Below are positions 1 through 64,000 of a stretch of DNA of 64,000 bases, piece by piece. The notes under the pieces were generated by a model. The model did not search any database. It was given only the letters and a program-made list of their open reading frames with translations, and was not told the DNA's origin. The translations under genes and the position numbers were made by a program. The stretch is from an uncultured Nocardioides sp. GTDB taxonomy: Bacteria > Actinomycetota > Actinomycetes > Propionibacteriales > Nocardioidaceae. The stretch lies in contig CADCUM010000088.1 in the NCBI GenBank assembly GCA_902805885.1, forward strand, positions 1-64,000, written 5' to 3'. The number at the start of each line of letters is the position of its first letter. Positions within the stretch are counted from its first letter, which is position 1.

Positions 1-239
1 TGATAGGCCGCGAGCACATCCCTCACCGAAAAACTTTCCACACAAACCCATGCGAATCCGTGTCATATCCGGTATTAATCACCGTTTCCGGTGGCTATCC
101 CGAAGTGAGGGGCAGATTACTCACGTGTTACTCACCCGTTCGCCGCTCGAGTACCCCCGAAAGGGCCTTTCCGCTCGACTTGCATGTGTTAAGCACGCCG
201 CCAGCGTTCGTCCTGAGCCAGGATCAAACTCTCCATCGA
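1..239 (-). rRNA. rrs: 16S ribosomal RNA, 5' part (partial)
   Basis: Read on the minus strand, the sequence ending near 239 contains the universal bacterial 16S start AGAGTTTGATCCTGGCTCAG followed by the GACGAACGCTGGCGGCGTGC block. Aligning AGAGTTTGATCC to E. coli position 8 puts the mature 5' end at about 239. Only the first 240 or so bases are present; the gene leaves the window at base 1. Which rrn operon this is, and how many exist, cannot be seen here. Confidence 0.97.
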
Positions 240-513
240 AAAACAAACCCCCACACCCAACCCAAAGGCCAGACACGAGGAAAAAGAGAGCCACATCCCC
301 TGACATGACGAAACTGACATGTTGTCAGAATCATTGTCAAAGAAACCGCGACCACCCCAACCCCACCACCCCACAAGAGCAGCAGAACCAGAACAGTCAA
401 CGGGGCAAAACAAACTAATTCGTCGACTATCAAACACACTGTTGAGTTCTCAAGAATCAGACGCACCAGCGCCGGCACCCTCATCGGGGCCTGGTCTCTG
501 GGCAACCTGGTCA
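240..513 (-). promoter_or_regulatory. rrn operon 5' leader with boxA-like antitermination region
   Basis: Non-coding stretch between the rrn promoter and 16S. On the minus strand, positions 460-431 carry TTGAGAACTCAACAGTGTG, the conserved actinobacterial rrn leader block linked to boxA-type antitermination and also found in 16S-23S spacers of this phylum. The part nearer 16S is AT- and GT-rich and probably holds the 5' arm of the 16S processing stem; the 3' arm lies outside the window. No protein gene is supported. Confidence 0.75.
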
Positions 514-542
514 AACTTACCGGGCGCTCCACCGACCGTCAA
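514..542 (-). promoter_or_regulatory. rrn promoter
   Basis: On the minus strand a -35 hexamer TTGACG (542-537) is followed by a 17-base spacer and the -10 hexamer TAAGTT (519-514). Spacing and position, about 50-60 bases upstream of the conserved antitermination block, fit a housekeeping-sigma rRNA promoter. Stretch 543-685 upstream holds no gene that can be supported; an inverted repeat AGGAGGT/ACCTCCT (605-611 and 642-648) may end the glycosylase transcript. Confidence 0.65.
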
Positions 543-685
543 ACTCGTCGGCTTCCTGCTCCGGGGTGGTCCCGCGTGGCCCCCCTCGATCTGACCTTCG
601 GGCCAGGAGGTGGTGCCGCTCGCGGCGACAGGAAGAACAGTACCTCCTTTGGGACGGGACGCCAACTCGGGGTCCAACATACGCA

Positions 686-4689
<4,004 letters not shown>

Positions 4690-4738
4690 GCCCGGTCCCG
4701 GCGGACACGAGGGCGCGGCGGGTGACGTCGTGGAGTGC

Positions 4739-5662
4739 TCATGCCCGCTCCAGCAGCCACGCGAGGATCGCCTTCTGGGCGTGCCGGCGGTTCTCCGCCT
4801 CGTCCCAGACCACCGACTGCGGGCCGTCGATCACCTCGGCGGCGATCTCCTTGCCCCGGTAGGCAGGCAGGCAGTGCATGACGATCGCTGCCGGGTCGGC
4901 GTGCGAGAGCAGGTCCGGCGTGACGCCGTACGGCGGGAAGGCGCGCAAGCGGTCGATCGACTCCTCCTCCCGGCCCATGCTCACCCACGAGTCGGTCACG
5001 ACCACGGCCGCGCCGGTGACCGCCTCGACCGGGTCGTGCGTCAGCTCGACCGCCCCTCCGGTGGAGGAGGCGATGTCACGCGCGTGCTCGACCACCCCCG
5101 CGTCGGGCAGGTAGCCACGCGGGGCGCCGACCGTGACGTGCATCCCGGCGGTGGCGCCGGCCAGCACCCAGGAGCTGCCCATGTTGCACGCACCGTCGCC
5201 CACGAAGGCGACCCGCACGCCGGCGAGCGTGCCGACGTGCTCCTGGACGGTCTGCAGGTCGGCGAGGAGCTGGCACGGGTGGAACTCGTCGGTGAGCGCG
5301 TTGACCACCGGCACGCCCGCGTGCAGCGACATCGTCACCAGGTCGGACTGGTGGGCGGTGCGCCAGACGACCGCGCTGGCCTGACGCCCGAGGACGCGGG
5401 CGACGTCCTCGACGCCCTCGCGCTGTCCCATCGCCGCCAGTCCCCCGTCGACGGTCATCGGGTTGCCGCCGAGCTCGGCGATGCCGGCGGCGAAGGAGAC
5501 CTGCGTGCGGAGCGTCGGGCGGTCGAAGACCATGGCCACGGTGCGTGGACCGTCCAGCGGGCGATGGGCGAACGGCTCCGCCTTCATCCGGGCGGCCAGC
5601 GCCAGCACCTCGGCCTGCTCCGCGGGGTCGAGGTCGTCGTCGCGCAGGAAGTGGCGGGTCAT
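4739..5662 (-). CDS. argF: Ornithine carbamoyltransferase
   Basis: Makes citrulline from ornithine and carbamoyl phosphate. The 307-residue protein has the HPCQ motif ([14 protein letters not shown]), the ornithine-binding SMG loop (DSWVSMG) and the catalytic HCLP. The carbamoyl-phosphate loop is unusual: where most family members have STRTR, this one reads TLRTQ (in [12 protein letters not shown]), keeping the central Arg-Thr only. Ornithine use is supported by the SMG loop and the operon. ATG at 5662 overlaps the argD stop (ATGA). Confidence 0.94.
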
Positions 5663-6849
5663 GGTGCGTCCTCCGGGTCGGTGACGATCGACGCCCAGGC
5701 CTCGCCCAGCGCGGCGAGATCGGCCTCGGTGATCGTCAGGGGTGGGGCGAACCGGAGCCGGTCCGGCCCGGTGTGGTTGAGCAGGAACCCCCGCTCCTGC
5801 GCCCGGGCGACGACGGCGGCAGCGCTGTCGTCGACGAGCTGGACCCCGAGCAGCAGACCGCGCCCCTCGACACCGGTGACCTCGTGCTCGGCCGCCAGGA
5901 TGTCGGCCAGCTGCGCGCCGCGTGCGACGGCCTCCTCCATGAGCCCCTGGGACTCGATCGTGTCCAGCACCGCGAGCGCCGCCGCGCACGCCACGGGGTT
6001 GCCGCCGAACGTCGTCCCGTGGTTGCCGGGCTGCAGCAGGGCACCGGCCTCGCCGAGGGCGATCGTCGCACCGATCGGCACCCCACCGCCGAGCCCCTTG
6101 GCCGAGGTGACGAGGTCGGGCGCGACCGGCTCGACGTCGGGCAGCTGGTGGGCGAACCAGGCGCCCGTGCGGCCGATGCCCGTCTGCACCTCGTCGAGCC
6201 AGAGCAGCGCCCCGTGCTCGTCGCAGACCCGGCGGGCGGCCGCGAGGTAGCCGGGTGGCGGCACGCGGACCCCGGCCTCGCCCTGGATCGGCTCGAGGAC
6301 CACGGCGGCCGTCTCCCCGTCCACGGCGTCCGCGAGCGCGTCGGCGTCGCCGTACGGGACGAAGGTGACGTGGCCGGGCAGCGGCTCGAAGGGCTCGCGG
6401 TAGGCGGGCTTGGACGTCAGCGAGAGCGCGCCCATCGTGCGGCCGTGGAACGAGCCCTCCGCGGCGACGAGGCGGGTCCGGCCGGTGCGACGGGTCAGCT
6501 TGAGCGCGGCCTCGTTGGCCTCGGCCCCGGAGCTGGAGAGGAAGACCTTGCCGCCGACCCCGCCCCCGGCGCCCCCGAGCAGCCCGGTCAGCCGCTCGGC
6601 CAGGGCGAGCTGGGGCTCGGTGGCGAAGAAGTTGGACACGTGACCGAGCGTCCTCAGCTGGCTGGTCACCGCCGCCACCACGGCCGGGTGCCCGTGGCCC
6701 AGCGCGTTGACGGCGATGCCGGCGAACAGGTCGACGTACTCCCGGCCCTCGACGTCCCAGACGTGCGCGCCCTCTCCCCGCGCGAGCTGGAGCCGCGGCG
6801 GGCCGAAGGTGTTCATCATGGTGGCGAGGTAGCGGTCGGGGAGGCTCAC
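5659..6849 (-). CDS. argD: Acetylornithine aminotransferase
   Basis: PLP-dependent class III aminotransferase converting N-acetylglutamate semialdehyde to N-acetylornithine. The 396-residue protein contains [16 protein letters not shown] near the N-terminus, the [11 protein letters not shown] block, the [14 protein letters not shown] segment with the PLP-contacting Asp, and the Schiff-base lysine in TSAKGLGGG. The GTG at 6849 overlaps the argB stop by four bases (GTGA); reading frames extending beyond it only translate argB in another frame. Confidence 0.96.
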
Positions 6850-7844
6850 GAGGCCCCCTCCGCGGCGTAGGGCTTCCGCAGCACGGTCGGGACGCCCGGG
6901 AGGACCTGGGTGCCCACGCCCTCGTCGGTGAAGATCTCGAGCAGCACGGCGTGCGGCTCGCGGCCGTCCACGACGGTCGCGCGTGGCACTCCCCCGGTGA
7001 CCGCCGCATGGCAGGCCTGCATCTTCGGGACCATGCCGGCGTCCAGGGTCGGGAGCATCTCGGCGAGCGACTCCGGGCTGATCTCCTGGATCAGGTCGTC
7101 GGACCGGCCGTAGTCGCGGTAGAGGCCCTCGACGTCGGTCAGCACCAGCAGCTTCTCGGCACCCAGTGCGACGGCGAGGGCCGCAGCCGCGGTGTCGGCG
7201 TTGACGTTGTGGACGACGCCGTGGGCGTCGGGCGCCACCGAGCTGACGACGGGCACCCGGCCGGCCTCGATGAGGTCGAGCACCGCCTCGGGGCGCACGT
7301 GGGCGACCTCGCCCACCAGGCCGAGGTCGACCTCCTCGCCGTCGACGACGGTGCTGGTCGCCCGAGCCGTGAAGAGCCCGGCGTCCTCGCCCGACAGCCC
7401 GACCGCCAGCGCTCCGTGCTGGTTGATGAGCCCGACCAGCTCGCGCTGCACCTGCCCGACCAGGACCATGCGTACGACGTCCATCGCCTCCGGGGTGGTG
7501 ACCCGGAGGCCGCCGCGGAACTCCGACCGGATGCCGAGCCGGTCGAGCATCCGGGAGATCTGCGGGCCGCCGCCGTGGACGACCACCGGCTTGAACCCGG
7601 CGAAGCGCAGGAAGGCGATGTCCTCGGCGAAGGCGACCTTGAGCGCGTCGTCGGTCATCGCGTTGCCGCCGTACTTCACCACGATCGTCCGGCCGTGGTA
7701 CCGCTTGAGCCACGGCAGCGCCGCGGCCAGGGTGCGGGCCTTGGCGGGGTCGGGGCGCCGGGGACCGCTGCCGCCCGGGTGGTCGGTCGCCCCGCGGGCC
7801 GTGTCGGTCATCTCTGCGGACGACTCGTGCGTGGTCCCGGTCAT
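6846..7844 (-). CDS. argB: Acetylglutamate kinase
   Basis: Phosphorylates N-acetylglutamate; normally the arginine-feedback step in organisms using the cyclic pathway. Signature pieces are [16 protein letters not shown] and the MVPKMQAC segment of the amino acid kinase fold. An N-terminal extension of about 35 polar residues precedes the kinase fold; the start at 7844 is preferred because it overlaps the argJ stop (ATGA), but an in-frame ATG at 7811 is possible. 332 residues with the longer start. Confidence 0.95.
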
Positions 7845-8988
7845 GAGCTGTAGGCGCTGTTCTCGTGGACGTAGGCGTGCGTCAGGTCGTTGGTCCAGAC
7901 CGTGGCGCGGGCGTCGCCGGCCTTGAGGTCGATGGTCACGGTGACCTCGCGCCCCGACAGGTCGACTCCTCCGGGGTCCTCGGCGGGGGTGCTGCGGCGG
8001 CAGACCCACACGCCGTTCATCGCGACGTCGAGATCGGCCGGGTCGAACGCGGCGGTGGTCGTGCCGATGCTCGCCAGCACCCGGCCCCAGTTGGGGTCGT
8101 TGCCGAAGACGGCCGCCTTGAACAGGTTGCTGCGTGCGACGCTGCGGCTGACCTCCACCGCGTCGTCCTCGGTGGCGGCGTGGAGGGTGGTGATCGCGAT
8201 CTCGTGGTCGGCCCCCTCGGCGTCGCGCAGCAGCTGCGCGGCGAGGTCGGCACAGGCCCGGGTGAGCGCGGCGGTGAAGTCCGCGGGCGTCGGGGTGATG
8301 CCGCTGGCACCGCTCGCCAGCACGGTCACGGTGTCGTTGGTGGACATGCAGCCGTCGGAGTCCAACCGGTCGAACGTGACCCGGGTCGCGGTCCGCAGGG
8401 CGACGTCGAGCTCCGCGGCGGGGACCACGGCGTCGGTGGTGAGCACCACGAGCATCGTGGCGAGCTGGGGCGCGAGCATCCCGGCGCCCTTGGCCATGCC
8501 GCCGACGGACCAGCCGGCACCCTCCACGACGACGGTCTTGCTGACCGAGTCGGTGGTCATGATGGCCTCGGCCGCGTCCTCCCCGCCCGCGCGGGAGAGG
8601 GCGGCGTGGGCGGCGTCGACACCGGCCAGGAGGTCGTCCCGGTCGTTGGCCAGACCGATCAGCCCGGTGGAGCAGACCACGACGTCGATCGCGCCGATGC
8701 CGACGCGCTCCGCCACCCGCTCGGCCACCGCGTGGGTGGTCCGGAACCCCTCCGGCCCGGTGTAGCAGTTGGCCCCGCCGGAGTTGAGGACGACCGCGCG
8801 CACGGTGCCGTCCTTGACGACCTCGCGGCTCCACAGGACCGGGTTGGCCTGGCAGCGGTTGGCGGTGAAGACGCTCGCGGAGTCGAAGCGGGGTCCCTGG
8901 TTGACGACCAGGGCGAGGTCCTTGCCGCCGGACGACTTCAGTCCGGCGGCGACGCCGGCGGCGCTGAAGCCGGCGGGGTGGGTGACGG

Positions 8989-8992
<4 letters not shown>
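7841..8992 (-). CDS. argJ: Bifunctional ornithine acetyltransferase / N-acetylglutamate synthase
   Basis: Recycles the acetyl group from acetylornithine to glutamate. The 383-residue precursor self-cleaves into two chains; the site is the Ala-Thr bond in the segment [12 protein letters not shown], about residue 180, with Thr as nucleophile. Other family features are GGANCYTG and [12 protein letters not shown]. Presence of argJ means the cyclic acetyl pathway is used, consistent with no separate argE here. The ATG at 8992 overlaps the upstream stop by four bases. Confidence 0.96.
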
Positions 8993-11375
<2,383 letters not shown>

Positions 11376-11393
11376 CCCCCCGGCGAGCGCCGG

Positions 11394-13880
11394 TCAGCTG
11401 CGCTGGACCGCGCCCGTCCGCTCCCCGGCCAGCGCGACGGCCGCGTCCCGGGCCGCCGCGGCCTCGCCCTCCTTGAGGGTCCGGTCGGGCGCACGGAAGC
11501 GCAGGGCGTAGGCGAGGGACTTCCTGCCCGCCCCCACCTGGTCGCCGGTGTAGACGTCGAACAGGCGGATGGACTCCAGCAGCTCCCCGGCGCCCTCGCG
11601 CAGCGCGGCCTCGACGTCGGCCGCGTCCACCGCGGCGTCGACGACCAGAGCCACGTCCTCCTTCGCGACGGGGTACGTCGAGAAGGACGGCGCGTGCCGC
11701 AGGTCGACGGCCCGCTCGACCAGCACGTCGAGGTCCACCTCGGCGGCCACGGTCCGGGCCGGCAGGCCGAAGGCCTGGCAGACCTTGGGGTGCACCTCTC
11801 CGGCGTGGCCGACGACGACCCCGTCGACGCTGAGCTCCGCGCACCGTCCTGGGTGCCAGGGCGCCACCACCGCAGCACGTGCGTCGAGCGTGAGGCCCAG
11901 CGCGTCCGCGACCGCCCGTACGCCGTCCACGGCGTCGGCCCACGAGACCCGCCGGCCCGCACCCCACCACCCGGAGCCGTCCGCGTCTCCGAGCGCCACG
12001 AGCCCGAGGTGGAGGGGCTGGGCGGGCAGCGCCTTGTCCAGGGCGTCGAACTCGGCGTCGGTCGGCCGGCGGTCCACGGGGAGGATCGCCGCGGGCGAGG
12101 AGCCGCGGGGCAGCGTGACCGTCGCCGTCTCGAAGATCGCGACGTCTCCCAGCCCGTGCCCGACGTTGCGTCCTGCCGTGCGGAGGAGGCCGGGCAGCAG
12201 GGTGGTGGTCATCGCGTCGGCCTCGGAGCTGAGCGGGTTGCTCAGCCGCAGGAGGTCGCGGCGACGGTCGTCGGGAGGAAGCCCGAGGGCGTCGAGGTCG
12301 GCGTCGCCGACGAACGGGAAGCTCACGACCTCGACGTACCCCTCACCGGCCAGCGTGCGACCGACGCGGCGACGCAGCCGCTGTGCCCGGGTGAGCCCGC
12401 GGCCCGACGGAGGAGTCGGCAGCACCGAGGGGACCCGGTCGTAGCCCACCAGCCGGATGACCTCCTCGGAGAAGTCCTGGGCGTCGGTGAGGTCCGGACG
12501 CCACGGTGGCGGGGTCACGGACAGCACTCCCGAGCCGCTCACCTCGCAGCCGACGGCGCGCAGCAGCTCGACCGACTGCTCCTCGCTGACCGCCATCCCC
12601 GAGACGCGGGCGGCGAGGTCGCCGGGCACCTCGACCGTCGGCATCGCCGGTGGCGCGCCGACGACGGTGACGCCGGGGTGCGCCTGCCCGCCGCCGTGCT
12701 CGACGAGCAGCTCCACGACGCGGTCGGCAGCGGCCTCGCAGATCGTGGGGTCGACGCCGCGCTCGTTGCGCTTCCCGGCCTCCGAGGAGATCCGGTGCCG
12801 CTTGCCCGTGCGGAACATGGACACGGCGTCCCAGTGGGCGGCCTCGACGAGGACGGACGTCGTCGTCGCGGAGATCTCGGTGGTCTCGCCCCCCATCACA
12901 CCGCCGAGCCCGATGATCCCCGAGTCGTCGGTGACGACGAGGTCCGCGGGGTCGAGCTCGCGCGCGGTGCCGTCCAGCGTGGTGAGGCGCTCACCGCCCC
13001 GGGCGCGCCGTACGACGAGGGCGCCCTGCAGCTCGTCCGCGTCGTAGGCGTGGATGGGCCGGCCGGTCTCGAGCATGACGTAGTTGGTGACGTCGACCGC
13101 CAGGGAGATGGGCCGCATGCCGGCAGCGGTGATGCGCTGAGCGATCACGTCGGGCGTGGGAGCCGCGGGGTCGAACCCCGTGACCTTGCGGGCCACGAAG
13201 ACGGGACAGCCCTCGCCGTCCTCGACGACGACGGGGTGGCCCTCGTCGTTGGCGAGCGGGGTGTCGCGCACCGCCGGGTCGCGGAAGCCCGTGGCACCGT
13301 CCACCGACACCAGGACCTCGCGGGCGATGCCCCGCAGGGACAGTGCGTACGCCCGGTCGGGGTTGATCTCCAGCTCGACGACCTCCTCGTCGAGGCCCAG
13401 GATCCCGCGGACGTCCTGGCCGGGCTCGCCCGCGTCGGGCGGGAGCACGATGATGCCGTCGTGGTCCTCCCCGAGCCCGAGCTCCCGGGCGGAGCAGATC
13501 ATCCCGGCCGAGACGTGGCCGTAGGTCTTGCGGGCGGAGATCGCGAACCCACCCGGCAGCACGCCGCCGGGGAGCACCACCACGACGAGGTCACCGGGGG
13601 CGAAGTTGTGGGCACCGCAGACGATGCCCTGCGGCTCCCCGGTGCCGTTGGCGTCCCTGACGTCGACGGTGCACCAGTTGATCGTCTTGCCGTTCTTCTG
13701 CGGCTCGGGCTCCATCGTCAGGACGCGGCCGACGACGAGCGGGCCGGTGATCTCGGCCCCGGGGCTGTGGATGCCCTCGAGCTTGAGCCCGGTGAGGGTC
13801 AGCCGTCGGGTGAGCTCCTCGGTGGTGACGTGCGCGGGCACGTCGACGTACTCCTTGATCCAGGAGACAGGTGTCTTCAT
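11394..13880 (-). CDS. pheT: Phenylalanine-tRNA ligase beta subunit
   Basis: Large subunit of the alpha2-beta2 enzyme that charges tRNA-Phe; 828 residues, the usual length. Visible in order: N-terminal tRNA-binding OB domain with NGKTINWCTVDV and ICGAHNFAPGDLV, the B3/B4 editing domain in the middle, the B5 domain (LLRAVGCEV), a catalytic-like core with LLPGLLRTAGRN, and the C-terminal ferredoxin-fold anticodon domain around FSTYPVAKEDVALVV. It starts one base after the pheS stop. Confidence 0.97.
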   Translation of the reverse strand: MKTPVSWIKEYVDVPAHVTTEELTRRLTLTGLKLEGIHSPGAEITGPLVVGRVLTMEPEPQKNGKTINWCTVDVRDANGTGEPQGIVCGAHNFAPGDLVVVVLPGGVLPGGFAISARKTYGHVSAGMICSARELGLGEDHDGIIVLPPDAGEPGQDVRGILGLDEEVVELEINPDRAYALSLRGIAREVLVSVDGATGFRDPAVRDTPLANDEGHPVVVEDGEGCPVFVARKVTGFDPAAPTPDVIAQRITAAGMRPISLAVDVTNYVMLETGRPIHAYDADELQGALVVRRARGGERLTTLDGTARELDPADLVVTDDSGIIGLGGVMGGETTEISATTTSVLVEAAHWDAVSMFRTGKRHRISSEAGKRNERGVDPTICEAAADRVVELLVEHGGGQAHPGVTVVGAPPAMPTVEVPGDLAARVSGMAVSEEQSVELLRAVGCEVSGSGVLSVTPPPWRPDLTDAQDFSEEVIRLVGYDRVPSVLPTPPSGRGLTRAQRLRRRVGRTLAGEGYVEVVSFPFVGDADLDALGLPPDDRRRDLLRLSNPLSSEADAMTTTLLPGLLRTAGRNVGHGLGDVAIFETATVTLPRGSSPAAILPVDRRPTDAEFDALDKALPAQPLHLGLVALGDADGSGWWGAGRRVSWADAVDGVRAVADALGLTLDARAAVVAPWHPGRCAELSVDGVVVGHAGEVHPKVCQAFGLPARTVAAEVDLDVLVERAVDLRHAPSFSTYPVAKEDVALVVDAAVDAADVEAALREGAGELLESIRLFDVYTGDQVGAGRKSLAYALRFRAPDRTLKEGEAAAARDAAVALAGERTGAVQRS

Positions 13881-13881
13881 C

Positions 13882-14982
13882 TCAGATCTCCGTCCCGAAC
13901 GCCGAGCTCCACCGCACGTCGCCCTCGAAGAGCGGGCGCAGGTCCTCCAGGTTGTGGCGGAACATGAACGACCGGTCGATGCCCATGCCGAACGCGAAGC
14001 CGCTGTGGACGTCGGGGTCCACGCCGCACGCCACCAGGACGCGCGGGTTGACCACCCCGCAGCCGCCCCACTCGATCCATCCCTCGCCGCGGCAGGTACG
14101 GCACTCGGCCACCCCGTCGCCGCCCCGGCACACGAAGCAACGCACGTCGACCTCGGCGGACGGCTCGGTGAACGGGAAGTACGACGGCCGGAAGCGCGTG
14201 TCGATCCCCTCGCCGAAGAGCTGGGAGGCGAAGTGGTCGAGGGTGCCCTTGAGGTGGGCCATGGTGATGCCCTCGTCGACGACGAGGCCCTCGACCTGGT
14301 GGAACATCGGCGAGTGCGTGGCGTCGTACTCGTCGGTCCGGAAGACCCGGCCCGGGCACACGACGTAGATCGGCGGCTTGCGGGTCAGCATGGTGCGCGC
14401 CTGGACGGGCGAGGTCTGGGTGCGGAGCACGACGTGGTGGTCGGCGGGCTCGGTCCAGAACGTGTCCTGCATCGTGCGAGCGGGGTGGTCGGGACCGAGG
14501 TTGAGCGCGTCGAAGTTGAGCCACTCGGCCTCCACGACGGGACCCTCGGCGACCTCGTAGCCCATCGCCACGAAGAGGTCGGCGATCAGCTCGGACTGCA
14601 GGGTGAGGGGGTGCCGGCTGCCGCGGCGGCGGCGCTGCGTCGGGAGCGTGACGTCGACGGTCTCCTCGACGAGCATCCGCTCCTCGTGCTCGGCCTCGAG
14701 GACGGCCTGGCGGGCGGCGATCGCCTGGTTGACGGCGCCTCGGGCCTGGCCGACCCGCTGGCCGGCCTCCTTGCGCGCCTGCGGCGGCAGGGCGCCGATC
14801 TCGCGGTTGGCGAGGGCGAGGGGCGAGCGGTCGCCGGCGTGCTCGAGGCGCACCTGCTTCAGCGCGTCGAGGTCGCTCGCGGCGGCCACGGCGGCCAGCG
14901 CCGCCTCACGCATCGCCTCGACCTCGTCGGCCTTGAGCGGGGTGACCTCGACAGGGTCGTAGTCGGTGTTGGGGCCGGACAT
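13882..14982 (-). CDS. pheS: Phenylalanine-tRNA ligase alpha subunit
   Basis: Catalytic subunit of PheRS; 366 residues. The N-terminal coiled-coil is followed by class II motif 2 with LRTQTSPVQARTM and GRVFRTDEYDATHSPMFHQVEGLVVD, and motif 3 near the end (FGMGIDRSFMFRHN). A CysX2Cys pair plus a second pair (CFVCRGGDGVAECRTC) form a zinc-ribbon-like insert present in a number of bacterial PheS proteins. A ribosome binding site AAGGGAG precedes the ATG by two bases. First gene of the pheST operon. Confidence 0.97.
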   Translation of the reverse strand: MSGPNTDYDPVEVTPLKADEVEAMREAALAAVAAASDLDALKQVRLEHAGDRSPLALANREIGALPPQARKEAGQRVGQARGAVNQAIAARQAVLEAEHEERMLVEETVDVTLPTQRRRRGSRHPLTLQSELIADLFVAMGYEVAEGPVVEAEWLNFDALNLGPDHPARTMQDTFWTEPADHHVVLRTQTSPVQARTMLTRKPPIYVVCPGRVFRTDEYDATHSPMFHQVEGLVVDEGITMAHLKGTLDHFASQLFGEGIDTRFRPSYFPFTEPSAEVDVRCFVCRGGDGVAECRTCRGEGWIEWGGCGVVNPRVLVACGVDPDVHSGFAFGMGIDRSFMFRHNLEDLRPLFEGDVRWSSAFGTEI

Positions 14983-15035
14983 GGCTCCCTTTCTGGCAAC
15001 GGAGTCCTGCGGCGGTCGTGCTCGGGACGCGGGAC

Positions 15036-15145
15036 ATCCTAGGAGTGGTCGGACTTCTGCCCTCCCCGGACCCGTCGACCTCGCGGGGAGCCCGGCGCCT
15101 CAGCGCGGCGCGCGGTGAGCCCCCGGACGCCTGACGGGTCCGGGG
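15036..15145 (-). promoter_or_regulatory. pheS upstream region: possible promoter and 13-bp inverted repeat
   Basis: The 199-base gap between the fusion kinase and pheS holds a TAGGAT -10-like hexamer (15041-15036), giving a leader of about 45 bases, but no good -35. A perfect 13-base inverted repeat, CCCCGGACCCGTC (15064-15076) and its complement (15133-15145), encloses 56 GC-rich bases. It could end transcription from the kinase gene. No Phe-codon leader peptide or T-box features were found. Confidence 0.4.
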
Positions 15146-15181
15146 CGACGAAATCGCAGCGTGGGCTCCACGCGGTCGATG

Positions 15182-17773
15182 CTAGCCGACCGGGCTGGGG
15201 CCGTCGGCGTCGACATCGGTGAAGCACGAGCCGTCCGGGTACGGGGAGGGATCGACGTCCAGCGCCTCGAGAGCGGCCCGTGCCTGCTCCCGACCCCAGT
15301 TCCAGGCGCGGGCGTCGTCGATCGTCTCCTCCCGCAGCGAACGGGACGGCAGCGGCTGCAGGACGCAGCGGGCGACGCTCTCGGGCAGCCGCCGCGCGAT
15401 CACCGGGGCAGCGTCGCCGGAGAGGGACTGGAGGTAGTAGAGGTCGAGCTTCCCCGTCTCCTCCCAGCGGTCGATGTTGCGCTCGGCCACCCAGGCGTCG
15501 GGGTTGATCGCGGCCAGTCCGAGCAGCGCGACGGCCGCCGACACGAGCGCGACGCGTGGGAGCCAGCGGGCCAGCCCCGCGGCACCGAGGACCGCCACGG
15601 CCAGCACCACGAAGCCCAGCCAGCCCTCGAACACGTCGACGAACAGGCGCAGCGTCGTGAAGCCGTACGCCTGCTGGTAGACGTGCATCCGATGGAGCGC
15701 CGACGCGACGACGACCAGCGTCAGCAGGCACAGCAGGCCGAGCGAGCCACGCAGCCACCACCGGTCGGCAGTGCTGCGGCCGGCCCGCCGGGAGGCGGCC
15801 CACACCACGAGCAGGGTCAGCGCGGTGGCGAGGGTGAGCTGGCCGAAGCCCTGGTGGACGTAGTCGGCGTAGGTCAGGCCCGTCGTGCGCTCGAGGTAGG
15901 AGTGCCCGCCGAAGACGGCCGCGGCCTGGGCCGCGAGGAAGCCGAGGAACACGAGATCGACGACCAGGACCGGCACGAGCCACTCGAAGCGGTTGGTCAG
16001 GGGAGGCGGCCGCTGGTCGCTCCACCGCTCGACGTGCGGCGGGTTCCAGGCGAGGTACGCCGCTGCGAGCGTGAGCCCGAAGACGCCGACCGCGACGAAG
16101 GCGCGCGACACGACGCGGCCGAACGACAGGGAGGGCACCAGGCCGTCCACCCAGGAGGCGAAGAGGGCGTCGGCCGAGGCGAAGATGGCGCCGAAGACCG
16201 CCAGCGCCAGGGCCGACCACGCGAGCGTGCGGACCACGGCGGGCGTCCGGCCCCCGGTGCCGGCGACGCGCAGGCTGCGACCGAACCAGGGCAGCCCGCG
16301 CAGGGACGACAGCGGCCAGGACAGCCCGGTCAGCACGACACCCTGGACACTGCGGGCGCCGGTCACGCCGCTGAGGAACACCGCGGCGGCCAGCAGCGCC
16401 CCCAGGGCGCCGATCCACCACGCGTCGCGCAGCGTCATGGGCACGACCAGCAGGGCGGCCAGCACGGCACAGGCGAGGGTCCACCGGTCGCGGCGCCGCC
16501 GAGCCGTGACCAGTGCGGCGGCGCCGGCCGCGACGAGGACGAGCGTCCAGCTGACGCCCGGCTCGGTGAAGCTCAGCAGCACCCCACCGAGGACGCCCGC
16601 GGCAGCCGAGGCGAGCACCGTGCGGAGGCTGGCGGCGCCGTCCGGCTCCGGCCAGAAGCGCCCGAGGAGTCCGTCCTCGTCGCCGGGGGCCGGCGCGGCG
16701 GTGGCCGCGTCCTCGCGCGCGGCGGACACCTGGATGGACGCGGATGCGGGGGTGGGGGCCTGGACGGGCATCGGGCTCCTCTGGTCGGGCCTGGTCAGCG
16801 GCACCTCCAGGCGCAGCAGCGCCCCGCGTCCGGAGGGTGGGTCGACGAAGCGCAGGGTGCCGCCGTGGAGCTGGGCCACCCAGCGGGCGACGGCGAGGCC
16901 GAGGCCGGTGCCGCCGCCGGGTCCGTCGGTGCCGAACCTCTCGAAGACCCGCTCCCGGTCGCCCGGTGCGACTCCCGGCCCGGTGTCCCCGACGTCCAGC
17001 CACCACGAGGCGCCCGCGACACCGGCTCGGACGTGCACGGGCTCGCCGGTGGCGGTGTGGCGACCGGCGTTGTCGAGCGCGTTGACGAGCAGCTGACGCA
17101 GCCGCGCCGGGTCTCCGCGCACCTGGAGGCCGGCGGCCACGTCGACGACGTACGTCCCGGTGCGGCCCGCGGCGACCACCTGGTCGACGCACTGCTCCAC
17201 GAGGGGCCGCAGCGCGACCGGCTCGTCCTGGAGCCGGGTGACACCCGCTTCGAGCCGGGACAGCTCGAGGAGGTCGGTGACCAGGGTGCCGAGCCGCTCG
17301 GCCTGCTCGAGCGCCTCTCGCAGGTGCTCGGCGTCGGCCGGCACCACCCCGTCGGCGAGGTTCTCGAGCAGCGCGGTCATCGCGGTGAGGGGGGTCCGGA
17401 GCTCGTGGGAGACGGTCGCGATGAGGTCGCGACGCTCCGCGTCGACCTCGGCCAGGTCCTCCGCCATCCGGTTGAACGCCGCCGCCAGCCGACCGACCTC
17501 GTCGCCGGACGTCGTGACCACCCGGCCGGAGTAGTCACCACGCGCCATGCGCTGGGCGATCTCGGTCATCTGCCGCAGCGGCTGGATCATCCCCGCGGCG
17601 AGCAGCTGGGTCACCCCGAGCGCCAGCAGCACGCTGACCGGCAGCACGAGCAGCGCGGGCACCCCCGCGGCGGAGCCGAGCAGCGAGAGCAGCACGGCGA
17701 CGACGACGGACGCCGCCACGAGCAGCCCCAGCTTGGTCTTGATGCCCGTGACCCCGTCCAGCGGACGTGTCAC
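15182..17773 (-). CDS. Sensor histidine kinase fused to a DUF4173-like multi-pass membrane domain
   Basis: An 863-residue fusion. Residues 12-62 hold two closely spaced membrane segments with almost no outer loop; about 62-110 is HAMP; HisKA follows with phosphoacceptor His123 (VSHELRTPLT); the ATPase domain has N-box Asn231, DTGPGV at 263-268 and GTGLGL at 289-294. After a Pro/Ala linker (about 330-385) a second half begins with around ten hydrophobic segments and a soluble tail, resembling DUF4173 membrane proteins. The GTG at 17773 overlaps the response regulator stop (GTGA). Met335 has its own strong ribosome binding site, so the membrane half may also be made alone. The stimulus is unknown. 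Confidence 0.8.
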   Translation of the reverse strand: MTRPLDGVTGIKTKLGLLVAASVVVAVLLSLLGSAAGVPALLVLPVSVLLALGVTQLLAAGMIQPLRQMTEIAQRMARGDYSGRVVTTSGDEVGRLAAAFNRMAEDLAEVDAERRDLIATVSHELRTPLTAMTALLENLADGVVPADAEHLREALEQAERLGTLVTDLLELSRLEAGVTRLQDEPVALRPLVEQCVDQVVAAGRTGTYVVDVAAGLQVRGDPARLRQLLVNALDNAGRHTATGEPVHVRAGVAGASWWLDVGDTGPGVAPGDRERVFERFGTDGPGGGTGLGLAVARWVAQLHGGTLRFVDPPSGRGALLRLEVPLTRPDQRSPMPVQAPTPASASIQVSAAREDAATAAPAPGDEDGLLGRFWPEPDGAASLRTVLASAAAGVLGGVLLSFTEPGVSWTLVLVAAGAAALVTARRRRDRWTLACAVLAALLVVPMTLRDAWWIGALGALLAAAVFLSGVTGARSVQGVVLTGLSWPLSSLRGLPWFGRSLRVAGTGGRTPAVVRTLAWSALALAVFGAIFASADALFASWVDGLVPSLSFGRVVSRAFVAVGVFGLTLAAAYLAWNPPHVERWSDQRPPPLTNRFEWLVPVLVVDLVFLGFLAAQAAAVFGGHSYLERTTGLTYADYVHQGFGQLTLATALTLLVVWAASRRAGRSTADRWWLRGSLGLLCLLTLVVVASALHRMHVYQQAYGFTTLRLFVDVFEGWLGFVVLAVAVLGAAGLARWLPRVALVSAAVALLGLAAINPDAWVAERNIDRWEETGKLDLYYLQSLSGDAAPVIARRLPESVARCVLQPLPSRSLREETIDDARAWNWGREQARAALEALDVDPSPYPDGSCFTDVDADGPSPVG
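16769..16782 (-). promoter_or_regulatory. Internal ribosome binding site and ATG within the kinase fusion
   Basis: On the minus strand AGAGGAG (16782-16776), four bases, then ATG (16771-16769) in frame at Met335. This is exactly where the kinase ends and the Ala/Pro-rich lead-in to the DUF4173-like part begins. A separate 529-residue membrane protein starting here is plausible, either beside or instead of the full fusion. Confidence 0.5.
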
Positions 17774-18474
17774 GGGGCGGTCCCCGCGTCCAGCGCGTAG
17801 CCCACCCCGTGCACGGTGCGGATGCGCTGGGCCCCCACCTTGGCACGGAGCGCCTTGACGTGACTGTCCACGGTGCGCGTCGCCGAGCCCGACGCGGAAG
17901 GGTCCCCCCACCCCCACACCTCGGAGAGCAGACGCTCGCGCGTGAGCACGCGGTCCGGCTCGCGGACCAGGCAGAGCAGCAGGTCGAACTCCGTGGGCGT
18001 CAGGTGCACCGGCTCCCCCGCCACCTGCACCCGGCGGGCGGCGGCGTCGACGACGAGGTCACCGACCCGCATCGCCCGAGGGGCCTGCGACGCGAGCTCG
18101 GCGGCTCGCTCGACCCGCCTCAGCAGGGCGGCGACCCGGGCGACGACCTCGCGCATGCGGAAGGGCTTGGTGAGGTAGTCGTCGGCCCCGACGCCGAGCC
18201 CGACGAGCACGTCGGCCTCGTCGTCACGGGCGGTCAGCATCAGCACGGGCACCGGACGGGTCGCCTGGATGCGGCGGCACACCTCGTGGCCGTCGAAGCC
18301 GGGCAGCATGACGTCGAGGACCACGACGTCGGCCGGCTGGTCAGCCGCGAGGTCGACGGCCCCCGGCCCGTCGAACGCCTGCAGGACGTCGTACCCCTCG
18401 GCCCGGAGGCGCTGCGCGAGAGCGTCGTTGATGGTGCGGTCGTCCTCGACCACGAGGACCCGGCGCGACGTCAT
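17770..18474 (-). CDS. Two-component response regulator, OmpR/PhoB family
   Basis: 234 residues. The receiver domain has the acidic pair Asp11/Asp12, phosphoacceptor Asp54 (VVLDVMLPG) and Lys103 (LTKPF). Residues about 135-230 form the winged-helix DNA-binding domain, with HLTPTEFDLLLCL and RTVDSHVKALRAKVG, recognition helix included. It is co-transcribed with the downstream kinase, to which it is translationally coupled. TAGGGT (18486-18481) lies 6 bases before the ATG, so the mRNA is probably leaderless. Target genes are not evident; the fused DUF4173-like domain may be part of the output. Confidence 0.93.
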   Translation of the reverse strand: MTSRRVLVVEDDRTINDALAQRLRAEGYDVLQAFDGPGAVDLAADQPADVVVLDVMLPGFDGHEVCRRIQATRPVPVLMLTARDDEADVLVGLGVGADDYLTKPFRMREVVARVAALLRRVERAAELASQAPRAMRVGDLVVDAAARRVQVAGEPVHLTPTEFDLLLCLVREPDRVLTRERLLSEVWGWGDPSASGSATRTVDSHVKALRAKVGAQRIRTVHGVGYALDAGTAP

Positions 18475-18480
18475 GCTCCG

Positions 18481-18486
18481 ACCCTA
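18481..18486 (-). promoter_or_regulatory. -10 element of the response regulator operon (leaderless)
   Basis: TAGGGT on the minus strand, 6 bases before the ATG at 18474. The same hexamer and spacing recur before several other genes in this window. No convincing -35 hexamer. Confidence 0.5.
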
Positions 18487-18537
18487 GGAGCCGGGGCGCG
18501 CGGGACGCGGGGACGACTCGTGGAGGTTGTGTGCAGA

Positions 18538-19623
18538 TCAGTCGGGGCGCCGGTCCTCGGTCGGCCAGTCGACACAGACCCGGGCCCCGCCGCCGGGAGC
18601 CTCCGCGATGGTGACCCGTCCGCCGTGGGCCCGGGTCAGGCCGCCCACGATGTACATGCCGAGACCGGACCCGCCGGACTCCCCCGTGGTCCAGAACTTG
18701 GTGAAGACGCGACGGTGGAGCTCGGCCGGGATCCCCTCGCCCTCGTCGTCGACGGTGATGCGCACGCCCGGGACCTCCACGTCCTGCGGGCGCAAGGTCA
18801 CCGTGACCTTGCCCGATCCGTGCCGTACGGCGTTCTCGACGAGGTTGGTGAGGACCTGCGTGAACTTGTCGGGATCGGCGAACACCTCGGGCAGGTCGTC
18901 GGCGACGTCCAGCGCGATCTCGCGCGACGTGCCCGCCTCGATCGAGGCGACCACCCGCGAGGCCAGCACCGCCGCCGAGGAGCCGCGCGGATAGAGCTGC
19001 AGGCGTCCCGTGTCGATGCGGGCCACGTCGAGCAGCTCCGCGATGAGGCGGGCCAGCCGGTCGGCGTCGGCGTTGACCGTCTCGAGCATGAGCTTGCGCT
19101 GGGCGTCGCTGAGCTTGTCGTAGCGGTTGAGGAGGGCCTGCACGAAACCCTTGACCCCGGTCAACGGGGAGCGGATCTCGTGGGCGACCGTCGCGACGAG
19201 GTCGGAGCGCTCGCGGTCGAGCCGCGCCCGGCCGCGTCCGCTGCGCAGCCCGATGGCGACGCCCACCACCGGTCCGAGGGGCTCGTCCCGCACGAGCCGG
19301 GCGGTGGTGAGCACCTCCTCGCCGGACCCGTTCAGCCAGGACTGCTCGGGGATCGCCTTCACGATGGACAGGGCGTCGAACGGGCGGTTGTACTCCAACC
19401 AGGTGTGCCCGTCCTGGTCGAGGAGCCGCAGCACCTGCTCCAGCGGCAGCTCGCGGGCGGTGGCCTGGTCGACGCCCAGCAGCGCTGCGCCCTGGGCGTT
19501 GAGGATGACGACCTCGCCCTCCGACGACGCACCCAGGACCCCGTCGGGATAGAAGTCCGCGAGCGCACGCAGCGGGGTGCGGGTCCCGGCGACGCGGTGG
19601 CGCGGGGCGGACGACTCGGACAC
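18538..19623 (-). CDS. Soluble PAS-domain sensor histidine kinase
   Basis: 361 residues without membrane segments. Residues about 20-130 form a PAS domain (LADFYPDGVLGASSEGEVVILNAQGAALLG is its opening); the HisKA box has His148 (VATVAHEIRSPLTG); the ATPase domain has NLVENAVRHG, DDEGEGIP and GSGLGMYIV. No response regulator gene is adjacent in the same direction; the next gene is the unrelated OmpR-type regulator with its own promoter, so the partner is uncertain. The start is GTG at 19623, 6 bases after TAGGGT (19635-19630), suggesting a leaderless mRNA. Confidence 0.88.
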   Translation of the reverse strand: MSESSAPRHRVAGTRTPLRALADFYPDGVLGASSEGEVVILNAQGAALLGVDQATARELPLEQVLRLLDQDGHTWLEYNRPFDALSIVKAIPEQSWLNGSGEEVLTTARLVRDEPLGPVVGVAIGLRSGRGRARLDRERSDLVATVAHEIRSPLTGVKGFVQALLNRYDKLSDAQRKLMLETVNADADRLARLIAELLDVARIDTGRLQLYPRGSSAAVLASRVVASIEAGTSREIALDVADDLPEVFADPDKFTQVLTNLVENAVRHGSGKVTVTLRPQDVEVPGVRITVDDEGEGIPAELHRRVFTKFWTTGESGGSGLGMYIVGGLTRAHGGRVTIAEAPGGGARVCVDWPTEDRRPD

Positions 19624-19629
19624 CCGGTC

Positions 19630-19651
19630 ACCCTAGACCGAAACGGTCTAG
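19630..19651 (-). promoter_or_regulatory. Promoter of the PAS kinase with a 19-base perfect palindrome
   Basis: CTAGACCGAAACGGTCTAG (19633-19651) has 8-base arms around AAA. Its left end overlaps the -10 TAGGGT (19635-19630) of the kinase gene, and its right end contains the stop codon of the DUF4031 gene. It could be a repressor operator, or a hairpin ending the upstream operon; no T-run follows, which favours the operator reading. Confidence 0.45.
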
Positions 19652-19914
19652 TCCGGCTCCGCGGCCTTCGGACGCCGGAGCCCGGAGTCCCGGAGGGCCA
19701 CGACGAGCTGACGAGACGTGACGGGGACCGCCCCGGCCGCCACCAGTGCGTCGTACGCCTCTGCCGGGACGTCGTAGTGGTCCCTGTCCCAGCCCCGGGC
19801 AGGGATGCCGTGACGCGCCGCGAACGCGTGCAGCTCGTCGTACGACGTGTCGCTGGCGAGGTGGGACCACAGCCGCCCCCAGCGCGGCACCGCCGGGGGG
19901 TCGATGAGGATCAC
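19648..19914 (-). CDS. DUF4031 domain protein
   Basis: An 88-residue protein typical of actinobacteria. It opens with ILIDPPAVPRWGRLWSHLASD and contains a conserved HAFAARHGIPARGWDRDHYDVP block. Function unknown. The GTG at 19914 overlaps the rRNA methyltransferase stop (GTGA), so it belongs to the infC operon. No signal peptide or membrane segment. Confidence 0.85.
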   Translation of the reverse strand: MILIDPPAVPRWGRLWSHLASDTSYDELHAFAARHGIPARGWDRDHYDVPAEAYDALVAAGAVPVTSRQLVVALRDSGLRRPKAAEPD

Positions 19915-20699
19915 GCGGGGCTCCGCTGGGCCCGGGCACTGGCATAGAGGCAGACGGCTGCGGCGGTCGAGAGGTTGAGGCTCTCCGCGCGCCCGTGGAT
20001 GGGGATCGCCACCCGCTCGTCGGCCAGGGCGGCCAGCTCGGCCGGGAGGCCCCACGCCTCGTTGCCGAAGAGCCAGGCGGTCGGCCCGGACAGGTCGGCG
20101 TCGTGCAGGACGGTCTCTCCCGACCCGTCGGCGGCGAGCACCCGCAGTCCCCGGGCCTGGGCCGCCCGCACGGCCTCGGCAGGGTCCGGGGTCCGGGCGA
20201 GCGGGAGGTGGAAGAGCGAGCCCACCGTGGCGCGCACGGTCTTGGGGTTGTAGGCGTCGACCGACTGACCGGCCAGCACCACGCCGTCCGCCCCGGCGGC
20301 ATCGGCGGTGCGGATCACGGTGCCGGCGTTCCCCGGGTCGCGGACGTCGGCGCAGATGACCAGCAGCCTGGCGGCGGCCCGGACGACGTGCTCGAGCGGC
20401 GCGTCGAGGTGGCGGCACACCGCGACGACCCCCGCGGGCGTCACGGCGTCCGACAGTGAGGCCAGGGCGCGGTCGTCGACGAGCGTCACCCGCTCGGCGC
20501 GCCGCAGCAGGTCGGTGTGCTGCTCCGCCGCCGCGGGCGTCGCGAAGACCTCGACCACGCAGCCCGCGACGGTGAGTGCTCCCTCGACGGCCTTGGGGCC
20601 GTCAGCGAGGAAGAGCCGCCGCTCGGTGCGGACCGAGCGGCGGCTCAACGTGCGGGCGTCCTTGACGCGAGCGTTGCTCGCGGCGAGAGGTGCGCTCAC
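19911..20699 (-). CDS. TrmH/SpoU-family RNA 2'-O-methyltransferase
   Basis: 262 residues. The N-terminal L30e-like substrate-binding part includes RTERRLFLADGPKAVEGAL; the SPOUT trefoil-knot catalytic domain shows motif 1 VRDPGNAGTVIRTADAAGADGV, motif 2 WLFGNEAWGLP and motif 3 IPIHGRAESLNLSTAAAV. Such genes after rplT are widely annotated as 23S rRNA or tRNA methyltransferases; the exact target nucleotide cannot be told. GTG at 20699 is the chosen start because the family's conserved N-terminus follows it; it lacks a clear ribosome binding site. Confidence 0.88.
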   Translation of the reverse strand: MSAPLAASNARVKDARTLSRRSVRTERRLFLADGPKAVEGALTVAGCVVEVFATPAAAEQHTDLLRRAERVTLVDDRALASLSDAVTPAGVVAVCRHLDAPLEHVVRAAARLLVICADVRDPGNAGTVIRTADAAGADGVVLAGQSVDAYNPKTVRATVGSLFHLPLARTPDPAEAVRAAQARGLRVLAADGSGETVLHDADLSGPTAWLFGNEAWGLPAELAALADERVAIPIHGRAESLNLSTAAAVCLYASARAQRSPA

Positions 20700-20757
20700 G
20701 ACGTGACCACGTGGTCTCGTGACGGTCGCAGCGCGACCTCCTCGACCAGCGGTGTCC

Positions 20758-21144
20758 TCAGGCGGAGACCTTGGGCGCGTTGACGTCCTCGGGCAGCGCG
20801 TTCTTCGCGAGCTCGACGAGGGCGGCGAAGGCGGGGGCGTCGTTGACGGCGAGGTCGGCGAGGACCTTGCGGTCGACCTCGACACCCGCGAGGCCGAGGC
20901 CCTGGATGAAGCGGTTGTAGGTCATCCCGTTGGCGCGGGCAGCGGCGTTGATCCGCTGGATCCACAGCTTGCGGAAGTTGCCCTTGTTCTTGCGGCGGTC
21001 GTTGTAGCTGTAGACCAGGGAGTGGGTGACCTGCTCCTTGGCCTTGCGGTAGAGCCGCGAGCGCTGGCCGCGGTAGCCGCTGGCCCGCTCGAGGGTGGTA
21101 CGACGCTTCTTCTGGGCGTTCACTGCGCGCTTGACGCGTGCCAT
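20758..21144 (-). CDS. rplT: 50S ribosomal protein L20
   Basis: 128-residue L20, binds 23S rRNA early in 50S assembly. Basic N-terminus ([15 protein letters not shown]) and the conserved [23 protein letters not shown] block are present. Third gene of infC-rpmI-rplT; 50 bases separate it from rpmI, with a GCAAGGAG-type ribosome binding site. In other bacteria L20 represses its own operon through the leader; the leader here is described separately. Confidence 0.97.
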
Positions 21145-21194
21145 GTCTTACTCCTTGCTGAGGGAAAGTCTCTGGGGTGGGGTGCAGGCGAAGG

Positions 21195-21407
21195 TCAGAG
21201 ACCCAGCAGCTTCTTCACGCGCTTGACGTCGGCCTTCTCCAGCTCGACCATGCCCGCGTTGCGGCGGTGCTTCTTGCGGCTGCCGGTGGTCGGAGCCGAC
21301 GCGAACGCAGCACCCGACTTGCGGCCGGCCTGGAGCCGCCGCACCTTTCCGGAGCCGGTCACCTTGAATCGCTTGCTGGTGCCCGAGTGGGTCTTGTTCT
21401 TCGGCAT
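21195..21407 (-). CDS. rpmI: 50S ribosomal protein L35
   Basis: 70 residues, small and very basic. PKNKTHSGTSKRFKVTGSGKV is the standard L35 N-terminus, and KKHRRNAGMVELEKADVKRVKKLL the C-terminus, slightly longer than the usual 64 residues. Lies between infC and rplT. Confidence 0.96.
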   Translation of the reverse strand: MPKNKTHSGTSKRFKVTGSGKVRRLQAGRKSGAAFASAPTTGSRKKHRRNAGMVELEKADVKRVKKLLGL

Positions 21408-21487
21408 GGTGGCCTCAACTTCCTATTGCTTGGTCCAGGGGGTTGTCACGGCTTCACCGCGACGTGCTCCATCGAGTCGTGACTGCG

Positions 21488-22171
21488 TCACGCGTCGATG
21501 TCAGGGTCGAGGTTCTCGGAGCGACCCCGCTCCTTCTTCTTGGCGACCGGGCCGGCGGCGTGTGCTGCCTCGCGCTCCGCGTCCTCCTCGGCCTTCCGCT
21601 CGGCGCGGGCGGCCTCCTTGCTGGCCTTGACCACGTCGTGGTCGGCCTTGGCCTCGGACTTCTTCTTGTGGGGACCCAGCACCATGACCATGTTGCGCCC
21701 GTCCTGCTTGGGCGTGCTCTCCACGAAGCCCAGCTCCTGGACGTCCTCGGCGAGCTTCTGCAGGAGGCGGAAGCCGAGCTCGGGGCGGTGCTGCTCGCGC
21801 CCGCGGAACATGATCGTGATCTTCACCTTGTCGCCCGCTCCCAGGAACCGCACGACGTGACCCTTCTTGGTCTCGTAGTCGTGGGCGTCGATCTTGGGGC
21901 GGAGCTTCATCTCCTTGATGATCACGTTGGACTGGTTGCGGCGAGCCTCGCGCGCCTTCTGCGCGTTCTCGTACTTGAACTTGCCGTAGTCCATGAGCTT
22001 GCAGACCGGGGGTCGACCCTGCGGAGCGATCTCGACGAGGTCGAGGTCGGCCTCCTGCGCCAGCTTCAGGGCCTGGTCGGTCGGCACGATGCCAACGGTC
22101 TCACCGTTGGGTCCGACGAGCCGGACCTCGGGAACGCGGATCCGGTCGTTGATGCGCAGCTCGGTGCTGAT
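21488..22171 (-). CDS. infC: Translation initiation factor IF-3, probable AUC start
   Basis: Prevents premature 70S formation and checks the initiator codon. The N-domain ([17 protein letters not shown]) and C-domain ([31 protein letters not shown]) are intact; an extra Lys/Glu/Ala-rich tail of about 50 residues follows, as in other actinobacteria. The start chosen is ATC at 22171, with GGAGG four bases upstream and homology beginning right there; the ATG at 22204 has a poor site and adds a non-conserved Pro-rich stretch. Non-canonical starts in infC allow self-repression by IF-3. 227 residues. Confidence 0.93.
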
Positions 22172-22216
22172 GGGTCCTCCAGTGGATTGGGGTGGTGGGG
22201 CCATCTCCGCCGCCGG

Positions 22217-22283
22217 GTCGTGACTCCGGTGAAATGAACGATGGCTCCCGCTGGAACTCGTCCAAGCGGAAGCCAGTCACGAC
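22217..22283 (-). ncRNA. Structured 5' leader of the infC-rpmI-rplT operon
   Basis: On the minus strand an outer stem pairs GTCGTGACT's partner arms (plus-strand 22217-22225 with 22275-22283, 9 perfect pairs). Directly inside its 5' arm lies a 10-pair hairpin, GGCTTCCGCT with AGCGGGAGCC, one G-U pair, whose loop can add GGA/TCC. The structure ends about 45 bases before the IF-3 start. It may be an L20 or IF-3 control element; it does not match an RNA family known to me. Confidence 0.5.
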
Positions 22284-22449
22284 ACGTCTCCCCCTGCGGG
22301 GATGCCTCAGGTGTCACTGGGGACCGGACCCGACGACCTGGTGGAGCAGCGGTCGATGCGGGTGGGAGTCGGGTGGTGGCCGCGCCTCCGCTTGGCTGGA
22401 TCGTGGTCGTCCGTGGATCTGGTGGACTCACTCGATCGGTCAACACAGA

Positions 22450-22455
22450 AGTCTA
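22450..22455 (-). promoter_or_regulatory. Possible -10 of the infC operon
   Basis: TAGACT on the minus strand; its -35 would fall in the SseB-like gene and is poor. An alternative is TTGACC (22443-22438) as a -35, with a weak -10 at 22420-22415. Either way the leader is about 240-270 bases long. Confidence 0.35.
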
Positions 22456-22460
22456 GCCGA

Positions 22461-22973
22461 TCAGGAGTCGGACGGACCAATCCAGCCGTGCCCGTCCCCC
22501 ACCGCCACCAGGTGCCACCCGGCGGCGAGCCGGGTCAGGTCCTCGGCCGCCACGACGTACGGCGCCGGGCCGGCCAGGTCGACCAGCAGGGCCGCCGCGC
22601 CGGCCTCGAGGGCCGCGGTCGCCGCGGTCCGCGCCGGGACCGGGACGGGGCGCGCCGCCGGGTCCCACCGGCCCATGGTCGCGGTGCTCGTGAACGCCAG
22701 CAGGCCCGTGCGCCCGTCGGCGCTGGTCATCAGCACCGCCGCCATGTCCGCGGACTTGTCGTGGGCGAGCCCGCGCTCGTCGAGCTCGACCTCGCCGAGG
22801 ACCGCGACCACGGGGACGAGGAGGCGCGCGTCCTGCAGCGCTGCCACGACGGCGCCGGAGGGGACGGCCCCGCGCCGGTGGTCGGCCAGGGCGCTCGCCA
22901 GCACCGGGTCGGCCTCGCCGCGGTCGTCGGGGAACCCCGGGTCGGGGATCGTCCGTCGCTCGTCGTGCGCCAC
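22461..22973 (-). CDS. SseB-family protein
   Basis: 170 residues, soluble. It resembles the SseB N-terminal domain family common in actinobacteria: RTIPDPGFPDDRGEADP start, VPVVAVLGEVELDERGLAHDKSADMAAVLMTSADG and GRTGLLAFTSTATMGRW, where DKSADMA and the Ala/Leu-rich beta stretches are typical. The biochemical role is unknown. Start GTG at 22973; GATGAT lies 6 bases upstream, suggesting a leaderless mRNA. It lies directly upstream of the infC operon promoter. Confidence 0.75.
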   Translation of the reverse strand: MAHDERRTIPDPGFPDDRGEADPVLASALADHRRGAVPSGAVVAALQDARLLVPVVAVLGEVELDERGLAHDKSADMAAVLMTSADGRTGLLAFTSTATMGRWDPAARPVPVPARTAATAALEAGAAALLVDLAGPAPYVVAAEDLTRLAAGWHLVAVGDGHGWIGPSDS

Positions 22974-23049
22974 GGCCCCATCATCCCCCAGCCTCCGCGC
23001 GGCTCGGCACGGGCCGCGTCATGCCGCCGCCCTGTGGGATCGTGGGCCC

Positions 23050-23511
23050 GTGGACGAGGCAACCTGGGCGGCGCTCGCCGCCGCTCTGACCGTGGCGGGA
23101 CTGATCTGGACGTGGGTGGCGTTCCGTCGCCGGGGCGCGGCCAACGGCCTGCGGGCACTGGGTTTCGCCGTGCTGCCCGCTGCGGCGTGGCTCACGGGCA
23201 CGCTGGAGATGGTCACCGAGATCGCGGGATCCGTCACCGACTGGGCCACCGGCCTCGTCCTGGACCCCCGCACCTGGACCGGGATCGGGCTGGCCGGACT
23301 CGCGGTCGTGCTCTGGGTGGTCAGCGGAGTCCTGCGGGACCGGGCGCTCGCCCGCGGCAGTCGCACCGGTGACGGATCGGCCCCGACGAGGACCCGCCGC
23401 GCGGGTCGCGGCGCGGAGCTCCCCCCGGCAGGGGCGGCGTCCTCGGCGCCCGTCGTGGACGACGACATGGCCGACATCGAGGCGATGCTGAGGAAGCGCG
23501 GGATCTCGTGA
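23050..23511 (+). CDS. Small actinobacterial membrane protein
   Basis: 153 residues with three hydrophobic segments (about residues 5-22, 33-55 and 78-97), separated by a short charged loop, then a basic/Pro-rich cytoplasmic tail ending in DDDMADIEAMLRKRGIS, a conserved-looking acidic helix. Function not recognised. The GTG at 23050 begins the first hydrophobic stretch; the stop overlaps the next gene's GTG by four bases. Confidence 0.7.
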   Translation: MDEATWAALAAALTVAGLIWTWVAFRRRGAANGLRALGFAVLPAAAWLTGTLEMVTEIAGSVTDWATGLVLDPRTWTGIGLAGLAVVLWVVSGVLRDRALARGSRTGDGSAPTRTRRAGRGAELPPAGAASSAPVVDDDMADIEAMLRKRGIS

Positions 23512-24722
23512 CCGACGCGCTCGTCGAGCGCAACCGCCTGGCCTCGCGCCTCGGCGCGGCCGTGGCTGCGCTCCCCGAGGCGCCTGCGACCCCGGTCGCG
23601 GTGGTCGACCTCGACGCGTTCGACGCCAACGCCGGCGACCTGGTCCGCCGGGCCGGGGGCAAGCCCGTCCGGGTCGCCTCCAAGTCCCTGCGCGTCCCCG
23701 CCCTGCTGGGGCGCGCGCTCGCGACGAAGGGGTTCGCGGGAGTCCTCGCCTACACCGTCGCCGAGGCGCTCTGGCTCCACGAGCAGGGGATCAGCGACGA
23801 CATCCTCGTGGCCTACCCCAGTGTCGACACGACCGCCCTGGCCCGGCTCACGGCGTCCGCCGACGCGGCGTCCGCGATCACGCTGGTGGTGGACGACGTG
23901 GCCCACCTCGACGTCGTCGACGCGGCCCGGGCGTCCGCCGTACCCGTCCGCGTGGCGCTCGACGTCGACGCCGGCCTGCGGGTGGCGGGCCAGCACGTGG
24001 GCCCCAAGCGCTCGCCGCTGCACGAGGTCGACGACGTCCTGCGCCTCGCCCGGACGGTCGAGGGCCGCGACGGCTTCCGGCTGGTCGGGGTGATGACCTA
24101 CGAGGGGCAGGTGGCGGGGGTCCCGGACGACGTGCCGGGGCAGCGCGCCCGCTCCCTCGTCGTACGACGCCTGAAGCGCGCCTCGATGACCCAGCTGCAG
24201 GCACGACGCCGGGCGATCGCCGACGCCCTCGCCGACGTCGTGGAGCTGGAGCTGTGGAACGCCGGCGGGTCGGGGTCGGTGGAGGAGACCGTGGCGGACC
24301 CGGTCGTCACCGAGGTCGCCGCGGGATCCGGGCTGCTCGTCCCGGGGCTCTTCGACCACTTCCTGTCCTTCCGGCCGCAGCCGGCCGCCTTCTTCGGTCT
24401 CCGGGTCACCCGCAGGCCGTCGCGGGACGTGGTGACGGTGCACGGCGGCGGGCTGGTGGCCAGTGGCCCTCCCGGCCCGGACCGATGGCCCGTCCCGTGG
24501 GCTCCCCCGGGCCTGCGCCTGACCGCGCTCGAAGGGGCGGGCGAGGTCCAGACCCCGCTCACCGGTGACCGCGCCCGCACCCTGGAGGTGGGCGACCTCG
24601 TGTGGTTCCGGCACGCGAAGTCCGGCGAGCTCTTCGAGCACGTGCGGGAGGTCCACCTCGTCCGCGGTGACGCGGTCACCGAGGTCGTGCCGAGCTACCG
24701 CGGGTGCGGCCTTGCCTTCTGA
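23508..24722 (+). CDS. PLP-dependent amino acid deaminase/aldolase (fold type III, D-serine/D-threonine type)
   Basis: 404 residues. An N-terminal alanine-racemase-like barrel with the PLP lysine in VASKSLRVPALL (about residue 63) is followed by a C-terminal D-serine dehydratase-type domain containing the metal-site pattern around HGGGL and FRHAKSGELFEHV. Members act on D-threonine, D-serine or related 3-hydroxy amino acids; the exact substrate is not clear. GTG start overlaps the previous stop (GTGA). First enzyme of a small plus-strand unit. Confidence 0.8.
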   Translation: MTDALVERNRLASRLGAAVAALPEAPATPVAVVDLDAFDANAGDLVRRAGGKPVRVASKSLRVPALLGRALATKGFAGVLAYTVAEALWLHEQGISDDILVAYPSVDTTALARLTASADAASAITLVVDDVAHLDVVDAARASAVPVRVALDVDAGLRVAGQHVGPKRSPLHEVDDVLRLARTVEGRDGFRLVGVMTYEGQVAGVPDDVPGQRARSLVVRRLKRASMTQLQARRRAIADALADVVELELWNAGGSGSVEETVADPVVTEVAAGSGLLVPGLFDHFLSFRPQPAAFFGLRVTRRPSRDVVTVHGGGLVASGPPGPDRWPVPWAPPGLRLTALEGAGEVQTPLTGDRARTLEVGDLVWFRHAKSGELFEHVREVHLVRGDAVTEVVPSYRGCGLAF

Positions 24723-25269
24723 CCCGGAGGAGGTGGCGCGCCGGGTGCTGGCCCTGGTCGGGGACCGCTCCCCCACCCTCGGCAGCGGGAGGCTGGTCTG
24801 CCTCGACGGCCCGGCGGGGTCCGGCAAGACGACCCTCTCCGCGGCACTGGCCCGTCAGGCGCCCGGCAGCGTCGTCGTCCACACCGACGATCTGCTCCAG
24901 GGGTGGGGCGGCCTCTCCGGCCTGACGGAGTCGGTGGAGGGGCTGCTGCGTCCGCTCGCCGAGGGCCGCCCGGGGTCGTGGCGGCGCTGGGACTGGCACG
25001 CCGACGCATGGGCGGAGACGCACGAGGTCGCCCCCGGACCGCTCCTGGTGCTGGAGGGCACCGGTTCCTGGGCACCTGCGATCGGCGGCCTCGTCACCGC
25101 GCTGGTCTGGGTGGAGGCACCGTCGGCCCAGCGCCTGGAGCGCGGTCTCGCGCGGGACGGCGAGGCCATGCGGGACCACTGGGAGCGCTGGCGCGTCGAG
25201 GAGGACGCCCTGCACGCACGCCGGGGCACCAGGGGCCGCGCCGACGTCCTGGTCGACACCTCGGCCTGA
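24712..25269 (+). CDS. P-loop kinase, uridine kinase-like
   Basis: A Walker A motif GPAGSGKTTLSAAL lies near the N-terminus, followed by VVHTDDLLQGWGG, the usual Asp-Asp segment of uridine kinase-like enzymes, and a lid with ERWRVEEDALHA. 185 residues with a TTG start at 24712, or 178 with the GTG at 24733, which sits directly on a GGAGGAG sequence. Overlaps the upstream gene slightly. Substrate unknown. Confidence 0.72.
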   Translation: MPSDPEEVARRVLALVGDRSPTLGSGRLVCLDGPAGSGKTTLSAALARQAPGSVVVHTDDLLQGWGGLSGLTESVEGLLRPLAEGRPGSWRRWDWHADAWAETHEVAPGPLLVLEGTGSWAPAIGGLVTALVWVEAPSAQRLERGLARDGEAMRDHWERWRVEEDALHARRGTRGRADVLVDTSA

Positions 25270-25290
25270 CGCCGTACGCGTCCCTGCCGG

Positions 25291-25755
25291 TCAGCCGTCG
25301 ACGAGGGCCCGCAGCTCGCGGACGCCCTGGCTCGCCCGCCGGCCGTCGGACGACTGGAGGGCCATCACCGCGAGCGTCGTCCCGTCGGACAGGTCGAGGG
25401 TCGCCCACGGTGCTCCGCTCGTGAAGTGCACCGCGAGCACCTGCTCCCAGGCGAGCTCGCGCCGGCGCAGGCCGTTGACGACGACCAGGCCCTCGGACCT
25501 GGCGGTGACCCGGGAGCGACCCAGCGCCCACCCGACCAGCGCGAAGCACAGCCCGAACAGCACCAGCGTCGCCCGCTGGAGGAACGTGAAGCGCTCGCGC
25601 ACGGACGGGTCGAACCCGAACCACGCCGCGGCGCACACGACGAGGAGCATCGAGCCGAAGAAGACGACCGCGAGCCTGACGCCGAGCGGACGCCAGGTGC
25701 GCGGCAGCGACGACCGTCCAGCCGGCGCGCCGCCCGGGTCAGAGGCGGCAGGCAT
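25291..25755 (-). CDS. PH-domain membrane protein
   Basis: 154 residues. Two hydrophobic helices (about 27-47 and 60-78) are followed by a bacterial PH-type beta domain: ARSEGLVVVNGLRRRELAWEQVLAVHF and ATLDLSDGTTLAV. This arrangement is common in actinobacteria, and the gene often follows hisG. Role unknown, probably at the inner face of the membrane. Its ATG lies 17 bases inside the hisG end, so the two are coupled. Confidence 0.75.
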   Translation of the reverse strand: MPAASDPGGAPAGRSSLPRTWRPLGVRLAVVFFGSMLLVVCAAAWFGFDPSVRERFTFLQRATLVLFGLCFALVGWALGRSRVTARSEGLVVVNGLRRRELAWEQVLAVHFTSGAPWATLDLSDGTTLAVMALQSSDGRRASQGVRELRALVDG

Positions 25756-26584
25756 GGATGTCGGTCAGCAGGATGGCACGCGCACCGAGCGACCAGAGCT
25801 CGTCCATCAGCCGCTGGGACCCCGCCCGCGGCACCATCACCCGCACGGCGACCCAGCCCGCCTTGCCCAGCGGCGAGATCGTCGGGCCCTCCAGGCCGGG
25901 TGCGAGAGCGGTCGCGCCGGCGAGGTTGGACTCCTCGATGTCGTAGTCCATCATCACGTAGCTCCGTGCGACGAGGACCCCCTCGATGCGACGCCGGAAC
26001 ACCTCGAACCCCTCGGGCGCCTCGCCGCCGCGGGTGATGAGCACCGCCTCGGAGTCGAGGATCACCTCGCCGAACACGGCGAGCCCGGCCGCTCGCAGGG
26101 TGGACCCGGTCTCGACGACGTCGGCGATGACGTCGGCGACCCCGAGCTGGATGCTCGTCTCGACGGCTCCGTCGAGCCGCGTCACGGTCGCGTCGATCCC
26201 GTGGCGGAAGAGGAAGTCCTCGACCACCCCGACGTACGACGTCGCGATCCGCAGCCCGGCCAGCTCCTCGAGCGAGGAGTAGCGCCCGGCCGGACCGGCG
26301 AAGTGGAAGCGGGACCGGCCGAAGCCCAGGCTCATGACCTCCTCGGCCTTGGCCCCGGAGTCGAGCAGCAGGTCGCGACCGGTCACGCCGACGTCGAGCG
26401 TGCCCTCGCCGACGTAGAGGGCGATGTCGCGGGGGCGCAGGTAGAAGAACTCGGCGTCGTTGTCGGCGTCGACGAGCGCGAGCTCCTTGGTGTCGCGGCG
26501 CTGGCGGTAGCCCGCCTCGCGGAGGATCTCGGAGGCGGCCTCGGACAGCGAGCCCTTGTTGGGCAGGGCGATGCGGATCGTCAT
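25739..26584 (-). CDS. hisG: ATP phosphoribosyltransferase (long form)
   Basis: First step of histidine synthesis. 281 residues, the long HisG type with a C-terminal ACT-like regulatory domain (residues about 205-281, including KAGWVAVRVMVPRAG) for histidine feedback. Catalytic part: RIALPNKGSLSEAA, DVGVTGRDLLLDSG and the PRPP loop segment DVVETGSTLRAAGL. No hisZ is needed for this form. Follows hisE by 16 bases. Confidence 0.96.
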   Translation of the reverse strand: MTIRIALPNKGSLSEAASEILREAGYRQRRDTKELALVDADNDAEFFYLRPRDIALYVGEGTLDVGVTGRDLLLDSGAKAEEVMSLGFGRSRFHFAGPAGRYSSLEELAGLRIATSYVGVVEDFLFRHGIDATVTRLDGAVETSIQLGVADVIADVVETGSTLRAAGLAVFGEVILDSEAVLITRGGEAPEGFEVFRRRIEGVLVARSYVMMDYDIEESNLAGATALAPGLEGPTISPLGKAGWVAVRVMVPRAGSQRLMDELWSLGARAILLTDIHACRL

Positions 26585-26600
26585 GGGTTCCTCGGGTCGG

Positions 26601-26864
26601 TCAGAGGTGGGCGTAGACGTCGTCGAGGGTCAGGCCGCTGGCCAGCATGAGCACCTGGGCGTGGTAGAGCAGCTGGCTGATCTCCAGCGCGGTCGCGTCC
26701 TTGCCCTCGTGCTCCGCGGCCATCCAGGACTCGGCGGCCTCCTCCAGCAGCTTCTTGCCGATCGCATGGACGCCCGCGTCCAGCTGCCGGACCGTGCCCG
26801 AGCCCTCGGGCCTCTCGGTGGCCTTGGCGGACAGCTCCGCCCACAGCTCCTCGAACGTCTTCAC
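26601..26864 (-). CDS. hisE: Phosphoribosyl-ATP pyrophosphatase
   Basis: Second step of histidine synthesis: removes pyrophosphate from phosphoribosyl-ATP. 87 residues, all-alpha MazG-like fold with the metal-binding EExxE pattern in [17 protein letters not shown] and a later [12 protein letters not shown] helix. The start GTG at 26864 is supported by family length; TAGGCT (26878-26873) ends 8 bases upstream, implying a leaderless or near-leaderless mRNA. The other his genes are elsewhere. Confidence 0.93.
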
Positions 26865-26923
26865 GGTGGACCAGCCTAGGCCTCCACGGCTGAGCGCCCT
26901 CGACCGCGTCCACGGCCGAGTGC

Positions 26924-27394
26924 TCAGACCAGCGAGCGCAGCACCCGCGCGGTCTGCAGCGCGGCGGAGGTGGCCTCCCACCCCTTGTCCTCGCTCGAGC
27001 CCTCGAGGCCGGCCCGGTCCAGTGCCTGCTGGTCGGTGTCGCAGGTCAGGACGCCGAAGCCGACCGGGGTGCCGTGGTCGAGCGCGACCCGGGTGAGCCC
27101 GTCCGTGGCTGCCGAGCAGACGTACTCGAAGTGGGGGGTGCCGCCCCGTACGACGACACCCAGCGCGACCACGGCGTCGTGGCCGGGAGCCAGGGCCGCG
27201 GCGACCACCGGCAGCTCGAACGTCCCCGGCACCCGGACCACCCGGGCGTCGGTGACGCCGTGGGCGTCCAGCGCCCGCTGGGCACCGGCCAGGAGGCCGT
27301 CCATCACCTCGGTGTGCCAGCTCGCCGCGACGACGGCGACGCGGTAGCCCGCGGCGTCGAACGTCTCCTCGGCGGGGGCTCCGGCCTTACTCAT
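26924..27394 (-). CDS. ribH: 6,7-dimethyl-8-ribityllumazine synthase
   Basis: Condenses the pyrimidine intermediate with dihydroxybutanone phosphate. 156 residues; typical [40 protein letters not shown] (with the catalytic His) and [16 protein letters not shown]. It forms icosahedral or pentameric shells in this family. Last gene of the rib operon. Confidence 0.97.
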
Positions 27395-27400
27395 GGGTCC

Positions 27401-28654
27401 TCACTGGTGCAGCTCCTCGGTGGTGGTGACGGGGTCGGGGTCGCTCAGGTCCGGCAGGTCGTGACCCATCCGGAGCCGCTTGGTCTCGAGGTAGGCCCGG
27501 TTGGCGTCGTGGGGGTGCATCGCGATGGGCAGCCGCTCCGCGACGTGGATCCCGAAGTCCTCGAGGCTGGCGGTCTTGTCGGGGTTGTTCGTGAGCAGCC
27601 GGACGCTCGCGACGCCGAGGTCGCGCAGCACCTGGGTGGCGGTGCCGTAGTGGCGGGCGTCGGCGGGCAGTCCGAGGTCGAGGTTGGCGTCGACCGTGTC
27701 GCGGCCGCCGTCCTGCAGCTGGTAGGCCTGGAGCTTGGCGACGAGCCCGATCCCGCGCCCCTCGTGGCCGCGGAGGTAGACGACCACCCCGCGCCCCTCG
27801 GCGACGATGCGCGCCATCGCCTCCTGCAGCTGGGGGCCGCAGTCGCAGCGGTGGCTGCCGAAGATGTCGCCGGTGAGGCACTCGGAGTGCACGCGGGTCA
27901 GGACCGGCTCGTCCCCGGAGATGTCGCCGTGGACCAGCGCGACGTGCTCGCTGTCGTCGATCGTGATGCGGTAGCCGTACGCCGTGAAGTCGCCGTGGGC
28001 GGTCGGCAGCCGGGTCTCGGCGACCCGCTCGACGTGCCGCTCGTGGCGGCGCCGGTAGCGCACCAGGTCCTCGATCGAGATCATCGCCAGCCCGTGCTCG
28101 TCGGCGAACTCCCGCAGCTCGGGGCCGCGCTTCATCGTGCCGTCGTCGTTGACGACCTCGACCAGGACGCCGACCGGGGTGAGGCCGGCGAGTCGGGCGA
28201 GGTCGACCGCGGCCTCGGTGTGCCCCCGGCGGACCAGCACCCCGCCCTCGCGGTAGCGGAGGGGGAACACGTGTCCCGGACGGGTGAGGTCCCACGGCTC
28301 GGTCGCCGAGTCGGCGAGACGCCGGGCGGTGTGGGCACGGTCGGCCGCGCTGATCCCGGTCGAGACGCCGTCGCGCGCGTCGACGGAGATGGTGTACGCC
28401 GTGCGCAGCCGGTCCTTGTTGTGCGGGGTCATCAGCGGGATCTCGAGCCGCTCGAGCATGTCCCCGGGCATCGGCACGCAGATGACGCCGCTGGAGTGCC
28501 GGATGGTGAACGCCATCAGCTCGGGCGTCGCCCTCGAGGCGGCGAAGATGATGTCGCCCTCGTTCTCGCGGTCCTCGTCGTCGACGACGATCACCGCCTT
28601 GCCGGCGGCGATGTCGGCGACGGCCTGCTCGACGGTGTCGAGGCGCACGCTCAT
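27401..28654 (-). CDS. ribBA: Bifunctional DHBP synthase / GTP cyclohydrolase II
   Basis: Supplies both entry branches of riboflavin synthesis. Residues about 1-205 are RibB, with [15 protein letters not shown] and [16 protein letters not shown]; residues about 210-400 are RibA, with the zinc ligands in [17 protein letters not shown] and the GHEGRGIGL phosphate loop. 417 residues, normal for the fusion. ATG at 28654 overlaps the ribM stop by four bases. Confidence 0.97.
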
Positions 28655-29343
28655 GCGCCGACCGTCTCGACGGCCGGGTCGGCCGCGGACGCGCTGGTCG
28701 ACGAGCTCGCCCGGGCCCAGACGACGAAGCCGACCACGACGAAGACGGCGTACACGAGGTACATGGCGGCGGTCGGGTAGTAGCCCGCGTTGATGAGCGT
28801 GGTGACCCCGACGACGTCGACGAGCATCCACACGATCCAGAACTCCACCCAGCCGCGGGCCATGCCGTACGTCGCCAGCATCGACCCGGCGAGGATCCAC
28901 GCCTCCGTGGGCGGTCCCCAGGACCCGATCTGCAGCAGCAGGGCGTAGGCGACGGCGTAGCCGACCACACCGAGGACGAGCAGCTGGAGGCGCTCGAACC
29001 AGGTGGCCCACCGGACGGCGATCGCGCCGCCGTCCGTCGCTCCCCCGGCGCGCCGGGCCTCGCTCCAGCGCCACCAGCCGTAGAGCGCCATGGCGGCGAA
29101 GAACACCTGACGGCCCGCCTGTCCCCAGAGCGGCTCGGCCACCGCGCCCGAGAGCTCACCGGACGCGAAGACGATGAAGAGCAGGACGTTGCCGACGAGG
29201 CCGACCGGCCACGCCCAGACCACCCGGCGCATGCCGAGGACGGCGCTGGCGAGGCCGAAGAGGTTGCCGATGACCTCGGGGGCCCTCAGGGAGCCCCCCG
29301 GGACATCGATGGTGCCGTGGATCAGCCACTCGAGCAGGGTCAT
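28651..29343 (-). CDS. ribM: PnuC-family transporter in the rib operon, probable riboflavin facilitator
   Basis: 230 residues with seven or so hydrophobic helices, PnuC fold: [19 protein letters not shown] and [37 protein letters not shown]. PnuC proper takes up nicotinamide riboside, but PnuC homologues inside riboflavin operons or under FMN riboswitches (RibM/PnuX of actinobacteria) carry riboflavin. Position between ribE and ribBA supports this; specificity is inferred from context. Confidence 0.8.
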
Positions 29344-30002
29344 GCGGGGTCCTCCTGGGGAGCGGCCGTCCGGCCGGCCTGGTCGGGTGAGAGGGGTGCG
29401 AAGCGGTCGGCGAGGCCGGCGGCGAGGAGCTTCTCGACGTGCTTGGCGATGACGTCGGCCTCGAGGTTGACCCGGTCGCCGGGGTGGCGGGTCCCGAGGG
29501 TCGTGCGGGTGAGGGTCTCGGGGATGAGGCTCACGGTGAAGGACTCGGGGCCGGCCTCCACGACGGTGAGGCTCACCCCGTCGACGGTGATGGAGCCCTT
29601 GTCGACGAGGTAGCGGGCCAGGTCGCCGGGGAGGCTGATCTCCACGACCTCCCAGTGCTCGCTGGGCCGCCGCGAGAGCACCTGACCGACGCCGTCGACG
29701 TGGCCCTGGACGATGTGCCCGCCCAGCCTGCGGTCGAGGGTCACCGCACGCTCCAGGTTGACCCGGTCCCCCGGCTGCACGCCGGCCAGCGAGGTCTTGT
29801 CCAGGGTCTCCTGCATGACGTCGGCCGTCCACGTGCCCTCGCCCATCTCGGCGACGGTGAGGCAGCACCCGTTGACGGAGATCGAGTCGCCGAGCGCCGT
29901 CCCGTCCAGGACGGTCTCCGCAGCGACGGTGAGGCGGATCGCGTCGCCCTGGTCGGTGACCGCAGCGACGGTGCCGAGCTCCTCGACGATTCCGGTGAAC
30001 AT
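29340..30002 (-). CDS. ribE: Riboflavin synthase, alpha chain
   Basis: Dismutates two lumazine molecules to riboflavin. 220 residues with two homologous barrels; the first begins MFTGIVEELGTV, and the repeats SISVNGCCLTV and SITVDGVSLTVVE match. The ATG at 30002 shares one base with the ribD stop and has AGGAGGA at a good distance; a GTG at 30005 is a possible alternative. Confidence 0.96.
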   Translation of the reverse strand: MFTGIVEELGTVAAVTDQGDAIRLTVAAETVLDGTALGDSISVNGCCLTVAEMGEGTWTADVMQETLDKTSLAGVQPGDRVNLERAVTLDRRLGGHIVQGHVDGVGQVLSRRPSEHWEVVEISLPGDLARYLVDKGSITVDGVSLTVVEAGPESFTVSLIPETLTRTTLGTRHPGDRVNLEADVIAKHVEKLLAAGLADRFAPLSPDQAGRTAAPQEDPA

Positions 30003-31045
30003 CACTTCCTCCTCATGGTGAGCCGCACGTTGGTGTCCTCGCCGTCGTGCCCGGTGAGGACGCGGACGTCGCTCACGTGCAGGTGGAGCGCGTCGGCGAT
30101 GGTGGTGATGCCGAGGTCCGCGACGGCGCTCCGTCCGGCTCCGAGCAGCATGGGAGCGACGTAGCAGACGACCTCGTCGACCAGCCCTGCCCGCAGGAAG
30201 GCCTGCGCCAGCGTCGGCCCGCCCTCGAGGAAGACGTGCTGGCGCCCCAGCGAGTGCAGCGTCGCGAGCGCGTCCTCGGGGTCCCGGGTGCGCAGGTGGA
30301 CCGTCTCCGCGGCGTCGTCGAGGACCCGACGGTCGGCGGGGAGCTCACGCAGCCCCATCACGGCGCGCAGCGGCTGGACCGGGAGCTCCCCGTCGGCCTC
30401 GTCGCGCACCGTCAGCCGGGGGTCGTCGACCAGCACCGTGCTCGTGCCGACGAGCATCGTGTCGCACGCGGCGCGCAGCCGGTGGGTGTCGACCCGGGCG
30501 GCCCGGCTGGACACCCAGCGACTGGTGCCGTCGGCCGCGGCGCTGCGGCCGTCGAGGGTGGTGGCGAACTTCCAGGTCACGAAGGGCCGGCGGCTGGCGA
30601 CGGAGAACGTCCACGCACGGTTGAGCGCCTGGGCCTCGTCGGCCATCAGCCCGCCCTCGACCTCGACCCCCGCGGCGCGGAGCCGGCCCGCGCCGCCGGC
30701 GGCGAGCGGGTTGGCGTCCGGCTGGGCGTAGACCACGCGCCGTACGCCGGCCGCGACGAGCGCCTCGCTGCACGGCCCCGTCCGGCCGGTGTGGTTGCAC
30801 GGCTCGAGCGTGACCACGGCCGTGGCCCCCTGAGCGGCCGCCCCGGCCTCGGCGAGCGCCGCGGCCTCGGCGTGCGGGGTGCCCGCTCCGCGGTGGAAGC
30901 CCTCGGCGATCGGCAGGCCGGCGGGGTCGAGGAGCACGCAGCCCACGCGCGGGTTGGGGCCGAGCGGGACGCCGTCGGTCGCAGCGATCTCGAGGGCGCG
31001 GCGCATGGCGCTGCGCTCCGCCTCGGTGATCGCCTGCCTGGTCAT
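30002..31045 (-). CDS. ribD: Bifunctional diaminohydroxyphosphoribosylaminopyrimidine deaminase/reductase
   Basis: 347 residues. The deaminase part (about 1-145) has zinc ligands in PHAEAAAL and LEPCNHTGRTGPCSEAL; the reductase part (about 150-345) has the FATTLDGRSAAADG and FLEGGPTLAQAFL segments. The start ATG at 31045 follows GGAGG by 8 bases; a longer frame to 31138 lies in the riboswitch and is not coding. First gene of the operon. Confidence 0.95.
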   Translation of the reverse strand: MTRQAITEAERSAMRRALEIAATDGVPLGPNPRVGCVLLDPAGLPIAEGFHRGAGTPHAEAAALAEAGAAAQGATAVVTLEPCNHTGRTGPCSEALVAAGVRRVVYAQPDANPLAAGGAGRLRAAGVEVEGGLMADEAQALNRAWTFSVASRRPFVTWKFATTLDGRSAAADGTSRWVSSRAARVDTHRLRAACDTMLVGTSTVLVDDPRLTVRDEADGELPVQPLRAVMGLRELPADRRVLDDAAETVHLRTRDPEDALATLHSLGRQHVFLEGGPTLAQAFLRAGLVDEVVCYVAPMLLGAGRSAVADLGITTIADALHLHVSDVRVLTGHDGEDTNVRLTMRRK

Positions 31046-31130
31046 CGTGTCCGCCTCCGGTCCGGTCGCGGACTCGTGGGGGCGACACGGCTCGGGCGCA
31101 GGTCGTCGTGCGTCCGGACCGCTGCGTGCG

Positions 31131-31275
31131 CTTCTCATCCGGACTTTGACCGTCGGTCCAGGAGTTCCACCTGGTCAACCGGCCACTGGCTGTGGCCGGG
31201 TCGCGGACTCCCGAGCGAGGCCACGAGGCCTCGGATCGGTCACCGCCGGTGCGGAGTTCCACCGCCCCCAGAGCA
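31131..31275 (-). ncRNA. FMN riboswitch (RFN element)
   Basis: On the minus strand the element shows the conserved RFN pieces in order: GGCGGTGGAACTCCGCACCG, a GGCGGTGA junction, AGTCCGCGACCCGG, CCAGGTGGAACTCCTGGACC, and the closing GACGGTCAAAGTCCGGATGA. It precedes ribD by about 85 bases. In the gap, GTCCGC can pair with GCGGAC across the ribD ribosome binding site, so control is probably at translation. No terminator U-run is seen. 31276-31389 upstream holds no gene. Confidence 0.93.
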
Positions 31276-31389
31276 CGCGAGCTCATCTGTTGGGCGCAAC
31301 CTTCCCACACCGCCGTCCATTCCCGCCCCCGCGTCCGTGCGTGACGTCCGTCTCGCGGCGCGGCGGGCGGGGTCGGGCGGCGGCCCGGG

Positions 31390-31815
31390 TCAGGCGAGGC
31401 CGCGCTCCTCCAGCCACAGGCGGGCGCGGCGGTCCGAGGCCTGGGTGAGCCAGGCCTCCTGGACGATCTCCACCAGCTCGTCGCGGTCCAGCTCGCCGGT
31501 CCGGGAGGCCCTCAGCAGCACCGACGCGTGGCCGTCGAAGTGCGGCACGGTGAAGAACGGCAGCCGCTCGTCCTGCAGCAGCGCCTGCTTGTCGCCCTCG
31601 GACGCCACCCAGATCACCACCACGTCGTCGTACCGCTCCCCCGTTGCCGGGTCGACGACGTCGGGCCGCGGGGTGCGGAAGAAGACGAACGGCTTGGTGC
31701 CGACGCGGTAGACGGGGTGGCGCGTGCCGGGTCGCTCGACGGCGACGTGCGGCATGGCGAGGGCGGTGTCGTGGATGTCGGCCACGGTCGCCGGACGCCT
31801 GCTCACGGACGTCAC
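31390..31815 (-). CDS. MmcQ/YjbR-family protein (copy 1)
   Basis: 141 residues, MmcQ/YjbR fold. Typical points are PHVAVERPGTRHPVYRVGTKPFVFF, DVVVIWVASEGDKQALLQDERLPFFTVPHFDGHASVLLR and a C-terminal EAWLTQASDRRARLWLEER helix. Some members bind DNA, but the function of this type is not established. The GTG at 31815 overlaps the DUF427 stop by four bases. A paralogue lies at 39117. Confidence 0.83.
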   Translation of the reverse strand: MTSVSRRPATVADIHDTALAMPHVAVERPGTRHPVYRVGTKPFVFFRTPRPDVVDPATGERYDDVVVIWVASEGDKQALLQDERLPFFTVPHFDGHASVLLRASRTGELDRDELVEIVQEAWLTQASDRRARLWLEERGLA

Positions 31816-32288
31816 CAGCCCGTCGTGCCGGGGGCGCCCTTGAACGGTCCGGTCACCCGTGAGGTGATCCAGCCGCCGTAGAAGTCGCCGGGCTGTGCCT
31901 CGACGACCTCGCCGTCGACGGTGCACCGGTCCAGCCGGCCGGGGTAGACCGCGACGTGGTCGCGGATCACCTCGAAGCCGGGCGACGGGTCGGCGTACGT
32001 CCATGCGACTGCCGGCACGACGGTGTCGTCGACGACGAGGTCGAGGTAGGTCGCTCGTCCCTTCCACTCGCACCACGTGGTCCGCTCGACCGGGCGCAGC
32101 ACACCGTCGGCGAACGCCTCGCGAGGGAGGTAGTAGGTCGGCGGGTGGCTGGTCTCCAGGACCCTGACCGACGACGTCGTCTCGGCGACGACGGAGCCCG
32201 CATGGACCAGCACGACGTGCTCGTCGCTGGGCTCAGCCCGGGGCGGGCGCGGGTAGTCCCACACCGACTCGGGTCGCCGCTCCGTCAC
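31812..32288 (-). CDS. DUF427 domain protein
   Basis: 158 residues. Shows the DUF427 pattern: [54 protein letters not shown] and a C-terminal [13 protein letters not shown] with [16 protein letters not shown]. Function unknown; a compact beta fold is expected. GTG at 32288 overlaps the rpe stop by four bases. Confidence 0.85.
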
Positions 32289-32950
32289 GTCGACGCCCCC
32301 TCGGCGCGGACGCGCAGCTCACGCACCATCGCGTCCGGGTCGTCGGCCGAGTAGACGGCCGAGCCCGCCACGAAGACGTCGGCGCCCGCCTCGGCGCAGC
32401 GCTCGATGGTCTCCAGGGACACCCCGCCGTCGACCTGGATCCAGGTCTCCACGCCGTGCCGGCGCACCATCTCGCGGGCGGCCCGGATCTTCGGCAGGCA
32501 GAGGTCGAGGAACTTCTGGCCTCCGAAGCCCGGCTCGACGGTCATGATCAGCAGCATGTCCAGCTCGGGCAGCAGGGCCTCGTAGGGCTCGACCGGGGTC
32601 GCCGGCTTGAGCGCCATCGAGGCCCGCGCGCCCTTCGCGCGGATCTCGCGGGCCAGGCGGACCGGCGCCCTGGTGGCCTCCACGTGGAAGGTCACGCTGC
32701 CGGCGCCGGCCTCGACGTACGCCGGTGCGTTGCTGTCGCAGTCCTCGATCATCAGGTGTGCGTCGAGCGGCAGCTCGGTCGCCCGGCTCAGCGCCTCGAC
32801 CATCGAGGGCCCGAAGGTCAGGTTGGGCACGAAGTGGTTGTCCATGACGTCGACATGGACCCAGTCGGCGCTGCCGATCCGCGCCACCTCCTCGCCGAGG
32901 CGGGCGAAGTCGGTGTCGAGGATGCTCGGGGTGATCTGGACGTGTCCCAT
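32285..32950 (-). CDS. rpe: Ribulose-phosphate 3-epimerase
   Basis: Interconverts ribulose-5-phosphate and xylulose-5-phosphate in the pentose phosphate pathway. 221-residue TIM barrel with [29 protein letters not shown], the [12 protein letters not shown] signature and [15 protein letters not shown] lies 9 bases before the ATG. In many actinobacteria rpe sits next to rsmB and ribD; here other genes separate it from rsmB. Confidence 0.96.
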
Positions 32951-32988
32951 GGTGGCCCGATCCTAGGGCGGCGGGGCAGGGTGGTCGC

Positions 32989-33888
32989 ATGAGCCAGCGC
33001 ATCGACGTCCCCGTCCCCGGCGACCGCACCGTCGAGGTGCTCCTCGGTGGGGACCACAGGGGACCGACCCTGCTCCTGCACGGCGGCTCGCCGTCCGCCG
33101 TCGCCGAGTGGCCGGCGCTCGACGAGACGGTGCGTGCTGCCGGGCTGCGCCTGGTGACCTACTCCCGCCCGGGATACGGCGGCTCCGCACCGCGGCCGCG
33201 GCCCGGGACCTACGCCGACGACGTGAGCGAGTCCGTCGCCGTGCTCGACCATCTCGGGGTCGACGAGTTCCTCACGGCCGGGTGGTCCGGCGGCGGTCCG
33301 CGGGCGTTGGCGTGCGCCGCGCTCCTGCCCGAGCGGTGTCGGGCGGCGGTCACCATCGCCGGCGTGGCGCCGTACCACGCGGACGGGCTGGACTGGTTCC
33401 ACGGCATGGCAGAGGAGAACCGTCGGGAGTACCGGGCCGCCGAGGCGGGCGCCGAGGCCTACGAGGCCTTCCTGCAGGAGGGCTTCCTCGACGTCATGCA
33501 CGCCTCACCCGACGAGCTGGCCGACGCGCTCGGCGGCCTGGTGACCGCCGTGGACCGGGCCGCGCTGGACGCGTCGTACTGCGACTGGCTGAGCCGCACC
33601 TTCCACCACGCCGCGGCGCAGGGCGTCGTCGGCGTGCGCGACGACGGCCTGGCCGCCGTGGCGCCCTGGGGCTTCGAGCTCAGCGACATCGGGGTGCCGG
33701 TGGCGGTCTGGCAGGGTCGCGAGGACGCGATGGTGCCCTACGAGCACGGGGTCTGGCTCGCCCGGCACGTGCCGGGCGCCGAGGCGCACCTCCTCGACGA
33801 CGAGGGGCACCTCTCCCTCGTCTCGGGGCTGGACCGCATCCTCGTCGACCTCAGACGACTCGGCGGCCTCGACGCCGTGACCGGCTGA
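32989..33888 (+). CDS. Alpha/beta-hydrolase
   Basis: 299 residues. Nucleophile elbow GWSGGGPRALA (Ser about 99), probable acid in WQGREDAMVPYEHG and His in LLDDEGHLSLV. The lid region from about 145 to 205 is helical. Substrate not predictable. Divergent from rpe; CAGGGT 6 bases before the ATG may be its -10. It is convergent with prfC, whose stop is 17 bases away. Confidence 0.82.
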   Translation: MSQRIDVPVPGDRTVEVLLGGDHRGPTLLLHGGSPSAVAEWPALDETVRAAGLRLVTYSRPGYGGSAPRPRPGTYADDVSESVAVLDHLGVDEFLTAGWSGGGPRALACAALLPERCRAAVTIAGVAPYHADGLDWFHGMAEENRREYRAAEAGAEAYEAFLQEGFLDVMHASPDELADALGGLVTAVDRAALDASYCDWLSRTFHHAAAQGVVGVRDDGLAAVAPWGFELSDIGVPVAVWQGREDAMVPYEHGVWLARHVPGAEAHLLDDEGHLSLVSGLDRILVDLRRLGGLDAVTG

Positions 33889-33904
33889 GGCGGGAGGTCA
33901 CCGA

Positions 33905-35470
33905 TCAGGCACCGCCGGCGGGCAGGGCCTCCAGCAGGACGTCCGGGTGGTCGCGGGCCACGACCTTGGCGCGCCACTGGTCCACGAACAGCACCATCGG
34001 GGTGCCGTCGCTGCGCTCGAGCACCTCGACGCCGCGGATGCCGGCGAGCGCCGCGGCACCGGCCGCGTCGGTACGACGCGCGACCTGGTAGTCGAGGCGG
34101 GTGAAGCGGATGGGTGCATTGAACTCGTTGGTCATCCGGTCCTCGACCACCTCGAACTGCATCGGGCCCACCGCCGCGAGGACCGGGCTCTGGTCACCCC
34201 TGAGATCGGACCGCAGCACCTGGACGACGCCCTCCTGGTCGAGCTGCTCGATGCCGCGGCGGAACTGCTTGTAGCGGCCGACGTCGCCGGCCGAGGCCGC
34301 GACGAAGTGCTCCGGCGCGAAGCTGGGCACGGGCGGGTACTCGATGGGGTCCCCGACGTAGACCGTGTCCCCGACGCGCAGTGACTGGGCGTTGACGAAG
34401 CCGATGATGTCACCTGGCTCGGCGGTCTCGACCGAGGTCGTCTCCCGGCCGAAGACGGCCTGGGCGAACTTCGTCGCGAAGGGTCGCCCCGTCGTGGCGT
34501 GCGTGACGACCATGCCGCGGTCGAACGTTCCCGAGACGACCCGGGCGTAGGCGAGGCGGTCCCGGTGGGCGTTGTTCATGCCGGACTGGACCTTGAACAC
34601 GAACGCGCTGAAGTCGTCGTCGACGTCACGGACGGTGCCGTCGACGCCGAGCGTGGCGCCGGGGTCGGGGGCGAGGTCGAGCAGGAGGTCGAGCAGCTGG
34701 GCCACGCCGAAGTTCTGCAGCGCGGAGGCGAACATCACGGGGGTGGTCTCTCCCGCCAGGAAGCGCGCCTGGTCGTGGTCCGCCTCGTCGAGGCCGAGCA
34801 GCTCGTGCTCCTCGACGGCCGCCGCCCACAGGTGTGCGTCGACCTCCTCGACCTCGTCCGGTCCCAACCGCCGCTCGGGGGCCCGGGTGGCGCCACCGGC
34901 CGTGCGGGTGTACTTCACGAACTCGCCCGTACGGCGGTCGAGGACGCCGCGGAAGTCCCCGGCCTCCCCCACGGGCCAGGTCAGCGGCGTGGGGCGGAGC
35001 TTGATCTTGTCCTGGATGAGGTCCATCAGCTCGAGCGCGGACAGACCGGGACGGTCCCACTTGTTGATCACGGTGATGACCGGGATGCCGCGGAGCGCGC
35101 AGACCTTGAAGAGCTTGAGGGTCTGCGGCTCGAGCCCCTTGCCGGCGTCGACCAGCATCACGGCCGAGTCCACCGCGGACAGCACGCGGTAGGTGTCCTC
35201 GGAGAAGTCGCTGTGCCCAGGGGTGTCGACCAGGTTGATCACGTGGTCGCGGTAGACGAACTGCAGCGCGGCCGAGGTGATCGAGATCCCGCGCGCCTTC
35301 TCCATGGCCATCCAGTCCGACACCGTGGCGCGCCGGTCACCCTTGCCGTGGACGGCTCCGGCCTCGTTGATCACCCGGGCGTGCAGCGCGAGGGCCTCGG
35401 TCAGGGTGGACTTGCCGGCATCGGGGTGGCTGATGACGGCGAAGGTCCGTCGTGGGCGGGTGTCACGCAC
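33905..35470 (-). CDS. prfC: Peptide chain release factor 3
   Basis: GTPase that removes RF1/RF2 after peptide release. 521 residues. G1 SHPDAGKST, G2 region ISITSAALQF, G3 DTPGHSDFSEDTYR, G4 NKWD; then EF-Tu-like domain II and a domain III with QFEVVEDRM. GTG at 35470 is chosen over an upstream start because TAGGTT (35483-35478) ends 7 bases before it, a leaderless signature, and RF3 proteins begin near here. Confidence 0.95.
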   Translation of the reverse strand: MRDTRPRRTFAVISHPDAGKSTLTEALALHARVINEAGAVHGKGDRRATVSDWMAMEKARGISITSAALQFVYRDHVINLVDTPGHSDFSEDTYRVLSAVDSAVMLVDAGKGLEPQTLKLFKVCALRGIPVITVINKWDRPGLSALELMDLIQDKIKLRPTPLTWPVGEAGDFRGVLDRRTGEFVKYTRTAGGATRAPERRLGPDEVEEVDAHLWAAAVEEHELLGLDEADHDQARFLAGETTPVMFASALQNFGVAQLLDLLLDLAPDPGATLGVDGTVRDVDDDFSAFVFKVQSGMNNAHRDRLAYARVVSGTFDRGMVVTHATTGRPFATKFAQAVFGRETTSVETAEPGDIIGFVNAQSLRVGDTVYVGDPIEYPPVPSFAPEHFVAASAGDVGRYKQFRRGIEQLDQEGVVQVLRSDLRGDQSPVLAAVGPMQFEVVEDRMTNEFNAPIRFTRLDYQVARRTDAAGAAALAGIRGVEVLERSDGTPMVLFVDQWRAKVVARDHPDVLLEALPAGGA

Positions 35471-35542
35471 GCCCCAGAACCTAACGCGCCTCACGCCCAC
35501 CGGCCGCTTCGTCGCGGACAGCGTCCGCCGCAGCGTGCGGGC

Positions 35543-36502
35543 TCAGCCCTCCGCGTCGGGCTCCTCGGGCAGGTCGCCCGCCGCCTCGTCGCGGTCGGCC
35601 CACTCCAGCAGCGGGGCGATGTCGAAGGGGTGCTGGTCGATGTCGGCGTGCAGGTCTCCGATCGCGGCGTAGCGCGCCGGGACGGTGAAGATCGTGAAGT
35701 CCCGCGGCTCGACGTCGTCGACCTCCTCCCAGCGCACCGGCGTCGAGACGCGCGCGTCGGGCAGGCCTCGGACGGAGTAGGCGGCGGCGATGGTGTGGTC
35801 GCGGGTGTTCTGGTTGTAGTCGACGAAGAGGTGGTGGGGGTCCCGGTTCTTGGTCCACCACTCCGTCGTGACGTCGTCCGGCGCCCGGCGCTCGATCTCG
35901 CGGGCGAAGGCGCGCGCGGCACGTCGTACGTCGGGGAACCCGTGCTCGGGCGGGATCCGGACGTAGACGTGGAGACCCCTGCTGCCGCTGGTCTTGGGGT
36001 GGCCGACGGCGCCGAGCTCGTCGAGGACCTCCCGCACGACGTGGGTGACCCGACGGACCTGCGCCCAGTCGGACAGCGGTCCGGGATCGAGGTCGATGCG
36101 CCACTCGTCGGGCTTCTCGGTGTCGGCGCGTCGGCTGTTCCACGGGTGGAACTCCACCGTCGACATCTGCACGGCCCACGCCACGCTCGCGAGCTCGGTG
36201 ACGCACAGCTCGTCGGCCGTCCGGTTCCACCGCGGGAAGTGCAGGCGGACGGTCTCCAGCCACGGGGGCGCGCCGGCGGGGACGCGCTTCTGGTGCACCT
36301 TCTCGCCGGCCAGCCCCTTCGGGAACCGGTGGAGCATGCACGGACGCTCGAACAGCGCGTTGACGATGCCGTCGCCGACGGACAGGTAGTACTCGACGAG
36401 GTCGAGCTTCGTCGCGCCGGACTCGGGGAAGTAGACCCGGTCGGGGTTGGTCACCTTGACGACGCGGTCCTCGACCTCGATCTCGACGAACGGGGACGCC
36501 AT
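35543..36502 (-). CDS. Stand-alone LigD-type DNA polymerase/primase domain protein
   Basis: 319 residues matching the archaeo-eukaryotic primase-like polymerase domain of LigD. The catalytic Asp pair is in WRIDLDPGPLSDW; HPKTSGSRGLHVYVRIP and TTEWWTKNRDPHHLFVDYNQNTRDHTIAAAYSVR are the nucleotide-binding segments. No ligase or nuclease domain is attached. Such proteins add nucleotides at breaks in non-homologous end joining; the Ku and ligase partners are not in the window. TAGGGT (36514-36509) ends 6 bases before the ATG, so the mRNA is likely leaderless. Confidence 0.88.
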   Translation of the reverse strand: MASPFVEIEVEDRVVKVTNPDRVYFPESGATKLDLVEYYLSVGDGIVNALFERPCMLHRFPKGLAGEKVHQKRVPAGAPPWLETVRLHFPRWNRTADELCVTELASVAWAVQMSTVEFHPWNSRRADTEKPDEWRIDLDPGPLSDWAQVRRVTHVVREVLDELGAVGHPKTSGSRGLHVYVRIPPEHGFPDVRRAARAFAREIERRAPDDVTTEWWTKNRDPHHLFVDYNQNTRDHTIAAAYSVRGLPDARVSTPVRWEEVDDVEPRDFTIFTVPARYAAIGDLHADIDQHPFDIAPLLEWADRDEAAGDLPEEPDAEG

Positions 36503-36511
36503 GGCCCGACC

Positions 36512-37699
36512 CTACGTGCGGTCCGCGCCGTTCTCCTGCTGCCGGCCGCCCGTGTCGGACGCCCCGTCCGGCCCGTCCTTGGGCTCGGCCTCCTGTGGTG
36601 CCTCGGGCTCGTCCTTCGGTGGGGCCTTGGGCTCGTCCTTCGGGCGAGCCGTGGGCTCGTCCTCGGGCTGCGCCTTCGGTTGGGCCTTGGGCTGGTCCTT
36701 CGGTTGGGCCTTGGGCTGGGCCTTCGGTTGAGCCGTGGGCTCGTCCTTCGGCGCGGCCTCGATCGCTCCCACCACGACGACGTCCGACCAGCCCTCGTCG
36801 GCGTGCTGGCTCTCCGGCCGGTGCCAGCGGTACTCCGCCGTCTCCCGGACGGTGACCTCGACGCGGGTGATGCCGTCGGGGTCGACGAGCTCACGGGCGC
36901 CCACGGGGCGCCACGCGCCGCCGGGGCTCCGGCTCTCCAGCACGAGCGGGTCGCCGGTGGCGCGGCCGGTCGCGTCGCTCACCCGCCCGGTGATGGTCAC
37001 GGTCGCGCCGGCCGGCACCTCGCCCGCAGCCGCCGCGATCGTGGTGTCGAGCGCGACGCCCTCGAAGTCCCACGTCGTGGCTCCCGAGCGGACGCTGTCG
37101 ATGTTGACGGCGTTGCCGTCGCAGCCGAAGCCCGTGACGACGTAGCCCTCCCCGTCACCGTGCTGCGCTGCGAACTCCCCGGGCGTGGCGCGACCGCCGT
37201 CGGTGACCGGCTGCCGGGTGGCGAGGTCGACGAGGGTCCAGGTGTAGTCGAGCCTCGCGGCAGCGACCTCGTGCCACCCGCCCGCCGGGACCACGGTCTC
37301 CGCCCGACCGCTCCACGCCGTGCCCGGCAGGGTGTCGGGGGTGATCGTCCAGATGTACGACGCCCCGGTGCTGCCGGTCGCGGAGGTCGCGGCCACGGAG
37401 GCGTCGACCCCGGCCAGCGAGCCGAACGGGGTGTAGGGGCCGGAGGCCGTCCCGGTCCCCTGGGGGATCAGGCCGAGCGAGCGGCGTCCCCTGGGGGCGG
37501 CCGCCGGGCCGAGGTTCAGGCGTGTCTGCGGGGCGGCCGTGGGCGCGAAGAAGGTGTCGCACCCGACGTAGGTGACGAACATGGCGGAGCCGCCCGGGCC
37601 AGGGCCGGTCAGGGTGTGGACCTCGTCAGCCTGCGCCGGCGCGGCGAGGGTGCTCGCCCCGGTGACGGCCAGCACTGCCAGCCCGATGCGGAATCGCAC
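36512..37699 (-). CDS. Secreted protein with Pro/Lys/Gln repeat tail
   Basis: 395 residues. GTG at 37699 (AGGGA upstream) starts a signal peptide: basic RFRIG, a hydrophobic stretch and an AAPAQA cleavage site near residue 25. The middle is a globular beta-rich region with two cysteines, ending in an Ig/fibronectin-like segment around VTVRETAEYRWHRPES. Residues about 316-380 are degenerate PKAQ/PKDE repeats, probably extended and perhaps wall-spanning; no LPXTG motif or membrane anchor follows. Function unknown. Confidence 0.75.
   Translation of the reverse strand: MRFRIGLAVLAVTGASTLAAPAQADEVHTLTGPGPGGSAMFVTYVGCDTFFAPTAAPQTRLNLGPAAAPRGRRSLGLIPQGTGTASGPYTPFGSLAGVDASVAATSATGSTGASYIWTITPDTLPGTAWSGRAETVVPAGGWHEVAAARLDYTWTLVDLATRQPVTDGGRATPGEFAAQHGDGEGYVVTGFGCDGNAVNIDSVRSGATTWDFEGVALDTTIAAAAGEVPAGATVTITGRVSDATGRATGDPLVLESRSPGGAWRPVGARELVDPDGITRVEVTVRETAEYRWHRPESQHADEGWSDVVVVGAIEAAPKDEPTAQPKAQPKAQPKDQPKAQPKAQPEDEPTARPKDEPKAPPKDEPEAPQEAEPKDGPDGASDTGGRQQENGADRT
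36560..36754 (-). repeat. 12-bp-unit degenerate tandem repeat in the secreted protein gene
   Basis: Encodes PKAQ, PKDQ, PKDE and similar four-residue units; on the plus strand CCTTCGGTTGGG-type words alternate with CCTTGGGCTGGG. Copy number is likely to vary between strains. Confidence 0.75.
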
Positions 37700-37801
37700 G
37701 TACGTCCCTCTGCTCCCCAAGATCCGCAGGGACCCCTCCGGCCCCGCGTGGATCCATCATGGCCCACGGCTGGTGAGGAGGGAACCGCCCGGAGGGGTTG
37801 A

Positions 37802-39124
37802 TCAGAGACGGCGCAGCGTCGCGGCGTACATCGCGTCCGTCCCGTCGACGTGGGGCCAGAGCTGGAACGACTCCTCGACCCTGGTGTCCTCGCGGCGGGA
37901 GACGACCCCCTGGACGACGCCGGAGGTCTCGGCGACCACGGGCGAGCAGGTGGCGTAGACCACCACGCCGCCCGGCCGCACCGAGTCGAGGGCGACGTCG
38001 AGGAGCACCTCCTGGAGCGGCACCAGGACGGCGAGGTCGTCGCGGGTCCGGCGCCACCGCGCCTCGGGGCGGCGGCGCAGCGCGCCCAGCCCGGTGCACG
38101 GCGCGTCGACCAGCGCCCGGTCGAAGGTCTCGGGGAGCCAGGCGGGCCGGGCGCCGTCCCCGGCGAGCACGCTCACGGCGCCCGGCGGCACGGCCGCCAC
38201 GGCCCGTGCCACCAGGGCAGCGCGGTGCGGCAGACGCTCGTGCGCCGTCACGTGTGCTCCGCGCCGGGCGGCCAGCGCCGCCAGCAGGGCGGCCTTGCCG
38301 CCGGGGCCTGCGCAGAGGTCCAGCCAGCGCTCGTCGCGGCCGGCCACCTCGGCGTCCGCCAGGGCCAGCGCGACCAGCTGGGAGCCCTCGTCCTGCACGC
38401 CGGCGCGGCCCTCCGCCACGGCCCGGAGCGCCCCGGGATCCCCGCCGGCGAGCTCGGCGGCGTACGGCGACCGACCGGTCGGCTCGGCACCCGCCGCCGC
38501 GAGCTCCTCCACCGTGGCCAGGCCGGGCCGGGCGACGAGCATCACCCGCGGCGGGGTGTTGTTCGCGGTCAGCAGGTCGTCCAGCCCGCTCGGGTCGGGC
38601 AACGCCTCCGCGAGCAGCTCGACCATCCATCGGGGGTGCGACCGCGCCACGGCGAGGTGGCCGACCTCGTCCTCCCCGCGGTCAGGGGCGACCCGGCGAG
38701 CCCACTCCTCGACCGTCCGGGAGGCGACCTTCCGGAGCACGGCGTTGACCAGGCCGGTGGGGCCGGTGCCGACGTTCGCGCGGGCGAGGTCGACGCTGCT
38801 CGAGATCGCCGCGTGGTCGGGCACCCGCAGCGAGAGCAGCTGGTGGCAGCCGATCCGCAGCACGTCGCGGACCTCGGGCTGCAGCCGGGGGCGGGTCAGG
38901 CAGGCCTCGATGACCGCGTCGTAGAGGCCCTGCAGCCGGATCGTGCCAGACGCGAGCTCGGTGGCGAACGCGGCGTCGCGTGCGTCCAGTCCGTGCCGGC
39001 GCACGACCTGCGGGAGGACCAGGTTGGCGTACGCGTCGTCGACCCGGACGGCGGTCAGCACGTCGAGGGCGGCCTGCCGGGGACGGTCGGTGCGGGTGCC
39101 GCGGCGGGCGGGGCGCTCAGCCAT
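37802..39124 (-). CDS. rsmB: 16S rRNA m5C967 methyltransferase RsmB
   Basis: 440 residues. N-terminal NusB-like RNA-binding domain (about 10-145), then a SAM methyltransferase with LDLCAGPGGKAALLAALA, the motif IV cysteine in VDAPCTGLGALRRRPEARWRR and motif VI cysteine in YATCSPVVAET, the two-cysteine arrangement of m5C enzymes. The ATG at 39124 overlaps the upstream stop by 8 bases (ATGGCTGA). Last gene of the mihF-rsmB operon. Confidence 0.95.
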   Translation of the reverse strand: MAERPARRGTRTDRPRQAALDVLTAVRVDDAYANLVLPQVVRRHGLDARDAAFATELASGTIRLQGLYDAVIEACLTRPRLQPEVRDVLRIGCHQLLSLRVPDHAAISSSVDLARANVGTGPTGLVNAVLRKVASRTVEEWARRVAPDRGEDEVGHLAVARSHPRWMVELLAEALPDPSGLDDLLTANNTPPRVMLVARPGLATVEELAAAGAEPTGRSPYAAELAGGDPGALRAVAEGRAGVQDEGSQLVALALADAEVAGRDERWLDLCAGPGGKAALLAALAARRGAHVTAHERLPHRAALVARAVAAVPPGAVSVLAGDGARPAWLPETFDRALVDAPCTGLGALRRRPEARWRRTRDDLAVLVPLQEVLLDVALDSVRPGGVVVYATCSPVVAETSGVVQGVVSRREDTRVEESFQLWPHVDGTDAMYAATLRRL

Positions 39125-39545
39125 CGCCGAGGTGCTCGCGCACCAGCCGTCGGGGGGCCCGGCGGGCCCAGGCGTCGGTGATGACGTCCGCGAGCTCACC
39201 CCGGGTGATCTCACCCAGCCGGGACTGCCGCACCAGGACGGCGTCGGTGTTCCGGAAGTGCTCGATGGTGAAGAACGGGGTGGAGTCGTCCTCGACCAGG
39301 GCCGCCTTCTCGATCGCGGTCGGCGTCGTGATGACGAGCAGGTCGTCGTACATCTGCCCCGTCTCGGGGTCGACAGCGCTGGAGTGGGGCGGGCGGTAGA
39401 GGACGAAGCCCTTCCCCCTGTCGCCGCGCGGCACCTTCCAGGTCGGGACGTCGCCCCAGGAGGTGCCGAGCTCGGTCTCGGGGAGGGCCGCGCAGATCTC
39501 GTCGACGTCCTCGGGGCGCGCGGGCCGGTCGTCCTGGGCCGTCAC
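39117..39545 (-). CDS. MmcQ/YjbR-family protein (copy 2)
   Basis: 142 residues, paralogue of the gene at 31390. Shared layout: a short N-terminal helix, [69 protein letters not shown] and C-terminal [15 protein letters not shown]. Inserted between fmt and rsmB, genes usually adjacent in actinobacteria. GTG at 39545 overlaps the fmt stop (GTGA). Function unknown. Confidence 0.83.
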
Positions 39546-40483
39546 GTGGTCTCTCCCGCACCGCCGAAGCGCACGCCCGAGCCGAGGCGCGCACCGCGCG
39601 CCCAGTCGGCGGCGGACATCTGCTTGCGGCCGTGCGCCTTGACCTCCCCGAGCAGGACCGGCACGGTCGCGGTCCCGACGAGCACGGCGTTCTTGCGCAC
39701 CTCGACCACGCCGGGCTCGAGCTTCTCGTCGTCGCTGACGGTGACCGGTCCGATCTTGATGCGCTCCCCGTCATGGGTGCTCCACGCACCGGGAGCGGGG
39801 GTGCAGGCCCGGACCTGCCGGTCGATGGCCACAGCGGGCGTCGCCCAGTCGATGCACGCGTCGTCGACAGTGATCTTCGGGGCGTACGAGACGCCGTCGG
39901 TGGGCTGCTCCCGCGCCTCGATGCTGCCGTCCTCGATGCCGTCGAGCGTCTGCACCAGCAGGCCGGCGCCCCCCTCGGCGAGCCGGGCCAGCAGCTCGCC
40001 CGCGGTGTCACCCGCACCGACCCGTTCGGTCATCACGCCGAACACGGGTCCGGCGTCGAGCTCCTTGACGATCCGGAAGGTCGTCGCGCCGGTGACCTCG
40101 TCACCCGCCCACAGCGAGTGCTGCACCGGCGCGGCCCCGCGCCAGGCCGGCAGGACGGAGAAGTGGAGGTTGACCCAGCCGTGCCGCGGGATGTCGAGGG
40201 CCGACTGCGGCAGCAGGGCGCCGTACGCCACCACCGGGCACGCGTCCGGGGCGAGCTCGCGCAGCGCGTCCTGGAAGTCCGGGTCGCGAGGGTGCTCCGG
40301 CTTGAGCACCGGCACGCCGAGCTCCTCGGCGCGCAGGGCGACGGGGCTCGCGACGAGCCGCCGCCCGCGACCGCTGGGGGCGTCGGGCCGGGTCACGACA
40401 CCGACGAGCTCGTGGCGTCCGGCGGCGACCGCCTCGAGCGCGGGAAGCGCGACCTCCGGCGTGCCGGCGAAGACGACCCGCAT
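39542..40483 (-). CDS. fmt: Methionyl-tRNA formyltransferase
   Basis: Formylates initiator Met-tRNA. 313 residues: formyltransferase domain with [35 protein letters not shown] (catalytic His and Asn region) and the DAGPVFG segment, and a C-terminal OB-like domain (about 205-300). Its ATG shares one base with the def stop, coupling it to deformylase. Confidence 0.96.
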
Positions 40484-41028
40484 CAGAGGCCCAGCCCGAA
40501 GGTCGCGTGCGGGCTGACCTTGACCGTGGGCTGCTCGAGGCCGAACCACTCCGCCTCGCGGATCTCGCGCATGGCCGCCTTGCGAGCCTCGGCGTCGAGC
40601 TTGTCGATGAACAGGACGCCGTCGAGGTGGTCGGTCTCGTGCTGCATCGCCCGGGCGAGCAGCTCGGAGGCCTCGATGCGCACCGGCTCACCGTGCACGT
40701 CGAACCCGGTGGCGACGACGGAGAGCGCGCGCAGGCACTCGTAGGTGATCTCCGGCAGCGAGAGGCACCCCTCCGCGCCGTCCTGGGTCTCGTCGGAGAG
40801 CGTGAGGCCGGGGTTGACGAGGTGGCCGACCTCGCCGTGCACGTTCCAGGTGAAGACACGGAGGCCGACGCCGATCTGGGGCGCCGCCAGTCCGGCGCCC
40901 GGGGCGGCCAGCATCGTGTCGGTGAGGTCCGTGACGAGCTGGCGCAGCTCGCGGTCGAAGCTCTCGACCTCCACCGCGCGCTGGCGCAGGACCGGGTCCC
41001 CGAAGAGACGGATGGGTTGGACGGCCAT
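40483..41028 (-). CDS. def: Peptide deformylase
   Basis: Removes the N-formyl group from nascent proteins. 181 residues with all three family motifs: [18 protein letters not shown] (metal-binding Cys) and QHETDHLDG (two metal-binding His plus catalytic Glu). The C-terminal extension with [10 protein letters not shown] is typical of actinobacterial enzymes. The 113-base gap to priA holds no clear gene. Confidence 0.97.
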
Positions 41029-41141
41029 GGGGTCGGCTGGCTCCTAGGTGTCGCGGTGGGCGCCCAGTCTAGGGAGCACGGCGGCTCGGGGCAGGGTGGG
41101 CCGGGCGGGGCGTGGGGCAGCCCGCCCGGGTCGCAGTCGGG

Positions 41142-43151
41142 TCAGAGGCTCAACGGGTCGACCTGCACCCGCACGGGGTCGAGCTTGCGCGCGCTGCGGA
41201 GGCGTTGCAGCTCCAGGAGGGCCGCTGACAGCTGGGGCCCGCGGGACCGGGGGACGCGCAGCACGACCCGTTGCCCCTCCCCGGCAGGCACCGGGCCCAG
41301 GACCTCGGTCCCGTCGGGAAGGTCCATCAGCGTCAGCGCGTCGTCGAGCGAGCCGGGGTCCGCCGTGACCGTGGCGATGCGAGCGGCGGGCGGGAGGTGC
41401 GCGGCGGCGCGCTCGGTCATCTCCCGCTCGGCGAAGCCGCCGGGGTCCCACCGCACCAGGGCCTGCAGGGCCGGGTGCGCCGGGTCCCCCACCACGACCG
41501 CCCTGCCGCCCGGCGCGAGCAGGCCGATGGCGCCCGCCCACCGGCGTACGGCCTCCTCGTCGGCCCGCATGTCCTCACGGGCGAGGGTCAGCCACGTGTC
41601 GAGCAGCACCACCGCGGCGTAGCCGGCCTCGGCGACCGGCTCCGCGCCGACGGTCGCCACCACGATGGCGGGGGTGTCGGGGACCCCCGCGACGACGCGG
41701 TCGCCGCCCGAGCTGCGGACGGTGGTGCCCGGCACCATCCGGCCGAGCTCCTCCGCCGTTCGGGCCTCGCCACGCACGGGCGCACGCAGGCCACGGTGGC
41801 CGCACTCCGCGCACGACCAGGCGGGCTCGGCGGTCCCGCACCACCGGCAGTGAGGTGGAACGGTGGCCGAGACCAGCGCGAGCGGACCGGAGCACGTCCG
41901 GCACCGCGCCGGGGTGCGGCAGCGCTCGCAGGCCAGGGCGGGCGCGTAGCCGGCCCGGGGCGTCTGCACCAGCACCGGGCCACGGGTGAGACCGTCGCGG
42001 ATCGCCGCCACCGCCCGGTGCGGCAGCCGGGTGCCGACGGCGCGGTCCTCAGCCGGGACGACCTCGACGCGCGCCCGCGCCCGCAGCGTCGAGCGGTCCA
42101 TCGACAGCTCGTGGGCCCAGCCGGTGGCCAGCAGGTGCTGGGCCTCGGGGGTCCGTGCGTGCCCGCCCAGCAGGACGGCCGTGCCCTGGAGGTCGGCGCG
42201 CGTGAGCAGCACGTCGCGGACGTGGGGGTAGGGCGCCCGGGGCTCCGCGTGCAGGTCGTCGCCGTCGTCCCAGAGCACCACGAGGCCCAGGTCGTGCACC
42301 GGGGCGAACGCGGCCGAGCGGGTCCCGAGGACGACCCGGCTCGCCCCTCGCGACACCGCGAGGAAGTCGCGGTAGCGCGCTGCCGGTCCCGCCTCGGCCG
42401 TCAGCACCCGGTGGTGCCCCTCCCCCAGCGTGCTCGTCAGCGCCGCGTCGACCCGGGCCACGTCGCGCTGGTCGGGGACGCAGAGCAGGACCCCGCGGCC
42501 GGCGGCGTACGACGTGGCAGCGGCCGTGGCCAGCATGGCGGGCCAGTCGTCACCGGGGGCGGCACCCCACACCGCCCGCGGGCTCCCGCCGGTCGCCAGG
42601 TGGTGGAGGAACGCCTCGCCCCGCTCGACGACGGCCCATGCCCCCGCCGGTGGGGGCGGGGGCGTCGCAGGCGCTGCGGGCGTGGGCTGCTTCTCGGTCG
42701 TTGCGTGGCGAGGAGGCACCGCGAGTCGCAGCACGTCGGCGCGCGTGCCGGCGTACCGCTCCGCCACGCGGCGGGTGAGCTCCGCGACCTCGGGGGTCAG
42801 GACCGGCTCGGGGCTGACGACGCGACGCAGCGGCTGGAGGCGTCCGGTGTGGTCGGTGGTCTCGGCACGCTCGACGACGAAGCCGTCGACGTCCTGCCCC
42901 GCGAAGCGCACCTTGACGCGGGCGCCGGGGACGGCGGTCTCGGCCATCGCGACGGGCACGGCGTAGTCGAACGGCCGGTCGAGGTGGGCCAGCGGGAGGT
43001 CGACCAGCACCCGGGCGACGGGCGCCGCCGCGGCCGGCTCCCAGGCGGCCGCGTTGCGCTGCCGGGTCGCCCGCGCCCGCGCCTTGGCGTCGTCGACGGC
43101 CGCCCGCAGCCCCGGGAGCATCTCGGCCTCCGCGGCACCGTCTGCAGGCAT
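41142..43151 (-). CDS. priA: Primosomal protein N' homologue (actinobacterial PriA without helicase motifs)
   Basis: 669 residues. The N-terminal PriA DNA-binding domain is present (VLVDLPLAHLDRPFDYAVP, VKVRFAGQDVDGFVV), and the zinc-binding insert is intact with eight cysteines (CERCRTPARCRTC, CRWCGTAEPAWSCAEC). However, the Walker A position reads AAGRGVLLCVPD without GKT, and the DEXH position reads WDDGDD, so ATP-driven unwinding is unlikely. This is the known actinobacterial variant. The ATG at 43151 is inferred; CAGAAT lies 7 bases upstream. Confidence 0.9.
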   Translation of the reverse strand: MPADGAAEAEMLPGLRAAVDDAKARARATRQRNAAAWEPAAAAPVARVLVDLPLAHLDRPFDYAVPVAMAETAVPGARVKVRFAGQDVDGFVVERAETTDHTGRLQPLRRVVSPEPVLTPEVAELTRRVAERYAGTRADVLRLAVPPRHATTEKQPTPAAPATPPPPPAGAWAVVERGEAFLHHLATGGSPRAVWGAAPGDDWPAMLATAAATSYAAGRGVLLCVPDQRDVARVDAALTSTLGEGHHRVLTAEAGPAARYRDFLAVSRGASRVVLGTRSAAFAPVHDLGLVVLWDDGDDLHAEPRAPYPHVRDVLLTRADLQGTAVLLGGHARTPEAQHLLATGWAHELSMDRSTLRARARVEVVPAEDRAVGTRLPHRAVAAIRDGLTRGPVLVQTPRAGYAPALACERCRTPARCRTCSGPLALVSATVPPHCRWCGTAEPAWSCAECGHRGLRAPVRGEARTAEELGRMVPGTTVRSSGGDRVVAGVPDTPAIVVATVGAEPVAEAGYAAVVLLDTWLTLAREDMRADEEAVRRWAGAIGLLAPGGRAVVVGDPAHPALQALVRWDPGGFAEREMTERAAAHLPPAARIATVTADPGSLDDALTLMDLPDGTEVLGPVPAGEGQRVVLRVPRSRGPQLSAALLELQRLRSARKLDPVRVQVDPLSL

Positions 43152-43238
43152 GCCGGCGATTCTGTCAGCGGCCACCGACGTCACGACTTCGTGGGCGAGT
43201 CCTGCACATGGTGGCTGTTGCAACCCCCACAACGCGGC

Positions 43239-43266
43239 GAAGTCCCCGCATGTGCGGGGACTTCGA
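43239..43266 (-). terminator. 13-bp hairpin downstream of metK
   Basis: CGAAGTCCCCGCA and TGCGGGGACTTCG form a perfect stem with a TG centre, 22 bases past the metK stop. No T-run follows on the minus strand, so a Rho-independent terminator of the classic type is not assured; it could attenuate transcription into priA. Confidence 0.55.
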
Positions 43267-43287
43267 CAGGTGGACGACAGGAGTGGG

Positions 43288-44490
<1,203 letters not shown>

Positions 44491-44586
44491 GGTTGCTGAC
44501 TCACTATCTGCCGGGGATCGGTGCATGTTGCGGGGCGTCGGCTCCACCGACACGTTATCCGGCGCCCAGCATCCAAGACGGACGTC

Positions 44587-45822
44587 TCAGAGGGCGAATC
44601 GCCGCAGGACCTCGTCCCAGATCACGTGGGACAGGGCGGTCTTGCTGCCACGAGGCACGTCCACCGAGGTGCCGTCGGCCCGCAGGATCACCGCCTCGTT
44701 CTGGTCGCTGCCGAAGACCGCACCGCCGCCGACGTCGTTGACGACGAGGAGGTCGCAGCCCTTGCGGGCGAGCTTGGCGCGGGCCAGGTCGAGCACGCTG
44801 CCGGTCTCGTCGCCGGTCTCCGCCGCGAACCCGACCACCACCGCGCCCTCGCGGGACCGGTCGCGGGAGATCTCGGCCAGCACGTCGGGGTTCTGCGCGA
44901 GCTCGATCACCGGGGAGGAGCCGTCCTGGGCCTTCTTGATCTTGGCGTCGCTGACGCTGGTGGGGCGGAAGTCCGCCGGGGCAGCCGCCATGACGACGGC
45001 GTCGGCGGTGGGCGTGGCAGCCAGCACGGCGTCGCGCAGCTCGGCGGTGGTCTCCACGCGTACGACGTGGACGCCGGCGGGGTCGGGCAGGGAGACGTTG
45101 GCGCTGACGAGCGTGACGTGCGCGCCGCGGGACGCGGCCGCCCGGGCCAGGGCGTAGCCCTGGAGGCCCGAGGACCGGTTGCCGAGGAAGCGGACCGGGT
45201 CGAGGTACTCGCGGGTGCCGCCGGCCGAGACCACGACCTTGCGGCCGGCGAGGTCGGCGCCGCCTGCCCCCCGGGCCAGCACGCCGACGGCCACCTCGAA
45301 GATCTCGGCGGGCTCGGGCAGTCGGCCGCGCCCGGTGTCAGCGCCGGTGAGCCGGCCCACGGCCGGCTCGAGCACGACGACGCCGCGATCTCGCAGCGTC
45401 GAGACGTTGGCCTGGGTCGCGGGGTGCTCCCACATCTCGGTGTGCATGGCCGGCGCCATGACGACCGGGCAGCGCGCGGTGAGCAGGGTGTTGGTCAGCA
45501 GGTCGTCGGCGAGGCCGTGGGCGGCGCGCGCGAGGAGGTCGGCCGTCGCGGGCGCGACCACCACGAGGTCGGCGGACTGCCCGATGCGCACGTGCGGCAC
45601 CTCGTGGACGTCGCTCCACACGCCGGTGGCGACCGGCTTGCCCGACAGGGCGGCCCAGGTGGGCGCACCGACGAACTCCAGCGCGGCAGCGGTCGGCACG
45701 ACCGTCACGTCGTGCCCCGACTCGGTGAACCGGCGGAGCAGCTCGCAGGCCTTGTAGGCAGCGATTCCGCCGGACACGCCCAGGACGACGCGGCCGGCAC
45801 CCGAGCCCACCGGCCCGTTCAC
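44587..45822 (-). CDS. coaBC: Bifunctional phosphopantothenoylcysteine decarboxylase / phosphopantothenate-cysteine ligase
   Basis: Two consecutive steps of coenzyme A synthesis. 411 residues. CoaC (about 1-190): GVSGGIAAYKACELLRR, ATADLLARAAHGLADDLLTN, and the PAMHTEMWEHPATQ flavoprotein motif. CoaB (about 200-411): VVSAGGTREYLDPVRFLGNRSSG and MAAAPADFRPT, AxKIKK-type lysines. GTG start 13 bases after rpoZ. Confidence 0.96.
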   Translation of the reverse strand: MNGPVGSGAGRVVLGVSGGIAAYKACELLRRFTESGHDVTVVPTAAALEFVGAPTWAALSGKPVATGVWSDVHEVPHVRIGQSADLVVVAPATADLLARAAHGLADDLLTNTLLTARCPVVMAPAMHTEMWEHPATQANVSTLRDRGVVVLEPAVGRLTGADTGRGRLPEPAEIFEVAVGVLARGAGGADLAGRKVVVSAGGTREYLDPVRFLGNRSSGLQGYALARAAASRGAHVTLVSANVSLPDPAGVHVVRVETTAELRDAVLAATPTADAVVMAAAPADFRPTSVSDAKIKKAQDGSSPVIELAQNPDVLAEISRDRSREGAVVVGFAAETGDETGSVLDLARAKLARKGCDLLVVNDVGGGAVFGSDQNEAVILRADGTSVDVPRGSKTALSHVIWDEVLRRFAL

Positions 45823-45835
45823 CCCGCGGCTCGGT

Positions 45836-46159
45836 TCACTCGGCCGTGGTGGCGGCCTGCTCCGCGGCAGCGGCCTCGGCGGCGGCCGCCTCGGCGACCG
45901 GGTCGATGTCCTCGCAGGTCAGCAGGTCCTCGTTGATCTCGCGCAGCGCGATCGACAGGGGCTTCTCCTGCACGTGGGTGTCGACGAGCGGGCCGACGTA
46001 CTCGAGGAGGCCCTCGCCGAGCTGGGAGTAGTAGGCGTTGATCTGGCGGGCACGCTTGGCGCTGTAGAGGACGAGCTTGTACTTGCTGTCGGTCTTGCCG
46101 AGCAGGTCGTCGATCGAGGGGTTGGTGACGCCCTCGGCGGCGATGGTGGGAGAAGCCAC
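45836..46159 (-). CDS. rpoZ: RNA polymerase omega subunit
   Basis: 107 residues. [32 protein letters not shown] is the conserved omega core that clamps the beta-prime C-terminus; the last 20 residues are Ala/Glu-rich. Between gmk and coaBC as in most actinobacteria. Confidence 0.96.
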
Positions 46160-46174
46160 GGTGTTGGTGCCTCG

Positions 46175-46792
46175 CTAGTCAGATCGGGTGGAGCCGGGTC
46201 CAACCATCAAGGCTACCAACTCCTCGGCGGCAGCGTGAACTTCGTGGTTGACGATGGTCACGTCGAACTCGCTCTCCGCGGCCAGCTCCTCGCGCGCGGT
46301 CTCGAGGCGGCGCTCGCGCTCGGCCTCGCTCTCGGTCCCCCGGCCGACCAGCCGGCGGACGAGCTCGTCCCAGGACGGCGGCTTGAGGAACACGAACAGC
46401 GCCTCGGGCATCGTGCCGCGGACCTGGCGTGCTCCCTGGAGGTCGATCTCGAGCATCGCCGGGTGGCCCGAGGCCAGGGCGAGGTCGACCGGGCCGCGCG
46501 GCGTGCCGTAGCGCGCGGACTTGTGGACGACCGCCCACTCCAGCAGGTCCCCACGCGCGACCATGGCGTCGAACTCGTCGTCGGAGACGAACCAGTAGTG
46601 GACGCCGTTCTCCTCGCCGGGTCGGGGGCGACGCGTGGTGGCGGAGACGGAGACCCAGACCTCGGGATGCGTACGGCGCACCTCGGCCGCGACGGTGCCC
46701 TTGCCGACGGCGGTGGGCCCGGCCAGGACGATCAGGCGGGAGCGTGCTGGGCGGTGCCCGGACTCGGGAGGAGTGTCAGCGGCTCCGGTCAC
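46175..46792 (-). CDS. gmk: Guanylate kinase
   Basis: Phosphorylates GMP to GDP. 205 residues with P-loop [15 protein letters not shown]-binding [22 protein letters not shown] and [12 protein letters not shown]. The P-loop Ala-Val replaces the usual Ser-Gly variant, still allowed in GMP kinases. GTG at 46792 overlaps the mihF stop by four bases. Confidence 0.96.
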
Positions 46793-47112
46793 GGGGCGTC
46801 GGGGCCGAACTCGCGCTCGAGCGCAGCGACCTGCTTGACGCCGAGGCCGCGCACCCGGCGGCTCTCCGCGATCCCGAGGCGGTCCATGACCTGCCGGGCC
46901 CGCACCTTGCCGAGCCCGGGGAGCGACTGCAGCAGCTCGACCACGCGCATCTTGCCGATGACCTCGTTCTCCTGGCCCTCGCGGAGCACGTCCACGATCG
47001 ACGCGCCGGAGTTCTTGAGCCGGTTCTTCACCTCGGCACGCTCTCGGCGGGAGGCAGCGGCCTTGTCGAGCGCCGCCTGGCGCTGCTCGGGCGTGAGAGG
47101 GGGCAGGGCCAC
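46789..47112 (-). CDS. mihF: Integration host factor, actinobacterial type
   Basis: Nucleoid protein specific to actinobacteria, binding and bending DNA without sequence homology to E. coli IHF. 107 residues: a long N-terminal helix ([30 protein letters not shown]) and a helix-hairpin-helix domain [35 protein letters not shown] at 47112, AAGGA seven bases upstream. First gene of the operon. Confidence 0.96.
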
Positions 47113-47148
47113 GAATCGGTCCTTCTGGTGGGTGCGGAGGTCCGGGTC

Positions 47149-47178
47149 AATCTAGTCAGAACGCCGCTGGGCAGGCAA
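47149..47178 (-). promoter_or_regulatory. mihF operon promoter
   Basis: Minus strand: -35 TTGCCT (47178-47173), 18-base spacer, -10 TAGATT (47154-47149). The expected leader to mihF is about 30 bases. It probably drives mihF-gmk-rpoZ-coaBC-metK. Confidence 0.6.
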
Positions 47179-47266
47179 TCGAGGGGGGCAGAGCGAGGCA
47201 GGTGGAGAGCCGGGCAACCAGCCCGACCGGAAGCCACCCCGGCCCCACCCCACCAGGACCGCCCCA

Positions 47267-47743
47267 CTACCTCGACAACGGAGTGCCGCACACGTCGAGC
47301 GCGTGCTGCTCGACGCGGGCCATCGCGGCCACCGTCTCCTCGCTCCCCAGCTCGCGCGCGGCGCGCTCGATGGCCGCGAGGTCCTCCTCGGGGAGGTCGG
47401 TGGGCGGGTCGGCGGCGTCGTACTCCTCCGGATCGACCCCCGTCTCCTCGAGGACGGCCTGCAGGCCCTCGAGGGACTCCACGACGCGGTCCCAGTCGGC
47501 GTCGATGTCCCGGGGCGCGTCCTGCGCCAGCTCGCGGTAGGGCGGCAGCGCCTCCAGCAACGAACCGGGGTCCTCCGCAGCGGCGATCTCGCTCAGCGTC
47601 TCCTGCTGGTCAGCCACCGTCTCGCAGTAGTCGGCCTGCGGCTCCGGCACGGCCTCGGGGTCGCGCGAGCACGCGGAGCCCACCGAGACGGCCAGGAGCA
47701 GCGCCGGGGCCGACCGGAGCACCCGGGACCGTCGGGAGCTCAC
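47267..47743 (-). CDS. Small lipoprotein
   Basis: 158 residues. A basic start, a hydrophobic run (APALLLAVSVG) and the lipobox VGSAC give a lipid-anchored, exported protein. The mature part is acidic and helical, with one Cys near residue 37 and one near the C-terminus that may pair. Function unknown. GTG at 47743 overlaps the pyrF stop (GTGA), so it rides on the pyr operon. Confidence 0.78.
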   Translation of the reverse strand: MSSRRSRVLRSAPALLLAVSVGSACSRDPEAVPEPQADYCETVADQQETLSEIAAAEDPGSLLEALPPYRELAQDAPRDIDADWDRVVESLEGLQAVLEETGVDPEEYDAADPPTDLPEEDLAAIERAARELGSEETVAAMARVEQHALDVCGTPLSR

Positions 47744-48567
47744 GCGTCCAGCCCGGCGACCGCGTCGACCACCCGGCGGGCCGCGTCCGCCAGGGCCCGG
47801 GGGTCGGGGCCGGCCCGGAGCACGTCGCGGCTGGAGCTGGGGAGCACGAGGCGTACGGCGGCGCCGAAGATGCGCCGCAGGTCCGCCACGGTGCCTCCCT
47901 GCGCGCCGTACCCGGGCACGAGCAGCGGTCCGTTGACCTCGAGGTCCTCGACGGTCCCGCCGATGGTGGCGCCGACCACCGCGCCGAACGAGCCCATCGG
48001 CTCCGCACCCTCGTTGAGCCGGCGCAGGTGGTCCAGGACGGTGCCCGCCACGGTGCCGCCGTCGGTCCGCGCGTGCTGGACCTCGGGCCCCTCCTTGTTG
48101 GAGGTCAGCGCCAGGACGAAGAGCCCCGCGCCGTGCGTCCGTGCGGCGTCCACCATCGGCTGCAGGCTGCCGAACCCGAGGTAGGGGCTCACCGTCACGG
48201 CGTCGCTGGCCAGCGGGCTCCGCGGGTCGAGGTAGGCGTCGGCGTAGGCCTGGCTGGTGGAGCCGATGTCGCCGCGCTTGACGTCGAGCAGCACCAGCGC
48301 GCCGGCTGCGCGCGACTCGGCGACCACCCGCTCGAGCACCGCGACCCCGCGGCTGCCGAACCGCTCGAAGAAGGCGCTCTGCGGCTTCACGACGGCGACG
48401 ACCGGGGCGACGGCCTCGACGACGGTGAGCGCGAACGCCTCCAGGCCCGCCACGTCGTCGGCCAGTCCCCACTCGGCCAGCAGGGCGGCGTGGGGGTCGA
48501 CGCCGACGCAGAACCGGCCGCGGTCGGCGGTGGCGGCAGCCAGGCGGGCGCCGAAGGTGGTGGTCAT
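47740..48567 (-). CDS. pyrF: Orotidine 5'-phosphate decarboxylase (type 2)
   Basis: Last step to UMP. 275 residues, the longer group found in actinobacteria. The catalytic Lys-Asp-Lys array is in VLLDVKRGDIGSTSQAYADAYL; CVGVDPHAALLAEWGL and VPGYGAQGGT are also typical. ATG at 48567 overlaps the DHOD-like gene's stop by four bases. Confidence 0.96.
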   Translation of the reverse strand: MTTTFGARLAAATADRGRFCVGVDPHAALLAEWGLADDVAGLEAFALTVVEAVAPVVAVVKPQSAFFERFGSRGVAVLERVVAESRAAGALVLLDVKRGDIGSTSQAYADAYLDPRSPLASDAVTVSPYLGFGSLQPMVDAARTHGAGLFVLALTSNKEGPEVQHARTDGGTVAGTVLDHLRRLNEGAEPMGSFGAVVGATIGGTVEDLEVNGPLLVPGYGAQGGTVADLRRIFGAAVRLVLPSSSRDVLRAGPDPRALADAARRVVDAVAGLDA

Positions 48568-49403
48568 GGGCCCTCCTGGGCTGGGGTCAGCTGAACCCTC
48601 AGGCGGGACAGCGTGGTGGGGTCGTGCAGCAGGGCGGTGCCGACCTGGACGGAGACGGCACCGGCGTCGAGGAACATCCTGGCCGTGGCGAGGTCGCGGA
48701 CGCCGCCGCACGCGACCACCGGCACCTCCGGCAGCGCGGCGGTCACCGCGGCCACGCACCGGAGCGCGACGGGAGCCACCGCCGGTCCGCTGAGCCCGCC
48801 GGGACGTCCGTCCGGCATCGCGGCGGGCACGGCGTTGCCGACCGTGACCGCGCTGGCCCCCGCCTCGTGGCACGAGCGCGCCGACTCCACCACGCGGGAC
48901 ACGTCGGGCCGCAGCTTGGCCAGCACGGGCCGGTCGGTCGGGAACTCGCGCCGGACCGCGGCCACGACGCTGGCGGCGTGGTAGGCCTCCCGGACCTCGA
49001 ACAGGCCTGCGCCGACCTCGTCGGGAGCCCCCACGTTCACCTCCAGCCCGGCCACGCCGGGGGCCCGGCTCAGCCGGCGGGCGAGGTCGGCGTACTCCCC
49101 CAGCGTCGCGCCGGCGATCGACACGTGGACGCGGACACCCGCACGGACCAGCCACGGCAGCTCGATGGCGAGGAAGTGCTCGAGCCCCGGGTTGGGCAGC
49201 CCCACGGCGTTCACGATGCCGCCGGGCACCTCGACCACGCGCGGGGAGGCACCGCCGGCTCGGGGGTCGAGCGTGATGGACCGGGTCACCAGGTCCAGGC
49301 CCTCGAGGTCGACGTACGGCGCCAGCTCGCGCCCGGTGCCGCCGCACCCCGAGGCCACCATGACCGGGCCGGGGACCCGCGCGCCCGTCCGCGGTCTGCT
49401 CAC
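48564..49403 (-). CDS. Dihydroorotate dehydrogenase class 1B-like (PyrD catalytic-subunit homologue), active-site Cys absent
   Basis: 279-residue FMN-binding TIM barrel, translated in overlap with pyrK. It keeps GIVNAVGLPNPG, LAKLRPDV and ACGGVRDLATARMFLDAGA. But the loop that in class 1B enzymes reads NxSCPN reads NVGAPD (residues 123-128): the catalytic cysteine is alanine. The FMN-contacting Lys in the VTK segment is Arg41. A genuine class 2 enzyme is encoded two genes upstream. It may be a redox partner of PyrK, act on another substrate, or be inactive; family membership is sure, function is not. Confidence 0.8.
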   Translation of the reverse strand: MSRPRTGARVPGPVMVASGCGGTGRELAPYVDLEGLDLVTRSITLDPRAGGASPRVVEVPGGIVNAVGLPNPGLEHFLAIELPWLVRAGVRVHVSIAGATLGEYADLARRLSRAPGVAGLEVNVGAPDEVGAGLFEVREAYHAASVVAAVRREFPTDRPVLAKLRPDVSRVVESARSCHEAGASAVTVGNAVPAAMPDGRPGGLSGPAVAPVALRCVAAVTAALPEVPVVACGGVRDLATARMFLDAGAVSVQVGTALLHDPTTLSRLRVQLTPAQEGP

Positions 49404-50209
49404 AGCTCCGCCCACCGCACGCGGTCGCCCCGCACCACCGGACCCTCGGTGCAGGCGCGGACGACGCGCGCGACGCCGTCCTCCCCCAGCACGGGGAGCG
49501 GGCAGCCGTGGCAGAGCCCGGTGCCGCACGGCGTGGGGACCTCGAGGGCGACCTGGCTCCACGCCCCGGCCTGCTCGGCCGCGACGGCCACGGCGCGGAC
49601 GACCTCGGTGGCCCCGGCGGCGTAGACGACGTCGGCGCCGCTGCGCTCGACGAGCTCGCCGATGGTGCCGGGCACGGTGCCGCGCCGGCCCACGGAGCCG
49701 TCGGCGGTGAGCACGGTGACGGCGCGCACCGACCGGCGCGCCTCCAGGGCCGACAGCAGGTGCGCCTCGTCTGGTGCGGAGACGACCAGCGAGACCGTCG
49801 AGCCCCGCTCGCGGAGCCGCTCCGCGAGCGGGAAGAGGGGCGCGACGCCGTACCCGTCACCGACGAGCAGGCAGGACACCGGCTCCTTGGGCAGGGCGAA
49901 CGGCCGGCCGAGGGGCCCGGTGAGCGGGACGCGCGCCCCGACCGGCATCGCGGCGAGCCGCCGGGTGCCCTCGCCCCGCGGCTCGATCACGACGTCGAGG
50001 GTGGGCCCGTAGGCGCCGACCTGGCGCACCCGGTGGACCCAGAGGGAGCGGCGGACGGTCCGGTCCTGGACGGAGAGGGCGACGAAGCTCCCCGCGCGGA
50101 ACCGCTCGGGCACCCCGGGCGCCGCCAGGGTGAGGTGGCGGTAGGCACCCACCTTCTTGGTGGCGACGACCTCGGCGTCGACGTGCACCGGCCCGCGAGG
50201 CTCGCTCAC
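49400..50209 (-). CDS. pyrK: DHOD electron-transfer subunit PyrK-like (FAD/2Fe-2S reductase)
   Basis: 269 residues, ferredoxin reductase-type. FAD-binding barrel with FRAGSFVALSVQ and VRRSLWVHRV; NAD-domain with LLVGDGYGVAPLFPLA; 2Fe-2S cysteines in PTPCGTGLCHGCPLP and VRACTEGP. Usually passes electrons from class 1B DHOD to NAD. Its apparent partner here lacks the catalytic Cys, so its present role is uncertain. GTG start at 50209, 6 bases after pyrD. Confidence 0.88.
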   Translation of the reverse strand: MSEPRGPVHVDAEVVATKKVGAYRHLTLAAPGVPERFRAGSFVALSVQDRTVRRSLWVHRVRQVGAYGPTLDVVIEPRGEGTRRLAAMPVGARVPLTGPLGRPFALPKEPVSCLLVGDGYGVAPLFPLAERLRERGSTVSLVVSAPDEAHLLSALEARRSVRAVTVLTADGSVGRRGTVPGTIGELVERSGADVVYAAGATEVVRAVAVAAEQAGAWSQVALEVPTPCGTGLCHGCPLPVLGEDGVARVVRACTEGPVVRGDRVRWAEL

Positions 50210-50215
50210 GTGTCC

Positions 50216-51300
50216 TCACCCACCCTGCGCGAGCCCCCGGACGATGCGACGAGGCCACAGCGGACCGCCGTAGACGAACGCGGTGTAGGCCTGCACCAGG
50301 TCGGCGCCGGCGGAGATCCGCCGGCGGGCGTCCTCGGCGGTGGTGATGCCGCCGACCCCGACCAGCGCGAGGTCACGACCGACCCGCCCCCGCAGCATGC
50401 GCAGCACCTCCTCGGAGCGGGCCGTGAGCGGACGTCCGCTGAGGCCACCCGCCCCGATCTCGGCGACCGTCTCGGGCGGCGTCGCGAGGCCGTCCCGGCC
50501 GATGGTGGTGTTGGTCGCGATGATGCCGTCGAGGTCGGTCGCCCGCGCGAGGTCCGCCACCGCGAGCACGTCCTCGTCGCTGAGGTCCGGAGCGATCTTG
50601 ACCAGCAGCGGCACGCGACGGTGCGGTGAGACCTCGTCGGCGCGCCGGCGTACGGCGTCCAGCAGGGGCTGCAGCTTCTCGACCGCCTGCAGGTCCCGCA
50701 GCCCCGGGGTGTTGGGCGACGAGACGTTGACCACGAGGTAGTCGGCGTGCGGCGCGAGCAGCCCGGTGGACTTCTCGTAGTCGCGGACCGCGTCGTCCTC
50801 CGCGACGACCTTGGTCTTGCCGATGTTGACGCCGAGGATCGGGGCGGGGGCGCCGGTCGAGGCCGTGAAGCCGTTGCGACTAGCGGCCCGCCGGTGGCGG
50901 TCCTGGTGGCCCGAGCGCCAGGCGGTCAGCCGCTGCGCGACCACCTCGGCCCCGTCGTTGTTGAAGCCCATCCGGTTGACGATCGCCCGGTCCTGCGGCA
51001 GCCGGAACAGCCGCGGCGCGGGGTTGCCGGGCTGGGCCTCGCCGGTGACGGTGCCCACCTCGACGTGCCCGAAGCCCAGCGCGGCGAGCCCGTCGATGCC
51101 GACCGCGTTCTTGTCGAAGCCGGCGGCGAGCCCGAGGGGGTGCGGGAAGGTGATGCCGAGGACCTGGACCGGCAGCGACGGCACGGACACCAGCCGCCCG
51201 GTCGCCGGCCGTCCCGCGCGGATCGCACGGAACGCGGCGTGGTGGGCGCGCTCGGGGTCGACCCGGGTGAGGACCCGGTCGAAGACGACGTCGTAGGCCG

Positions 51301-51304
<4 letters not shown>
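50216..51304 (-). CDS. pyrD: Dihydroorotate dehydrogenase (quinone), class 2
   Basis: Membrane-associated class 2 enzyme feeding electrons to quinone. 362 residues; the N-terminal amphipathic helices ([26 protein letters not shown]), [30 protein letters not shown], the class 2 catalytic serine in [11 protein letters not shown], and [33 protein letters not shown] are all normal. About 20 extra polar residues (around 130-150, [15 protein letters not shown]) precede [12 protein letters not shown] start overlaps the carB stop. Confidence 0.95.
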
Positions 51305-54693
<3,389 letters not shown>

Positions 54694-54694
54694 C

Positions 54695-55888
54695 TCAGGC
54701 GCCCTTCCTCTCGGTCATCAGGTCCACGAAGCGGTCGAAGAGGTACGCCGCGTCGTGCGGGCCCGCGGCCGACTCGGGGTGGTACTGCACGCTGAAGCTC
54801 AGCAGGTCGCCCGCGTCGTCGCGCAGCTCGAGCCCCTCGACGACGTCGTCGTTGAGGCAGACGTGGGAGACCACGGCCTCGCCGTACGGCGTGGTGGTGC
54901 CCCCCTCCAGCGGCGCGTCCACCGCGAACCCGTGGTTGTGGGCCGTCACCTCGACCTTGCCCGTGGTGCGGTCCATCACCGGCTGGTTGATGCCGCGGTG
55001 GCCGTACTTCAGCTTGTAGGTGTCGAACCCGAGCGCGCGACCGAACAGCTGGTTGCCGAAGCAGATGCCGAAGTAGGGCAGACCGCGGCCGAGCGCCTCG
55101 CGGAGCAGCTCGACCTGGTGGGTCGTCGCTGCCGGGTCGCCGGGACCGTTGGAGAAGAACAGGCCGTCCGGCGAGACCGCTAGCACGTCGTCGATCGTCG
55201 ACGTGGCCGGCAGCACGTGCACCTCGACGCCGCGCTCGCTCATCATCCGAGGCGTGTTGGCCTTGATGCCGAGGTCGACGGCCGCGACGGTGAGCCGACG
55301 CTCCCCCGCGGCCGGCACGACGTACGGCGTCACGGTGGTCACGGCGCTGCTCAGCTCGGCACCGGCCATCTCCGCAGATCCGCGCACGCGCTCCAGCAGC
55401 CGCTCCGGGTCGGTCTCGGTGGTGGAGATCCCGACGCGCATCGCACCCCGCTCGCGCAGGTGGCGCGTCAGGGCCCGGGTGTCGACACCGGAGATGCCGA
55501 CGACGCCGTGGTCGCGCAGGGAGTCGTCGAGGGTGCGGGTGCTGCGCCAGCTCGACGGCACCCGGGCGGGATCGCGGACGACGTAGCCCGCCACCCAGAT
55601 GCGGGAGGACTCGGGGTCCTCGTCGTTCATGCCCGTGTTGCCGACGTGCGGGGCCGTCATCACGACGACCTGGCGGTGGTAGCTGGGGTCGGTGAGCGTC
55701 TCCTGGTAGCCGGTCATCCCGGTGGAGAACACCGCCTCGCCGAAGGTCTCGCCCTCGGCACCGAAGGCCTCACCGCGGAAGGTGCGCCCGTCCTCGAGGA
55801 CCAGGAGCGCTGGAGCGGGGGGATGCTGGACCGGCAGCTGTCGAGCAGGCAGGTTCTGGACAGGCAGTTTTTGGACAGGCGATGCCAC
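54695..55888 (-). CDS. carA: Carbamoyl-phosphate synthase small subunit, with repeat-like N-terminal extension
   Basis: Glutaminase subunit. 397 residues. Class I amidotransferase triad: Cys in [14 protein letters not shown], His-Glu in [13 protein letters not shown]-domain has [22 protein letters not shown]. The GTG start at 55888 has AAGGAGG six bases upstream within the PyrR-binding element. This fixes a 20-odd-residue extension, with LPVQ-type repeats, before the usual start [12 protein letters not shown]. First gene of the carA-pyrF operon. Confidence 0.94.
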
Positions 55889-55894
55889 GCCGTA

Positions 55895-55932
55895 CCTCCT
55901 TCTCCGCCTCACGGGACGGATCGTTAAAGGAT
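55895..55932 (-). promoter_or_regulatory. PyrR-binding RNA element covering the carA ribosome binding site
   Basis: Minus-strand RNA: ATCCTTTAACGA at the 5' side, then CCGTCCCGTGAGGCGG and AGAAGGAGG. TCCTT pairs with AAGGA and CCG with CGG, leaving the conserved UCCCGUGAGG loop. AAGGAGG is the carA ribosome binding site, so PyrR binding would shut translation, as described for mycobacterial pyrR. It differs at one base from the element at 61985. Confidence 0.88.
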
Positions 55933-55948
55933 GTTCGAGCCGTCGCCG

Positions 55949-55954
55949 ACCCTA
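55949..55954 (-). promoter_or_regulatory. carA promoter -10
   Basis: TAGGGT on the minus strand, directly before the PyrR element, at the same distance as the -10 before pyrR. Sequence between the -10 and the element is partly shared with the pyrR copy (GTCGGCG). No clear -35. Confidence 0.5.
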
Positions 55955-56049
55955 TCAGCGCGGACGCCCGGCCCCGGCACGCGCGACACCCTGCGGACGG
56001 CTCGGCGGCGTCACCGACTCTCCCCACCCGTCCCGGCTTCCGGGTCGAG

Positions 56050-56389
56050 ATGGCCCTGGCGCGCCCGCCCTGGTACGGCGTCCAGGTCGTTGCCGCCCTC
56101 GCCGACCTGTGCTCGGCGGCCGGGGTCGGGTGGGACGCCGCGGCGGGGCGTCCTGCACCTCCTCGACCGGGAGGACCTCCGCGCCGTGGTGGGTCACCTC
56201 ATGGAGCCCGTGTCGGGTGAGGGGTCCTGGGTCGGCCAGCTGATCGACGTCGAGCACGACGAGGACGTGATCGACGCGACGAGGACGTTGCTCGCAGGCG
56301 GCGCCGGTGCCGTGATCGACCTCACCGCCACCGCCCTGGACGACGGCCAGAACATCCGTGCGGAGCGCCCGACCGTCCGTGCGACCTGA
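56050..56389 (+). pseudogene. Possible frameshifted small gene
   Basis: Frame A from ATG 56050 reads like a protein (ALARPPWYGVQVVAALADL) until about 56140, then becomes Pro/Arg-rich and stops at 56220. A second frame becomes protein-like from about 56148 (VLHLLDREDLRAVVGHL, QLIDVEHDEDVIDATRTLL) and ends at 56389. One frameshift would join them into a roughly 110-residue protein. No family recognised. Alternatively only a 60-residue frame from ATG 56201 is real. 55955-56049 shows nothing. Confidence 0.35.
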
Positions 56390-56459
56390 GCCGGACGCCC
56401 GGACTGGACCAGTCCCGCGCCGGGTTTCCCCGCCGGTCCCCGCGGGCAGGAGGGTGCCC

Positions 56460-57119
56460 ATGAACGCTGTGTCGCGCCCTCTGTCCCGCACGCTCGCCCG
56501 TGTCGTCACCGCCACGTCGCTCGCCGCCTCGGCGGCCGTCCTCGGCGCTTCTGCGCCGGCGCACGCCGAGGTGGTCATCGACTGCGCCGGCGGCGCCGTC
56601 ACGGTGGGCCAGAGCCACGACGTCGTCACTGTGACCGGCACGTGCACCGACGTCGCGGTGACGGGCAGCGGCTCCGTGGTCACGGTCCCGGCCGCGACCA
56701 CCCTGTCCCTCACGGGCGACGACCTCGACGTGAGCGCAGGTGCCGTGAGCGGCGCGATGAGCGTGGGCGGGGACAACAACACCGTGACGGCGCCGTCGGC
56801 CGGGAGCCTGTCGGTGACGGGTCCCAACACGTCAGTTGTGTTCTCGGGCGACGTCGACACCGCGACGGTCACCACCACGAACGTCTCGCTGAAGGCGGGA
56901 CGCCTGGGGCGGCTCTCGGTGCAGGGGCGCAACAACTCGGTCAGGGCCACGTCCGGCACGAAGCTCGTCGTCAACGGGCAGAACAACGCCGCTCGCTACG
57001 CCAGGCTCGGCTCGGTCGAGGTGGACGGCAGGAACAACTCCGTACGCGTGACCAAGGGCCGCACCAAGGTCGCGGTGCGCGGCCAGAACAACGCGATCAC
57101 CGTGCACCAGCGCATCTGA
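56460..57119 (+). CDS. Secreted DUF3060-type beta-repeat protein (copy 1)
   Basis: 219 residues. Signal peptide about 1-36 with cleavage after APAHA. The mature part begins VVIDCAGGAVTVGQ and has one more Cys (GTCTDV), probably a disulfide pair. Its second half has four repeats of about 20 residues, each with a turn motif G-[RQ]-N-N (QGRNNSV, NGQNNAA, DGRNNSV, RGQNNAI), as in a beta-roll or solenoid. DUF3060 proteins are secreted actinobacterial proteins of unknown function. GGAGG precedes the ATG. A paralogue lies at 58445. Confidence 0.8.
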   Translation: MNAVSRPLSRTLARVVTATSLAASAAVLGASAPAHAEVVIDCAGGAVTVGQSHDVVTVTGTCTDVAVTGSGSVVTVPAATTLSLTGDDLDVSAGAVSGAMSVGGDNNTVTAPSAGSLSVTGPNTSVVFSGDVDTATVTTTNVSLKAGRLGRLSVQGRNNSVRATSGTKLVVNGQNNAARYARLGSVEVDGRNNSVRVTKGRTKVAVRGQNNAITVHQRI

Positions 57120-57211
57120 CAGCGGCGGCGTGACAGCGCCGCGGCTGATGGCAGCGCTCCTGGAGCCAGCGGAGGTCCACCTCGTGCCCGGGGCGAGGTG
57201 GGCCGCGCCGC

Positions 57212-57619
57212 TCAGGCGACGAAGATGCAGAACGGGTGCCCCTCGGGGTCCGCGAAGACGTAGAGCGGCTCGTGCTCGTCGTCCGTGCGGTCGAGGAGGA
57301 CGCCGGCACCCAGCGCCAGCGCGCGGTCACGTTGTCGCGCGAGCTCCTCGACGCTGTCGACGGTGAGGTCGAGGTGCAGCTGCATGGGCACGTCCGGGCT
57401 CGGCCAGGTGGTGCGCGGCTGCTCGGCGACCTCCTGGAACGCCAGGCAGCGCCGGCCGTCAGGGTGGAGCAGGACGAGCCAGTCGAGGTCGTCGTCGCCC
57501 TCCGGGACCTCGTCGCCCGGCCGGTAGACCAGGCCGAGCAGCTCTCGCCAGAACTCGGCCTCCCGCCGTACGTCGACGGCGTCGAGGACCGTGTGCAGCA
57601 GCTGCGGGTGCGTGCCCAT
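57212..57619 (-). CDS. Glyoxalase-fold (VOC) protein, single domain
   Basis: 135 residues with the beta-alpha-beta-beta-beta pattern twice: VLDAVDVRREAEFWRELLGL, RCLAFQEVAEQPRTTWPSP, MQLHLDLTVDSVEELARQRDRALALGA and PLYVFADPEGHPFCIF. Metal-site residues appear as HLDL and DPEGHPF. Substrate unknown. TAGGGT (57631-57626) lies 6 bases before its ATG, so the mRNA should be leaderless. Divergent from the next gene with only 22 bases between starts. Confidence 0.85.
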   Translation of the reverse strand: MGTHPQLLHTVLDAVDVRREAEFWRELLGLVYRPGDEVPEGDDDLDWLVLLHPDGRRCLAFQEVAEQPRTTWPSPDVPMQLHLDLTVDSVEELARQRDRALALGAGVLLDRTDDEHEPLYVFADPEGHPFCIFVA

Positions 57620-57641
57620 GAGCCGACCCTACGATCTGCGC
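57620..57641. promoter_or_regulatory. 22-base divergent region with overlapping leaderless -10 elements
   Basis: TAGGGT (minus, 57631-57626) serves the gene at 57619 and TACGAT (plus, 57630-57635) serves the gene at 57642, each 6 bases from its start codon. The two hexamers share bases 57630-57631, so both promoters cannot be opened at once. Confidence 0.6.
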
Positions 57642-58358
57642 ATGGTCGCCTGGATCCAGCTCTTCCTCGACACGCCCGCGGAGTCCTACGACGACGCCGT
57701 CCGGTTCTGGTCGGCCGTGACCGGGTGGGAGCCCTCACCGCCGCGCGGGGAGGTCGGCCAGTTCCTCACCCTCCTGCCGCCGGCAGGGCCGTCGTACGTC
57801 AAGCTGCAGGCCGTCGACGGGCCCCCGCGGGTGCACCTCGACCTCGACTCGGACGACCGGGGGGCAGCGCTGGCGGCGTCACTCGAGCTGGGAGCGTCCC
57901 CCGCGTGGACCTACGAGAGCGTCCCGGTGATGCGCTCCCCCGGCGGCCTGCTGTTCTGCCACACCCTCTCCGAGGGCCCTCCAGCCGGCGCCGCCGTGCT
58001 GACCCGGGACGGCTCGACGATCCTCGACCAGGTCTGCATCGACATCCCCGCCGGGCACTGGGAGCAGGAGGTCGAGTTCTGGCGCGACCTCACGGGCCGC
58101 GAGCTCGAGGCGGCCACGCTGCCGCAGTTCACCAGGCTGCCGTCGGCCGGCGGTCTGCGCATCCTGCTGCAGCGGCTCGACGAGCCCGACGGCACCGTGC
58201 GCGCCCACCCCGACCTGGCCAGCGCGGACCGGGAGGCCGACACCCGACGGCACGTCGCGCTGGGGGCTGCGCTCGTCGACGTGCTCGACCGGTGGACGGT
58301 GCTGGTCGCGCCGGGTGGGCAGGTCTACTGCCTGACCGACCGCGACCCGTGTGGGTGA
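57642..58358 (+). CDS. Glyoxalase-fold (VOC) protein, two domains
   Basis: 238 residues: first VOC domain about 1-115 (IQLFLDTPAESYDDAVRFWSAVTGWEPS, HLDLDSDDRGAAL, VMRSPGGLLFCH), second about 125-235 (LDQVCIDIPAGHWEQEVEFWRDLTGREL, VLVAPGGQVYCL). Second-domain metal residues are less conserved. Function unknown; similar proteins are often annotated as hydroxylase or glyoxalase. Leaderless from TACGAT. Confidence 0.82.
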   Translation: MVAWIQLFLDTPAESYDDAVRFWSAVTGWEPSPPRGEVGQFLTLLPPAGPSYVKLQAVDGPPRVHLDLDSDDRGAALAASLELGASPAWTYESVPVMRSPGGLLFCHTLSEGPPAGAAVLTRDGSTILDQVCIDIPAGHWEQEVEFWRDLTGRELEAATLPQFTRLPSAGGLRILLQRLDEPDGTVRAHPDLASADREADTRRHVALGAALVDVLDRWTVLVAPGGQVYCLTDRDPCG

Positions 58359-58385
58359 CGTCACGCCTCTCCATCGCGACATACT

Positions 58386-58413
58386 CCTGGTCTGTCTCGT
58401 ACTGTCAGTACGA
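58386..58413 (+). promoter_or_regulatory. Operator-like palindrome at the promoter of the second DUF3060 gene
   Basis: TCGTACTGTCAGTACGA (58397-58413) has 8-base arms around one T. It contains a TACTGT that could be the -10 (58400-58405), with a GCGACA -35-like sequence about 18 bases upstream. The position suits a repressor of the TetR/GntR type. No regulator gene is adjacent. Confidence 0.5.
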
Positions 58414-58444
58414 AAGTGAACACCCGTACTCCAGGAGGCACCCC

Positions 58445-59095
58445 GTGCGTCGCACCCCGTCCGCCCTCCTGCCTGCGCTCACGGCGCTGGCAGCCACGAC
58501 CCTCGTCGCCGAGCCCGCGGCCGCCGTCCCGATCACCGTGCCGGTGACGTGTGGGACGACGCCCGGCCACGAGACGGTCCTCGCCTGGGACGACACGACC
58601 TACGAGGTCAGCGGCACCTGCGGCGTCGTCCGGGTCACGGGCGACCGGGTCATCGTCCGGATGTCGACGGCCCGCCGCCTGGTCGTCGACGGGACCGACG
58701 TCTCCGTGGAGAGCAAGCCGCTCGCCGCCCTCGAGATCTCCGGTGCGAGCAGCACGGTCGCTGCCACCTCCGTCAAGGAGCTCACCCTCGGCGGCGCCGG
58801 GTCGACGGTGTCGGTCACCGGACTCCTCGAGGGCGCCACCGTCGTCGCGCCCGACGCCGTGCTGAGCGCCGAGACCGTCCACACCCTGCGGCTGGGCTCC
58901 AGTGCCGCTCAGGTGCGCGCCGGCAGGGCGTACGACGTCGACGTGTCGGGCGATGGCAACAGCGTGGCGCTGCGCAAGGCCGGCGAGGTCGTCCTGACCG
59001 GTGCGCGCAACTCCGTGACCGTCGAGCGCGGACGCACGACGGTGCGCGACCGCGGGGTGGACAACACCGTGCAGGTCCACCGCCGCCGCCGCTGA
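58445..59095 (+). CDS. Secreted DUF3060-type beta-repeat protein (copy 2)
   Basis: 216 residues. Signal peptide to about residue 28 (LVAEPAAA); two Cys (VTCGTTPG and SGTCGVV). Then many short beta repeats and a C-terminal GDGNSVAL, GARNSVTV, GVDNTVQVHRR series matching copy 1, whose end reads GQNNAITVHQRI. GGAGG lies six bases before the GTG. Repeats are more degenerate than in copy 1. Function unknown; both copies flank the VOC pair. Confidence 0.78.
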   Translation: MRRTPSALLPALTALAATTLVAEPAAAVPITVPVTCGTTPGHETVLAWDDTTYEVSGTCGVVRVTGDRVIVRMSTARRLVVDGTDVSVESKPLAALEISGASSTVAATSVKELTLGGAGSTVSVTGLLEGATVVAPDAVLSAETVHTLRLGSSAAQVRAGRAYDVDVSGDGNSVALRKAGEVVLTGARNSVTVERGRTTVRDRGVDNTVQVHRRRR

Positions 59096-59107
59096 CCCGG
59101 GGGCCCC

Positions 59108-60397
59108 TCAGACCAGGGCACCGTCCCTGACGGTCACCCGGCCACGGTGGACCGTGTGGACGACCCGCGACGCCAGCCGGCGCCCGTGCCAGGGGTTGTT
59201 CCTCGACAGGGAGGCCGACTGGTCGCGGTCCACCACAGGCGCGGCCGCCGGGTCGACGAGCACGACGTGTGCCGGCGACCCGACCTCCAGGGGCCGGCCC
59301 TGGTCCTCGAGGCCGGCGATCCGCGCGGGACTGGTCGACATCACGCGCGCGACGTCGGCCCAGGACAGGTCGGGCAGCGCCGTGCGCACGACCCCGAGCG
59401 CGGTCTCAAGTCCGAGCATCCCGAACGCTGCGTCCACGAACGCGTGCTCCTTGTCGTGGCGTGCGTGGGGTGCGTGGTCGGTGGCGACCGCGTCGATCGT
59501 GCCGTCCACCAGCGCCTCGCGGACGGCGTCGACGTCCTCCTGGGGCCGCAGCGGCGGGTTGACCTTGTACGTCGGGTCGTACCCGCCGAGCAGGTCGGTC
59601 GTCAGGAGCAGGTGGTGCGGCGTGACCTCGGCGGTGACGGCCCAGTGCCCGTCCCGCCCGGCCTGCGCACGCGCCCACCTGAGGACCTCCACGGAGCCGG
59701 CGGTGGACACGTGGGCGATGTGGACCCGCGACCGGGTGTGGCGGGCGAGCATCACGTCCCGGGCCACGATCACCTCCTCGGCGATCCCCGGCCAGCCGGG
59801 CAGTCCCAGGCGGCCGGAGACCTCGCCCTCGTGGCAGCAGGAGGCCGGTCCGGCCAGGGCGGGGTCCTGGGCGTGCTGCGACACGACGCCGCCGAACGCC
59901 CTGACGTACTCCAGCGCCCGACGCATCACCCGGGCGTCGTGGACGCACTTCCCGTCGTCGGAGAAGACCCGCACGCGGGCTCGCGAGCGGTGCATGAGGC
60001 CGAGCTCGGCCAGCTCCTCCCCACCCAGGCCGCGGGTGACGGCCCCGACGGGGTGGACGTCGACGAGACCGGCCTCCCGGCCCAGCTCCCACACCCGGAC
60101 GGCCGCCTCCGCGGTGTCGGTGACGGGGGTCGTGTTGGCCATCGCGAGCACGGCCGTGTAGCCGCCCAGGGCTGCGGCCCGCGACCCGCTGAGGATGGTC
60201 TCGGCGTCCTCCCGGCCGGGTTCGCGGAGGTGGGTGTGCAGGTCGACCAGGCCCGGCAGCGCGACGAGGCCGTCGGCGTCGAGGACGTCGTGCCCCGCTG
60301 CGGAGACGGGCCCGACCTCGCGCACGACGCCGTCCTCCACCAGCAGGTCGGCGGTGCGCTCACCGAGGAGCGAGGCTCCCTTGATCACCAACGACAT
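59108..60397 (-). CDS. pyrC: Dihydroorotase (class I type)
   Basis: Cyclises carbamoyl aspartate. 429 residues, long class. Metal site: DLHTHLREPGRE, further His ligands in VVSQHAQDP and HIAHVSTAGS, and Asp in ATDHAPHARHDKE. The start ATG shares one base with the pyrB stop. Its stop is 13 bases from the convergent DUF3060 gene. Confidence 0.97.
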   Translation of the reverse strand: MSLVIKGASLLGERTADLLVEDGVVREVGPVSAAGHDVLDADGLVALPGLVDLHTHLREPGREDAETILSGSRAAALGGYTAVLAMANTTPVTDTAEAAVRVWELGREAGLVDVHPVGAVTRGLGGEELAELGLMHRSRARVRVFSDDGKCVHDARVMRRALEYVRAFGGVVSQHAQDPALAGPASCCHEGEVSGRLGLPGWPGIAEEVIVARDVMLARHTRSRVHIAHVSTAGSVEVLRWARAQAGRDGHWAVTAEVTPHHLLLTTDLLGGYDPTYKVNPPLRPQEDVDAVREALVDGTIDAVATDHAPHARHDKEHAFVDAAFGMLGLETALGVVRTALPDLSWADVARVMSTSPARIAGLEDQGRPLEVGSPAHVVLVDPAAAPVVDRDQSASLSRNNPWHGRRLASRVVHTVHRGRVTVRDGALV

Positions 60398-61323
60398 CAG
60401 GCGTCCTCTCCGGCGAGCAGGTGGTAGAGCACGGCCATCCGCACGGCCAGCCCGCTGGAGACCTGCTCCAGGATCACCGACTGGGCGGCGTCCGCCGCGT
60501 CGGCGGCGATCTCGAGGCCGCGGTTCATCGGCCCGGGGTGGCAGATGGGCACGTCGGGCTTCAGGCGCGCGAGCCGGTCGCGGGTGAGGCCGTAGCCGAC
60601 GGTGTACTCCCGCGCGCTCGGGAAGTAGCCGCCCGCCATCCGCTCCCGCTGGACGCGCAGCATCATGACCGCGTCCGCCTCGGGGAGCACGGCGTCGACG
60701 TCGTACGACGTCTCGAAGCCGGCCGCGGCCGACCACGTCGCGATGCCGCTCGGCATCAGTGTGGGCGGGGCGACGACGGTGACCCGGGCCCCGAGCCGGG
60801 TCAGGCACAGCACGTTGCTGCGGAAGACGCGGCTGTGGGTCAGGTCGCCGATGATCGCGACGTGCCGGCCCTCGAGCGATCCGAGGCGACGCTGCAGCGT
60901 GTAGGCGTCGAGCAGCGCCTGCGTGGGGTGCTCGTGCATCCCGTCGCCGGCGTTGACCACCGAGGCCTCGACCCACTCGCTGACCTGCTGCGCCGCGCCG
61001 CTGGCGGGGTGGCGGATCACCAGCCCGTCCACACCCATCGCGCAGACGGTGAGCACGGTGTCACGCAGGCTCTCGCCCTTCGACGCGCTCGAGCCCTTCG
61101 CGCTGATGTTGATGACGTCGGCCGAGAGCCACTTGCCGGCGATCTCGAAGCTCGACCGCGTGCGGGTGGAGTCCTCGAAGAACATGTTGACGACCGTGCG
61201 GCCGCGCAGCGCGGGGAGCTTCTTGACCTCGCGCGACTGCACGTCGTGCATGTCGGCCGCGGTCGTGAAGACCTCCTGGATGGCGTCGGCGGACAGGTCG
61301 TCGATGGAGAGCAGGTGCTTCAC
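60397..61323 (-). CDS. pyrB: Aspartate carbamoyltransferase catalytic subunit
   Basis: 308 residues. Carbamoyl-phosphate loop STRTR in [32 protein letters not shown] and the aspartate site [10 protein letters not shown] with HPGPMNRG. Contrast with ArgF in this window, where STRTR is altered. No pyrI is present. ATG overlaps the pyrR stop by four bases. Confidence 0.97.
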
Positions 61324-61976
61324 GCGATCGTCACCTCGTCCACGCCGTCGATCTCGGTGAGCCGCACGCTCACCCGCTCGGTCCGGGCACTGGGCAGGTT
61401 CTTCCCGACGTGGTCGGCGCGGATCGGCAGCTCGCGGTGCCCGCGGTCGACCAGGACCGCGAGGCGTACGGCGGCCGGCCGCCCGAGGTCGGCCAGGGCG
61501 TCGAGGGCGGCTCGGATGGTCCGGCCGGAGAACAGCACGTCGTCGACCAGGACGACCACCAGGCCGTCGATCCCTCCCGGGGGGAGCGACGTCTTGCGCG
61601 ACGCCCGGGTGGGCTGGGACCGCAGGTCGTCGCGGTACATCGTCACGTCCAGCTCCCCCACCGCCAGGGGCGTGCCCTCGACGGCGGCGATCCGCTCCCC
61701 CAGCCGCCGGGCCAGGGGGACCCCCCGGGTGTGGAGCCCGAGGAGCACCAGGTCGTCGGAGCCCTTGTTGCGCTCGAGGATCTCGTGGGAGATGCGGGTC
61801 AGCGCCCGGGAGACGTCACGGGCGTCGAGGACGGTGCGCGGGGCCGGTGGATGGTCGCCGGCATCGCGGGGGGATGCATCGCGGTCGGAAGCATCGCGGT
61901 GGGGAGCGTCGCGGTCGGAAGCATCGCGGTGGGAAGCATCGCGGTGGGAAGCATCATGGACAGGGGCGTCGGACAT
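61320..61976 (-). CDS. pyrR: PyrR bifunctional regulator/uracil phosphoribosyltransferase with repeat N-terminus
   Basis: Senses UMP and binds pyr leader RNA. 218 residues against a usual 180-190. The PRTase fold is complete: [28 protein letters not shown] and the PRPP loop [18 protein letters not shown]. Residues about 8-42 are imperfect repeats of a five-residue unit ([20 protein letters not shown]). The ATG at 61976 has AAGGAGG eight bases upstream, inside the PyrR element, so this extension is translated. First gene of pyrRBC. Confidence 0.93.
61861..61950 (-). repeat. 15-bp tandem repeat in pyrR
   Basis: Six copies of a 15-base unit, plus-strand GCATCGCGGTGGGAA with one to four changes, encode the [HD]RDAS units of the PyrR N-terminus. 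Because the period is a multiple of three, copy number can change without breaking the frame. Confidence 0.85.
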
Positions 61977-61984
61977 GGCCCGGA

Positions 61985-62022
61985 CCTCCTTCTCCGCCTC
62001 ACGGGACGGCTCGTTAAAGGAT
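61985..62022 (-). promoter_or_regulatory. PyrR-binding RNA element covering the pyrR ribosome binding site
   Basis: Same hairpin as before carA, 37 of 38 bases identical: ATCCTTTAACGA, CCGTCCCGTGAGGCGG, AGAAGGAGG. It makes pyrR self-limiting and ties pyrRBC to UMP level. AAGGAGG (61991-61985) is the pyrR ribosome binding site. Confidence 0.9.
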
Positions 62023-62036
62023 GTCGATCGGCGCCG

Positions 62037-62042
62037 ACCCTA
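62037..62042 (-). promoter_or_regulatory. pyrR promoter -10
   Basis: TAGGGT on the minus strand, upstream of the PyrR element. The -35 region would fall inside the first unit of the 31-bp repeat array, so proteins binding the array could affect this promoter. Confidence 0.5.
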
Positions 62043-62045
62043 CCG

Positions 62046-62219
62046 TGCCGACCGGGCACGTCGTTCCCACTGACAGCGCCGACCGGGCACGTCGTTCCCA
62101 CTGAGACGAACCAAGTGCCCGGTCGGCACGGTGAGAACGAACCAAGTGCCCGGTCGGCACGGTGAGAACGAACCAAGTGCCCGGTCGGCAGGGTTGGGAA
62201 CGAACGAGGTGCCCGGTCA
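62046..62219. repeat. Array of six 31-bp repeats, two inverted and four direct
   Basis: Core GTGCCCGGTCGG occurs six times. Two units (from 62046 and 62077) carry it in reverse with CGTTCCCACTGA after it; four units (GAACCAAG or GAACGAGG starting 62108, 62139, 62170 and 62202) carry it forward. Starts are 31 bases apart, except the last step of 32. Units 3 and 4 hold GTGCC-CGGTC-GGCAC, a 5-bp mini-hairpin. The array fills the thiolase-pyrR gap and overlaps the thiolase stop codon. Confidence 0.85.
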
Positions 62220-63497
62220 GCGCTCCAGGATGGCGACGACGCCCTGGCCGCCCGCCGCACAGATCGAGATGAGCGCGCGACCCGAGCCCTTCTGGGCGAG
62301 CAGCTTCGCGGCGACCGGGATGATCCGGCCCCCCGTGGCGGCGAACGGGTGGGCGGCGGCGAGCGAGGAGCCGTTGACGTTGAGCTTGTCGCGGTCGATC
62401 GCCCCCAGCGGCGCGTCGAGGCCCAGCCGCTCCTTGCAGAACACCGGGTCCTCCCAGGCGGCCAGGGTGGCGAGCACCTGCGAGGCGAACGCCTCGTGGA
62501 TCTCGTAGTAGTCGAAGTCCTGCAGGGTCAGGCCGTTGCGCTCCAGCATCCGGGGCACGGCGTACGCCGGCGCCATGAGCAGGCCCTCGTGGCCGGTGAC
62601 GTAGTCGGCCGCTGCGGTCTCGGCGTCGACGAGGTGGGCCAGCACGGGGAGCCCGCGCTCCTCGGCCCACTCGTCGGAGGAGAGCAGCACGACCGAGGCG
62701 CCGTCGCTGAGCGGCGTGCTGTTGCCGGCGGTCATGGTCGCGGCCTCGCCCTTGCCGAAGACCGGCTTGAGCGTGGCCAGCTTCTCCACCGACGAGTCGG
62801 GACGGAGGTTGTTGTCGCGCTCCACGCCCCGGAACGGCGTCACGAGGTCGTCGTGGAAGCCCTCGTCGTACGACCGCGCGAGGTTGTGGTGGGAGCGCGC
62901 GGCGAGCTCGTCCTGCGCCTCCCGGCTGATCCGCCACTCCAGCGCCGTGAGGGCGGCGTGCTCGCCCATCGACATCCGGGTGCGGGGCTCGGAGTTCTGG
63001 GGGATCTCGAGACCGATGTCGCCGGGCCGGATCGCACCGAGCGCCTTGAGGCGGCTCGGGGTGTCCTTCGCGGCGTTGACCTTCATCAGCTTCTTCCGCA
63101 GCCGGTCGCTGATCGCGACAGGGGCGTCCGACGTGGTGTCCGTGCCGCCGGCGACGCCGGAGTCGATGATGCCGAGGGCGATCTTGTTCGCCACCTGGAT
63201 GGCCGCCTGCAGACCGGTGCCGCAGGCCTGCTGGAGGTCCACCGCCGGCGTCTCCGCGGCGAGCCTGCTGCCCAGGACGCACTCGCGCGAGAGGTTGAAG
63301 TCGCGGGCGTGCTTGAGCACGGCCCCGGCGACCACCTCGCCGAGGCGCTCCCCCTGGAGGTCGAACCGGTCGGCCAGGCCGTCGAGGGCGGCGGTGAGCA
63401 TCTCCTGGTTGGACACGCCGGCGTAGACGGTGTTGGACCGGGCGAACGGGATGCGGTTGCCGCCGAGGACGGCGACTGGACGGGTCGAGGCCTGCAT
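62217..63497 (-). CDS. Acetyl-CoA C-acyltransferase (FadA2/FadI-like thiolase)
   Basis: 426 residues. Thiolase fold with nucleophile Cys92 in DLQQACGTGLQAA, the NVNGSSLAAAHPFAATGGR segment (His) and CAAGGQG (second catalytic Cys) near the end. Closest in layout to the mycobacterial FadA2 type, long and without a FadB partner next to it. ATG at 63497 follows GCAGGAG by eight bases; longer frames run into the intergenic region. Divergent from a FabG4-like gene, a pairing known from mycobacteria. Confidence 0.9.
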   Translation of the reverse strand: MQASTRPVAVLGGNRIPFARSNTVYAGVSNQEMLTAALDGLADRFDLQGERLGEVVAGAVLKHARDFNLSRECVLGSRLAAETPAVDLQQACGTGLQAAIQVANKIALGIIDSGVAGGTDTTSDAPVAISDRLRKKLMKVNAAKDTPSRLKALGAIRPGDIGLEIPQNSEPRTRMSMGEHAALTALEWRISREAQDELAARSHHNLARSYDEGFHDDLVTPFRGVERDNNLRPDSSVEKLATLKPVFGKGEAATMTAGNSTPLSDGASVVLLSSDEWAEERGLPVLAHLVDAETAAADYVTGHEGLLMAPAYAVPRMLERNGLTLQDFDYYEIHEAFASQVLATLAAWEDPVFCKERLGLDAPLGAIDRDKLNVNGSSLAAAHPFAATGGRIIPVAAKLLAQKGSGRALISICAAGGQGVVAILER

Positions 63498-63660
63498 GGC
63501 GGTGGCTCCTGCGGGTCGGGGATCGGCGATCGTGGCTCCTATCCTTGCCGGTGCGGGGTGTGCGGCCAATCGACTGAGGGGCACGTCACGAAATGTGGAC
63601 TCCCAGTTGCACACCTAGTTACATGTCGGCACCACCACCACCGTCGGAGGATTCCCGTCC
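63498..63660. promoter_or_regulatory. Divergent intergenic region between thiolase and reductase
   Basis: A minus-strand promoter for the thiolase is plausible: TTGGCC (63569-63564), 18-base spacer, AGGATA (63545-63540). For the plus-strand gene there is CACACCTAGTTACATG around 63610-63625 and a GGAGGA ribosome binding site, but no certain -35/-10 pair. No operator could be identified. Confidence 0.4.
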
Positions 63661-64000
63661 ATGAGCGACCGCTACCAGGGTTTCGTGTCCACCCCGATCG
63701 GCAAGCTGCTGGTCAAGAACCTCGGCCTGCCCAGCCCGACCCCGCTCGAGCGCTGGCGCGAGGGGGCGCCCCTCGTCGACGGTCCCGTCGTGCTCGGCGG
63801 CCACGGTCGGCTCGCAGCATCGCTGCGGGGCGTCCTCGACGGTCTCGACGTCGACTCGCGGACCGACCTGCCCGAGGGCGAGCGCGCCAAGGCCCTCGTC
63901 TTCGACGCCACCGCGATCACGGACTCGGCCGGACTGGTCGCCCTCCAGCAGTTCTTCACGCCGCTGATGCGGCGCCTGCGCACCTGCCCCCGCCTGGTGG
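63661..64000 (+). CDS. High-molecular-weight 3-oxoacyl-ACP reductase, FabG4-like (partial)
   Basis: The first 113 residues are present; the gene runs off the window. The opening DRYQGFVSTPIGKLLVKNLGLPSP, with RWREGAPLVDGPVVLGGHGRL, matches the N-terminal non-canonical flavodoxin-like domain of the large FabG4 reductases (about 450 residues), whose catalytic short-chain dehydrogenase domain follows later. With the divergent thiolase it suggests a beta-oxidation or acyl-chain modification unit. Confidence 0.82.
   Translation, partial: MSDRYQGFVSTPIGKLLVKNLGLPSPTPLERWREGAPLVDGPVVLGGHGRLAASLRGVLDGLDVDSRTDLPEGERAKALVFDATAITDSAGLVALQQFFTPLMRRLRTCPRLV

Follow-up and report, generated by a model that had tools for sequence, protein, structure and literature searches.

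In the REPIN/REP-RAYT (REPtron) systems, as set out in the parts of PMC3116915 and PMC3733652 used here, inverted repeats are dispersed through extragenic DNA, mostly between convergent or same-direction genes, and a single-copy nuclease-type gene is flanked by the same repeats, with species-specific types. The antitoxin operators of AbiEi and Rv2827c offer a second comparison. AbiEi occupies a pair of 23-bp inverted repeats separated by 3 bp, in a positively cooperative manner that bends the DNA, and the inverted repeats of Rv2827c are 13 bp apart, one turn more than those of AbiEi (PMC7319586, in the part used here).

Here we describe an array of inverted repeat units between a thiolase-like and a pyrR-like gene in a 64,000-nucleotide stretch of Nocardioides DNA (the window). 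Its relatives recall the REPIN arrangement in their extragenic dispersal and in the gene that they flank. Unlike REPIN repeats, the Nocardioides units are non-palindromic and form direct runs at 21-33-bp steps, turned once about a centre and helix-phased, and they are partnered by an AbiEi-like gene whose product, an unrelated enzyme, has a probable Vsr-type fold. The partner protein belongs to the same winged-helix family as AbiEi and Rv2827c, whose operator gaps differ by 10 bp (PMC7319586, same part). Those known operators are promoter-proximal and lie in one operon with the AbiEii toxin, whereas the arrays described here occur genome-wide behind genes, and the Nocardioides protein carries a probable endonuclease fold.

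Results

Architecture of the array at the thiolase-pyrR site

The window array has a left half of two minus-strand units and a right half of four plus-strand units. Each of the six is a conserved block of about 25 bp whose limits were taken from the unit profile across the family. The outermost minus unit (unit 1; 62046..62070, core 62048-62059) spans the usual -35 position of pyrR and is followed by the inner minus unit (unit 2; 62077..62101, core 62079-62090). Across the centre, at a spacing of 36, lies the inner plus unit (unit 3; 62104..62128, core 62115-62126), and beyond it unit 4 (62135..62159, core 62146-62157), unit 5 (62166..62190, core 62177-62188) and the outermost plus unit (unit 6; 62198..62222, variant core 62209-62220). 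Five of the six cores are exactly GTGCCCGGTCGG. The sixth is GTGCCCGGTCAG, and its TCA (62217-62219) is the TGA stop codon of the gene on the minus strand at 62217..63497 (open reading frame and gene model), which we take to be a thiolase from its sequence and which has the array at its 3' end. Downstream lies the pyrR-like gene (61320..61976, minus strand), and a TAGGGT box at 62037-62042 abuts the array. Same-strand steps are 31 on the minus side and 31, 31 and 32 on the plus side; the plus half has a Tandem Repeats Finder score of 190.

The sequence-only reading had described six copies at a 31-bp period over 62046-62219, two facing one way and four the other, the first over the likely -35 of pyrR and the last overlapping the thiolase stop. 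The number, the orientations and both overlaps stand, but one copy is the variant core rather than an exact one, the period is 32 at one step, and the blocks of conserved sequence reach 62046-62222, slightly past that end. The exact 12-mer core has 14 copies in the 3.1-Mb, 77.7% complete assembly of the window, compared to none for the reversed control, which excludes a chance origin of the core. Units also occur as pairs or arrays elsewhere in this assembly (L035, L036, L039, L041, L043, L044 and L045).

A family of arrays behind Nocardioides genes

On searching the window's own genome and related ones, as had been proposed from the sequence, the unit recurs conserved in relatives and not as random sequence: two type-A cores at a 31-bp step (at most two mismatches) were found in 31 of 215 Nocardioides genomes, and the reversed control in none. 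The search of the order, which beyond Nocardioides covered the type-A sequence only, matched 19 of 293 genomes and three of 37 genera, with one two-mismatch match in each of the two outside genera. When the genome_contigs collection was scanned for the exact pattern, 66 stretches matched, every one titled Nocardioides. Pairs of the type-B/C unit at 32 bp were present in 78 of 209 genomes, at most 89 pairs in one genome, and the reversed control gave one match each in four genomes.

The layout was studied in 85 arrays in 35 locus groups (17 of them with a single array), drawn from the loci of the window's assembly, the exact-pattern stretches and the window; genes were called by our own script, not a standard caller, and the loci of related species, which are not independent, were collapsed in some tests only. 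Each unit joins the conserved block, which reads AGCGCGASGAAGTGCCCGGTCRGCG in the most frequent type, to 6-7 bases that vary. Both unit directions are present in 55 of the 85 arrays and a single direction in the other 30. Minus units lie left of plus units in 52 of the 55, and the remaining three each have one weak out-of-order core match. Since the array script adds single partners on the expected side only, neighbouring cores are the cleaner measure of polarity: with at most one mismatch, 38 pairs run minus-then-plus and none plus-then-minus, and with two mismatches allowed the counts are 64 and 12.

The neighbouring genes, both visible for 82 arrays, are convergent in 48 cases, same-direction in 34 and divergent in none, compared with 94, 341 and 78 among 513 background gene pairs from the same loci, array-bearing pairs included (depletion of divergent genes, p 5e-6; p 0.003 when the 35 locus groups are counted). 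The TGA stop of the flanking gene falls at one fixed internal place in 51 of 113 outer cores, and 101 of 113 outer array ends are within 17 bases of a stop. Polarity is imperfect in the 34 same-direction settings: more units face the upstream gene in 21 arrays, the numbers are equal in eight, and more face away in five. Judged by sequence, the window array is a member of a Nocardioides family of arrays right behind genes and is not mainly a pyrR feature.

Helical phasing

An inner half-site search of the 31 array genomes, in which any gap of 2-32 bases was permitted, gave 56 central palindromes in 19 genomes, all of them 34-37, 44-46 or 54-56 long. Dropping the TT/AA bases gave a looser pattern that was found in 27 of 391 genomes; the off-phase lengths 33, 38, 39, 41, 43, 47 and 52 were among its matches, and its reversed control also matched, in five genomes. 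From locus to locus the centre spacing takes the values 15, 26-28, 36-38, 46-48, 50, 57, 67-68, 78 and 88, most often 27, 37, 47, 57, 68 or 78. For the 34 locus-collapsed spacings the resultant length R is 0.91 at 10.4 bp, a value not matched in 100,000 random draws; for the 63 uncollapsed spacings, which include the off-phase values 14, 30, 43, 45, 50 and 102, it is 0.74 (58 of 63). The 32-bp type has 13 centre spacings, at 26-27, 37-38, 57 and 68.

Of 203 neighbouring pairs, 179 have a direct step of 31 and ten a step of 32, a count biased by the 31-bp step built into the searches that selected most loci. Linkers between loci are 33% identical, with 130 distinct among 182, while the step holds at 31. 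As read from the spacings, one DNA face is kept across the array centre. The earlier suggestion of cores on one DNA face, suited to cooperative protein binding, is strengthened in that, at many loci, the distance between the two inverted halves is quantised in helical turns. This quantisation favours a protein assembly on one DNA face over an RNA hairpin.

An AbiEi-like gene flanked by arrays

Thirty of the 31 array genomes were compared at the pgl-rbpA locus, whose neighbours look to us like housekeeping genes. An AbiEi-like gene is present there in 27 and absent in G005, G080 and G003, and an array stands beside the gene in 27 of 27. Twenty genomes carry a gene of about 330 codons, 43-100% identical to that of L090 (N. 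pini, 3276-4268), with a minus array at its left and a plus array at its right; the copy in G191 looks truncated. In the seven others, the window's assembly (L202) among them, a 38-40% relative is flanked by arrays of differing sequence at 31-32-bp steps, and the right flank in L202 carries one unit. At least three gene types (A, B and C), each with its own array sequence, occur at this site beside the conserved RbpA (L181-L204).

A further sixteen AbiEi-like loci were compared, leaving out L211, L214, L216 and L230 (at pgl-rbpA) and including L226, where the neighbour is again a gene of rbpA size. Arrays flank the gene on both sides in 11 of them, on one side in three and on neither in two, at steps of 21-22 or 31-33 bp; one array scan of these loci was run at a looser threshold without a control of its own. 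Paralogue arrays with 21-22-bp steps, two helical turns and not three, were seen in L217, L220, L222, L223 (1187-1326 and 2337-2473), L227, L228 and L229. L213 and G061:C7:133486-134703, the latter from match coordinates alone, are two more candidates for a gene enclosed by arrays, which in these cases lie about 1.1 kb apart. A lag scan of the pgl-rbpA gene flanks found lag 31 in 33 of 54 sides and lag 32 in 20 of 54, compared with 0.8% and 0% of 390 control flanks (maximum for any lag, 4.4%). At the other gene loci, lag 22 was found in 10 of 34 sides.

PADLOC AbiEi models matched all four proteins scanned, with best E values of 8e-18 (L207) and 6e-11 (the type-A protein of L090). With Pfam, three of five proteins matched AbiEi_4, one of them above the cut-off, and two had no match at all. 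The Vsr-type REase of MTES_1575 (PF18741) matched two of the five weakly and below the Pfam cut-off (E 2e-4 for the type-B protein of L202, 3e-4 for L207), and did not match the three closer type-A proteins scanned (L090, L144 and L147). Most of 43 aligned AbiEi-like proteins hold an [ILV]-D ... E-[YF]-x-G-x-x-x-H motif, with EYFG in place of EYDG in 16 of 21 type-A relatives. The protein is a probable combination of an AbiEi-like winged helix and a Vsr-type endonuclease fold. The original MTES_1575 is a large multidomain conflict protein (PMC3710099, in the part used here), whereas the protein considered here is a stand-alone chain of about 330 residues, flanked by arrays. AlphaFold2 models of six sequences had a mean pLDDT of 36.7. 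No sequence match was found in the PDB for the AbiEi-like protein, nor in NCBIfam for the two proteins scanned; the type-B protein had one weak partial match among plasmid records, from Tsukamurella, and no relative was confirmed in viral contigs.

Coupled change of array unit and protein

We compared distances at 26 pgl-rbpA loci (G137 was left out), taking only the non-coding bases of the rbpA-side flank. Flank distance tracks the divergence of the AbiEi-like proteins (r 0.82), whereas it does not track that of the RbpA proteins (r 0.09); the partial correlation given RbpA is 0.82 and was reached in 0 of 2000 permutations. Within the 19 type-A relatives alone, the flank-protein correlation is 0.65, that with RbpA 0.39 and the partial correlation 0.58 (0 of 2000 permutations). 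In six named species, the dispersed arrays agree with the gene-flanking unit of the subfamily to which they belong at 29 of 29 loci, and with that of the species itself at 18 of 29, the two subfamilies having been grouped by eye from consensus units.

The two kinds of pair were compared in the genomes with a count for each, a set without G130, G135 and G136. Where pgl-rbpA holds a type-A gene, type-A pairs are the more numerous in 17 of 17 genomes, compared with two of seven where it holds a type-B or type-C gene (p 5e-4, with relatedness not removed and gene-flanking pairs counted). The two exceptions are the window's assembly, which has type-A arrays but only a type-B gene (39% identical), and G110, which is 100% complete and shows the same mismatch with 15 type-A pairs. 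A close gene (at least 53% identity) is present in 20 of the 31 array genomes and in one of 31 others; the latter, G156, carries variant 31-bp arrays. In G005, no relative of the gene was found at E 1e-45.

The contact with pyrR

The thiolase-pyrR site was compared in the 30 genomes with the closest PyrR proteins, the query being the part of PyrR beyond its repeat-bearing N-terminal extension. The thiolase gene has a match in 29 of them, the window's own counted, and none in G080. A clear array follows the thiolase stop in seven of the 30 genomes (window, G110, G007, G131, G091, G235 and G159), traces are seen in G152, G017, G030 and G179, and none is visible in the other 19. A convergent gene comes next after the thiolase, before pyrR, in 20 of the 30. 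In G110, G007 and G131, which have both this gene and a clear array, the array separates the two stop codons; in four genomes (window, G091, G235 and G159) it lies directly before pyrR. The window lacks the convergent gene, and this is why its array touches pyrR. At the empty site of G075, the thiolase stop leads straight into the pyrR TAGGGT box, whereas in the window the array sits between them. The contact between array and pyrR looks like a local accident.

In our own reading, the TAGGGT of the window is a -10-like box of pyrR; a consensus scan of the window site found no promoter. Some array-free relatives retain the same TAGGGT and pyrR leader. The leader, GACATCCTTTAACG... (about 61980-62042 in the window; also in L153, L159, L168, L174 and L175), is well conserved with or without an array, several of these sequences have the TAGGGT box, and it is likely a regulatory leader. 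Within pyrR, a 15-bp tandem repeat of 6.3 copies (61861-61955) gives five-residue repeats in the N-terminal extension, and elsewhere in the window, 36570-36759 is marked by strong tandem repeats nested within one another (periods 24, 48, 60 and 84 bp).

Discussion

Five features are read from sequence: a layout common to the family, phasing to the helix, anchoring on stop codons, arrays flanking the protein genes, and coupled change of unit and protein. The window array is probably one of many dispersed cognate binding arrays of an AbiEi-like/Vsr-fold family in Nocardioides, with a putative boundary role. We are fairly confident that the arrays are cognate sites of this protein family; a boundary function behind genes is a tentative proposal, against which we lean slightly. 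The AbiEi-like protein would bind each unit of about 25 bp, and same-facing units would be bound on one DNA face at three-turn steps, or at two-turn steps in the 21-22-bp paralogue arrays. The two array halves may face each other across a centre that would grow only by whole turns. The cooperative binding of AbiEi, and the one-turn difference between its operator gap and that of Rv2827c, fit this picture. Against the cognate reading stand the type-A arrays with a type-B gene in the window's assembly and in G110, and the lack of a match in G005 at E 1e-45. An array bound in this manner might serve as a boundary behind genes by hindering transcription that leaves the flanking genes. Against this role, a tight roadblock at the outermost unit would be expected to stall the polymerase before the stop codon.

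An operator or promoter element of pyrR, which the title of the sequence-only reading had made of the array, is very improbable. The outermost minus unit does span the usual -35 position, and arrays lie right before pyrR in the window, G091, G235 and G159, but the same array family occurs at 34 other locus groups and a clear post-thiolase array in just 7 of 30 genomes; the family sits at gene 3' ends, and the pyrR contact follows from the missing convergent gene. A role in RNA, in which inverted arrays would be transcribed as hairpins that end convergent transcripts and the repeats would have grown by slippage, has more in its favour and is still improbable. The arrays are found between convergent genes, and the whole window array can form one long hairpin (-102.6 kcal/mol, z -6.5). 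The earlier proposal that small hairpins end thiolase transcription fares worse: shuffled sequences fold as well as the run of four same-facing units (z +0.65), and the window array showed no site resembling a terminator. There is a slight excess of arm pairing within loci over that between them (0.867 and 0.835, p 0.02, array genomes; in three palindrome genomes 0.82 within loci and 0.75 when re-paired within genomes, p 0.05), for which reason some RNA role is possible. Yet quantisation of the centre by the helical turn has no evident reason in RNA, and 30 of 85 arrays have a single direction, 12 of these being halves around the pgl-rbpA gene. Rfam gave just three matches in the 2 kb around the window array, to microRNA families and far below gathering scores.

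The arrays could also be miniature mobile elements, that is, element ends copied about by the nuclease-fold protein that survive only behind genes, where they are harmless, and have no host role. We regard this as unlikely, at about one chance in four. Orthologous thiolase sites differ in whether they carry an array, yet the end of the thiolase stays the same; unit subfamilies are common to dispersed and gene-flanking arrays; a single array is all that 17 of the 35 locus groups contain; and REPINs show a like pattern (PMC3116915, in the part used here). On the other hand, the gene holds one place, pgl-rbpA, in 27 of 30 genomes; exact stop-codon anchoring and phasing kept despite diverged linkers suggest upkeep in place; and no clear target duplication was seen by eye at the one site compared. 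Plasmid and phage records held no DNA match to the window array. Slightly less probable still is a selfish or domesticated 'array-maker', a protein that would recognise its own phased arrays and make or spread new ones right behind stops. The array set would then turn over as specificity drifts, and the arrays might hold the nuclease in a harmless bound state, as a DNA-based antidote.

With regard to described systems, the earlier statement that the array fits no known CRISPR, REP or IS pattern holds as far as tested, with nothing above threshold in Rfam and no Y1_Tnp. CRISPR was rejected on layout: the arrays turn direction at the centre and their linkers are 6-7 variable nucleotides. The Y1 (HuH) transposase PF01797 of REP-RAYT systems was found in none of 62 genomes (31 with arrays and 31 without), and the control matched five of 14 named genomes. 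By eye, the unit profile has no conserved internal palindrome; one array sub-type holds GGGCACGAAGTGCCC. A cognate gene flanked by the repeats and dispersed extragenic copies are both found, with a different gene family, and an AbiEi-type winged-helix protein, as in the AbiEi operators, is present (PADLOC AbiEi, four of four). The literature searched, with most subscription journals and preprints outside it, gave no account of such arrays in Nocardioides. We place the system as a new kind because both the Y1 transposase and the palindromic unit of REP-RAYT are missing and no description was found in that literature. The comparison points to an undescribed repeat-plus-protein system, and its best reading is that arrays and protein are analogous to REPIN-RAYT with an unrelated enzyme.

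The arrays of Nocardioides give a clear sequence-level sign of a protein assembly that would measure helical turns at bacterial gene 3' ends, with a candidate protein named. They also provide a handle on AbiEi-like proteins with nuclease folds and no toxin partner in view. If the preferred reading of cognate arrays is true, they would represent a second, unrelated solution to the REPIN-RAYT arrangement, and would supply a wealth of natural specificity variants in which to follow the joint change of a DNA-binding protein and its sites in the genome.
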